The notes under the pieces are model-generated. The model was given only the letters and a program-made list of their open reading frames with translations. It searched no databases and had not been told where the DNA came from. Shown one piece after another: positions 1 to 43,309 of a stretch of 43,309 nt of DNA. The DNA is taken from NCBI RefSeq assembly GCF_017495225.1, contig NZ_JAFEIG010000036.1, positions 1-43,309 of the forward strand. The letters are read 5' to 3'. The stretch's first letter is position 1; each line of letters begins with the position of its first letter. Source of the DNA: Daejeonella sp. (GTDB lineage: Bacteria > Bacteroidota > Bacteroidia > Sphingobacteriales > Sphingobacteriaceae). The position numbers and the translations under genes were made by a program.

Positions 1-2
1 AT

Positions 3-1193
3 GCTGGCGGACTAAGCTTTGAGAACAGCTTTAGCATCAGTATTAATGATGTAAATGAAGTTCCAACAGCTATTTCGCTAAGCGCAACAAGCATCAATGA
101 GAATTCAACTATCGGCACTGTCCTAGCAAACCTAAGCAGTAGCGATGTAGATGCAGGTGATTCGCATAGCTACACCTTAATTAGTGGAACAGGTGATACC
201 AATAATTCAAGCTTTGAAATTGTAGCTAACCAAATCAAAGTGAAGGAAAGCTTCAATTTTGAGAATAAATCGAGTTACTCTATTCGTGTTCGTACCACCG
301 ATGCTGGAGCATTAAGCTATGAAAATACATTCACCATTACTGTGAATGATGTAAACGAGGTGCCAACCTCCATCGCAGTCACTAAGCTGAATCTTTACGA
401 AGATAATAATGTGGATGAGCTCATCGGACTCCTATCTAGCACCGATGTGGATGCTGGTGATGCACATACTTATACTTTAGTCTCAGGAACTGGATCCACA
501 GATAATGGCGCCTTTAAAATCCTGAATGGTCAGCTTCGTGCCGCGCAGGTATTAAAGTATGATTCAAAAAGCACATATACTGTTAGAATTAGAACTACTG
601 ACAAGGGTGGGCTAAGTCTTGAGCAAATTTTTTCAGTTACTCTCTCTCAGCGACCAGTCCTAACAGGAACAGGCAATGAAACCTATCCAAATACAAGAAT
701 ATCAGCCAGCGCCAACCCTTCCATCAGCATGGGCTATAGCTCTGATTTATATGTTAGTGGAGCAGATATAGTGTCTTACAATTGGTTCCCATCTACGGGT
801 TTAAACTCCAGTACTATCAGTAATCCAATAGCAAGTCCAAAAACTACTACGACTTATACGGTAGAAGTAACTAACCGCTTTGGAAGTAAGACGAGGATAG
901 CTATAACAGTAACCGTGAGAGAAGATTATAATATCACGCCTAGCAATATTTTATCTCCAAATGGAGATGGAGAGAATGATGTATGGACGATTGAGAATCT
1001 ATCAGCTTACCCGAATAATAAAGTCATGATTATAGACCGATCGGGTAAATTAATCTATTCCAAAACTAATTATACAAACGATTGGAACGGAATTTTTAAT
1101 GGCAATGCGCTACCTGAAGGCACCTATTACTATATAATCACATTAAACAACGGAGCCGGCGAGAAGAAAGGCTTTATTACCATTATCAATTAA
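3..1193 (+). CDS. Cadherin-repeat adhesin, C-terminal part, with type IX secretion CTD (5' partial)
   Basis: The reading frame is open from the left edge of the window, so the start lies upstream and only the last 396 residues are seen. The visible part begins inside cadherin-like repeats. The linker NDVNEVPT occurs at 45 and again at 345, an exact 300-bp (100-residue) period, and each repeat carries a DVDAGD calcium-site-like motif and ends in a VRTTD-type strand. A PKD/Ig-like stretch follows, containing TTTTYTVEVTN. The last ~85 residues (ILSPNGDGENDVW, then PEGTYYYIITL) are a gliding-motility-associated C-terminal domain, which directs secretion through the type IX system and anchoring at the surface. 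The PorP/SprF-like gene 27 bp downstream is the usual partner of such proteins. A large surface adhesin is the best call; its ligand is unknown. Confidence 0.9.
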   Translation, partial: AGGLSFENSFSISINDVNEVPTAISLSATSINENSTIGTVLANLSSSDVDAGDSHSYTLISGTGDTNNSSFEIVANQIKVKESFNFENKSSYSIRVRTTDAGALSYENTFTITVNDVNEVPTSIAVTKLNLYEDNNVDELIGLLSSTDVDAGDAHTYTLVSGTGSTDNGAFKILNGQLRAAQVLKYDSKSTYTVRIRTTDKGGLSLEQIFSVTLSQRPVLTGTGNETYPNTRISASANPSISMGYSSDLYVSGADIVSYNWFPSTGLNSSTISNPIASPKTTTTYTVEVTNRFGSKTRIAITVTVREDYNITPSNILSPNGDGENDVWTIENLSAYPNNKVMIIDRSGKLIYSKTNYTNDWNGIFNGNALPEGTYYYIITLNNGAGEKKGFITIIN

Positions 1194-1220
1194 ATCTATA
1201 GCCCTATAAATTAAATCTAT

Positions 1221-2129
1221 ATGTACCTAAAAAACATGTTTAAAAGTCTTTTTTTAACAGTAATTGCTCTTCTGATATTAGAAAGCAATTCAAATGCACA
1301 AATCAATCCGATGGCGGCTCAATACTTCCAGAATACGTATTTAGCTAATCCGGCGATGGCTGGAGTAAATCAAGGGATCCGCCTTAATTTAGGATACCGG
1401 AATCAGTGGAGTAATATCCAGGGGTCGCCAAGAAACTTATCGGTAACGGCTGATTATGGTGGCGAGAAGGTAGGCGTAGGAATGAATTTTTATAAGGATG
1501 AAGCGGGATTGCTAAATAGATCAAAGCTTCAGGCGACTTATGCTTATCACCTTCCATTAAATAATGAGGAAGGGAAACTTCATTTCGGGATATCGTTGGG
1601 CTTGCAAACCAATTCATTAAACACTCAAAATATTGTGGGTTCTAGCAATGATTTAAGTGCCATGCGCTATAATGATCAGGAGAATATCATTGATGGTGAT
1701 TTTGGAATGGCTTATTCGGATAAGAAGTTCAGAATTGAGGGGGCTGTAAGTAATCTTAAAAATCAGTTACAGATTGAGGATAATGAAATCTCGGATTATG
1801 CTACCTTCATGACTGCCTTTACGTATATGGCTCAAGTGTCCGACTGGCAGGTACATCCTAAATTGGTTTATCGTGGCGTTAAAAACTTCAATGATATATT
1901 GGATATGGGACTAGAGCTTCGTACACCAGATGATCAATTGGGCTTTATGAGCATGTATCATACTAATAAAAGCATGAGCTTTGGTTTAAGTTATCAGAAG
2001 TTGAAGCAGTGGCAATTATTAGTGCTTTATAATACGCCTGTCCAGGCCTTAAAGAGTTATGCAACGGGTACTTTTGAAATTGGCTTGCAATTGAATGCAG
2101 GAGGGATTTTTAAGGGGAAAAAGCAATAG
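1221..2129 (+). CDS. PorP/SprF family type IX secretion membrane protein
   Basis: This 302-residue protein starts with a signal peptide ending near SNSNAQ. It continues with INPMAAQYFQNTYLANPAMAG, the typical opening of PorP/SprF proteins, where NPA(M/Y)AG is the hallmark. The rest is made of amphipathic strands expected of an outer-membrane beta barrel. In characterised Bacteroidota, SprF-like proteins are outer-membrane partners that help a specific adjacent CTD adhesin reach the surface. Here the gene sits 27 bp behind such an adhesin and is probably co-transcribed with it. A second ATG at 1236 would also give a signal peptide, so the start is uncertain by five residues. A strong terminator follows. 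Confidence 0.9.
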   Translation: MYLKNMFKSLFLTVIALLILESNSNAQINPMAAQYFQNTYLANPAMAGVNQGIRLNLGYRNQWSNIQGSPRNLSVTADYGGEKVGVGMNFYKDEAGLLNRSKLQATYAYHLPLNNEEGKLHFGISLGLQTNSLNTQNIVGSSNDLSAMRYNDQENIIDGDFGMAYSDKKFRIEGAVSNLKNQLQIEDNEISDYATFMTAFTYMAQVSDWQVHPKLVYRGVKNFNDILDMGLELRTPDDQLGFMSMYHTNKSMSFGLSYQKLKQWQLLVLYNTPVQALKSYATGTFEIGLQLNAGGIFKGKKQ

Positions 2130-2147
2130 GTAATATATAATACGAAC

Positions 2148-2180
2148 AAAAGCCTGCTAATTCTTAATTAGTAGGCTTTT
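2148..2180. terminator. Bidirectional intrinsic terminator
   Basis: A 13-bp stem (AAAAGCCTGCTAA paired with TTAGTAGGCTTTT, one G-T pair) encloses a 7-nt loop. It has A-rich and T-rich flanks on both sides and lies between the convergent PorP/SprF and rhodanese genes. Confidence 0.85.
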
Positions 2181-2204
2181 GTATTTAATGATTAACTAAT
2201 TCAA

Positions 2205-2669
2205 TTATTTTCCTGCCAGCGGATAACCTTTGTCAATCCAATCTTTCTTCACATTTGTAGGGATATTCAAGAGTTTCCCATTATTAAAACCCATGCTCTT
2301 TAACATGGCTACCGCAGGACGAATATTAGGGCATCTGCTGAATGGGCAACAGCCGCAATAAACTACAACATAACTTGTTTTTGGGAGTCCCGAAAGTGTT
2401 TTTCTTAATCTCTCTAAATTCTCCTTTTCGCTAGCCGCACCAAGGTTTTTGGCTCCTTTAATGTTTTCAACTACTCCAATATTATAAATTAAAGGCTGCT
2501 TTGCCTTCGGATTTGCAAGTATTGCAGCTAAGGCAGCTGGTTCTATTAAATCTTTCTGAGTCCAATTATCTTTTTTATCCAAAGATTGGTTGGTATTTAT
2601 GCTGGTTTGAGCATTAGAAATAGAAATTATGCTAATGCTAAATAGGAGTGTAAATAGGATTTTTTTCAT
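2205..2669 (-). CDS. Secreted rhodanese-like domain protein, Cys-rich active loop
   Basis: The 154-residue protein begins with a clear signal peptide (MKKILFTLLF, cleavage near ISNAQ). I chose the ATG at 2669 because a longer in-frame form would need TTG and would put a polar stretch before the signal. After a helical region (AALAAILANPKAKQPLIYNI) the protein has a rhodanese-like core with the loop VVYCGCCPFSRCPNIRPA at residues 102-119. This places Cys105, Cys107, Cys108 and Cys113 together where rhodaneses have a single catalytic Cys. It is probably periplasmic and involved in sulfur or thiol chemistry, but the substrate is unknown. It lies 59 bp behind a TlpA-like thioredoxin on the same strand, suggesting an operon with a redox role. 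Confidence 0.75.
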   Translation of the reverse strand: MKKILFTLLFSISIISISNAQTSINTNQSLDKKDNWTQKDLIEPAALAAILANPKAKQPLIYNIGVVENIKGAKNLGAASEKENLERLRKTLSGLPKTSYVVVYCGCCPFSRCPNIRPAVAMLKSMGFNNGKLLNIPTNVKKDWIDKGYPLAGK

Positions 2670-2728
2670 TTGTTTTGAATTATAATACAAAATTAACGAT
2701 TTTTTAGTCAATTAATTTTTTAGTCGCC

Positions 2729-3316
2729 TTATTTACTAAGGGTATTTAAGAAATCAATCATTTTCTGATTATTATAATCCGCCATGCCAGTATGGTGAAA
2801 AACTAAAGTACCATCGGGACCAATAATTGCGGTTGTTGGGAGGCTTCCACCGAATATATTTTCCGGTATTCCAGATTCACTTGTATAAACCTTTAAGTTG
2901 AATGAATTGGTTTTCATGTATGCCACAGAAGATTTTACCTTAGCATCCACATCCACCATAATAAACTCAACTTTGTCTTTGTTTGTAATTTTTGATGCTA
3001 ATGTATTGATGGAGGGCATTTCTGCGCGACAAGGAGGGCACCAAGTAGCCCAAAAATTAATAAAATAAACTTTACCATTCCGCTCAGCGGTATTTATGAT
3101 TTCGCCATTTTCGGATCTGAAAATCATAGGTGGTGGAATTGTTTTATTGCTACCCGAATCTTCTGTCTCTACGCTTGCTTCTGCATTAAATAATCCAGTA
3201 AACATCAAACCTCTTATCAAAAATGCTCTTGCATCAGTGCTGAAAAATACAACAGAGATAAATAGAATAAAAAAAACATTCCCAATGTTAGCTTTCAAAT
3301 AATTCAATATTTTCAT
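2729..3316 (-). CDS. TlpA/ResA-like membrane-anchored thioredoxin
   Basis: The 195-residue protein has one hydrophobic segment at about residues 11-25, likely an uncleaved anchor or signal. A linker is followed by a thioredoxin fold with the active site WCPPC (Cys93 and Cys96) inside FWATWCPPCRAEMP. The cis-Pro loop is GSLPTTAIIGPDG. This pattern is typical of TlpA/ResA thiol-disulfide oxidoreductases that reduce periplasmic disulfides, for example in cytochrome c maturation. The next gene on the strand is the rhodanese-like protein. The actual partner cannot be told from the sequence. Confidence 0.88.
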   Translation of the reverse strand: MKILNYLKANIGNVFFILFISVVFFSTDARAFLIRGLMFTGLFNAEASVETEDSGSNKTIPPPMIFRSENGEIINTAERNGKVYFINFWATWCPPCRAEMPSINTLASKITNKDKVEFIMVDVDAKVKSSVAYMKTNSFNLKVYTSESGIPENIFGGSLPTTAIIGPDGTLVFHHTGMADYNNQKMIDFLNTLSK

Positions 3317-3599
3317 GATTCCTTAATCCTTAAGATGCAATTTACAGAGATTTCTTCACGACTTATGTAACAAGTGTTGCATTGCTTTTATTTTTTTATA
3401 GTTTATTTTATTCCCAAACATATTCCTGTTTTTATTTTTAGTTAAAATATTTCTTTTTGATTCATAAATAAATTTAATATATTTAATTAAAATGATATAT
3501 ATTTAATTCAAAATACACTATATTTCTATTGTATTTATTTAAAAAAAAATCGAATTTTATAATTCTTCTTCTTTTTTGAATCAATTTACCTATTGTATT
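3317..3599. other. AT-rich intergenic region, divergent promoters expected
   Basis: This 283-bp, very AT-rich stretch lies between the minus-strand TlpA gene and the small plus-strand gene at 3600. It probably holds both promoters. I see no convincing TAnnTTTG box in the right place and no stable structured RNA. Confidence 0.4.
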
Positions 3600-3896
3600 A
3601 TGGCAAAAAGTAATATTTCGGCAATAAAAAATTGGATTAAAACAATGGGTTTTGAATTGGTTGACACACATGATTTTATAGATCAAGCAGTTAAAATCAA
3701 TTATTATACCTTAGGTAATTTTGGCGTTTATGAAGAAATTTCAATTAAAGTTGGCAAACCTGATGATTTGCGATTTATAACCTGGAATCCCTGGGGTATT
3801 GATTTTGAGGTTCATTCAATAACAGAGCTGCATGATGCATACCAAGACTTTATTCGTTTTAGTCCCGAAATGAAATCCCAAAATAAATTTCTATAA
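3600..3896 (+). CDS. Hypothetical protein, 98 residues
   Basis: I do not recognise this protein. It opens MAKSNISAIKNWIKTMGFE and continues with a predicted alpha/beta pattern (VKINYYTLGNFGVYEEISIKV, then FITWNPWGIDFEVHSITELH) and no signal peptide or membrane segment. I prefer the ATG at 3600 to a TTG 24 bp upstream. The composition looks like real coding sequence, with mixed hydrophobic and charged residues and conserved-looking WNPWG. It ends 15 bp before the end of the convergent sugar kinase gene. No neighbour suggests a job. Confidence 0.55.
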   Translation: MAKSNISAIKNWIKTMGFELVDTHDFIDQAVKINYYTLGNFGVYEEISIKVGKPDDLRFITWNPWGIDFEVHSITELHDAYQDFIRFSPEMKSQNKFL

Positions 3897-3911
3897 GTCT
3901 ATTTGTGCAAT

Positions 3912-4772
3912 TTATCTCAATATTTTCTCTCCATTTTTAGAGATAAACGAAGATAGTTCTTCAATAGGATGCTTTAGGATTTTACCAACCTTTATACCTT
4001 GTTCTGCGCATAATCGTTTTAAAATATCCGAAAAATGAAAGGCGATTGATCCCACAAAATGACAGGTATGTAGTTTATAGTCTTCGTATGATTTGATATT
4101 CGTTTCAATAAATTCATTAAATCCCTTTTCCAATAATTCTATGATGTAGGGATGGCTCAAGTTTTCACTCATAAATGGAGCAAATGAGGCCAAATAAAAA
4201 TTAGGTGATGGTTCTTGATAAATTCGTTTGATAATCGATTCTTTGTCGATTTGATATTTATTGTAGAACTCTTTAGAAAGTTCTTGTGGCATGGTGCCAT
4301 ATAAAAACCCGGTAATTAGTTTTCTGCCAAAGTAAGTGCCAGAGCCTTCATCACCTAAAATATAGCCTAAGCCATGCTTACTATCATGCACTTTTTTCCC
4401 ATCAAAATATGATATGTTTGATCCAGTGCCTATAATGCAGCAAATGCCTTTGCTCAGTCCAGTGGTAGCGTAAATACACGCAATCAGGTCGATATCTACA
4501 CTAACAAATGCATTTTTAAAGATTTTGGATAGTGCATTGGAAATTAATTCACGTCGATCGGGACTAGAGCATCCGGCTCCAAAGAAATAGATTTCTTTTA
4601 CCTGTTCAGTATATCCCTGTATTTCGGGTGTTTCCTGAAAAATTTTAATAATGTCTTTTTCAGTTAGAAAGAAGGGATTTATTCCAGCTGTTCTAAACGA
4701 GATACTTTGATTTTCTGATACAGTTAATATCCAATCGGCTTTACTTGAGCCACTATCCGCAACTAATAACAT
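3912..4772 (-). CDS. BadF/BadG-type ATPase, N-acetylglucosamine kinase-like
   Basis: The 286-residue protein has the ASKHA kinase fold. The N-terminal phosphate-1 loop is VADSGSSKADW, the second phosphate loop is IIGTGSNISYF near residue 137, and a glycine-rich GYILGDEGSG segment follows. This order matches the BcrAD/BadFG family branch annotated as N-acetylglucosamine or glucosamine kinases in Bacteroidota, and the length fits. It would phosphorylate an amino sugar, possibly recovered from cell-wall turnover, in the cytoplasm. Its start is 3 bp behind the response-regulator stop, so the two genes are almost certainly co-transcribed. Sugar specificity is inferred from family only. Confidence 0.8.
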   Translation of the reverse strand: MLLVADSGSSKADWILTVSENQSISFRTAGINPFFLTEKDIIKIFQETPEIQGYTEQVKEIYFFGAGCSSPDRRELISNALSKIFKNAFVSVDIDLIACIYATTGLSKGICCIIGTGSNISYFDGKKVHDSKHGLGYILGDEGSGTYFGRKLITGFLYGTMPQELSKEFYNKYQIDKESIIKRIYQEPSPNFYLASFAPFMSENLSHPYIIELLEKGFNEFIETNIKSYEDYKLHTCHFVGSIAFHFSDILKRLCAEQGIKVGKILKHPIEELSSFISKNGEKILR

Positions 4773-4775
4773 AAT

Positions 4776-5171
4776 TTATATTTCCTGAATTGATTGTTTA
4801 CTTAAGGGTTTCCCAATAAATTTTGAAACCATTGGGTTTTCCTTAATTTGTTTTATGTCTGTTGGATCAAGGGAAGATGTGAGTATGTATATTTTGATTT
4901 TACCAGGCTCTAAGCCAGGGATTTCCATTAAAGAATTAAGAAATTCGAAACCATTCATCATGGGCATTCTTAGGTCTAGGAAAATTACTTCTGGTAATAA
5001 TTGCCCATTTTCTAGAGCAGTTTTTATTAACTGAAACGCTTCAATGGGATTATCAATAAGGGTGATTGATTGCGCGAATTTCTCATTTTCTAAAATCTTT
5101 TTATTGATCAGATTGTCGATATAACTATCATCAATGAGAAAAACATTTTTGTATTTAAAGCCATCCATCAT
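4776..5171 (-). CDS. Single-domain response regulator (CheY-like)
   Basis: The whole 131-residue protein is one receiver domain. It has the acidic pair in FLIDDSY (Asp14, Asp15), the phospho-acceptor in FLDLRMP (Asp66), the switch residues in ILTSS (Thr98/Ser99) and the conserved lysine in GKPLS (Lys121). No DNA-binding output domain is present, so it must act by protein contact or in a phosphorelay. No histidine kinase is encoded nearby. It is 49 bp behind tolC of the efflux operon and 3 bp ahead of the sugar kinase. ATG codons at 5171 and 5168 are both possible starts. Confidence 0.88.
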   Translation of the reverse strand: MMDGFKYKNVFLIDDSYIDNLINKKILENEKFAQSITLIDNPIEAFQLIKTALENGQLLPEVIFLDLRMPMMNGFEFLNSLMEIPGLEPGKIKIYILTSSLDPTDIKQIKENPMVSKFIGKPLSKQSIQEI

Positions 5172-5220
5172 GCCAAAAATACTAATTCTTGGCGTTAAAG
5201 CAAATCAAGTGTCTTTTAAA

Positions 5221-6534
5221 TTAATCTAGATTTAATTTCCCAGATAGTTGGAGTAAAGCTATTTCTGCTAGCTTAGCCTCAAATTGTGAATTAGTGAATC
5301 GGGCGTTCGCATTGATATAATTGCGTTGCGCCTCTCTAAATTCTAATGGAGCTACACTTCCAATCTTGAACTTCTCTAGCGTAATATCCATGTTCTGTTT
5401 TGCTACAGCTAGGTTCTCTTGTTCTAGTCTAACAAGCTCTAAATTAGTTTGATAGGTTTGATAAAGAGAGGTTAGTTGTGAAACTATATTCTGGTTCACT
5501 TTATCATACTGAATTCGACTGTTTTCAATCTCTAGTGAGGCATTTTTCTCATTTCTCTTCTGCAAATAGCCATTAAATATGTTAACAGACGCAGTCAATC
5601 CATAGTTTAGTCCCCGCCCCGTTGATGTCCTCGCAAATCCCAATTCTGAAGTCGATTGATTGAAATTATAACCCGAATTTAGGTTAATAACCGGATATCT
5701 ATTGGCCTTAACCTGCTTGAGATTAATCTCTGCAATTCGTCGGTTAATTAGCGCAGTTTGTAAATTGGGGTTTAATTGGGATGCAGATGATTGTAAATCT
5801 GCAAATAGGAGGTTATTACCGATGATGATGCTATCTGAAACAACAAAATCTGCCTTTATCTCTCTGGCTAACAGTTCATTAAGCTTAATTTTAGTGCTGC
5901 GATATAAATCTAACTGCCTCAACAGATTGGTAGTGTCTGTATTTAAATCTACCGATGCTGCAAGTACTTCCAGCTTAGCAGCTTTCCCAATTTTAAATCT
6001 ATTATTTGAGTTCTTTAACCTTAATTGTGAAATAGTTAAAGCCTCATTCAATGCCTTTATCTGTTGCTGCTGTGAAACAAGATCGTAATAATTATTGATT
6101 ACATCGGCTAACGTATTCTGTATAGTTAACTTTAAATTAGCTTCTCCTAATAGCTCCAATTCTTTTAGTCGGTCGTAGCGTGCAAACATTTGAAATCCGT
6201 CAAATACTTGCCAGTTTATAACCGGACCATAAACTAAGTTTGAATTTCTTGCACCATTTCTTTCTTGGGTTACTCCACTAGAAAGTGTTTGTTTGGTATT
6301 AGAAACGGTATTATTAGTGCTAAAATTTCCGGTTACAACAGGCAACATTCCAGCATTTGCACGATTGAAATTATTCTTAGCTTGCTCAACATTGTTCTTA
6401 GTGAGCTTAATGTCAAAATTATTTTCAAGTGCAATCTGCACGGCTTGCTCCAAACTTAACTTTTCCTGTGCCTGTGTATTACTGGCAAAAAGTAAAATTA
6501 AGACTAGATATTTTATCAATACTTTTTTGTTCAT
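5221..6534 (-). CDS. TolC family outer-membrane efflux protein
   Basis: This 437-residue protein begins with a signal peptide (cleavage near ASNTQAQ) followed by KLSLEQAVQIALENNFDIKL, the classic TolC/OEP opening. Two internally similar halves contain long helical stretches that would form the periplasmic tunnel, for example LRLKNSNNRFKIGKAAKLEV and LEKFKIGSVAPLEFREAQRN. It would be the trimeric outer-membrane exit duct of the tripartite pump encoded just upstream. The 71-bp gap to the pump gene is AT-rich without a terminator, consistent with one operon. The substrate cannot be predicted. Confidence 0.92.
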   Translation of the reverse strand: MNKKVLIKYLVLILLFASNTQAQEKLSLEQAVQIALENNFDIKLTKNNVEQAKNNFNRANAGMLPVVTGNFSTNNTVSNTKQTLSSGVTQERNGARNSNLVYGPVINWQVFDGFQMFARYDRLKELELLGEANLKLTIQNTLADVINNYYDLVSQQQQIKALNEALTISQLRLKNSNNRFKIGKAAKLEVLAASVDLNTDTTNLLRQLDLYRSTKIKLNELLAREIKADFVVSDSIIIGNNLLFADLQSSASQLNPNLQTALINRRIAEINLKQVKANRYPVINLNSGYNFNQSTSELGFARTSTGRGLNYGLTASVNIFNGYLQKRNEKNASLEIENSRIQYDKVNQNIVSQLTSLYQTYQTNLELVRLEQENLAVAKQNMDITLEKFKIGSVAPLEFREAQRNYINANARFTNSQFEAKLAEIALLQLSGKLNLD

Positions 6535-6605
6535 ATGCTTTTAATGTGCATCAACTAATGTTTAAATTCAATAATTAATTTTAAATTAATATTTTTAATA
6601 AATTA

Positions 6606-9600
6606 TTAATTATTCTTTTCGAATTCTGGGTGTGCTTTATGTTTTCTTGACCACATTGAATAAATGGCTGGGATGACATAGAGTGTTAATACCAATGAGA
6701 ATAAAGTACCACCGATAATTACAATTCCCATACTCATGCGACTCTTTGCAGCTGCTCCAAGGGCCATGGCGATTGGTAATGCGCCAAGGGCAATAGCTAG
6801 ACTTGTCATTAAGATTGGTCTTAAACGTGCCGCAGAAGCCTCAATAATTGCTTCAGAGATAGGCTTTCCTTGTTCTTTTAACTGATTTGCAAATTCCACA
6901 ATCAGAATACCATTCTTTGTTACCAGTCCTATGAGCATAATTGTACCTATCTGACTAAAGATATTCCATGTTTGGCCAAATAGCCACAAGGATAAAAATG
7001 CACCTGCTACAGCCATTGGTACCGTTAAAATAATGATAAATGGATCGATGAAGCTCTCAAATTGGGCTGCCAAGATTAGGTAAACCAATAGAAGCGCCAG
7101 AGCAAATGCAAATAGTGTATTTGATGAGCTTTCTTGAAAGTCTCTTGACTCTCCACTTAATTCTGTCGTGAAGCTGTCGTCTAAAATTTTATCCTTAGCG
7201 CGATCCATGGCTTCAATTCCATCTCCAATACTTTTTCCTGGTGCTAATCCTGCAGAAACGGTTGCCGACATGAATCGATTATAATGGTATAATTGCGGCG
7301 GAGTACTTGTTTCTTCTACCTGTATAAGATTATCTAATTGAATAAGTTGTCCTTGATTGTTCCTCACAAAAATGGAGGTAAGATCTAGAGGGTCGTTTCT
7401 ATTAATCTTTTCGTACTGCCCAATAACTTGGTACTGCTTCCCATTCATCTGGAAATATGCAAATCTTTGTCCGCTAAGTGCAAATTGAAGTGTTTGTGCC
7501 ACATCTAAAATAGATACTCCAAGGTTTCTAGATTTTTCACGATCTATGGATATATTTATTTCAGGCTTATTAAACTTTAAATTTACATCCGTCACGGTAA
7601 AGGTTGGATCTTGCCCAATCTCATTCATAAATAAAGGCAATTTTTCTCTTAGCTTCTCGAAATTAGGTGCCTGAATGATATAAGATACTGGAAGTCCACC
7701 ACGTCTGCTAACCGAAATAGTTGGTTGTTGAATAACAAATGTACGCCCTTCGGTATAGCCTTTGGTAATTTTGGTGAGTTTATCAGCAATTTGTGCCTGA
7801 CTACGTTTTCTTTTGTCGGCTTCTGTAAGTCTTATCCTTAAAAAACCTGTATTGGCAGCACCAGAGCCACTAAATCCTGGTGAAGTTACTGTTAAGTTTA
7901 TCCTCTTCTCTGGGATAGAGTCTTCAATCATTTGAGATAATTCTAAAACGAAGTTATCCGTATAATCATAAGATGATCCCTCGGGAGCAGTAAGCTGAAT
8001 ATTTACAGAACCACGGTCGTCGTATGGAGCAGTTTCTTTTTGAAGGATATTCCAAAATAAAGCGATTAAGCCGATGCAAAAAAGGATAATTGGAAATGCT
8101 AACCACTTTCTTTTCATGAAATTACTTAGCGATTCTGAATATCCAGATATCATATTTTGAAAATAGGGTTCCGACCAATTGTAAAATTTGGTCTTCTTTT
8201 TATTAGCCTTCATCATGTAGGCATTTAGCATCGGAGTTAATGAGAGCGATACAAATGCCGAGATTAAAACGGCAGCACCTATCACCACCCCAAATTCTCG
8301 GAAGAGGCGCCCAACAAAACCTTCCAAAAATATTACAGGAAGGAATACAGCAGCAAGGGTAACAGATATGGAAATAACAGCAAAAAATATTTCATTTGAA
8401 CCTTTAATAGCGGCCTCTATCGGGCTATATCCTTCTTCTACTTTTTTGTAGATGTTTTCAGTAACTACAATTCCATCATCTACTACCAAGCCCGTTGCCA
8501 ATACAATTGCTAGTAATGTTAGTACATTGATGGAAAAGCCAAAAAGGTACATGATGAAGAATGTAGCAATCAATGAAACAGGAATATCTATCAGGGGTCT
8601 GAATGCCATACTCCAATCACGGAAAAACAAGAAGATAATGAGTATAACTAGAATGAGGGATATTAAAATAGTTTCAGCTACCTCCGTTACTGATTGTTTT
8701 ATAAATATGGTATTATCTAAGGCAATATCTACAGTAAAATCATCAGGAAGATCTTTTTTTAATTGTTCGTATCGCTTATAAAACTCCTTAGAAATCTCTA
8801 AATAATTTGCTCCAGGTTGAGGCTCAATCGCTATTCCAATCATCGGTGTACCCGATTGACGAAGCATAGTTTCTTCATTTTCAGGGCCTAATATTGCAGT
8901 TCCGATGTCTCTTAAACGTACAGTATTGTCGCCAGTACTCTGAATAATAAGGTTGTTAAATTGCTCCTCATTGGTTAAATTTCCTAGTGTTTTTACGGAT
9001 AGCTCTGTCGATTTACCTGTTATTTTTCCTGAGGGAAGCTCCACATTTTCTCTGTCGAGCGCATTTTTAACGTCTAAGGCAGTTAGGCGATAGGCCGCAA
9101 GCTTGGCAGGATCAATCCAAATACGCATTGCATATCTTTTCTGCCCCCATATCTGCACTCCACTTACTCCTGGGATTGTTTGTAAACGTTGTGAAATTAC
9201 ATTTTCAGCATAATCACTTAGCTCCAGTTGATTTCTTTTACTACTCTGGAGGGTCATCGATATGATCGATTCCGAATTAGCATCAGCCTTTGAAACTGCC
9301 GGCAATCCATCGATGTCTTTAGGTAATTGACGAACAGCCTGAGAAACACGATCTCTAACATCATTCGCCGCCTCCTCTAAGTCTTTTTCAAGGTTGAATT
9401 CAATGGTAATATTACTAGTACCCTGATTACTTGAACTGCTGATACTCTTAATACCTTCAATGCTATTAATTGCCTTTTCAAGAGGTTCAGTTATTTGTGA
9501 CTCAATGATGTCTGAGTTTGCTCCTGGATAACTTGTCCGAACAGACACAATGGGAGTGTCAATAGATGGGAACTCCCTTACGCCTAAAAAGTAGAAACCA

Positions 9601-9680
9601 ATGATTCCAAAAAGTACTATTAGTAAATTTAATACTATTGCTAAAACCGGTCTTTTTATACTGATGGTAGATAAACTCAT
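6606..9680 (-). CDS. RND efflux pump permease (AcrB/MexB-like)
   Basis: At 1024 residues this is full length for a hydrophobe/amphiphile-type RND transporter. It opens SISIKRPVLAIVLNLLIVLF with the first membrane helix. It carries the proton-relay acidic pair in GLVVDDGIVVTENIYKK on TM4 and ends with the second set of helices (ILMTSLAIALGALPIAMALG). Two large periplasmic loops supply the porter and docking domains. It would export hydrophobic toxic compounds by proton antiport, together with the adaptor 41 bp upstream and TolC 71 bp downstream. The true substrate is unknown. Nothing is truncated. Confidence 0.95.
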   Translation of the reverse strand: MSLSTISIKRPVLAIVLNLLIVLFGIIGFYFLGVREFPSIDTPIVSVRTSYPGANSDIIESQITEPLEKAINSIEGIKSISSSSNQGTSNITIEFNLEKDLEEAANDVRDRVSQAVRQLPKDIDGLPAVSKADANSESIISMTLQSSKRNQLELSDYAENVISQRLQTIPGVSGVQIWGQKRYAMRIWIDPAKLAAYRLTALDVKNALDRENVELPSGKITGKSTELSVKTLGNLTNEEQFNNLIIQSTGDNTVRLRDIGTAILGPENEETMLRQSGTPMIGIAIEPQPGANYLEISKEFYKRYEQLKKDLPDDFTVDIALDNTIFIKQSVTEVAETILISLILVILIIFLFFRDWSMAFRPLIDIPVSLIATFFIMYLFGFSINVLTLLAIVLATGLVVDDGIVVTENIYKKVEEGYSPIEAAIKGSNEIFFAVISISVTLAAVFLPVIFLEGFVGRLFREFGVVIGAAVLISAFVSLSLTPMLNAYMMKANKKKTKFYNWSEPYFQNMISGYSESLSNFMKRKWLAFPIILFCIGLIALFWNILQKETAPYDDRGSVNIQLTAPEGSSYDYTDNFVLELSQMIEDSIPEKRINLTVTSPGFSGSGAANTGFLRIRLTEADKRKRSQAQIADKLTKITKGYTEGRTFVIQQPTISVSRRGGLPVSYIIQAPNFEKLREKLPLFMNEIGQDPTFTVTDVNLKFNKPEINISIDREKSRNLGVSILDVAQTLQFALSGQRFAYFQMNGKQYQVIGQYEKINRNDPLDLTSIFVRNNQGQLIQLDNLIQVEETSTPPQLYHYNRFMSATVSAGLAPGKSIGDGIEAMDRAKDKILDDSFTTELSGESRDFQESSSNTLFAFALALLLVYLILAAQFESFIDPFIIILTVPMAVAGAFLSLWLFGQTWNIFSQIGTIMLIGLVTKNGILIVEFANQLKEQGKPISEAIIEASAARLRPILMTSLAIALGALPIAMALGAAAKSRMSMGIVIIGGTLFSLVLTLYVIPAIYSMWSRKHKAHPEFEKNN

Positions 9681-9721
9681 TATTTATTTTATTTTAATAA
9701 ATGTCACAAACTCCCTAAAGA

Positions 9722-10804
9722 TTACTCATTGATAACTTTAACCTCAATAGGTGTATCATTTTTAAGTGACATAATTCCCGTTGTTAAAACAGTATCTCCT
9801 ACACTTAAACCGGAACTTATTAAAACCGATTTGTCAGTTCTTGTATCTGTCTCTACCATCACTTCTTTAGCCTTTCCATTTGAGCTTATAAACACTTTTT
9901 TACCCATTAAAACAGGGATAACTGATTGGGTTGGGACTAATATTGCATCGTTTGTATTGCTTAGAGGAAGTTCAATTTTAGCAAATGAACCCGGCATTAA
10001 TTCACCATTCGGATTGGATGCCTTAGCCTTCAACTGCAAGGTACGTGTTGCAACATTAATTCCTGGTTCGATTGCATAAACTGTAGCGCTATACACATTC
10101 TTTGACCCAGAAACAGTAAATGAAATTTGAGTGTTCATTTTAATTGTTCCAGCATATTTTTCAGGTATAGAAAACAAAATTTTTACCGGATTGCTACTTA
10201 CTAAACGTGCAATAGTGCTTGCAGGTGTAATGTATTCGCCAGCAGAAATTGAGCGTAATCCAATTTTTCCACTAAAAGGCGCACGGACTAAAGTCTTGGC
10301 CAATTGTGCTCTAATTACCTGAGTCTGTGATTGTAATGACCGAAGCTCAGCTAGTGCAACATCATATTCTTCTTTACTAATTGCTTCTTTCTCAAGAAGC
10401 ATACCTGCACGGAATTCTGTTTCTTGAGCTAACTTTTGCTTTGTTAATGCTTGGGAAAGCTGAGCTTGCAATTCAAGGTCATTGATTTTTAATAAAACTT
10501 TGCCTTTGCTAACACTGCTACCCTCCGTGAATTGAATGGAAGTCACAAGGCCCGAAATTTCACTTCGTATATCTACCTGCTCATCGGCTTCAATTGAACC
10601 GGCAATTGAAAGTGAATTAGAAAAATTCTCGGTTTTAACTACTATTCCGTTTACTTTCAAAGCCGATGGGGAACCACCGCCTGGTCCACCTGGTCCACGA
10701 CCTCCAGAAGCAGATTGCTGCGCTTTATTTTTATTAAAACGATAGGCAACAGCTCCGCCAATAAGAATTACCAAGATCAGATAAATGATATACTTTAATT
10801 TCAT
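9722..10804 (-). CDS. RND efflux periplasmic adaptor (membrane fusion protein)
   Basis: The 360-residue protein has an N-terminal membrane anchor (IIYLILVILIGGAVAY) and then a low-complexity Gly/Pro linker (GGRGPGGPGGGSPS). A lipoyl-like half motif EISGLVTSIQFTEGSSVSKG, a helical hairpin, a second lipoyl half (LVRAPFSGKIGLRSISAGEY) and a beta-barrel domain follow. This domain order is that of RND/HlyD-type adaptors that bridge the inner-membrane pump to TolC. It is the first gene of a minus-strand run continuing to the pump, TolC, a response regulator and a sugar kinase. No transcriptional repressor is adjacent, so how the operon is controlled is unclear. Confidence 0.93.
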   Translation of the reverse strand: MKLKYIIYLILVILIGGAVAYRFNKNKAQQSASGGRGPGGPGGGSPSALKVNGIVVKTENFSNSLSIAGSIEADEQVDIRSEISGLVTSIQFTEGSSVSKGKVLLKINDLELQAQLSQALTKQKLAQETEFRAGMLLEKEAISKEEYDVALAELRSLQSQTQVIRAQLAKTLVRAPFSGKIGLRSISAGEYITPASTIARLVSSNPVKILFSIPEKYAGTIKMNTQISFTVSGSKNVYSATVYAIEPGINVATRTLQLKAKASNPNGELMPGSFAKIELPLSNTNDAILVPTQSVIPVLMGKKVFISSNGKAKEVMVETDTRTDKSVLISSGLSVGDTVLTTGIMSLKNDTPIEVKVINE

Positions 10805-11072
10805 GTGATGTTTTCTATTTTTTATTATAAAAGATTTCCGCTTTCAATTATTTGATAACCAAGTGTTTATGTATTTTTAATAGGGTTTTTGGCTCCTATT
10901 GGGATAAAAACAATTGAATGGCGAGGGATTTTAACATAATTAGTTTGCAAATTTATCTTTTATACATTGTATTTGGTGGTATTGTAGCATTTATTTTACA
11001 GCCTTTAATTTAATAACTAGCAAGAAATGTATTAAAAAGTTATTTTTGACAAATCTCATTTATTAATCAATT

Positions 11073-12878
11073 ATGAAACATCTGATATCCTTATTTTTTA
11101 TTGCAATGATTACTACTTCTCTGAGTGCACAAAATAAAATTGCCTTTGAAGTTTCTTTCTCTGAGCCTCAAGCCCATTATGTAGATGTGGCAATGGAAAT
11201 TTCCGGAATAAAATCTCCCTACATTGATTTAAAAATGCCGGTTTGGACCCCAGGGTCCTATTTAATTAGAGAGTTTGCAAAAAGTGTAGAATCTTTTAAC
11301 GCTGTAAATGCTAACGGAGCTATACTTAATGCGGAAAAGATAAATAAAAACACTTGGCGCGTAGCTACGCAAGGGGCTAACCAGGTTAAGCTGACTTATC
11401 GTGTTTACGCATTTGAAATTTCTGTAAGAACCAGTTTTGTAGATGAATCGCATGCATTTTTATCTCCAACGAGCATTTTTATGTATCCTGATGGACAGAT
11501 AAATAAACCATCAACAATAACAATTAAACCTTATAAAGCTTGGAACAAAATATCTACGGGCCTTGAGCCTCTAGCTTCTAAAGCAAATACTTTTATTGCC
11601 CCCGATTTTGATATTCTTTATGATTCTCCTTTTGAAATTGGCAATCAGGATATTTTTGAATTTGATGCAGCAGGCGTAAAACATGAGGTAGCCATGTATG
11701 GCGGTGGTAATTATGACTCCGAAATTTTAAAGCGAGATATGGCAAAAATTGTTGTGGAGCAAACCAAAACATTTGGTGTTAACCCAAATAAAAGATATGT
11801 TTTTATTGTTCATAATTTTAATTCTGGTGGCGGTGGATTAGAGCATTTAAATTCTACCGTTTTAGGTGGAAGTCGTAATTCTTATAATACTGAATCTGGA
11901 CGCTTAAGATTTTTAAGCCTTGTTTCTCATGAGTATTTTCATTTATGGAATGTTAAGCGTATGCGCCCAATTGCTTTAGGGCCATTTAATTATGATGCTG
12001 AAAACTACACCACTAATTTGTGGATTGCTGAAGGCTTTACAGCCTACTATCAGGATATTTATACCAAAAGAGCGGGTCTGTTAAGTCCGGAGCGTTATGT
12101 TGCCGATCTTGCCAATGCCATTACCCAAGTAGAAAATCAGCCAGGAAATAAGGTTGATCCTGTGAGCCAAGCCAGTTTTGATGCATGGATAAAGCAATAT
12201 CGTCCGAATGAAAATTCAGTTAATTCAACGGTTTCTTATTACAGCAAAGGAGCTTTAATTGCGCTAATTATGGATTTGGAAATCATCCATTCTACGGGAG
12301 GAAAATACGGCTTAGATGAAGTCTTGAAGGCCGTTTATGATGAATATTATGTAAAGAAATCTAGAGGCTATACCGATGCAGAATTTAAGGCAATGGCTGA
12401 GAAAATTGCAGGAAAATCTTTCGATGATATTTACTCGAATTACGTTAACGGAGTCAAAACTATTGATTACAATAAATATTTGAATTATGCAGGCTTCAGT
12501 TTAATTGATGATGCTAAAGCGTCAAAGGAGGTCTATTTGGGAGCCAACACTAGTCTTCGCGATGGAAAAATAATTGTTACTAGTGTTTTACGCCAAAGTC
12601 CTGCTTGGATATCAGGCTTAAACGTTAACGATGAAATTCTGGCTATGGATGATCAACGTATTAATAATGTTTCTGATCCTCGCTTGTCTGAGGTAAATAA
12701 ATATATTAGCACTAAGCGCGCAGGCGATAAAATTAAGGTCCTTATTAATCGTGACGGTGAATTGTTAACTTTAGATGTTACTCTCCAAAGAAATCCGAAC
12801 CATAAGTTTAAAATTTTGAGCTTGGATGGGGCAACTGCAACGCAAAATGCAGTCAGAAAGAGATGGCTCCATCTGTAA
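11073..12878 (+). CDS. M61 family glycyl-aminopeptidase-like metallopeptidase with PDZ domain
   Basis: A signal peptide (MKHLISLFFIAMITTSLSAQ) precedes an N-terminal beta domain (LKMPVWTPGSYLIREFAKS is typical of M61). The catalytic zinc motif HEYFH begins at residue 286 within SLVSHEYFHLWNVKRMRP, and the third ligand lies in NLWIAEGFTAYYQD. A C-terminal PDZ domain includes VLRQSPAWISGLNVNDEILA. The 601-residue length fits the family. It is predicted to be secreted to the periplasm or cell surface and to act on peptides; in related enzymes the preference is for N-terminal glycine or alanine. It stands alone, with a divergent efflux operon upstream and a strong terminator downstream. Confidence 0.92.
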   Translation: MKHLISLFFIAMITTSLSAQNKIAFEVSFSEPQAHYVDVAMEISGIKSPYIDLKMPVWTPGSYLIREFAKSVESFNAVNANGAILNAEKINKNTWRVATQGANQVKLTYRVYAFEISVRTSFVDESHAFLSPTSIFMYPDGQINKPSTITIKPYKAWNKISTGLEPLASKANTFIAPDFDILYDSPFEIGNQDIFEFDAAGVKHEVAMYGGGNYDSEILKRDMAKIVVEQTKTFGVNPNKRYVFIVHNFNSGGGGLEHLNSTVLGGSRNSYNTESGRLRFLSLVSHEYFHLWNVKRMRPIALGPFNYDAENYTTNLWIAEGFTAYYQDIYTKRAGLLSPERYVADLANAITQVENQPGNKVDPVSQASFDAWIKQYRPNENSVNSTVSYYSKGALIALIMDLEIIHSTGGKYGLDEVLKAVYDEYYVKKSRGYTDAEFKAMAEKIAGKSFDDIYSNYVNGVKTIDYNKYLNYAGFSLIDDAKASKEVYLGANTSLRDGKIIVTSVLRQSPAWISGLNVNDEILAMDDQRINNVSDPRLSEVNKYISTKRAGDKIKVLINRDGELLTLDVTLQRNPNHKFKILSLDGATATQNAVRKRWLHL

Positions 12879-12885
12879 TATGGAT

Positions 12886-12921
12886 AAACAAAAAAGCAGC
12901 CCTAGGGCTGCTTTTTTGTTT
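12886..12921. terminator. Bidirectional intrinsic terminator (perfect 18-bp inverted repeat)
   Basis: AAACAAAAAAGCAGCCCT is followed at once by its exact reverse complement, so the arms meet at CTAG. A and T runs on both sides allow termination of the convergent M61 gene and the small outer-membrane protein gene, whose stop codon overlaps the last two bases of the hairpin. Confidence 0.9.
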
Positions 12922-13393
12922 AAAAAGTAAATCTAATTGCTAAACCTAAATCATTCGAACTTAAGCCAGAATTAGGTGTAATTTCTAATCTTGGACGCCA
13001 GTCGAGTGCCAGATTTATCGGCGCATCATTAAATTTATAGTCTAAGCCAATAACCCCATCGGCACTAAAAAATACCTCTCCATCAAAATCTCTTCTTTTG
13101 TAGGAACCAATACTCGCACCTCCACCGTAATACCAATTCAATCCGGGTGCATCATTAATTGGATTATGAACTTCATATAGTCCGGTGAAGAAAAAACGAT
13201 CAAAATCGTCATTGTTTCTAAACGATAAATTGAAATCCAAGGCTTTATTTGAATTTAAAAAGGTTTTGTAGTTTATACCATTGTATGGACCTAGTCGGAC
13301 ACCTATTGCATTTTCATAAGATTGGGCAATTGCATCCGTTTTTGCTATTAGCAAAAATCCTGCTGTTAAGCTTAGTAATAATAGTTTTTTCAT
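12920..13393 (-). CDS. Small outer-membrane beta-barrel protein, hypothetical
   Basis: A signal peptide (MKKLLLLSLTAGFLLIAKTD, cleavage near AIAQ) is followed by about 130 residues of alternating hydrophobic strands (IGVRLGPYNGINYKTFL, WYYGGGASIGSYKRR, VIGLDYKFNDAPINLALDWR). The chain ends with a phenylalanine in IRFTF, the C-terminal signature of proteins inserted by the BAM complex. It is a predicted small outer-membrane barrel of about eight strands with no recognised function. It is transcribed alone and shares the terminator hairpin with the M61 gene. Confidence 0.75.
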   Translation of the reverse strand: MKKLLLLSLTAGFLLIAKTDAIAQSYENAIGVRLGPYNGINYKTFLNSNKALDFNLSFRNNDDFDRFFFTGLYEVHNPINDAPGLNWYYGGGASIGSYKRRDFDGEVFFSADGVIGLDYKFNDAPINLALDWRPRLEITPNSGLSSNDLGLAIRFTF

Positions 13394-13593
13394 GATTTTA
13401 TTTATTAGTTCAATAAACTATTCAAATACAATGCCAACAAGCTTTTTATTCTTAAAAACAATGTTTTTTCATCCCGTAAATTAATCTATGGACAGTTTTT
13501 TTAAAACCAAATTGCGCTTCTAAGCTAATTCTAATTTGCAGTGCTCGAAATTTTAGCTATTTTGCTAAATTAACGGATAAAACTATTGTTCTT

Positions 13594-15360
13594 ATGGCAC
13601 AAATTACACGCGTTTTTGATCTTCTACAGCTTTCAATGGAAAAGTATCAGAAGGATGATATGGTGGCAGCCAAGCAGGACGGCGTTTGGGTTAAGTATTC
13701 AACTGAAAAGTTTGTGGGCTTAGCAAACGGATTAAGTTGTGGTTTGATAGCTAGCGGAATTAAGAAGGATGATAAAGTGGCTATCATGTCGCCAAACAGA
13801 CCTGAATGGAATATTGGTGATTTTGCTATCATGCAAATTGGTGCAACTCAGGTCCCAATGTATCCAACATTGGCCGAAAATGACATAAAATTTATTCTGA
13901 AAGATGCCGACGTAAAAATTGTATTCGTCTCTGATAAAATATTGTTTGATAAATTAGATAAGGTTCGGACAAAAGATTCAATAAACTTTGATATCTACAG
14001 TTTTGATAAAATTGACGGTGTACCACATTGGATGGATTTAATCGAACTTGCAAATCGTTCTGAAGCAATTGATCTGCAAGTCTACCGCGATCGTATCACT
14101 CCTGAAGATTTATTGACCTTAATTTATACTTCAGGTACAACCGGAACTCCCAAAGGTGTAATGCTTACTCATAATAACCTAGTTAGTAATTGCATCGCTT
14201 CTTCCGTAATGTATCCCGAAAACTTCTCAAAAGCATTGAGTTTTCTTCCTTTATCCCACATTTTTGAGCGCATGGTTTTTTACATGTATTTCTATTTAGG
14301 GATATCTATTTATTATGCACAAAGCATGGAAACCATTGCCGCTGATCTTGTTGAAGTGAAGCCACATGGTTTTACTACTGTGCCGCGACTACTCGAAAAA
14401 GTGTACGACCGTATCGTAGCTAAAGGCTCTGAACTTACCGGCATTAAAAAGCAATTGTTTTTTTGGGCACTCAATTTAGGACTTAGGTATGAACTGGAAG
14501 GAAAAAATGGATTTTTCTACGAATTGCAATTAAAAATTGCCAATAAAATTATTTTCCCAAAATGGCGTGAAGCACTCGGTGGGAATATTATGGCGCTAGT
14601 TTCTGGTGGAGCGGCTTTGCAACCAAGGTTAGCACGTGTATTTTGGGCCGCTAAAATGCCGGTTCTTGAGGGCTACGGATTAACAGAAACTTCGCCGGTT
14701 ATTGCAGTCAACGGACTCAGACCTGGAGCAGCAAAATTTACTACCGTAGGTAAAGTTATTAAGGATGTTGAAGTGAAAATTGCCGAAGACGGCGAGATTT
14801 TATGTAAAGGGCCTAATATTATGAAGGGCTATTATAATCGTCCTGATCTAAGCGATGAGGTAATAGACAAAGATGGTTTTTTCCATACTGGCGATATTGG
14901 TGAGTTTGTAGATGGTGTTTACCTTCGCATCACAGATCGTAAAAAAGAAATTTTTAAAACTGCAGGAGGTAAATATATCGCTCCTCAGGTGCTTGAAAAT
15001 AAATTCAAAGAATCACCTTATATTGAGCAGGTGATTGTAATTGGTGAAAATGAGCGCTTCCCTGCTGCTTTGATTTTACCTGCTTTTCCAGCATTGTCTG
15101 CTTGGTGTGAGAGGTCTGGAATATCTTATACCTCCAATGAGGAAATGATTAAAGATCAGCGAATTATCGATAAAATACAATCGGTGATTAATCACTTTAA
15201 TCAGGAATTTGGAAATTGGGAGCAGGTGAAAAAATTTGAACTATTACACAATGAATGGAGTATTGATGGTGGCGAGTTAACTCCTAAATTAAGTTTAAAA
15301 AGAAAAGTAATTTTACAGAAATACAAAACTCAAGTTGAGAAAATTTATAAAAATGAATAA
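13594..15360 (+). CDS. Long-chain fatty-acid-CoA ligase (AMP-forming)
   Basis: The 588-residue protein is an adenylate-forming enzyme. The P-loop-like motif YTSGTTGTPKGVMLTH starts at residue 178, the ATP-binding GYGLTETSP motif lies near residue 362, and the hinge region contains FFHTGDIGEF and ITDRKKEIFKTAGGKYIAP. These match FadD/Faa-type long-chain acyl-CoA synthetases, which activate fatty acids at the membrane for beta-oxidation or lipid synthesis. The fad operon starts about 2.2 kb downstream, which supports a degradative role. The stop codon overlaps the start of the gamma-glutamyltransferase gene by 8 bp. Confidence 0.92.
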   Translation: MAQITRVFDLLQLSMEKYQKDDMVAAKQDGVWVKYSTEKFVGLANGLSCGLIASGIKKDDKVAIMSPNRPEWNIGDFAIMQIGATQVPMYPTLAENDIKFILKDADVKIVFVSDKILFDKLDKVRTKDSINFDIYSFDKIDGVPHWMDLIELANRSEAIDLQVYRDRITPEDLLTLIYTSGTTGTPKGVMLTHNNLVSNCIASSVMYPENFSKALSFLPLSHIFERMVFYMYFYLGISIYYAQSMETIAADLVEVKPHGFTTVPRLLEKVYDRIVAKGSELTGIKKQLFFWALNLGLRYELEGKNGFFYELQLKIANKIIFPKWREALGGNIMALVSGGAALQPRLARVFWAAKMPVLEGYGLTETSPVIAVNGLRPGAAKFTTVGKVIKDVEVKIAEDGEILCKGPNIMKGYYNRPDLSDEVIDKDGFFHTGDIGEFVDGVYLRITDRKKEIFKTAGGKYIAPQVLENKFKESPYIEQVIVIGENERFPAALILPAFPALSAWCERSGISYTSNEEMIKDQRIIDKIQSVINHFNQEFGNWEQVKKFELLHNEWSIDGGELTPKLSLKRKVILQKYKTQVEKIYKNE

Positions 15361-17056
15361 GAATATTAAAGTCGCACATAATTTATTTGTCCTTTTTGCC
15401 TTCGGTCTGTTTTTAACCTCATGTGTTGGTGGTCAAACAGGCAGGAATAATAGCGGGCAATATAAAAATGGTATGGTGGTTTCGGCTCATCCGGAAGCAT
15501 CAAAAGTGGGACTTGATATTCTTAAAAAAGGTGGAAATGCAATAGATGCGGCCGTAGCAGTGCAATTTGCATTGGCAGTTGTTTATCCAGACGCAGGAAA
15601 TATCGGTGGTGGCGGATTTTTAGCTTATCGCTCAGCAAAAGGTGAGATTTCAACACTTGATTTCAGGGAAAAAGCTCCCGGAAATGCTAGCCGTGACATG
15701 TATCTCGACGCTGCAGGAAATGCTATTACTGAAAAAAGTATCTACGGCCACCTAGCAGCAGGTGTTCCAGGAAGTGTTGATGGAATGGTGAAGGCTCATG
15801 CTAAATATGGTAAGTTATCCTGGGCAGAAGTGGTACAACCAGCGCTAAACCTTGCTCAGAATGGTTTTTCTATCACAGAAAGTCAGGCGCAAGAGTTTGC
15901 TGCAATGCAAAAATCAATAAAAAAGTATAATCCTGGCAAAAGCTATTTTATTAAAGATAAGTGGACTAAGGGGGAGTTGTGGGTTCAAAAGGATCTTGCT
16001 AAAACTCTGCAATTAATTCGTGATAATGGTCGCGATGGCTTTTATGCCGGTGAAGTTGCCGATCTTATTGTCGCTGAAATGAAAAAAGGTGGCGGTTTAA
16101 TCTCCAAAGAAGACCTTAAAAATTATCAGGCACAATGGCGCGACCCTCTAGTGGGTAATTATAAGGATTTTAAAATTATAACAATGCCACCACCATCAAG
16201 CGGAGGTATTGCATTATTACAATTGCTCAACTCAGTAGAAGCCTATCCTTTAAAACGTTATGGCTTCAATTCAGATTCAACTATTCAGCTTCTTGTGGAG
16301 GCAGAAAGACGTGTTTATGCCGATAGAGCTACTCACCTCGGTGATCCCGATTTTTACAAAGTGCCTCAAAAACAATTGATCGATCCTAAATATTCAGTCG
16401 AGCGTATGGCTAATTTTAATTGGAATAAAGCCACCTTAAGCTCTGATATCAAGGCAGGTGAAATTATCGCTGAAAGCGAGGAAACAACTCATTTTTCTAT
16501 AGTTGATCGTCAAGGTAATGCAGTAGCGGTAACTACAACATTAAATGGGGGCTATGGCTCCATGGTTTTTGTAAATGGTGCCGGATTTTTATTGAATAAT
16601 GAAATGGACGACTTTTCCGTTAAGCCAGGAACACCCAATATGTTCGGTCTTCTAGGTGGTGAAGCAAATGCTATCCAACCCGGAAAAAGAATGTTGAGCT
16701 CCATGACTCCCACCATCCTTGAAAAAAATGGTGATCTTTTCATGGTTGTGGGTACCCCAGGTGGCTCCACAATTATTACCTCTGTTTTTCAAACAATTTT
16801 GAATGTAATCGAATTCGATATGGGCATGCAAAGTGCTGTAAATGCCAAAAGATTTCACCATCAATGGCTACCAGAAGAAGTAGTTGTGGAAAAAGGTGGG
16901 GTGGATAGCCTAGCAAGACTTAAGCTAGAAAATAAGGGTTATAAATTCAGAGAAAGAAAAGCAATCGGTCGCGTAGATGCAATCTTAAAAACTAAATGGG
17001 GTTATTTTGAAGGTGGCGCAGATCCTCGTGGCGATGATACAAAGCTAGGTTGGTAA
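15353..17056 (+). CDS. ggt: Gamma-glutamyltransferase lipoprotein
   Basis: I place the start at the ATG at 15353, which overlaps the end of the acyl-CoA ligase (ATGAATAA) and directly precedes the signal sequence. The signal ends in LTSC, a lipobox, so the protein is probably a lipoprotein. The heavy-chain part begins near NGMVVSAHPEASKVG. The autoprocessing and catalytic threonine is Thr378 in EETTHFSIVD, and the light chain has LNNEMDDF and LSSMTPTI motifs. GGT cleaves or transfers the gamma-glutamyl group of glutathione and related peptides in the periplasm. At 567 residues it is normal length. The link to the ligase is probably only transcriptional coupling. Confidence 0.92.
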   Translation: MNKNIKVAHNLFVLFAFGLFLTSCVGGQTGRNNSGQYKNGMVVSAHPEASKVGLDILKKGGNAIDAAVAVQFALAVVYPDAGNIGGGGFLAYRSAKGEISTLDFREKAPGNASRDMYLDAAGNAITEKSIYGHLAAGVPGSVDGMVKAHAKYGKLSWAEVVQPALNLAQNGFSITESQAQEFAAMQKSIKKYNPGKSYFIKDKWTKGELWVQKDLAKTLQLIRDNGRDGFYAGEVADLIVAEMKKGGGLISKEDLKNYQAQWRDPLVGNYKDFKIITMPPPSSGGIALLQLLNSVEAYPLKRYGFNSDSTIQLLVEAERRVYADRATHLGDPDFYKVPQKQLIDPKYSVERMANFNWNKATLSSDIKAGEIIAESEETTHFSIVDRQGNAVAVTTTLNGGYGSMVFVNGAGFLLNNEMDDFSVKPGTPNMFGLLGGEANAIQPGKRMLSSMTPTILEKNGDLFMVVGTPGGSTIITSVFQTILNVIEFDMGMQSAVNAKRFHHQWLPEEVVVEKGGVDSLARLKLENKGYKFRERKAIGRVDAILKTKWGYFEGGADPRGDDTKLGW

Positions 17057-17069
17057 AACAGCGCTAAAA

Positions 17070-17468
17070 TTATTTGAAAGGGTATTTTATAAGACTCGTC
17101 TGACTCATACCATTCTTTTCATAAAGGGCTATGCACTGCTTTTGAAAAGACTTTTCAATGTTTTCTCCTTCTAATTGTAGCTTGCCATCGTAAGTATTTT
17201 TGCTCAAGAAAAAATAAATGCGCGTAGTGCCATATTTATTGTGAGGCATATAATTGCCATATTGCTCCATCGATTCCCAGTTTTCTTCATCAATGCTTAC
17301 GGCGTAAATACGAATAATCGGCCCAGTATTTTGTTCATTTCTGATGAAAGAGATCTCCTTTAAATTCCCTTTTAAATCCCTAATTCCAGGAGTACTTAGC
17401 GCACTCCAAAGCATCGCAACAATTATTATTGTAGAAATAAGATATAGGTAAATTTTGTTTTTCTTCAT
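17070..17468 (-). CDS. Hypothetical protein with N-terminal membrane anchor
   Basis: I do not recognise this 132-residue protein. It has a short basic N-terminus and a hydrophobic segment (IYLYLISTIIIVAMLWSAL), then a soluble domain that should lie outside the cytoplasm (RIYAVSIDEENWESMEQYG, TTRIYFFLSKNTYDGKLQL). It is convergent with ggt, with 13 bp between the stops, and divergent from the marR gene. There is no obvious partner. Confidence 0.6.
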   Translation of the reverse strand: MKKNKIYLYLISTIIIVAMLWSALSTPGIRDLKGNLKEISFIRNEQNTGPIIRIYAVSIDEENWESMEQYGNYMPHNKYGTTRIYFFLSKNTYDGKLQLEGENIEKSFQKQCIALYEKNGMSQTSLIKYPFK

Positions 17469-17565
17469 TGCTGCCCAAATCTAAGCTTAAAATAATTCAG
17501 AAAAAACCTTTAAATTCTAATAAAAAATATGCTTTTGTGTTTGTTTTATAAATTTCTTATCAATA

Positions 17566-17591
17566 AATTTGCTATGCTTGCATAGTAATTT
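17566..17591. promoter_or_regulatory. Palindromic candidate operator of the MarR regulator
   Basis: The inverted repeat is centred on TT at 17578-17579. Inner arms CTATGC and GCATAG match perfectly, and the symmetry extends outward to 12 pairs per arm with one G-T pair and one mismatch. It ends 3 bp before the marR start codon. Size, symmetry and place fit a MarR dimer site used for autoregulation of the whole fad operon. Binding is an inference. Confidence 0.6.
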
Positions 17592-17594
17592 GAA

Positions 17595-18059
17595 ATGAAG
17601 CCTGAAGAAACTGTAGATTATTTTTTAAAGATTGTTTGGCAAACGGTTGCCAATAAATACAATCAGATAGCATCTGATTTTGGGATTACACAAGCCCTAG
17701 GTTATATGCTGATTAATATTCATGAAGAAGGGACTGCTGTATCACAGATTGCGGCGCTATCAGGAGTGAAGTCGACTAGCTTGTCGAGAATTCTCAAAAA
17801 TATGGAGGAATTGGGTCTCATTTTTAGGGAGATTGATCCAAAGGATAAAAGATCTGTTAAGATATTTTTGACCTCTATCGGAAAAGAGAAACGCCAATTA
17901 GCAAAAGGGGTAGTGCGAAGTTTTAATGAGTATTTAAATGCACATATTTCCGATAAGGAAAGACTCCAATTGATTAAAACATTGAATAAAATAAATCAAC
18001 TAACCGCTGATTATAAACCTCAGCCTCATTGTTCGGATCCTTCGAACAGTGAGGCTTGA
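17595..18059 (+). CDS. MarR family transcriptional regulator
   Basis: This 154-residue winged-helix protein has the MarR core. Its first helix is followed by ITQALGYMLINIHEEGTAVS, a recognition region AALSGVKSTSLSRILKNMEE and the wing LIFREIDPKDKRSVKIFLT with the conserved DxRS-type turn. MarR proteins act as dimers, often as ligand-responsive repressors. It is the first gene ahead of fadN-fadA-fadE and has a strong palindrome just before its start codon. It therefore very likely controls beta-oxidation, perhaps responding to a fatty acid or acyl-CoA. The last codons lie in a long hairpin at 18022-18056. Confidence 0.9.
   Translation: MKPEETVDYFLKIVWQTVANKYNQIASDFGITQALGYMLINIHEEGTAVSQIAALSGVKSTSLSRILKNMEELGLIFREIDPKDKRSVKIFLTSIGKEKRQLAKGVVRSFNEYLNAHISDKERLQLIKTLNKINQLTADYKPQPHCSDPSNSEA
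18022..18056 (+). other. 14-bp stem-loop across the marR/fadN junction
   Basis: AGCCTCATTGTTCG pairs with CGAACAGTGAGGCT (one G-T pair) around a 7-nt loop. It covers the final marR codons and ends right before the stop codon. There is no T run after it, so it is not a classical terminator. It could act in RNA processing, stability or translational coupling, or be a remnant of a repeat element. Confidence 0.55.
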
Positions 18060-18070
18060 ATTCAAAAGAT

Positions 18071-20476
18071 ATGAAACGAGTGATTAGAAAAGTTGCTGTA
18101 TTAGGTTCGGGTATCATGGGCTCCCGAATTGCTTGTCATTTCGCCAATATAGGTGCTGAAGTGCTTCTGTTAGATATTTGCCCTAAAGAATTAAATGCTG
18201 ATGAGCAGGCTCGGGGACTTGATTTAAACCATAAAGCTGTGCGGAATCGCATTGTGAATGCTGCTCTCGACAGTACTTTAAAATCGAACCCCTCAGCCAT
18301 TTTTTCTAAAAAAGTTATTCCTAATATCACTACGGGCAACTTTGATGATAACATGAAGGATATCGCCACTTGCGATTGGGTTATTGAGGTGGTTGTTGAA
18401 AAGCTTGAAATCAAGAAGTTGATTTATGATCAGGTTGAAAAATATAGAACAGCGGGTACTTTAATAAGTTCCAATACATCTGGGATTCCTATTCATTTAA
18501 TGGCTGAAGGCCGTTCTGATGATTTTAGAGCTCATTTTTGTGGAACACACTTTTTTAACCCGCCACGTTATCTTCGTCTATTAGAAATAATTCCTACGCC
18601 CGAAACAAAGTCTGAGGTGATTGATTTTCTCATGCATTTCGGAGATAAATTTCTTGGCAAAACTACCGTTTTATGTAAGGATACGCCGGCATTTATCGCC
18701 AATAGGGTAGGTGTTTATTCGATTATGGCACTTCTTCATTTGGTGCAAAAAATGGATCTCACAGTTGAAGAGGTCGATAAATACACGGGTCCAGTTTTAG
18801 GAAGGCCTAAGTCAGCTACTTTCCGTACCACAGATGTTGTTGGTTTAGATACCATGATTAATGTGGCTGCTGGTTTATACAATAATCTGCCGAATGATAA
18901 AGCGCATCAACTCTTCGAACTTCCTGATTATGTGAAGAAGATGCAGGAAAATCAATGGCTTGGCGATAAAACTAAGCAGGGCTTTTATAAGAAAATTAAA
19001 GGTGCCGATGGGAAGTCGGAAATTCTTGCTCTAGACCTTAAAACTTTAGAATACAAGGCACAGCAAAAAGTAAAATCTCCTACACTCGAAGCATGTAAGT
19101 TGGTTGATAATTTACGTGAGCGAATGAAGGTTTTTGCGCAAGGAACTGATAAGGCTGGGGAGTTTTTCAGGACCTCTTTTTTCGGACTTTTCGAGTATGT
19201 TTCAGATCGTATTCCCGAGATTTCTGACGAATTATACCGCATTGATGATGCTATGAGGGCAGGTTTTGGCTGGGAGCTTGGTCCTTTTGAAGTATGGGAT
19301 GCTCTTGGTGTTAAAAATGCCCTTGAGGGAATGAAAAAATATGGCAAAGAAGCAGCTCCATGGGTGCATGAAATGATCTCTGCCGGTCATGATTCCTTTT
19401 ATAAGGTTGAAAATGGCATTAAGAAATATTATGATATCCCATCTAAAGCTTACAAGGTAGTTCCAGGCTCGGAAGCATTTATTATTCTTGATAATATTCG
19501 CTCAAACAATACGGTTTGGAAAAATTCGGGAACAACTATTACCGACCTTGGCGATGGTATCCTAAACCTTGAAATTCATACCAAAATGAATACAATTGGT
19601 GGTGAAGTTATTCAGGGTATGAATAAGGCAATAGACCTTGCTGAAAAAGATTTTAGAGGTCTGGTAATTGGTAATGATGGAGCAAATTTTTCGGCGGGAG
19701 CAAACATCGGAATGATATTTATGGCCGCCATAGAGCAGGATTGGGATGAAATTAATTTAGCTATCCGCATGTTCCAAAATACAATGATGCGGATGCGCTA
19801 TTCGAGTATTCCTGTGGTGGCAGCAGCTCATAATCTTACCCTTGGCGGTGGTTGTGAATTATGCTTACATGCCGATTTCGTACAAACCAATGCCGAAACT
19901 TATATGGGTTTGGTGGAGTTTGGTGTGGGATTAATACCTGGTGGTGGCGGGACAAAAGAATTTGCACTCCGACTTTCAGATGAATTTAAAGAGGGACAAA
20001 TTGAACAGGCAGCGCTAAGAGACCGATTTTTAACGATTGGGCAGGCTAAAGTTTCTACCTCTGGCTTAGAAGCATACGAACTTGGCTACCTTCAAAAAGA
20101 TAAATTCGGAATCACCATGAACCGGAGTCGCTTGATTGTTGACGCTAAAAATAAAGCTTTAGAGCTTGCTGATAGAGGTTATACCCAACCTGTAAGACGT
20201 AAAGATATTCGGGTTTTGGGTAAGCAGGGACTAGGAATAGTTTATGCAGGAGCGAATTCAATGTTTGCCGGGAACTTTATCTCAGAGCATGATAAAAAGA
20301 TATCTGAAAAGCTAGGTTATGTATTGTGTGGTGGTAATTTATCGCAACCTGCTCTTGTTACAGAACAATATTTACTCGATTTGGAGAGAGAAGTGTTCCT
20401 CTCACTTTGCGGCGAAAGAAAAACCCTAGAGCGTATTCAAAGCATTTTGACGAAGGGGAAACCTTTGAGGAATTGA
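18071..20476 (+). CDS. fadN: Bifunctional 3-hydroxyacyl-CoA dehydrogenase / enoyl-CoA hydratase
   Basis: I take the ATG at 18071, because a TTG 15 bp upstream overlaps the marR stop. The 801-residue protein opens with a Rossmann motif VAVLGSGIMGSRIA. It carries the dehydrogenase catalytic histidine in GTHFFNPPRYLRL near residue 160, followed by two dehydrogenase C-terminal domains. The enoyl-CoA hydratase domain comes last (about 490-700), with the oxyanion-hole GANFSAGANI and both catalytic glutamates in LGGGCELCLHAD and GLVEFGVGLIPGGG. Dehydrogenase-first order is that of Bacillus FadN and the reverse of E. coli FadB. It performs the two middle steps of beta-oxidation. fadA and fadE follow on the same strand, separated by inserted elements. 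Confidence 0.93.
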   Translation: MKRVIRKVAVLGSGIMGSRIACHFANIGAEVLLLDICPKELNADEQARGLDLNHKAVRNRIVNAALDSTLKSNPSAIFSKKVIPNITTGNFDDNMKDIATCDWVIEVVVEKLEIKKLIYDQVEKYRTAGTLISSNTSGIPIHLMAEGRSDDFRAHFCGTHFFNPPRYLRLLEIIPTPETKSEVIDFLMHFGDKFLGKTTVLCKDTPAFIANRVGVYSIMALLHLVQKMDLTVEEVDKYTGPVLGRPKSATFRTTDVVGLDTMINVAAGLYNNLPNDKAHQLFELPDYVKKMQENQWLGDKTKQGFYKKIKGADGKSEILALDLKTLEYKAQQKVKSPTLEACKLVDNLRERMKVFAQGTDKAGEFFRTSFFGLFEYVSDRIPEISDELYRIDDAMRAGFGWELGPFEVWDALGVKNALEGMKKYGKEAAPWVHEMISAGHDSFYKVENGIKKYYDIPSKAYKVVPGSEAFIILDNIRSNNTVWKNSGTTITDLGDGILNLEIHTKMNTIGGEVIQGMNKAIDLAEKDFRGLVIGNDGANFSAGANIGMIFMAAIEQDWDEINLAIRMFQNTMMRMRYSSIPVVAAAHNLTLGGGCELCLHADFVQTNAETYMGLVEFGVGLIPGGGGTKEFALRLSDEFKEGQIEQAALRDRFLTIGQAKVSTSGLEAYELGYLQKDKFGITMNRSRLIVDAKNKALELADRGYTQPVRRKDIRVLGKQGLGIVYAGANSMFAGNFISEHDKKISEKLGYVLCGGNLSQPALVTEQYLLDLEREVFLSLCGERKTLERIQSILTKGKPLRN

Positions 20477-20483
20477 GAAAGCA

Positions 20484-20532
20484 GATGTGAGATTTGAGAT
20501 GTGAGATTTGAGACATGTGACATTAGAAAAGA
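20484..20532 (+). repeat. Heptamer array (GATTTGA/GATGTGA), left flank of four-helix-bundle gene
   Basis: Seven consecutive 7-bp units begin 7 bp after the fadN stop: GATGTGA, GATTTGA, GATGTGA, GATTTGA, GACATGT, GACATTA, GAAAAGA. The 18-bp segment 20490-20507 (AGATTTGAGATGTGAGAT) occurs as an exact inverted copy at 20939-20956 on the other side of the small gene. Confidence 0.85.
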
Positions 20533-20535
20533 GTG

Positions 20536-20544
20536 TATAATTTG
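20536..20544 (+). promoter_or_regulatory. Possible promoter box of the four-helix-bundle gene
   Basis: TATAATTTG lies 13 bp before the start codon at 20558. It resembles the Bacteroidota -7 element TAnnTTTG but with one extra base in the spacer. The call is weak; the gene may simply be read through from fadN. Confidence 0.25.
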
Positions 20545-20557
20545 ATTTTAAGACTAT

Positions 20558-20929
20558 ATGCATAATTTGAAAGAGCTTAAAATATGGAAAAAGGCTATTG
20601 ATTTGGCAGTTGAGGTATATCAAGTTACTTCCTTATTCCCTCTTGAAGAGAAATACGGTTTAACCTCACAAATTCGCCGTGCAGCTGTCTCTATTTCATC
20701 TAATATCGCTGAAGGAGCTGGAAGAAATTCCGAAAAGGAATTTAAACATTTTTTAGGAATTGCGAATGGCTCTTCTTATGAACTTCAAACTCAATTATTT
20801 ATATCAAATAAACTAAGTCTTATAAACAATGAAGATTTAGAAAAATTGCATCACTGTATCGATGAATTACAAAAAATGAATTATGGTTTTCAGAATATGT
20901 TAAACAAAAAATCCTCAAATTTTAAATAA
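20558..20929 (+). CDS. Four-helix-bundle protein (23S rRNA intervening-sequence protein family)
   Basis: The 123-residue protein has the family hallmarks MHNLKELKIWKKAIDLA at the start, LFPLEEKYGLTSQIRRAAVS, the signature SSNIAEGAGRNSEKEF and GSSYELQTQL. These mark the S23/IVP family, helical proteins first known from insertions in 23S rRNA genes and sharing a fold with the Avd accessory protein of diversity-generating retroelements. Biochemical function is not established. Here the gene lies between fadN and fadA and is framed by inverted heptamer arrays, as is its paralogue at 22446. It has no evident metabolic link to beta-oxidation, so it is better seen as part of an inserted element. Confidence 0.9.
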   Translation: MHNLKELKIWKKAIDLAVEVYQVTSLFPLEEKYGLTSQIRRAAVSISSNIAEGAGRNSEKEFKHFLGIANGSSYELQTQLFISNKLSLINNEDLEKLHHCIDELQKMNYGFQNMLNKKSSNFK

Positions 20930-20932
20930 AAA

Positions 20933-20995
20933 TCTCATATCTCACATCTCAAATCTAATGTCTCATATCTCAAATCTAACTACTAAGTACTAAAT
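20933..20995 (+). repeat. Heptamer array (TCTCAAA/TCTCATA), right flank, reaching the fadA start codon
   Basis: Nine uninterrupted 7-bp units run from 20933 up to the base before the fadA ATG: TCTCATA, TCTCACA, TCTCAAA, TCTAATG, TCTCATA, TCTCAAA, TCTAACT, ACTAAGT, ACTAAAT. They are the inverted complement of the array at 20484. The whole untranslated leader of fadA is therefore repeat sequence. Confidence 0.88.
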
Positions 20996-22168
20996 ATGGC
21001 ATACATCATAGCAGCATATAGAACCGCAGTTGGAAAGTCTGCTCGCGGCGGATTTCGTTTTACTCGTGCCGATGATCTTGCGGCCGACGTTGTCAAACAT
21101 TTGATGGCGGAAATCCCAAATTTGGATAAAGATGAAATTGACGACGTGATTGTTGGAAATGCTACGCCAGAGGCTGAGCAGGGACTAAATATCGCACGTA
21201 TGGTCTCATTGATGGGTTTAGGTACAGATAAGGTGCCAGGGGTGACGGTAAATAGGTATTGTGCTTCGGGTTTAGAAACCATCGCGATGGCTACCGCAAA
21301 AATAAAATCAGGTATGGCCGATTGTATCATTGCGGGTGGTGTTGAAGTCATGTCTGGGATGCCTTTCGGTGGATGGAAATTAGTCCCGAACCCAGAAGTT
21401 GCCAAAAACAATCCAGATTGGTACTGGGGTATGGGACTCACAGCTGAAGCTGTTGCAAAAGAATATAAGGTTAATCGTGAAGATCAAGACGAGTTTTCCT
21501 TCAATTCTCACCAAAAGGCTATTGCAGCGATAAAAAATGGGCATCTCAAGGATGGTGTGGTGCCAATTACCGTGAAGGAAACCTATTTAGATGAAAACTT
21601 AAAACAAAAAACTAGAGAGTTTATCGTAGATACGGATGAAGGTCCGAGGGCTGATACCGCCATCGATAAACTTGCAAAATTGAAGCCTGTTTTTGCCGCT
21701 GGTGGTACTGTTACAGCGGGAAATTCATCACAAACATCAGATGGAGCAGCTTTTGTGCTTGTTGTTTCTGAGAGAATGCTTAAAAAATTGAATGTAGAGC
21801 CTATTGCACGTTTAGTGAGTTATGGAGTAGCCGGTGTGCCCCCTAGAATTATGGGTATTGGTCCGATAGAAGCTATCCCCCTCGCATTAAAAAAGGCTGG
21901 AATGAAGCAAGATGACCTTGATTTGATCGAATTAAATGAGGCCTTTGCTTCACAATCTCTTGCTGTAATTAGAGCGCTCAATCTCGACCAAAACAAGGTA
22001 AATGTGAATGGAGGAGCAATTGCTCTGGGCCATCCACTTGGATGCACTGGTGCTAAACTTTCTGTTCAACTATTCAATGAGCTGAAAAGAAGAGAAAAGA
22101 AATTCGGTATGGTTACAATGTGCGTTGGAACGGGACAAGGGGCAGCGGGAATATTTGAAATAATGTAA
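20996..22168 (+). CDS. fadA: Acetyl-CoA acyltransferase (3-ketoacyl-CoA thiolase)
   Basis: The 390-residue protein is a complete degradative thiolase. The nucleophile is Cys89 in VNRYCASGLETIA, the catalytic histidine is His346 in GGAIALGHPLGCTGA, and the second cysteine is Cys376 in MCVGTGQGAAG. It cleaves 3-ketoacyl-CoA with CoA to release acetyl-CoA, the last step of each beta-oxidation round. It is the partner of FadN and lies second in the fad operon. Spacing to fadN (519 bp) and fadE (917 bp) is unusually wide because of the repeat/four-helix elements. Its leader consists of heptamer repeats, so translation initiation may depend on them. Confidence 0.95.
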   Translation: MAYIIAAYRTAVGKSARGGFRFTRADDLAADVVKHLMAEIPNLDKDEIDDVIVGNATPEAEQGLNIARMVSLMGLGTDKVPGVTVNRYCASGLETIAMATAKIKSGMADCIIAGGVEVMSGMPFGGWKLVPNPEVAKNNPDWYWGMGLTAEAVAKEYKVNREDQDEFSFNSHQKAIAAIKNGHLKDGVVPITVKETYLDENLKQKTREFIVDTDEGPRADTAIDKLAKLKPVFAAGGTVTAGNSSQTSDGAAFVLVVSERMLKKLNVEPIARLVSYGVAGVPPRIMGIGPIEAIPLALKKAGMKQDDLDLIELNEAFASQSLAVIRALNLDQNKVNVNGGAIALGHPLGCTGAKLSVQLFNELKRREKKFGMVTMCVGTGQGAAGIFEIM

Positions 22169-22171
22169 AAG

Positions 22172-22311
22172 GAGTAAAGAGCAAGGAGCAAAGAACAAGG
22201 AAAAAAGAATAAAGAACAAGGAATAAAGAACAAAGATCAAGGAATAAAGAACAAAGACAAAACTTTATTAGCACGAACTAGTCCTTACTCTTTACTCCTT
22301 GTTCCTTGCTC
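22172..22311 (+). repeat. Long heptamer hairpin (GAACAAA/GAATAAA arm, TCCTTGC arm)
   Basis: Twelve heptamers in exact register run from 22172 to 22255, from GAGTAAA and GAGCAAG through to GAATAAA and GAACAAA. They start 3 bp after the fadA stop. A core of about 25 bp with CTTTATTAGCACGAACTA follows. The opposite arm is TCCTTAC, TCTTTAC, TCCTTGT, TCCTTGC, TC (22282-22311), which is complementary to the first arm. Confidence 0.88.
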
Positions 22312-22412
22312 AAAAAATCATGTAGAAAGAACAAAGATTAAAGAACAAAGACAAGCGTATTAGAAATCATTAACCTAACCTGTCCATACTCCTTGCTCCT
22401 TGTTCCTTGCTC
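22312..22412 (+). repeat. Stem-loop repeat unit A of the GAACAAA/TCCTTGC family
   Basis: The left arm GAACAAA, GATTAAA, GAACAAA (22329-22349) is followed by the loop GACAAGCGTATTAGAAATCA, then TTAACCTAACCTG. The right arm is TCCATAC, TCCTTGC, TCCTTGT, TCCTTGC, TC (22383-22412). It is the same unit as the three copies after the next gene and ends 33 bp before the four-helix-bundle start codon. Confidence 0.85.
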
Positions 22413-22445
22413 AAAAACCAGGGGGATTTTAATAGTTATTATACG

Positions 22446-22832
22446 ATGCACAATTTTAGAAAACTAAACATTTGGATAGATGCGATGGCTCTCGCAAAAG
22501 AAGTGTATTTGATCACATCTAAATTCCCAAAGGATGAAAAATTTGGTTTAGTTTCTCAAATTAATAGGTGCTCAGTATCAGTTCCTTCTAATATAGCTGA
22601 GGGATCTTCAAGAAGCTCAAAAAAGGAGTTTTCACACTTTATAAAGATCGCTTTAGGGTCTTTATTTGAGTTGGAAACTCAGTTGATTTTGTCAAATGAA
22701 GTCGGATTTTATGACATCGAAAAATTGAATGCTTTGGAGCCAAAGATTGTCAAGCTTCAGAAAATGCTGTGTAGATTTTTAATTAGTATAGAAGAAAAAA
22801 ACAATGTAGAAAGAACAAAGAACAATGAATAA
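22446..22832 (+). CDS. Four-helix-bundle protein (23S rRNA intervening-sequence protein family), second copy
   Basis: This 128-residue paralogue of the gene at 20558 starts MHNFRKLNIWIDAMALAK and has SKFPKDEKFGLVSQINRC, the SNIAEGSSRSSKKEF signature and GSLFELETQL. The ATG at 22446 aligns with the start of the first copy; the longer TTG start at 22407 lies inside a repeat. Its last ten residues (NNVERTKNNE) and stop codon are encoded by the following repeat unit, so the C-terminus has been set by the repeat. It stands between fadA and fadE and is flanked by stem-loop repeats on both sides. The function of the family is unknown. Confidence 0.9.
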   Translation: MHNFRKLNIWIDAMALAKEVYLITSKFPKDEKFGLVSQINRCSVSVPSNIAEGSSRSSKKEFSHFIKIALGSLFELETQLILSNEVGFYDIEKLNALEPKIVKLQKMLCRFLISIEEKNNVERTKNNE

Positions 22833-23078
22833 AGACAAGCGTATTAGAAATCACTAACCTAGTCCTTACTCTTTACTCCTTGCTCAAAAACAATGTAGAA
22901 AGAACAAAGAACAATGACTAAAGACAAGCGTATTAGAAATCACTAACCTGTCCTTACTCTTTGCTCCTTGTTCCTTAATCAAAATATAATGTAAAAAGAA
23001 CAAAGAACAATGACTAAAGACAAGCGTATTAGAAATCACTAACCTAGTCCTTACTCTTTGCTCCTTGTTCCTTAATCC
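22796..23078 (+). repeat. Three tandem stem-loop repeat units B-D (GAACAAA/TCCTTGC family)
   Basis: The left arms (GAACAAA, GAACAAT, GAATAAA or GACTAAA) begin at 22813, 22902 and 22998, so the periods are 89 and 96 bp and differ by exactly one heptamer. Each unit has the conserved loop AAGCGTATTAGAAATCACTA, then ACCT, and a complementary right arm of TCCTTAC-type heptamers. The last arm ends just before the fadE start. Confidence 0.9.
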
Positions 23079-23085
23079 CAAATTT

Positions 23086-24876
23086 ATGGAAGAATTAAAA
23101 AACAAATCAATCAGAGGCGGAGAGTTCATCATCCGCGAAACAGCATGTGAAGATATTTTCATTCCTGAAGAGTTTGATGAAGAGCAGTTGATGATCAAGA
23201 AAACTTGTGAAGATTTTCTTGAATCGGAGGTTTATGCCAATTTAGACAGAATTGATAAGCTAGAAGAAGGTTTAATGGTTAGTTTAATGGATAAGGCTGG
23301 TGAACTTGGTTTATTAGCCGTATCTATCCCTGAAGAGTATGGTGGTTTTGGAAAAAATTTCAATACCTCTATGCTTGTTGCGGATTCTGTCGGACCAGGT
23401 TGTTCCTTTGCAGTTGCTCTTTCAGCCCATACAGGAATTGGCACCTTACCTATTTTATATTACGGAAATAAGGAGCAGAAAGATAAATATATTCCGAAAT
23501 TGGCTACAGGCGAATGGAAGGCTTCCTATTGCCTTACAGAGCCAAACTCTGGTTCGGATGCTAATTCGGCTAGAACAAAAGCAGTTCTTAATGAAGCAGG
23601 CACACATTACCTCATTACGGGACAGAAAATGTGGATTACCAATGCTGGTTTTGCTGATATTTTTATTGTTTTCGCCAAAATTGACGACGATAAAAATCTA
23701 TCTGCATTTATTGTAGAAAAAGACTTTGGTGGGATTACCATGAATCCTGAGGAGCATAAAATGGGAATTAAGGGCTCATCAACACGTCAGGTGTTTTTTA
23801 ATGAATGCCCTGTTCCTGTAGCTAATTTGCTTTCAGAGCGTCAAAATGGGTTTAAGATTGCAGTTAATATTTTAAATATCGGTAGAATTAAACTGGGAGT
23901 TGCCGCAATTGGTTCATCTCGCAGGGTTTTAAATCACGCCATTAATTATTCGAATGAACGCGTTCAGTTCGGACTACCAATCTCAAAATTTGGGGCAATC
24001 CGATACAAACTCGCCGAAATGGCCAGCAGAAATTTTGCGATTGAAAGTGCCGCCTATCGTGCCGGACAAAATATTGATGATGCCTATGATGCTTTAGTAG
24101 CTGAAGGTATGGATCCATCTCAAGCAAAGCTTAAATCTACTGAACAGTTTGCCGTTGAATGTGCCATTTTAAAAGTTTGGGGATCTGAAATGCTCGATTA
24201 TATCGTTGATGAAGGAGTTCAGGTTTATGGTGGAATGGGCTATTCTGCCGATGCGCCAATGGATCGTGCATATCGCGATAGCCGCATCAACAGGATTTTT
24301 GAAGGTACCAATGAAATTAATCGAATGTTGATTCTAGACATGCTTTTGAAGCGTGCCATGAAAGGGGAGTTGGATTTAATGACCCCTGCTCAAGCAGTTG
24401 CATCCGAATTAATGTCGATTCCTGATTTTGCTGAGGAAGATACCACTCTATTTGCCGCCGAGAAGAAAGTACTGCAAAATCTTAAAAAAGCGGGACTAAT
24501 GATTGCTGGTGCTGCCGTACAAAAGTTAATGATGACACTCTCCAAAGAACAAGAGATTTTAATGAATATCGCCGATATTATTGGCTATGTATATGTTCTT
24601 GAATCAACCGTTCTTCGTGTTGAAAAATTAGTTAAAATGAGAGGTGAAGAGGCTTGTAAAGGTCAGCTAGATTTAATGCGAATCTATCTTTATCAATCAG
24701 TGGACAAAGTTTCAATAGCCGGTAAAGAAGCCCTCTGCTCTTTTGCTGAAGGCGATGAATTAAGGATGATGCTTGTGGGTCTTCGCCGATTTACGAAAAT
24801 TGAACCATTTAACATTAAGGATGCCAGACAGCGTGTTGCCAAACAGCTCATTGAATCCAATAAATACTGTTACTAA
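23086..24876 (+). CDS. fadE: Acyl-CoA dehydrogenase
   Basis: The start is taken at the ATG at 23086, because the upstream TTG lies in repeat sequence. The 596-residue protein has the acyl-CoA dehydrogenase N-terminal and middle domains (YCLTEPNSGSDANSARTKA, KMWITNAGFADIF). The flavin/substrate motif YGGMGYSADAPMDRAYRD and the catalytic-base region RIFEGTNEINRMLI (Glu406) follow, and then a C-terminal extension of about 170 residues. The extension is typical of the long VLCAD/FadE-type enzymes. It makes the first, FAD-dependent double bond of beta-oxidation. It is the last fad gene and is followed by a strong terminator. Confidence 0.93.
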   Translation: MEELKNKSIRGGEFIIRETACEDIFIPEEFDEEQLMIKKTCEDFLESEVYANLDRIDKLEEGLMVSLMDKAGELGLLAVSIPEEYGGFGKNFNTSMLVADSVGPGCSFAVALSAHTGIGTLPILYYGNKEQKDKYIPKLATGEWKASYCLTEPNSGSDANSARTKAVLNEAGTHYLITGQKMWITNAGFADIFIVFAKIDDDKNLSAFIVEKDFGGITMNPEEHKMGIKGSSTRQVFFNECPVPVANLLSERQNGFKIAVNILNIGRIKLGVAAIGSSRRVLNHAINYSNERVQFGLPISKFGAIRYKLAEMASRNFAIESAAYRAGQNIDDAYDALVAEGMDPSQAKLKSTEQFAVECAILKVWGSEMLDYIVDEGVQVYGGMGYSADAPMDRAYRDSRINRIFEGTNEINRMLILDMLLKRAMKGELDLMTPAQAVASELMSIPDFAEEDTTLFAAEKKVLQNLKKAGLMIAGAAVQKLMMTLSKEQEILMNIADIIGYVYVLESTVLRVEKLVKMRGEEACKGQLDLMRIYLYQSVDKVSIAGKEALCSFAEGDELRMMLVGLRRFTKIEPFNIKDARQRVAKQLIESNKYCY

Positions 24877-24881
24877 AAATC

Positions 24882-24918
24882 AAAAACATCAGCTTCAATT
24901 TTGGGGCTGATGTTTTTT
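24882..24918 (+). terminator. Intrinsic terminator after fadE
   Basis: AAAAACATCAGC pairs with GCTGATGTTTTT. The stem can extend inward with G-T pairs, and a run of six T follows. It marks the end of the marR-fad transcription unit. Confidence 0.88.
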
Positions 24919-25048
24919 CTCTTTATCATCATTCTGTCAATGTTTTTCATTGCTCGTGTTTTCTATAGAAATATGACAATATTTCAACCGTAGAAAACAA
25001 TCCTATCTTTTGTATTTGCGATATTTGTATATCAAAATTCAAAACCTG

Positions 25049-25231
25049 ATGGAAAACAGAAATTTTAACCTAGTTAAAAGAACAGCACTTCTTTTAAAGA
25101 AATATTTTTTATCTATTTCGAATTTACTTTTCGCTGTAGATAATGATCGTGCATTTGTTTTTATACCATCGAGAACTAAAAACTCAGCTAATACACTAAG
25201 AGCTTTTAGAAATCAGACTCTAAATAAATAA
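25049..25231 (+). CDS. Possible small basic protein, 60 residues
   Basis: An open frame from ATG at 25049 gives MENRNFNLVKRTALLLKKYF, then SISNLLFAVDNDRAFVFIPS and RTKNSANTLRAFRNQTLNK. It ends 4 bp before the TetR gene, a spacing typical of an operon. It has no recognised domain and no signal peptide. The region from 24919 to 25235 otherwise holds nothing I can name, so this may instead be the untranslated leader of the TetR gene. Confidence 0.3.
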   Translation: MENRNFNLVKRTALLLKKYFLSISNLLFAVDNDRAFVFIPSRTKNSANTLRAFRNQTLNK

Positions 25232-25235
25232 TAAA

Positions 25236-25907
25236 ATGGCTAAGAAAAAGAGTTTAATCAGTGCAGAAGAACTGCAAAATGCCTATGTAGACTATGTTTT
25301 AACGCAGGGGCAGATGCCGAAGTCGGTTTATGTTTTCGCCAAAGAAAATGGAATGTCGGAGGAGGAGTTTTACACTCATTTCGGTTCTTTTGAGGGTATT
25401 GAACAGTCCATATGGACAGATCTTTGTCAGAAAGCGCTTACCGAAGTTGAAAATCAGGAAATCTGGTCTCAATATTCGTCTAGAGAGAAAGCGCTTGCCT
25501 TCTTTTATGCATTAATTGAGCTTTTGAAGAGTAAAAGAAGTTTTGTGCTGTATAGCCTTAAGCAATCAGGTCCTAAAATTGGTAGCCCATCCGTTTTAAA
25601 AGGGGTGAAGACTATTTTTGAGAGCTTTGCAACAGGAATTATCAATCAAGGCCTTGAGCAAGGTGAGCTTGCTGATAGAAAGTTTTTTACCAGCAAATAC
25701 AAGGATGCACTTTGGATGCAGTTTGGTTTTATTCTTAATTTCTGGGCCAAGGATAGCAGTGCAGGTTTCGAAAAGACAGATGAAGCCATCGAAAAAGGAG
25801 TTAATGTAACTTTTGATTTATTTGAAAAATCAGCGCTTGATAGTATTCTCGACTATGGTAAGTTCATGATGAACAATGGTGGCATGAAACAGAACATGAA
25901 ATTTTAA
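25236..25907 (+). CDS. TetR family transcriptional regulator
   Basis: The 223-residue protein begins with a helix-turn-helix region that reads YVFAKENGMSEEEFYTHFGS followed by FEGIEQSIW. It has the spacing and aromatic F-THF core of TetR proteins, though the first helix is more divergent than usual. The C-terminal 150 residues are helical and would bind a ligand and dimerise. It lies 28 bp ahead of an AarF/UbiB-like kinase gene and likely forms an operon with it. The target operator cannot be identified. Confidence 0.8.
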   Translation: MAKKKSLISAEELQNAYVDYVLTQGQMPKSVYVFAKENGMSEEEFYTHFGSFEGIEQSIWTDLCQKALTEVENQEIWSQYSSREKALAFFYALIELLKSKRSFVLYSLKQSGPKIGSPSVLKGVKTIFESFATGIINQGLEQGELADRKFFTSKYKDALWMQFGFILNFWAKDSSAGFEKTDEAIEKGVNVTFDLFEKSALDSILDYGKFMMNNGGMKQNMKF

Positions 25908-25935
25908 TTAATTTTATTGGCATTAGCCAAAAAAT

Positions 25936-27246
25936 ATGAAAGAACAAGATAGTATCCCAACCTCAAAAACACAGCGTTCGGCAAAATTTGTTAAAACAGG
26001 TTTTAAGGTTGGCGGTAATTATATTAAGCATTATTCTAAGAAATTATTTAATCCTGAACTTAGTAAAGACGAGTTAAATCTCGACAATGCGACAGATATT
26101 TATACCTCTTTAAGTGAGCTAAAAGGCAGTGCTTTGAAAGTTGCTCAAATGCTTAGCATGGATAAAAATATCCTTCCTAAGGCTTATGTAGATCAATTTT
26201 CTTTATCCCAATACAATGCGCCACCATTGTCTGGTCCGCTAATTGTTAGAACTTTTACCAAGTATTTCGGAAAAACTCCATCCCAGATTTTTGATGAATT
26301 TAATATCAAATCCACTAATGCTGCATCAATTGGTCAGGTGCATCAGGCGGTTTTAAATGGGAAGAAATTAGCAGTTAAAATTCAATATCCTGGGGTTGGG
26401 GATAGTATCTCATCCGATTTAAAGATGGTTAAACCCTTTGCTTTTCGCTTGCTTGGTATGAGTCAGAAGGAGCTTGAGGTTTACATGTCGGAGGTTGAAG
26501 ATCGTTTATTGGAGGAGACTGATTATGATCTTGAAATTAAACGTTCTATTGAATTCTCGGAAGCTTGTAAAAACATTCCTAATCTAGTATTTCCTACCTA
26601 TTTCCCTGATTTATCATCGAAGCGAATAATTACTATGGAGTGGCTCGATGGGATGCACATGAAGGAGTTTTTGAAGACCAATCCTACTCAGGAGATTCGT
26701 AATCAGGTAGGGCAGGCCTTATGGGATTTTTATAATTTCCAACAACATGAACTAAGAGCTGTTCATGCAGATCCACATCCAGGAAATTTCTTGATCACGC
26801 CCGATGGTAAATTGGGAGTTATAGATTTTGGCTGTATCAAAGAAATGCCATCCGATTTTTATAATCCTTTCTTTTCCTTAACATCAACAGACATGCTTCA
26901 GGATAAGGCAAAAACAATTGTTGCTTTCCGTGAATTAGAAATGATTCGTGCCGATGATAACGCTTCTCAAATCGAGTTTTTCTATCAAGTTTATAAAGAA
27001 ATGATCGAGCTATTTGCTCAGCCATACATGTCTAAAACCTTCAACTTTAGCGAAAAGGGCTATTTTGATAAGCTCTATAATTATGGTGAGAGGATAGCTA
27101 AAATGCCTGAATTTAAGCAGGCTAGAGGTGTAAAGCACTTTATTTATGTAAACCGCACCAATTTTGGTTTATATAATATGCTTAATGAGCTGGGAGCAAC
27201 AGTTAAAACGGATACCTGGAAACCTCACGTTAATCTAGCTTCCTAA
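25936..27246 (+). CDS. AarF/UbiB/ABC1 family atypical kinase
   Basis: The 436-residue protein has the ABC1 family motifs. An N-terminal KxGQ-like segment (LKGSALKVAQMLSMD) and the alanine-rich loop AASIGQVHQAVLNGKKLAVK come first. VKIQYPGV, the catalytic region HADPHPGNFLI and the metal-binding VIDFGCIKE (DFG) follow. Such proteins bind ATP and are linked to quinone biosynthesis or lipid homeostasis. There is no C-terminal membrane helix as in E. coli UbiB. The exact role in a menaquinone-using bacterium is unknown. It is probably co-expressed with the TetR regulator. Confidence 0.9.
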   Translation: MKEQDSIPTSKTQRSAKFVKTGFKVGGNYIKHYSKKLFNPELSKDELNLDNATDIYTSLSELKGSALKVAQMLSMDKNILPKAYVDQFSLSQYNAPPLSGPLIVRTFTKYFGKTPSQIFDEFNIKSTNAASIGQVHQAVLNGKKLAVKIQYPGVGDSISSDLKMVKPFAFRLLGMSQKELEVYMSEVEDRLLEETDYDLEIKRSIEFSEACKNIPNLVFPTYFPDLSSKRIITMEWLDGMHMKEFLKTNPTQEIRNQVGQALWDFYNFQQHELRAVHADPHPGNFLITPDGKLGVIDFGCIKEMPSDFYNPFFSLTSTDMLQDKAKTIVAFRELEMIRADDNASQIEFFYQVYKEMIELFAQPYMSKTFNFSEKGYFDKLYNYGERIAKMPEFKQARGVKHFIYVNRTNFGLYNMLNELGATVKTDTWKPHVNLAS

Positions 27247-27352
27247 AGTATTATTGCCGATTTTTCTTTCAATTGTTATTTATTTTTCGTATATTATTGT
27301 CTATTTATTTAGTTAAATAATGTTAATCCTTACTTTTTAACATTTAAATGGA

Positions 27353-27360
27353 TAAATTTG
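27353..27360 (+). promoter_or_regulatory. Candidate -7 promoter element (TAAATTTG)
   Basis: The sequence matches the Bacteroidota -7 consensus TAnnTTTG exactly and ends only 7 bp before the FKBP start codon. If used, transcription would begin at or almost at the ATG. No clear TTG lies at the expected upstream spacing, so confidence is low. Confidence 0.35.
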
Positions 27361-27367
27361 CATTATT

Positions 27368-27841
27368 ATGAAGATTAATAAAATATTGATTTTGTCGTTT
27401 ATTATGGCGCTAACCTTAGGTTCATGCTCAAAAAACGATGATTTTGACCCTGCGAAGCAAGCCGAATTAGATGAAGCTTTAATTGTAAAGTTCATTGCTG
27501 ATAATAAAATAACAGCAACTAAACATTCAAGTGGTGTTTATTATCAGATTTTAAGTCCAGGTACAGGTTCTGTAATTTATAATGCAAATACCGTTGTAAC
27601 TGCAAAATATACTGGCAGGCTACTAAATGGTTCTATATTTGACCAAACAACAACACAAATACCATCGTTCGCTCTTGGAAAAGTTATTGTAGGATGGCAA
27701 ATTGGAGTTCCCTTAATTCAAAAAGGTGGAAAAATACGAATACTCATTCCTTCACAATATGGATATGGTCGAAATGTAGCTGGCACAATTCCTGCTAATT
27801 CAGTTCTTGATTTTGACATAGAACTTACTGACGTAAAATAA
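27368..27841 (+). CDS. FKBP-type peptidyl-prolyl isomerase lipoprotein, one domain
   Basis: The 157-residue protein has a lipoprotein signal (ALTLGSCSKN) and one FKBP domain. Family motifs are VVTAKYTGRLLNGSIFDQT, VIVGWQIGVPLIQKGGKIRI and IPSQYGYGRN, and the end is IPANSVLDFDIEL. It should sit on the periplasmic or outer-membrane face and assist folding of exported proteins by proline isomerisation. The next gene, 12 bp downstream, is a two-domain relative, probably from duplication. Confidence 0.92.
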   Translation: MKINKILILSFIMALTLGSCSKNDDFDPAKQAELDEALIVKFIADNKITATKHSSGVYYQILSPGTGSVIYNANTVVTAKYTGRLLNGSIFDQTTTQIPSFALGKVIVGWQIGVPLIQKGGKIRILIPSQYGYGRNVAGTIPANSVLDFDIELTDVK

Positions 27842-27853
27842 TTTATAGACGAA

Positions 27854-28729
27854 ATGAGACAATTTTCAAAATACGCATTCCCGGTTTTTTTATCAATAGT
27901 AATTTTAGCTTCTTGTAAAAAAGAATACGAAACTATTGATGTAATTGATGATAGGTCTGTTCAGGAATATATTCAGCAAAATAAATTGAATGTTCAACAA
28001 TATGAAAGCTCAGGCATTTATTATCAGGTGGTATCGCCAGGTACCGGACCGGTAGTTGAGTATTCTGATATGGTACCCGCAATCATCACTACTCGCACTT
28101 TAGATGGTAAATATCTTTCTATTGATACATTTAGTGTTTCAAATAGATATTATAACTATCTCGGCTATTTTAACCCCGAAGCAATTCGAGTTGGTGTAAA
28201 AGAAGTGTTAAAAAAATCAAATGGTACTATCAGAATGATCATTCCTTCACGTTTAGCATTTGGACGTAATGGTTCAGGGGATATTCCAGGAAATGCGTCA
28301 ATAGATATGACAGTCAGGATTTTAGATGTTTCTAAATTGGCAGATTATGAGGATTTTACAATTAAAAAATATCTTCAGACTAACTCTCTGACTGGCTTTA
28401 CAAAAACTTCTTCCGGACTTTATTACAAAATTGCACAACCAGGAACGGGAAGTCCGATTACAGCAGATTCAACCATTGTTGCAAATTATACTGGTAAATT
28501 ATTAAATGGCGTTGTTTTTGACAGAGCTGCCCCAGGAAGTGAAGCTACGTTTGCTTTGAAAAATTTAGTTCAAGGGTGGATACAAGCTATTCCATTAATT
28601 AAACAAGGTGGCTCCATCAGATTACTTGTTCCATCTTCTTTAGCTTATGGAATGCAAGGGAGCTCTCCAACTATTCCAGCATTCTCTACTCTTGATTTTG
28701 AAATTAATGTAACCGACGTTAAACCCTAA
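27854..28729 (+). CDS. FKBP-type peptidyl-prolyl isomerase lipoprotein, two domains
   Basis: The 291-residue protein has a lipobox (ILASCKKE) and two FKBP-like domains. The second (from about residue 170) is canonical, with IVANYTGKLLNGVVFDRA, VQGWIQAIPLIKQGGSIRLL and SSLAYGMQGSS. The first (about 35-155) is degenerate, since its central loop reads VPAIITTRTLDGKYLSIDTF and the Asp/Phe pair of the active site is altered. It may have become a substrate-binding or structural domain. It is co-transcribed with the single-domain FKBP gene and ends before a cluster of REP-like palindromes. Confidence 0.9.
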   Translation: MRQFSKYAFPVFLSIVILASCKKEYETIDVIDDRSVQEYIQQNKLNVQQYESSGIYYQVVSPGTGPVVEYSDMVPAIITTRTLDGKYLSIDTFSVSNRYYNYLGYFNPEAIRVGVKEVLKKSNGTIRMIIPSRLAFGRNGSGDIPGNASIDMTVRILDVSKLADYEDFTIKKYLQTNSLTGFTKTSSGLYYKIAQPGTGSPITADSTIVANYTGKLLNGVVFDRAAPGSEATFALKNLVQGWIQAIPLIKQGGSIRLLVPSSLAYGMQGSSPTIPAFSTLDFEINVTDVKP

Positions 28730-28749
28730 TAAAAATTATTATTCAAAAT

Positions 28750-28869
28750 CTGTCAGTCCGGACCCCGATCCGTTAGAAAACATATTATTAAACTCTGTCA
28801 GTCTGGGCCCCGATCCGTCAGATAATATTATTATTTGAACTCTGTCAGTCCGGACCACGATCCGGACTG
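28750..28869. repeat. Three REP-like palindromic repeats between convergent genes
   Basis: CTGTCAGTCCGGACCCCGAT plus CCG and close variants occur at 28750, 28795 and 28842, spaced 45 and 47 bp. The third copy forms a full hairpin, CAGTCCGGA paired with TCCGGACTG over a 6-nt loop, and ends 2 bp before the CBS gene stop. The GC-rich cores stand out from the AT-rich surroundings. They may serve as terminators or be remnants of REP-type elements. Confidence 0.8.
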
Positions 28870-28871
28870 GA

Positions 28872-29300
28872 TTAACTGCTAATATAATTCTGCAATTGCT
28901 CAATTGTTTGTTGTTGATCTTCAATTACAAATTTCACTAGGTCACCAATCGAAATTATACCAATAACAAGTCCATTTTCAATAATAGGCAAGTGCCTGAT
29001 ACGGCGTTCAGTCATAATTTGCATACAATGATCTATGCTTGTCCCGAGTTCAATTGTTACAAGCTTCTCAGACATTACCTCTTTGATTTTTGTTGCCTTG
29101 GAAGATTTCCCAACTAAAATAATTTTTCGGGCATAGTCTCTTTCCGTAAAAATTCCATTCAATTTAGTGCCATCCATAACAAGTAATGCACTAATGTTTT
29201 TATCCATCATCACCTGTAATGCATCTAATACCGAAGTTTCAGGGCTTACAGAAAAAATAGATTTGAAATTGTTCTGTACGATATTATTTACTGTTTTCAT
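28872..29300 (-). CDS. Tandem CBS domain protein
   Basis: The 142-residue protein consists of two CBS motifs. The first contains ETSVLDALQVMMDKNISALLV and the second contains the GTSIDHCMQIMTERRIRHLP region with VIGIISIGDLVKF. Stand-alone CBS pairs bind adenine nucleotides and regulate partner proteins. The partner is not visible here. The gene is transcribed alone from the minus strand. The 256-bp gap upstream of it holds no gene. Confidence 0.9.
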   Translation of the reverse strand: MKTVNNIVQNNFKSIFSVSPETSVLDALQVMMDKNISALLVMDGTKLNGIFTERDYARKIILVGKSSKATKIKEVMSEKLVTIELGTSIDHCMQIMTERRIRHLPIIENGLVIGIISIGDLVKFVIEDQQQTIEQLQNYISS

Positions 29301-29556
29301 ATCAGTATATTTTAGCTAACTAAATATAATTAAATATTATCGTATTATTAGATTCAATTTATTTCACAAAGCAGGAAGCCCCGACTTTTGCCCCTTAAAT
29401 CGTAAGGATATCTGTATTTTTTAAAAATTGTTGCTATTTATCAAAAATCTTACAAGAAAATGATCAATAAAACCAATTCTAGACCGTATTTTGGCCTAAA
29501 TTTTAAAAAGAGGAAATTCTTCTTTTAAAAGCAATCAGGGATAGCCCTTTATACTT

Positions 29557-30996
29557 ATGAGCGGGAAAACCATATTAGTTTGGTTTAGAAAGGATTTACG
29601 AATTCACGATAATGAAATATTAACTGAGGCGGTACGCAAGGGTAATAATATTATTCCTGTTTATTGCTTTGATCCTAGGCATTTTGAATTAACCTCTTTT
29701 GATACTTTAAAAACTGGAGTGATTCGTGCCCAATTTCTATTGGAAAGTGTTGCCGATTTACGTAAATCATTCCAAAATGTGGGAGGCGACCTTATTATTC
29801 GCGTGGGTAGGCCTGAAAATATTCTTCCTGAATTAGTTTCTAAATATCAAGTTCATGAGGTTTATCACCATCGTGAAGTAGCCTCTGAAGAAACTGGTGT
29901 TTCGGCAATGGTTGAAGATGCCTTGTGGAAATTAAAAATTAATCTTAAACATTTTATTGGTCATACCCTCTATCATAAAGAAGATTTACCCTTCCCAATA
30001 AATAATATTCCGGATGTATTTAGCAATTTCCGAAAAAAGATAGAACGTGATAGCTCCGTGAGAAGCTGCCATGATGCGCCCGGGGCAATGACTTTCCCTG
30101 CTAATTTAGAATATGGAGAACTACCAAGTTTATCAGAATTAGGTTTTCCTGAGCCAGTTAAGATAGATGAACGTTCGGTTATGAAATTTCAGGGTGGAGA
30201 AACAGAAGCTTTAAAACGCTTGCAGGATTATTTCTGGACCACTAATTCCGTAAAAACATATAAACAAACTAGAAATGGTTTAATCGGAGCAGATTATTCT
30301 TCTAAATTTTCAGCGTGGATTGCCTTAGGATGCCTTTCACCACGTGAAGTATATTGGGAAATTAAGAAATATGAGCAGGTTCATGGGGCAAATGATTCAA
30401 GCTACGGACTTTACCTCGAATTATTATGGCGTGATTATTTCCGCTATATGTTTAAAAAATACGGAAATAAATTCTTTCAAAAGTCTGGTTTTAAGGGTGT
30501 TGCACCCGAAGAAGGAGAAAGTCAATTGGCATATTTCGAACTTTGGAAAAAGGGTGAAACAGGAATACCTTTTGTGGATGCAAACATGCGCGAACTCAAT
30601 GCTACAGGATTTATGAGTAATAGAGGGCGTCAAAATGTAGCAAGTTTTCTAGTTAAGGATCTCAAAGTTAATTGGATGTGGGGAGCAGCTTATTTTGAAG
30701 AAAAGCTAATCGATTACTGTCCCGCAAATAATTGGGGCAATTGGGCTTATATCGCTGGTGTAGGAAATGACCCTAGAGAATATCGTTATTTTAATGTGCT
30801 TAAGCAAGCTTTAGACTATGATTCTCAAGGAAATTATGTGAAACTCTGGTTTCCAGAATTAAGTCCCTTGAGCCCTGAAAATATTCATCAACCTTGGAAA
30901 ATTTCGGAAGATGAGCGTGCAGAATACCAGTTGAAGAGTTTCGAGAAAGCTCCAGTTTATGCGCCAGAACTTGGTGCTACGAAGGGAAAAATTTAA
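29557..30996 (+). CDS. DASH-type cryptochrome / photolyase
   Basis: The 479-residue protein begins with the photolyase N-terminal domain (TILVWFRKDLRIHDNEIL). Its FAD-binding domain contains the DASH-like stretch GADYSSKFSAWIALGCLSPR, then LLWRDYFRYMFKKYG, FVDANMRELNATGFMSNRGRQNVASFL and YCPANNWGNWAYIAGVGNDPR. The last block is more typical of Cry-DASH than of CPD photolyases. DASH proteins bind FAD and usually a folate and repair cyclobutane dimers in single-stranded or looped DNA, and may also sense blue light. It fits with the carotenoid genes further on as a light-protection function. The 177-bp region after it contains the promoter of the next gene. Confidence 0.9.
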   Translation: MSGKTILVWFRKDLRIHDNEILTEAVRKGNNIIPVYCFDPRHFELTSFDTLKTGVIRAQFLLESVADLRKSFQNVGGDLIIRVGRPENILPELVSKYQVHEVYHHREVASEETGVSAMVEDALWKLKINLKHFIGHTLYHKEDLPFPINNIPDVFSNFRKKIERDSSVRSCHDAPGAMTFPANLEYGELPSLSELGFPEPVKIDERSVMKFQGGETEALKRLQDYFWTTNSVKTYKQTRNGLIGADYSSKFSAWIALGCLSPREVYWEIKKYEQVHGANDSSYGLYLELLWRDYFRYMFKKYGNKFFQKSGFKGVAPEEGESQLAYFELWKKGETGIPFVDANMRELNATGFMSNRGRQNVASFLVKDLKVNWMWGAAYFEEKLIDYCPANNWGNWAYIAGVGNDPREYRYFNVLKQALDYDSQGNYVKLWFPELSPLSPENIHQPWKISEDERAEYQLKSFEKAPVYAPELGATKGKI

Positions 30997-31141
30997 ATAA
31001 CTGTTCAAATTATGCTCTTTTGAATATTTAGGGCGTTTTTTGGAACATTTTTACTAATTTCACATGCAATTATTCTGATTAAATTGTTTGACTTAAATTA
31101 AAAAATAGCGCTCAATTTTCAGGATTCTATGCTTAAAGTCT

Positions 31142-31149
31142 TATTTTTG
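31142..31149 (+). promoter_or_regulatory. Candidate -7 promoter element of the 2-oxoglutarate dehydrogenase genes
   Basis: TATTTTTG fits TAnnTTTG and lies 24 bp before the E1 start codon, a plausible leader length. A TTG box at the usual upstream distance is not obvious. Confidence 0.35.
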
Positions 31150-31173
31150 TGTCGCAAAAGACATTGTTTTTAA

Positions 31174-33924
31174 ATGGATAAATTATCATACCTAAGTAAC
31201 GCGAATTCCGAATACATCGATTCTCTTTATCAATCATACAAAGAAGATCCAAACTCTATTGATTTTGGATGGCAGAAATTTTTTGAAGGTTTCGATTTTG
31301 GTCGTGGATCTGAAGCTGGAGTTGTAAGTGCCGAAACTCCCGATCACTTTCTCAAAGAAATAAAAGTTTTAAACCTTATCAATGGTTATAGGCAGCGTGG
31401 GCATTTGTTCACAAAAACTAATCCCGTTCGTGAGCGTAGATCTTACTTCCCAGGAAAAGAACTTAGTACTTTTGGTTTAGAAGATTCAGATCTTAATACC
31501 GTTTTTAATGCTGGTGTTGAAGTAGGCCTTGGTGCTGCTACTTTGCGTGAGATTCTTGCCCTAGTTGAGCAAACTTATTGCCAGTCGATAGGCGTTGAAT
31601 ATAAATATGTTAGAAATCCTGAAAAACTAAAGTGGTTTGAACACAGGATGGAGTCGGAGCGAAATACTCCTAATTTTAATATTGATACCAAAAAGAGAAT
31701 ATTGAGTAAGTTGAATGAGGCGGTTGTCTTTGAAAATTTCCTCGGAACTAAGTTTTTAGGTCAGAAAAGATTTTCTCTTGAAGGTGCAGAAGCTGTTATT
31801 CCTGCCTTAGATTCAGTAATTCACAAAGGTGCTGAGCTAGGAATTGAAGAATTTGTAATTGGTATGGCGCATAGAGGTCGTTTGAATGTCCTAGCTAATA
31901 TCATGCAGAAGACCTACAAAGATATTTTCTCTGAATTTGAAGGGAAAGGATACGATGTAAATACTCCATTTGGGGGCGATGTAAAGTATCACATGGGCTA
32001 CTCAACAGACGTAAAAACTGATTCAGGAAAGAACGTTCACTTAAGCTTATGTCCTAATCCATCGCATCTTGAAACCGTTGATTCGGTGGTTCAGGGTATG
32101 GTACGCTCAAAAATTGATTTTAAATACGAAGGTAATCATAAGCGCATTGCACCGATTTTGATTCATGGGGATGCATCTCTTGCCGGACAAGGTATCACCT
32201 ATGAGGTTTTACAAATGGCTAAGCTTGATGGCTATAGAACAGGCGGAAGTATTCACCTTGTGATCAATAACCAAGTCGGATTTACCACTAATTATAAGGA
32301 TGCTCGTTCATCAACTTATTGTACTGACCTTGCAAAAGTGACCCTTTCGCCAGTATTTCACGTAAATGGTGATGATGTTGAAGCCATCGTTTATGCTATT
32401 AACATGGCCGTTGAATATCGTCAGAAGTACCATAATGACGTATTTATTGATATTCTTTGTTACCGCCGTTATGGCCATAATGAAGCGGATGAGCCTAAAT
32501 TCACACAGCCACTTTTATACAAGGCTATTGAGAAACATGCTAATCCACGTGAAATTTATAATCAGAAATTATTAGATCAAGGGACTGTAGATGCCAATCT
32601 TGCGAAGGAAATGGAAAAAGATTTCCGTGCCCTTTTGCAGGAAAAATTAAATCAAGCCAAAGAAGAGAACTACTCGGCAGTTCATCAGGTATTTGGAGGT
32701 GTTTGGGCTGGTTTAAAATTAGCTAAGGAAGGCTCTATTTTAAAGCCTGTGGAAACGAAAGTCTCTGAAAAAGAGATGCTTGAGTTAGCAAAATCTATTA
32801 GCACCTTGCCAAGTGGGAAGAAATTTTTCAAGAAGATTGAAAAACTTTTTGATGAGCGTAGAAAAATGGCTGATACCAAAGTCTTTGATTGGGCTATGGG
32901 CGAATTACTAGCTTATGCAACATTGCTTAAGGAAGGTTTTAGAGTGCGTATCAGTGGTCAAGATGTGGAAAGAGGTACTTTCTCTCATCGCCATGCTGTT
33001 TTAACATTGGAGGATTCTGAAGAAGAGTATATCCCTCTTGCTCAATTAAATAGTGATATTGCGAAGTTTGAAATTTACAATTCTCATTTGTCAGAATATG
33101 GTGTTTTAGGTTTTGAATATGGTTATGCGCTAGCAAACCCAATGGCACTGACTATCTGGGAGGCTCAATTTGGAGACTTTGTGAATGGTGCTCAAATTGT
33201 AATCGATCAGTTTATTACCAGCGCCGAGACTAAATGGCAACGTTCTAATGGTTTAGTGATGTTGCTTCCGCACGGTTTTGAAGGTCAGGGACCAGAACAT
33301 TCATCTGCAAGGATAGAACGTTTTATGGAGGCTTGTGCCGATGATAATATCCAAGTTGCCAATTGTACAACGCCAGCAAACTTATTTCACATTTTACGTA
33401 GACAGTTAAAACGCGATTTCCGTAAGCCGCTAGTAGTCTTTACGCCTAAAAGCTTGTTGAGAAGTCCGAAGTGTGTGAGTTCACTCGAAGAATTTACTAA
33501 AGGGAACTTCCAAGAAGTTATTGATGATGCTTTTGTAAAAGCAGCAGATGTTAAGCGTGTTCTTTTCTGTAGTGGTAAGGTTTATTATGACCTGCTCGAT
33601 AAGCAGCAGACTGATAAGAGAAATGACGTGGCTATTGTTCGTTTAGAGCAGTTATATCCATTACCATTAACGCAGCTTGAAGCAATAAAAAGTAAGTATA
33701 AAAATGCTTCCGAATTGATTTGGGTGCAGGAAGAGCCAGAAAATATGGGTGCATGGCCTTATATTTCAAGGAAGTTCCGTAAATCAGCATTCGACTTCGA
33801 TTTAATATCCCGTAAGGAGAGTAGTAGTACAGCTACAGGCTATGCCAAACAACATGCGGCACAGCAATTATATATTGTAAGTAGTGCTTTTGAAAATGTT
33901 GCTGGATCGAAAAGTAAAAAATAA
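31174..33924 (+). CDS. sucA: 2-oxoglutarate dehydrogenase E1 component
   Basis: The 916-residue protein has the N-terminal E1 segment (YLSNANSEYIDSLYQSYKED) that mediates complex assembly. The substrate-binding histidine region GMAHRGRLNVLANIM is followed by the thiamine-diphosphate region ILIHGDASLAGQG and NNQVGFTT, and by the C-terminal transketolase domain RISGQDVERGTFSHRHAVL. It decarboxylates 2-oxoglutarate and transfers the succinyl group to the E2 lipoyl arm in the TCA cycle. E2 follows 57 bp downstream. Length and motifs are normal. Confidence 0.95.
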   Translation: MDKLSYLSNANSEYIDSLYQSYKEDPNSIDFGWQKFFEGFDFGRGSEAGVVSAETPDHFLKEIKVLNLINGYRQRGHLFTKTNPVRERRSYFPGKELSTFGLEDSDLNTVFNAGVEVGLGAATLREILALVEQTYCQSIGVEYKYVRNPEKLKWFEHRMESERNTPNFNIDTKKRILSKLNEAVVFENFLGTKFLGQKRFSLEGAEAVIPALDSVIHKGAELGIEEFVIGMAHRGRLNVLANIMQKTYKDIFSEFEGKGYDVNTPFGGDVKYHMGYSTDVKTDSGKNVHLSLCPNPSHLETVDSVVQGMVRSKIDFKYEGNHKRIAPILIHGDASLAGQGITYEVLQMAKLDGYRTGGSIHLVINNQVGFTTNYKDARSSTYCTDLAKVTLSPVFHVNGDDVEAIVYAINMAVEYRQKYHNDVFIDILCYRRYGHNEADEPKFTQPLLYKAIEKHANPREIYNQKLLDQGTVDANLAKEMEKDFRALLQEKLNQAKEENYSAVHQVFGGVWAGLKLAKEGSILKPVETKVSEKEMLELAKSISTLPSGKKFFKKIEKLFDERRKMADTKVFDWAMGELLAYATLLKEGFRVRISGQDVERGTFSHRHAVLTLEDSEEEYIPLAQLNSDIAKFEIYNSHLSEYGVLGFEYGYALANPMALTIWEAQFGDFVNGAQIVIDQFITSAETKWQRSNGLVMLLPHGFEGQGPEHSSARIERFMEACADDNIQVANCTTPANLFHILRRQLKRDFRKPLVVFTPKSLLRSPKCVSSLEEFTKGNFQEVIDDAFVKAADVKRVLFCSGKVYYDLLDKQQTDKRNDVAIVRLEQLYPLPLTQLEAIKSKYKNASELIWVQEEPENMGAWPYISRKFRKSAFDFDLISRKESSSTATGYAKQHAAQQLYIVSSAFENVAGSKSKK

Positions 33925-33981
33925 TAGAAGAGCAGCACGTATATTTGTTAATATTGAAGAATTTTATTAAAAAATACCATT

Positions 33982-35193
33982 ATGAGTTTAGTGATCAAAG
34001 TCCCACCAGTTGGCGAATCTATTTCTGAAGTTACCTTATCCCAATGGATAAAAAAGGACGGCGACTATGTTGAAATGGATGAAGTAATTGCCGAATTAGA
34101 GTCGGATAAAGCAACTTTTGAGCTAACAGCTGAGAAAGCTGGGACTTTAAAAACTATTGCTAGTGAGGGAGATACCCTTGCAATTGGTGCTCCTGTATGT
34201 AGTATTGAGGAAGGCGGACAGCCTGCAGCAGCAAAAGAAGAAGCTGCTCCAAAGGCTGAAACAAAGGAGGCTGCACCTAAGACTGAAGATGCAAAGGCTA
34301 GTACTTATGCTTCTGGCGCTCCATCGCCTTCGGCGGCTAAGATTTTAGCTGAGAAGGGTGTTGATGCCGCTAGTGTTAAAGGAACTGGTGTTGGAGGTAG
34401 ATTAACTAAAGAAGATGCCTTAAATGCAGATTCTTCTAAGAAAGCAGCAGCTCCTGCAGCCGCTCCTGTTGTTGCCGCTTCTGTACCTGGTTCTCGTTCT
34501 GAAAGACGCGAAAAAATGTCTTCTTTAAGAAAGACCGTTGCAAAGCGCTTGGTTTCAGTTAAAAATGAAACTGCGATGCTAACAACCTTCAATGAGGTTG
34601 ATATGCAGCCAATTATGGATATTCGTGCCAAATACAAAGATAAATTCAAAGAAAAGCATGGTGTTGGTTTAGGATTCATGTCTTTCTTCACCAAAGCAGT
34701 TTGTGAGGCATTGAAGGAATACCCTTCAGTAAATGCTCGCATTGAAGGTGAAGAAATTGTATTTAATGATTTCGCTGATATTTCAATTGCTGTTTCTGCA
34801 CCAAAAGGATTAGTAGTTCCTGTAATCAGAAATGCAGAAGCGATGTCTTTAGCTCAAATTGAAGCTTCTGTAATGGCATTAGCAGTGAAGGCACGTGATA
34901 GTAAGTTAACTCTAGAAGAAATGACTGGTGGTACTTTTACAATTACCAATGGCGGTGTATTTGGTTCGATGATGTCGACGCCAATTATCAATGCTCCTCA
35001 GTCTGCAATTTTAGGAATGCACAATATCGTAGAGCGCCCGGTAGCAGTAAATGGACAAGTTGTTATTCGCCCAATTATGTATGTGGCTTTATCTTATGAT
35101 CATAGAATTATCGACGGACGTGAATCTGTTGGATTCTTGGTGAAGGTTAAGCAATTATTGGAAGATCCTACTAGATTGCTTCTAGGAGTTTAA
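33982..35193 (+). CDS. sucB: 2-oxoglutarate dehydrogenase E2 (dihydrolipoyl succinyltransferase)
   Basis: The 403-residue protein has one lipoyl domain with the modified Lys43 in [11 protein letters not shown]. An Ala/Lys/Glu-rich linker leads to a peripheral-subunit-binding domain ([19 protein letters not shown]) and a second Ala-rich linker. The catalytic domain ends with [16 protein letters not shown], which contains the active-site histidine and aspartate. It forms the core of the complex and is co-transcribed with E1. A strong terminator follows. E3 (lpd) is encoded 2.7 kb further, so this operon does not include it. Confidence 0.95.
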
Positions 35194-35217
35194 TGAGATA
35201 GAAAATTAATCTTATAT

Positions 35218-35251
35218 AAAAGGCCGGTGCATTTAAATGTACCGGCCTTTT
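35218..35251. terminator. Intrinsic terminator after the sucAB operon
   Basis: A 17-bp stem (AAAAGGCCGGTGCATTT with AAATGTACCGGCCTTTT, one G-T pair) has T and A runs on both flanks. It can serve sucB and, in the other direction, the minus-strand head-GIN gene. Confidence 0.92.
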
Positions 35252-35329
35252 GCTTTATGTTATTTGTAGCTTTTGATCGATTTTATTCGATTTTTTGCTA
35301 AAATGTCAAGAAAAATGAGTAAATTATGT

Positions 35330-36067
35330 TTAGTATTTTGAAATATTACCTGAGCCCGATTTCGTATATTTTACGCTCGGATTTCCAGCATATTTGATGT
35401 TTCCTGAGCCACTAATCAGGGCATCCAAGTTCTTGTTCACATGAATTTCAATATCTCCTGAGCCGCTAATCTTTGCATTCGCAATTTCTGATTGTAGATT
35501 CTTACCCATGAAATTGCCCGAACCTGCAATAGTTATAGATGTGTTTTCTGATTTTCCTTTAGCATCAATTTTACCAGACCCACTGATTAATGCCACATAG
35601 TTTTCAGCATCCATCTCTAAGGTAATATTTCCTGAACCACTTATAGTGTTGGTGAGCTTAGTAGAATTAACCAATCCGCTAACCTGAATATCTCCCGAAC
35701 CAACCACAGTAAGGCTATGAAGTGTTTTGGCCTCTATGTAAATATCTATACGCTCTGTACTTTTCCAAGTCCTTTTGTTTAGCGTTTTCTTTCTTCCGAT
35801 TTTTAAGATGCCATTCTCAATTCTGGTCTCAATTTCACTTATAACCTCAGCATTGCCTTCTAAACGGAGACTTTCACTCGTTCCCATTGTTATATAAACG
35901 TTATAGTTGCCAGCAGATGATACACCTGAGAAGCCAGCTACTGTTCGGTTTTCATCTACTATGTTTGCAGTGCTTCCTATTGAAAAGGTTCCAGTACATG
36001 CCAGAGCAAAGTTAGAAATTGCGACTACAAACAGCATGAATGTTAGTCCCTTGATTATTTTTTTCAT
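35330..36067 (-). CDS. Head-GIN domain (DUF2807) secreted protein
   Basis: The 245-residue protein has a signal peptide (IKGLTFMLFVVAISNFALAC, possibly a lipobox Cys). A repetitive beta-helix-like domain follows in which GSGDIQVSG, GSGNITLEM, GSGKIDAKG, GSGNFMGKN and GSGDIEIHV recur about every 20 residues. This is the DUF2807 'head GIN' pattern common in Bacteroidota. It is predicted to be exported, but its function is unknown. It is minus strand, 69 bp downstream of the M1 peptidase gene and possibly co-transcribed with it. Confidence 0.88.
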   Translation of the reverse strand: MKKIIKGLTFMLFVVAISNFALACTGTFSIGSTANIVDENRTVAGFSGVSSAGNYNVYITMGTSESLRLEGNAEVISEIETRIENGILKIGRKKTLNKRTWKSTERIDIYIEAKTLHSLTVVGSGDIQVSGLVNSTKLTNTISGSGNITLEMDAENYVALISGSGKIDAKGKSENTSITIAGSGNFMGKNLQSEIANAKISGSGDIEIHVNKNLDALISGSGNIKYAGNPSVKYTKSGSGNISKY

Positions 36068-36136
36068 ATTCTAATATATCATTGATTTTATTTAAAGACG
36101 AAATGTTTTTATAAACGTTGCACCTTTTCTCTATTT

Positions 36137-37777
36137 TTATTTTAATTCTTTTAGTTCCACGTAAAAATTCTTCAAATCAGGTTTGAATCCCTTTTTGAGA
36201 GCAATTTTCTTCCATTCGCTTGTTGGATAAATCCAAGTTTGTTTCTCTCCCGAATTAATTCTAATTGGCATATTAAAATCTTGAACATTGGCAATCCAGC
36301 GATATTGCGTTTGTTTCCCACTTGTTTTATACTCAAGAATTGGGATGCTTTTATAGTTAAGATATTGATTATAAACCTTAGTAAAATCCTTCCCTGAAGT
36401 CTGATTAATAAATCCAACAATGTCTTCTGTAGTACTGGTTTTTAATCCGAATTCGCTATTCAAGCCTCTCAATATTTCACGCCATTTTTTATCATCATTG
36501 ATAATTGTACGGGTTAAATGAAGCAAATTAGCTCCTTTAGGATACATATCGCCCGAACCTTCTTGATTTACTCCGTAGGGTCCAGTGATAGGTTTATCAT
36601 TTCTGATATTTTTTCTTATTCCTTCAATGTATCTTGCACCAGCCTCTTTTCCGTCGCGACTCTCAACGAATATTGCTTCGGTATAGGTTGTAAATCCTTC
36701 ATGAATCCACATATCTGCAATGTCTTTGGATGTAATATTATTGCCAAACCATTCGTGTCCAGTTTCATGGATGATGATATAATCCCAGCTCATTCCAAGT
36801 CCAGTGCCTGACAAATCCCGACCTAAATAGCCGTTTAAATATTTATTACCATAAGCAACTGCACTTTGATGCTCCATTCCTAAATAAGGAGTTTCCACTA
36901 ACTTAAATCCATCGCGATAGAAGGGATAGGGGCCAAACCAATTCTCAAAGGATGTAAACATCGGTTTTACGTTGGCATTGAATTGCTTTTGTGCCTTCTC
37001 AAGGTTTTCTTTTAAGACATAATAATCGAGGGTTAAATTCCCGTTTTCGCCGGCATATGAATCCTTAAAGTGCGCATAATCAGCGATGTTAAGGGTCACG
37101 TTGTAATTATTAATGGGGTAGGAAACAAACCAATTGTACTGGGTATAGTTAGGGTCGGTATTTTTTGTGGAAAGCAAGCGTCCATTACTTACATTCATTA
37201 AACCTTTGGGTACGCTAACGCTAATCATCATGCTATCCACCTCATCCGATTGGTGATCCTTATTTGGCCACCAAGAACTTGCCCCAAAGCCCTGGCAAGA
37301 CACCGCAACCCAAGGTTTTCCTTGTTTATCTTTTGCATAACTGAAACCACCATCCCATGGGGCACGCTTAGCTATTATGGTATTTCCACTATAAAAGACT
37401 GTAAATTCGTCAGTACTGCCTTTCTTTATCGTGCTCGGGAAATCGATGAAAACTGCATTAAATTCTCTTTTAAAAGGGATCTCTATGCCTTTATAAACTA
37501 CCTTTTCAACCTTAAGTTGTTCAAAAAGATCAAATTGTAGTCGCTTGATATCATTTACAGCCCTAAACTTGAATAAATTCGATCCGCTGATAAATTTATT
37601 TTCAATGTCAAGTTTTACGTTTAAATGGTAATAATTAATGTCATAAGAACTTCTAAATTCGCTTAAAGTCCCTCTTAGCGTATCTGCTTTTGAGAATACA
37701 TCATTTGGACCTTGTGAAAATGCAGCTTTTGTACATAGGCAGGCCAACAAAAGAGTTAAGGCATATATTTTTTGCAT
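36137..37777 (-). CDS. M1 family metallopeptidase (aminopeptidase N-like)
   Basis: I take the ATG at 37777 because it starts a clear signal peptide (MQKIYALTLLLACLCTKAAF, then SQG). The 15 residues before it look non-coding. The 546-residue protein has the M1 N-terminal beta domain, a GMEHQSAVAYGN exopeptidase-type motif and the zinc site HETGHEW (His337, Glu338, His341). The third ligand lies in MWIHEGFTTYTEAIF. It lacks the large C-terminal helical domain of aminopeptidase N, as do other short secreted Bacteroidota members. It probably trims peptides in the periplasm or outside the cell. Confidence 0.92.
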   Translation of the reverse strand: MQKIYALTLLLACLCTKAAFSQGPNDVFSKADTLRGTLSEFRSSYDINYYHLNVKLDIENKFISGSNLFKFRAVNDIKRLQFDLFEQLKVEKVVYKGIEIPFKREFNAVFIDFPSTIKKGSTDEFTVFYSGNTIIAKRAPWDGGFSYAKDKQGKPWVAVSCQGFGASSWWPNKDHQSDEVDSMMISVSVPKGLMNVSNGRLLSTKNTDPNYTQYNWFVSYPINNYNVTLNIADYAHFKDSYAGENGNLTLDYYVLKENLEKAQKQFNANVKPMFTSFENWFGPYPFYRDGFKLVETPYLGMEHQSAVAYGNKYLNGYLGRDLSGTGLGMSWDYIIIHETGHEWFGNNITSKDIADMWIHEGFTTYTEAIFVESRDGKEAGARYIEGIRKNIRNDKPITGPYGVNQEGSGDMYPKGANLLHLTRTIINDDKKWREILRGLNSEFGLKTSTTEDIVGFINQTSGKDFTKVYNQYLNYKSIPILEYKTSGKQTQYRWIANVQDFNMPIRINSGEKQTWIYPTSEWKKIALKKGFKPDLKNFYVELKELK

Positions 37778-37885
37778 GCTGATTGTTTTTAATGTTTTTT
37801 CAAATCTAATTAAATAAAACATTTTAAATATTACCTAATTGCGCAACATTTTAATAATCGAATTTTTTTAAGGGTCGATATTTAT

Positions 37886-37893
37886 TAACTTTG
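37886..37893 (+). promoter_or_regulatory. Candidate -7 promoter element of lpd
   Basis: TAACTTTG matches TAnnTTTG and ends 23 bp before the lpd start codon, in the divergent space between the M1 peptidase and lpd. The upstream -33 TTG is not clear. Confidence 0.4.
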
Positions 37894-37916
37894 AATGAAA
37901 TTAAAGATATTATCGC

Positions 37917-39320
37917 ATGCAATTTGACGTAATAGTAATAGGAAGTGGTCCCGGTGGTTATGTTGCCGCCATTCGTTGTGCCCAATTGGGTTTGAAAACA
38001 GCAATTATAGAAAAATATAGTACTTATGGTGGTACCTGCTTAAATGTGGGTTGTATTCCGTCAAAGGCCTTATTAGACTCTTCAGAGCATTATCATAATG
38101 CAGCACATACTTTTAAGGAGCATGGTATTAATCTGAAAGATCTTTCTCCTGATATTAAGCAAATGGTTAATCGTAAGAATGAGGTAGTTGCTCAAACTAC
38201 TGGTGGGATTACCTATTTATTTAAGAAAAATAAGGTAAGCACCTACCATGGAATGGGTTCTATGCTTGATAAAAATACAGTTAAGGTTACGAAGGCCGAT
38301 GGTTCTTCAGAGAATATCACTGCTAAAAATATTATTCTAGCAACTGGTTCAAAGCCAACACAATTGCCATTCTTAAAGACTGATGGTAAGCGTATTATTA
38401 CTTCTACAGAGGCTTTAAATCTGCAGGAAATCCCTAAACACCTAATTCTTATAGGTGGCGGTGTTATCGGATTAGAATTAGGATCTGTTTATGCTCGTTT
38501 AGGTTCAAAAGTTACCGTGGTTGAATTTATGGATTCAATTATCGGGACTATGGATAAAAGCTTGGGTAAGGAGCTCCAAAAAGTACTTGCTAAGCAGGGA
38601 ATGGAGTTTTTACTAAGCCATAAAGTGACTGGTGCAAGTGTAAAAGGATCAAAAGTTACGGTTACAGCCGATAATGCTAAAGGTGAAAAGATTAGTCTGG
38701 AGGGCGATTATTGCCTTGTTGCCGTTGGTCGTACAGCATATACCGAAAATTTAGGGCTTGAAAACATTGGGATAAGCTTAGAAGAGAGAGGTAAGAAAAT
38801 TCCTGTAAATGCTCATCTTGAAACCTCAGTACCAGGTATTTATGCTATTGGTGATGTGGTAAAGGGTGCCATGCTTGCGCATAAAGCGGAAGATGAAGGT
38901 ACTTATGTTGCTGAAATTATTGCGGGACAGAAGCCGCATATCAATTATAATCTTATTCCAGGTGTTGTTTATACTTGGCCAGAAGTAGCCAGTGTTGGTC
39001 AGACGGAAGAACAATTAAAAGAAGCGGGAATTAAATTTAAAGCGGGTTCTTTCCCGTTCAAGGCGAGCGGAAGAGCACGTGCAAGTAATGATACCGATGG
39101 TTTTGTTAAAGTTTTAGCTGATGCTACTACTGATGAAATTTTGGGAGTTCACATGATCGGACCAAGAGCTGCGGATATGATTGCTGAGGCTGTTGTGGCG
39201 ATGGAATTTAGAGCATCTGCAGAGGATATTGCTAGAATTTCTCATGCGCACCCTACTTATACTGAGGCATTTAAAGAGGCAAGTATGGCTGCGACAGAAA
39301 ACAGAGCCATCCATATTTAA
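37917..39320 (+). CDS. lpdA: Dihydrolipoyl dehydrogenase (E3)
   Basis: The 467-residue flavoprotein has the FAD motif VIGSGPGGYVAAI, the redox-active disulfide GGTCLNVGCIPSKALL (Cys41 and Cys46) and the NAD motif IGGGVIGLELGSVYARLG. It has YAIGDVVKGAMLAHKAEDEG and, at the C-terminal interface, the base motif HAHPTYTEAFKEA. It reoxidises the lipoyl group of E2 in 2-oxoglutarate and other 2-oxoacid dehydrogenases with NAD. It is separated from sucAB by two minus-strand genes and has its own promoter. crtZ starts 28 bp downstream. Confidence 0.96.
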   Translation: MQFDVIVIGSGPGGYVAAIRCAQLGLKTAIIEKYSTYGGTCLNVGCIPSKALLDSSEHYHNAAHTFKEHGINLKDLSPDIKQMVNRKNEVVAQTTGGITYLFKKNKVSTYHGMGSMLDKNTVKVTKADGSSENITAKNIILATGSKPTQLPFLKTDGKRIITSTEALNLQEIPKHLILIGGGVIGLELGSVYARLGSKVTVVEFMDSIIGTMDKSLGKELQKVLAKQGMEFLLSHKVTGASVKGSKVTVTADNAKGEKISLEGDYCLVAVGRTAYTENLGLENIGISLEERGKKIPVNAHLETSVPGIYAIGDVVKGAMLAHKAEDEGTYVAEIIAGQKPHINYNLIPGVVYTWPEVASVGQTEEQLKEAGIKFKAGSFPFKASGRARASNDTDGFVKVLADATTDEILGVHMIGPRAADMIAEAVVAMEFRASAEDIARISHAHPTYTEAFKEASMAATENRAIHI

Positions 39321-39348
39321 TTTCTTTTAAAAAGGATTTAGAATAGAT

Positions 39349-39807
39349 ATGCAAATAATCATCAATACTGCGATCATACTTGCTACTCTAGCTGGAATGG
39401 AAGCATTTTCATGGTTTATTCATAAATACTTGTTCCATGGTCCGCTATGGTTTATTCATAAAACGCATCATCAACATCGTTCAGGTTGGTTTGAGCTGAA
39501 CGATGTTTTTAGCCTCCTTTTTGGCGCTACATCCATGTATTTAATTTGGGAAGGTAAAGCAAACTTGGATTTCAAGTTTTGGGTAGGTATCGGAATTTCT
39601 ATCTATGGTATTATCTATTTTATTTTCCACGACTGGTTCATTCATAATCGGTTAAAGAGTTTTAAGACCGACAATTCCTATCTTTTGGGAATTCGCAGGG
39701 CGCATAAAATTCATCATAAATCGACTGAGAAAAATCCTTCTGAAGAGTTCGGATTGTTATTAGCATCCAAAAAGTATTTTAAGCAATCAAACCAATCTTC
39801 ACAATAA
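39349..39807 (+). CDS. crtZ: Beta-carotene hydroxylase CrtZ
   Basis: The 152-residue membrane protein has the complete set of di-iron histidine boxes of the CrtZ branch of the fatty-acid hydroxylase superfamily. They are HKYLFH (His25, His30), HKTHHQH (His37-His43), HDWFIH (His94, His99) and HKIHH (His119-His123), with hydrophobic helices between them. It would hydroxylate the ionone rings of beta-carotene to give cryptoxanthin and zeaxanthin. It lies between lpd and murB with very short gaps. The lycopene cyclase is 1.8 kb downstream, and crtI and crtB are not in the window. Confidence 0.92.
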   Translation: MQIIINTAIILATLAGMEAFSWFIHKYLFHGPLWFIHKTHHQHRSGWFELNDVFSLLFGATSMYLIWEGKANLDFKFWVGIGISIYGIIYFIFHDWFIHNRLKSFKTDNSYLLGIRRAHKIHHKSTEKNPSEEFGLLLASKKYFKQSNQSSQ

Positions 39808-39811
39808 TTGT

Positions 39812-40825
39812 ATGCAGGTACTTGAAAATATCTCACTAAAAACACTTAATACCTTTGGTGTAGAAGCAAGAGCCGAATATTTTGTGGATATTGAATCTGA
39901 AAATGACCTACAGGACTTATTTTCTGATGATAAGTGGAGAGATTATCCTCGATTAGTCCTAGGAGGGGGTAGCAATATGCTCTTTACCCAAAACTTTGGA
40001 GGTTTAGTCATTCATCTTAAAATCCAGGGATTAAGTGCAGAAATTGAAGGAAATGATGTTTATGTACGTGCTGGGGCTGGTATTGTATGGAATGATCTGG
40101 TAAATTACTGTGTAGATAATGACTATGCAGGAATTGAAAATTTAAGTCTCATTCCCGGTTCTGTGGGAGCATCTCCCGTCCAAAATATTGGTGCATATGG
40201 AGTTGAACTTCAAGATATTTTCCATTCTTGTCGTGCTTTTGAGATTTCTACGGGTAAAATTAAGGTTTTTTCCAAAGAAGATTGTGCTTTTAGCTATCGT
40301 GATAGCGTGTTTAAATCCTCATTCAAGGGATTGTACATCATCACGGAAGTGACTTTTAAGCTCTCAAAAATATTTAAGCCCAATGTTAGCTATGGCGCAA
40401 TTACTGAGGAATTGGCTAAGCGAGGTATTAATGTGCCCAGTATCAAGCAGTTATCGCAGGTGATTTCGCATATTCGGGTGAGTAAGCTCCCAGATCCCAC
40501 AACCATTGGTAATGCAGGAAGTTTTTTCAAGAATCCTATTATAGCCGAGTCTACATTTAATAGATTGAAATCACAGTTTGCTGATATAGTGCATTTTCCG
40601 GCAGGAGAGGGCTATGTTAAGGTTTCTGCCGGTTGGCTTATTGAGCAATGTGATTGGAAGGGTAAAGTAGTAGGGAACACAGGAACATGGAAAAACCAAG
40701 CCTTAGTATTGGTAAATCATGGTCATGCTACTGGAGATGAAATATTTCAGTTCTCTTCCTCAATTATCGATAGTGTTAATGCTAAGTATGGCATTCTCTT
40801 GGAGCGTGAGGTGAACATCATTTAA
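39812..40825 (+). CDS. murB: UDP-N-acetylmuramate dehydrogenase
   Basis: The 337-residue protein starts NISLKTLNTFGVEARAEYFV and has the FAD-binding LGGGSNMLFT, the SLIPGSVGASPVQNIGAYG segment and the YRDSVFKS motif. The catalytic serine region is NAGSFFKNPI. The end contains VLVNHGHATGDE and an active-site glutamate-containing LLEREV. The length marks it as a type I (E. coli-like) MurB. It reduces the enolpyruvyl group to make UDP-MurNAc for peptidoglycan. Its start is 4 bp behind the crtZ stop, so an operon is likely, though the pathways are unrelated. Confidence 0.95.
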   Translation: MQVLENISLKTLNTFGVEARAEYFVDIESENDLQDLFSDDKWRDYPRLVLGGGSNMLFTQNFGGLVIHLKIQGLSAEIEGNDVYVRAGAGIVWNDLVNYCVDNDYAGIENLSLIPGSVGASPVQNIGAYGVELQDIFHSCRAFEISTGKIKVFSKEDCAFSYRDSVFKSSFKGLYIITEVTFKLSKIFKPNVSYGAITEELAKRGINVPSIKQLSQVISHIRVSKLPDPTTIGNAGSFFKNPIIAESTFNRLKSQFADIVHFPAGEGYVKVSAGWLIEQCDWKGKVVGNTGTWKNQALVLVNHGHATGDEIFQFSSSIIDSVNAKYGILLEREVNII

Positions 40826-40836
40826 TTCCTCTACTT

Positions 40837-40850
40837 CACACAATTGTGTG
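40837..40850. promoter_or_regulatory. Perfect 14-bp palindrome upstream of the ECF sigma gene
   Basis: CACACAATTGTGTG reads the same on both strands. It lies 12 bp after the murB stop and 131 bp before the sigma-factor start codon. It may be an operator for a dimeric regulator. It has too short a stem and no T run for a terminator. Confidence 0.4.
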
Positions 40851-40981
40851 CAATCTTTACAATTTGGTATACAGTTTTTCTGAGCTCCTCTTAGGGGCAT
40901 AGCAATTGTTTAATTTAGTATGTCTTTCATTGAACACCGATTTCTTGGTGGTTCAGAGTATTAACATATAAGCTAAACAAC

Positions 40982-41515
40982 ATGACTAGCATCGAATTTA
41001 ACACCATGGTCACACGTCAGGCCGATTCATTAAAGCTTTATGCACTCCGATTTACTCACGATGCGGAGGATGCCAATGATCTTGTTCAGGATACGATACT
41101 TAAAGCTCTATCCTATTGCAATAAGTTTAAGGAAGGTACAAACCTGAAGGGTTGGCTTTATACCATCATGAAAAACACCTTTATTAATAAATACAGGCGT
41201 TTTGTAAAAATTGGCACAATGGTTATACAATCTGAAGACATTCATTATTCTAATTTAATGTACAGTGCCAGCAATAATCAAGGCGAGTCGAAATTTGTGA
41301 TGGACGATATTAAAAATGCCCTTGAAAACCTTTCAGATGAGTATTATGTGCCATTTACAATGTATTTTGATGGGCATAAATATCATGAGATTGCCGAACA
41401 TCTCACCATTCCGATTGGTACAGTTAAGACTAGGATCCATGTGGCAAGGAAGCTATTGAAAAAATCATTGAATGATTATGATCCCCAAAAAGGGCGCGCA
41501 GTATTTATGAATTGA
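40982..41515 (+). CDS. ECF-type RNA polymerase sigma factor
   Basis: The 177-residue protein has sigma region 2 (YALRFTHDAEDANDLVQDTI, then the -10 recognition helix GWLYTIMKNTFINKYRR). Region 4 is LENLSDEYYVPFTMYFDGHK with the helix-turn-helix HEIAEHLTIPIGTVKTRIHVARKLL. No anti-sigma gene sits next to it, so another signal must control it. It directly precedes the lycopene cyclase (73 bp), and related sigma factors accompany carotenoid clusters in Bacteroidota. A role in switching on carotenoid or stress genes is plausible but inferred. Confidence 0.93.
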   Translation: MTSIEFNTMVTRQADSLKLYALRFTHDAEDANDLVQDTILKALSYCNKFKEGTNLKGWLYTIMKNTFINKYRRFVKIGTMVIQSEDIHYSNLMYSASNNQGESKFVMDDIKNALENLSDEYYVPFTMYFDGHKYHEIAEHLTIPIGTVKTRIHVARKLLKKSLNDYDPQKGRAVFMN

Positions 41516-41588
41516 TATAATAGTGTAAATATCTTTCAGTTTTTTGGGAGAAGGTACATGCATTTAAGAAGAATGCCTAAATTTACAT

Positions 41589-42272
41589 ATGGAATTTTCT
41601 TATCTGCTGATCAATTTCTTGACCATCTTTTTCCCAATTGTGCTCTCTTTTGATAAAAGAGTGGCTTTTTTTAAGAGTTGGGCTTATGTTTTCCCGGGAC
41701 TTTTAATTACGGGCTTGCTTTTTCTTTTTTGGGATTACCTATTTACAATTTATGGCGTTTGGTCCTTTAACCCGGAATATATCATTGGTTTTCATATCCT
41801 AGACTTACCTATAGAGGAAATTCTTTTCTTTATTACAGTGCCTTTTGCCTGCATTTTTGTGTATGAATGCTTGAATTATTATGTTAAACCGGATCTTTTA
41901 AAGCGGTTTTCAAGTCCGATAAGCTATTTTCTGATCGCCTTTTCAATTTTAATGCTTGTTCTTTTCTATGATCGAGTTTATCCCTTAATTACTTTCGGAT
42001 TATTGGCTGTAGTGCTAATTATTACCGAATTTGTAGTAAAAAGCACTATTATGAGTCGCTTTTACTTAGCCTATCTCGTTTCATTAATCCCATTTTACCT
42101 CGTTAATGGCTTATTAACATCTATTCCTATTGTGATGTACAATAATGCCGAAAATATGGCTTTCCGCGTAGGAACTATTCCCTTTGAAGATCATTTTTAT
42201 TCTCTTTCCATGCTATTAATCAATATTTTATTGTTTGAGTATTTTAGGAAAAGAGCTAGAGTTGCAAAATGA
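41589..42272 (+). CDS. Lycopene cyclase, fused CrtYc/CrtYd type
   Basis: The 227-residue protein has about seven membrane helices arranged as two similar halves. The first half has the cyclase signature YGVWSFNPEYIIGFHILDLP followed by IEEILFF at residues 55-81. The second half carries the matching acidic motif VGTIPFEDHFYSL near residue 198. Single-chain CrtYcd proteins of this length convert lycopene to beta-carotene in the membrane without a bound flavin seen in sequence. The product is the substrate of CrtZ encoded upstream. The stop codon overlaps the next start by 4 bp (ATGA). Confidence 0.9.
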   Translation: MEFSYLLINFLTIFFPIVLSFDKRVAFFKSWAYVFPGLLITGLLFLFWDYLFTIYGVWSFNPEYIIGFHILDLPIEEILFFITVPFACIFVYECLNYYVKPDLLKRFSSPISYFLIAFSILMLVLFYDRVYPLITFGLLAVVLIITEFVVKSTIMSRFYLAYLVSLIPFYLVNGLLTSIPIVMYNNAENMAFRVGTIPFEDHFYSLSMLLINILLFEYFRKRARVAK

Positions 42273-42508
42273 TGGATTTGCCTGAATATAGTAAATCGTA
42301 CTTAGCCTTACGCAACGGACAGGATAAACCTGAAATATGGGTAGCCTTTAAGGGATTAATTTACGACGTGACTGAAAGTCGCTTATGGAAAAATGGCAAA
42401 CACTACGAGCATTGGGCGGGACAAGATTTGACGGAGGAGTTAAAAGACGCACCACATTCGGAGAAGGTTTTTGAGAAGTTTAGGGTAGTTGGTAGGATTA
42501 GGGATTAG
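42269..42508 (+). CDS. Cytochrome b5-like heme-binding protein, small soluble
   Basis: The 79-residue protein has the cytochrome b5 pattern in a short form. It begins with PEIWVAFKGLIYDVTESRLW, then KHYEHWAGQDLTEELKDAPH. His45 or His48 takes the place of the usual HPGG histidine and His63 lies in APHSEKV. There is no membrane helix, so it is probably a cytoplasmic electron carrier. The start overlaps the lycopene cyclase stop, which implies translational coupling; ATG at 42272 is also possible. An electron-transfer role for the di-iron CrtZ hydroxylase is an attractive inference. Its stop codon is embedded in the first repeat heptamer of the following array. Confidence 0.82.
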   Translation: MMDLPEYSKSYLALRNGQDKPEIWVAFKGLIYDVTESRLWKNGKHYEHWAGQDLTEELKDAPHSEKVFEKFRVVGRIRD

Positions 42509-42966
42509 TTATCAGTTGTCAGTTATCAGTTATCAGTTGTCAGTTATCAGGCTGGCGACATCTGTTACCTGGTGGCTGAAGTTCTCGAAGCCTAGTTCTT
42601 GAAGGTGGGAAATGACTTATCTTTATTAGTTATCAGTTGTCAGTTGTCAGGCTGGCGACATCTGTTACCCGCTGGCTGAGGTTCTTGAAGTCCGGGATCA
42701 GTTGTCAGTTATCGGTTGTCAGTTATCAGGCTAGCGACATATGGTACCCGGTGGCTATTGCCTACAACCGGTGGCTGAGGTTCTCGAAGCCTAGTTCTTG
42801 AAGGCAGGAAAAGAGTTATCTTTATCAGTTATCAGTTGTCAGTTGTCAGGCTGTCGACATCTGTTACCCGTTGGCTGAGGTACTCGAAGCCCGTGATTAG
42901 TTGTCATGATAGCGTCAACTGTAAACCGCTGGCTGAGGTACTCGAAGCCTAGTTCTTAGAGGCAGT
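42507..42966 (+). repeat. AGTTATC/AGTTGTC heptamer arrays alternating with a REP-like core
   Basis: Five clusters of 7-bp units (AGTTATC, AGTTGTC, GGTTGTC) start at 42507 (six units), 42628, 42700, 42827 and 42898 (one unit). Each is followed by a core of GGCTGGCGACATCTGTTACC, then GGTGGCTGAGGTTCTCGAAG (GGCTGAG can pair with CTC and AGCC) and TAGTTCTTGAAGG. No gene is present in 42509-43309. Confidence 0.88.
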
Positions 42967-43024
42967 TATTTTACATTAATAATCTCCCTAATCCCATTAA
43001 TCAAATAAATCATAGTTCAGACAA

Positions 43025-43309
43025 TTTAGTATTTAGTACATAGTATTTAGTACAAAGTATTTAGAAATGAACTGATAAGACTTTATTTTTTAACTAGCTC
43101 CTTTCTGTCCTTACTCCTTGCTCCTTATTCTTTGCTCCCAATTAGTAGTTAGTACATAGTATTTAGAAATGAGTTGACAAGATTTTTTAGTTTAGTCTTT
43201 TTTTTGTCCTTACTCCTTGCTCCTTATTCTTTGCTCCCAATTAGTAGTTAGTATTTAGTACATAGTATTTAGAAATGAGTTGACAAGATTTTTTAGTTTA
43301 GTCTTTTTT
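43025..43309 (+). repeat. Tandem units with TAGTATT and TCCTTGC heptamers, running off the window
   Basis: Six units of TTTAGTA-type heptamers start at 43025. From 43107 a composite unit begins with TCCTTAC, TCCTTGC, TCCTTAT, TCTTTGC, followed by TTAGTAG, TTAGTAC, ATAGTAT and the spacer GAGTTGACAAGATTTTTTAG. It repeats from 43206. The second copy has one extra 7-bp unit and continues past the end of the window. Confidence 0.88.

Follow-up and report, generated by a model that had tools for sequence, protein, structure and literature searches.

We found that the S23 (four-helix-bundle) gene at 22446–22832, which lies between two metabolic genes and amid five hairpin units with arms of period 7, represents an arrangement that recurs at S23 loci in its genus, in other Bacteroidota and on plasmids. 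Our preferred reading, to which we give a probability of about 0.6, is that an S23 gene and its own heptamer arms make up an element resembling the intervening sequences (IVSs) of rRNA that has settled between genes. In the window (the whole analysed stretch of 43,309 bases, from a 3.1-Mb genome, G000) this would apply twice.

In the proposed arrangement, the S23 gene and two heptamer arms would form a single element, akin to the 23S rRNA IVS but intergenic, which would settle between a stop codon and the start of the next gene, often inside apparent operons. The arms would be inverted copies of a short word, G-rich 5′ of the gene, whose pairing would place the S23 gene in a loop. Since RNase III cuts rRNA IVSs out of the transcript, as stated in a passage of PMC4990558, a host transcript might by analogy be freed of the element at the stem; such processing, like the mode of insertion or movement, is a presumed part of the model. 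If the model is true, S23-bearing rRNA IVSs would be a particular form within a broader class of intergenic elements. The recurrence of the layout, together with the tendency of the arm word to go with the version of the protein, suggests a type of selfish or self-marking element that has so far been overlooked.

Two S23 elements in the window

The features of the two elements and of the genes next to them, all on the forward strand, are as follows.

20483–20530, + strand: 5′ heptad arm of the first element, AGATGTG type
20558–20929, + strand: S23 gene of the first element, likewise a four-helix-bundle gene (PF05635, Pfam E = 2.5e-41)
20932–20979, + strand: 3′ heptad arm of the first element, complement of the AGATGTG type
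20996–22168, + strand: host gene separating the two elements, presumably a thiolase by resemblance, with relatives in 18/20 genus genomes (E up to 1e-100)
22172–22318, + strand: long hairpin unit, 5′ heptad arm at about 22172–22261 and 3′ arm at 22282–22318
22320–22412, + strand: short hairpin unit 5′ of the S23 gene, loop 22351–22369
22446–22832, + strand: S23 (four-helix-bundle) gene of the second element, PF05635, 128 aa
22804–22892, + strand: short hairpin unit, loop 22835–22853, its first part overlapping the end of the S23 gene
22893–22988, + strand: short hairpin unit, loop 22924–22942, 96 bp to the following unit
22989–23078, + strand: short hairpin unit, loop 23020–23038, ending 7 nt short of the ATG at 23086
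23086–24876, + strand: downstream host gene, which we take by resemblance to be an acyl-CoA dehydrogenase; the ATG at 23086 was chosen as its start, the open reading frame list having TTG at 23065

The first-pass annotation had described one long and four short units around the gene at 22446, with unit lengths of 89 and 96 bp, and had paired this locus with a first one of the same kind. Sequence and repeat reading showed the same five units, spacings of 89 and 96 bp (a 7-bp difference) were confirmed, and the first locus proved real, its S23 gene (20558–20929) lying between arms of the AGATGTG type. At the second locus the long unit begins 3 nt past the stop codon of the gene that precedes it, and throughout 22172–23078 the 5′ arms are purine-rich, the 3′ arms pyrimidine-rich and the period 7. 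Over 35 nt, identity at lag 7 rose to 0.77 on the 5′ side of gene 22446–22832 and to 0.69 on its 3′ side, values as high being reached in 0/500 dinucleotide shuffles of either flank; intergenic tandem 7-nt units, the hallmark of heptamer simple sequence repeats, are present at the locus. The start of the hairpin unit at 22804–22832 also encodes the final S23 codons, the tail of the protein being made of repeat sequence.

The protein encoded at 22446–22832 matches PF05635 (E = 4.4e-38; 130.2 bits against a cut-off of 33.8) and TIGR02436 (E = 1.2e-34; 118.8 bits against 24), and neither S23 protein of the window has a Pfam match other than PF05635. One solved relative, 2gsc, was found at E up to 0.001 (E = 9.2e-21), and the five chains in this entry are in line with the homopentamer described for Xanthomonas S23p in a passage of PMC4990558, which also states that S23 proteins have no known function.

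Recurrence of inverted, period-7 arms

Three PF05635 matches occur in the window's own genome, whose S23 lineages include those of the AGATGTG and GAACAAG words. Such matches are present in 18/20 genus genomes and number 114 in total, some of them interrupted by in-frame stops. After leaving out fragments, low scorers and genes at contig ends, 90 genus loci were retained, 88 of which had both flanks of at least 120 bp and were usable. For each, the 250 bases 5′ of the gene were paired with the 250 bases 3′ of it, with a threshold score of 18 and flanks swapped between loci as control. The mean pairing score was 22.4 for own flanks against 11.3 for between-locus swaps, and 71/88 loci reached at least 18 as compared with 5.3% of swapped pairs, the other 17 scoring lower. 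The arms have a marked period: among the 176 genus flanks, identity of at least 0.75 over 35 nt was reached at lag 7 in 38, lag 14 in 33 and lag 21 in 25, as against 2 at lag 8 and 0 or 1 at each remaining lag from 3 to 21. The arm unit is mostly 7 nt, and by eye looks like 8 nt at host sites 7 and 8.

As a control we used loci with GIY-YIG genes (20/30 usable), where 0/40 flanks reached 0.75 at any lag. This control is clean for period 7 only and not for inverted flanks, given that 6/20 of its loci had flanks scoring at least 18. These solitary GIY-YIG genes in inverted flanks without period 7 (L095, L098, L100, L114, L115 and L116, scores 21–49) are perhaps another small mobile element.

Outside the genus, the nearest S23 match in named records (L147, from a Pedobacter metagenome assembly, 78% identity) was left out of a set made of the 80 top-ranking relatives among 571 that were confirmed, and 76 of the remaining 79 loci had flanks. 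Among these best-matching relatives in other Bacteroidota, own arms scored at least 18 at 40/76 loci against 4.9% of swapped pairs (36 scoring lower), and of their 152 flanks 12 showed lag 7, 7 showed lag 14, 3 showed lag 15 and 0–2 showed any other lag. The plasmid set consisted of 21 regions picked by choice from 29 and 40 records; the 20 loci counted were 18 cyanobacterial ones, one of Gemmatirosa and one of Azospirillum, and a Riemerella locus (L258), with an arm score of 22, was left out of the count. Own arms scored at least 18 at 11/20 plasmid loci against 5.8% of swapped pairs (9/20 scoring lower), and of their 40 flanks 13 showed lag 7, 9 showed lag 14 and 2 showed lag 8, with no flank showing any of the remaining lags between 3 and 15. 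The idea that this protein family sits next to period-7 inverted repeats, put forward from the two cases in the window, is thereby upheld far beyond them in all three sets.

Placement, polarity and host sites

In the genus, the 5′ arm starts at a median of −1 nt from the stop codon that closes the preceding open frame (interquartile range −4 to 8, n = 63); the median is 2 nt in other Bacteroidota (n = 39) and 32.5 in six cyanobacterial cases. Moreover, among loci with arms, G exceeds C in the 5′ arm in 63/71 in the genus, 35/40 in other Bacteroidota and 7/7 in cyanobacteria. The S23 gene is codirectional with both host neighbours at 56 of 85 loci (+S+) and opposite to both at 12 (−S−), the remaining arrangements being +S− (11) and −S+ (6); these mixed orientations rule out strict same-strand insertion. 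Several plasmid S23 genes sit between genes of one pathway, such as cas6 and cas4, cas10/cmr2 and a Cmr3 gene, or ribonucleotide reductase genes. On cyanobacterial plasmids S23 was seen among CRISPR genes at three loci (L248, L254 and L257), with cas6/cas4 twice and cas10/cmr3 once.

The genus loci fell into 12 shared sites and 19 singletons, of which one (L017) belongs to site 0. Some genomes lack the gene at a site where others have it. By eye, G002 has a short site 0 with no array, and arm-like remains without S23 lie at site 0 in G001 and at site 3 in G011 and G012. At the one empty site looked at, no target duplication was noticed.

Loop, folding and mismatches of the arms

The arms might instead be functional RNA, that is, transcribed hairpins under selection, in which structure is fixed and sequence is free and which act as regulators of the S23 gene or of the host operon, and the first-pass annotation had leaned this way, arguing from a constant loop and variable arms to selection for a folded nucleic acid. 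We regard this alternative as improbable. The loop core ACAAGCGTATTAGAAATCA, of 19 bases, is indeed identical in the four short units (starts at 22351, 22835, 22924 and 23020), but by eye the loop of the long unit differs, and the genome-wide count gave 4 exact copies in 3.1 Mb, all within 22172–23078, an outcome that the annotation had itself named as contrary to its proposal. Elsewhere in the genome there were two matches with 3 mismatches, compared with one for a reversed control pattern. Because exact copies are confined to the locus, the constancy of the loop is best explained by recent local duplication, and the loop as a recurrent RNA motif is ruled out.

Folding gave a mixed picture. 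As sense RNA, the four short units had energies of −10.3 to −15.7 kcal/mol, two of them with z-scores of −2.9 and −3.6, in favour of a structured RNA, and two folding weakly (−1.6 and −0.8), which speaks against it. The long unit folded well both as sense (−33.2 kcal/mol, z −5.4) and as antisense RNA (−43.3 kcal/mol, z −7.0). The one short unit tested in antisense (22896–22981) gave −37 kcal/mol (z −7.4). Were sense RNA stems under selection, G–U pairs should outnumber A–C mismatches. Counted by site, A–C exceeded G–U in 38 cases and G–U exceeded A–C in 19, with 17 ties (p 0.016), and the excess of A–C was strongest at the site in the window (45 to 13). Selection on sense RNA through G–U wobble is therefore unsupported, and the local loop and the weak to moderate sense folding of the short units likewise tell against the selection for folding that had been proposed. 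The A–C excess could stem from antisense RNA, single-stranded DNA or mutation bias. Duplex energies showed a less clear lean, favouring the antisense strand at 35 genus loci and the sense strand at 35 (n = 72), with 24 and 18, respectively, in other Bacteroidota (n = 43) and 5 and 2 in cyanobacteria (n = 7). An Rfam search of 20300–23400 returned nothing near gathering score, only chance microRNA matches, and the variable orientation of S23 relative to host genes also fits poorly with a regulatory RNA. With regard to a reading of the C-rich 3′ arms as Rho sites, several arm words by eye lack YC steps.

The comparison of arms within host sites gives the functional-RNA alternative some further support. 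At sites 0, 1, 2 and 3, own arms paired better than arms swapped between species at the same site (permutation p <0.0001, 0.002, <0.0001 and 0.0005, respectively); own arms had no such advantage at sites 4, 5, 7 and 8, and the effect at site 6 was weak (p 0.08). Co-inheritance of the arms or arm-to-arm correction would explain the complementarity within species at sites 0–3 as well as selection on RNA would.

Arm words and S23 protein identity

The arm word follows S23 protein identity across unrelated host sites. We compared words among 110 loci with arms, mainly in pairs from different genomes that have no host gene in common. In such pairs mean word similarity was 0.13–0.15 below 50% protein identity, 0.21–0.33 at 50–65%, 0.73 at 65–70% (n = 19) and 0.66 at 70–80% (n = 12). 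Pairs with a common host gene and proteins only 45–60% identical had a similarity of 0.19–0.29. Different sites of the same genome with proteins below 50% identity had a similarity of 0.12–0.15, and thus the words are no genome-wide dialect.

Pairs at or above 65% identity are not independent, as 29 loci make up 32 pairs and one locus, L009, takes part in 10. With L009 removed, 19/22 pairs at or above 65% identity had a word similarity of at least 0.4, and among disjoint pairs this level was reached by 5/6 at or above 65% and by 8/14 at or above 60% (the words of the other six not matching), against a background of 2.8% of 4397 pairs under 50% identity. Exceptions were L065 with L075 and L076 (66–67% identical, similarity 0.16), L162 with L202 (65% identical, 0.19) and the sole same-genome pair at 65–70% identity (0.15). 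On the protein tree, which is built from few columns and has many unresolved forks, words required 32 changes compared with a minimum of 72 among 100 shuffled draws; other Bacteroidota alone required 12, against a shuffled minimum of 16. Site labels, taken over sites 0–8 alone, required only 8 changes on the same tree, which indicates that the sites are also old.

Simple co-inheritance could produce the link between word and protein. Linked inheritance is part of the explanation of this link, one that accounts less easily for the resident words in arrays lacking S23 (see below). Mutation alone could also make arms alike, by template switching between inverted arms together with 7-nt slippage and with no role for the protein. 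Both are known processes in general, and, as they would predict, the two arms of a locus have words in common even when the species compared at a single site differ. Nevertheless, the unit of 7 (rarely 8) and the mostly G-rich 5′ arm are left unexplained, as are the separate words of different S23 genes in one genome and the occurrence of resident words in arrays without S23, so that we hold this explanation to be very unlikely. Under our preferred reading, the covariation of word and protein suggests that the S23 ring protein recognizes its own word, and such recognition might help to keep, copy or spread the arrays in trans.

Heptamer arrays without S23

Period-7 arrays also occur on their own. 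Taking as solo arrays those of period 7 that lie in sampled stretches free of PF05635 matches (mostly-N stretches of G010 being dropped), we found 43 in ~1.84 Mb sampled from nine S23-bearing genomes. Two genomes devoid of S23 had 0 in 385 kb; this absence is weak evidence because S23-rich G006 and G012, with 200 kb sampled from each, also had none. Many solo arrays carry resident words: 29/43 resembled (similarity at least 0.4) the arm of an S23 gene resident in the same genome, whereas equal-size sets of words from other genomes gave a mean of 8.9 and a maximum of 20 in 200 draws. Matches were 11/11 in G000, 8/12 in G001, 5/7 in G013, 4/8 in G015, 1/2 in G005, 0/2 in G014 and 0/1 in G010, and an inverted partner lay nearby for 11 of the 33 solo arrays tested. 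Several solo arrays in the window's own genome adjoin a palindromic repeat, GGCTGAGGTTCTCGAAGCC, which has 76 matches there at no more than 2 mismatches and 0–1 in each of the 20 relatives searched, and these arrays may have spread along with it. At the end of the contig (42507–43309), TCAGTTA heptads and the palindrome-like GGCTGAGGTTCTCGAAGCC are followed by AGTATTT and TCCTTAC heptads up to the last base, and there is no PF05635 match in this segment.

Arrays of this kind would be expected if the S23 gene were a mere passenger and its heptamer arms simple repeats, spread by a REP/RAYT-like transposase or by slippage, that share the same tolerated intergenic gaps. That some of the arrays adjoin a 76-copy palindrome, that PF05635 is the sole Pfam family matched by the window S23 proteins and that heptamer repeats have been published without S23 in the main text (PMC4679880 and PMC4692102, as far as the passages concerned go) all agree with this alternative. 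Yet it is hard to reconcile with a period of 7 in S23 flanks far over background, as gauged by the GIY-YIG control, and with arm words that track S23 protein identity across sites, and we consider it unlikely.

A wider form of our preferred reading, which we put forward only tentatively, is that S23 proteins might be rings that bind nucleic acid word-specifically and act in trans, each lineage in the upkeep, copying or spread of arrays of its own heptamer and several orthogonal systems existing side by side in a genome, with the heptamer repeats of cyanobacteria, Beggiatoaceae and Xanthomonas and the S23 IVSs as their products. The heptamer repeats described in bacteria have no known cause, and a link between protein and word makes them testable together with the function of S23.

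Comparison with known repeats and elements

Among the repeats that resemble the arms are the cyanobacterial STRRs, which are heptanucleotide repeats. Others are TAACTGA in Beggiatoaceae (MacGregor 2015, PMC4679880) and GGGNATC and GGGGA(C/T)T in Xanthomonas, often in inverted pairs (Rehm 2015, PMC4692102), as given in passages of these papers. All resemble the elements described here in that 7-nt words form arrays between genes, close to stop or start codons, and the TCAGTTA arrays of the window's own genome are the TAACTGA of the cited passage (PMC4679880) on the opposite strand. They differ in that the passages of PMC4679880 and PMC4692102 hold no linkage of protein to word, the terms 'S23' and 'helix bundle' being absent from the main texts insofar as these were covered. 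More generally, a link between S23 and heptamers was not found in print in the open-access literature searched, mostly by listings.

Other comparisons concern the gene and its possible partners. S23 is distantly like Avd of diversity-generating retroelements (NCBIfam E = 2.9e-5; 24.3 bits, the cut-off being 80). No reverse transcriptase (PF00078, E up to 0.001) was found in the window's own genome, and 3/20 genus genomes have one; with none found in the other 17, a reverse-transcriptase partner such as that of Avd is ruled out for most genomes, and help from such an enzyme for S23 elements is unlikely. Carriage by phages was examined with one S23 query, which had no match in the phage collection at E up to 1e-3. 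REP/RAYT systems, which are marked by an adjacent Y1/HUH transposase gene, are similar in having dispersed small palindromes and a possible partner gene; they differ in that both window S23 proteins match PF05635 only. The open reading frames next to the window elements look metabolic by eye. Another repeat in the window, a tandem array of 2.9 copies of ~45 bp at 28731–28864, lies between two genes.

Our preferred reading likens the elements to those rRNA IVSs that have an S23 open reading frame between complementary ends able to form a stem. In the window element, complementary borders able to form a stem and a PF05635 open reading frame are both present; unlike 23S rRNA IVSs, it lies between protein genes, and 20300–23400 has no rRNA match. 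The Azospirillum copy in our plasmid set is located within a 23S rRNA gene and is the one IVS examined for heptad arms. It was counted as a miss (score 10) in the 11/20 above, the gene start having been set inside the 5′ arm. With the whole 5′ arm its score rose to 26, compared with 9–16 when this arm was paired with 3′ flanks taken from eleven other loci. In each arm, lag 7 outdid all other lags (0.68 over 28 nt). Thus, at least one classical IVS has the same kind of arms as the intergenic elements.
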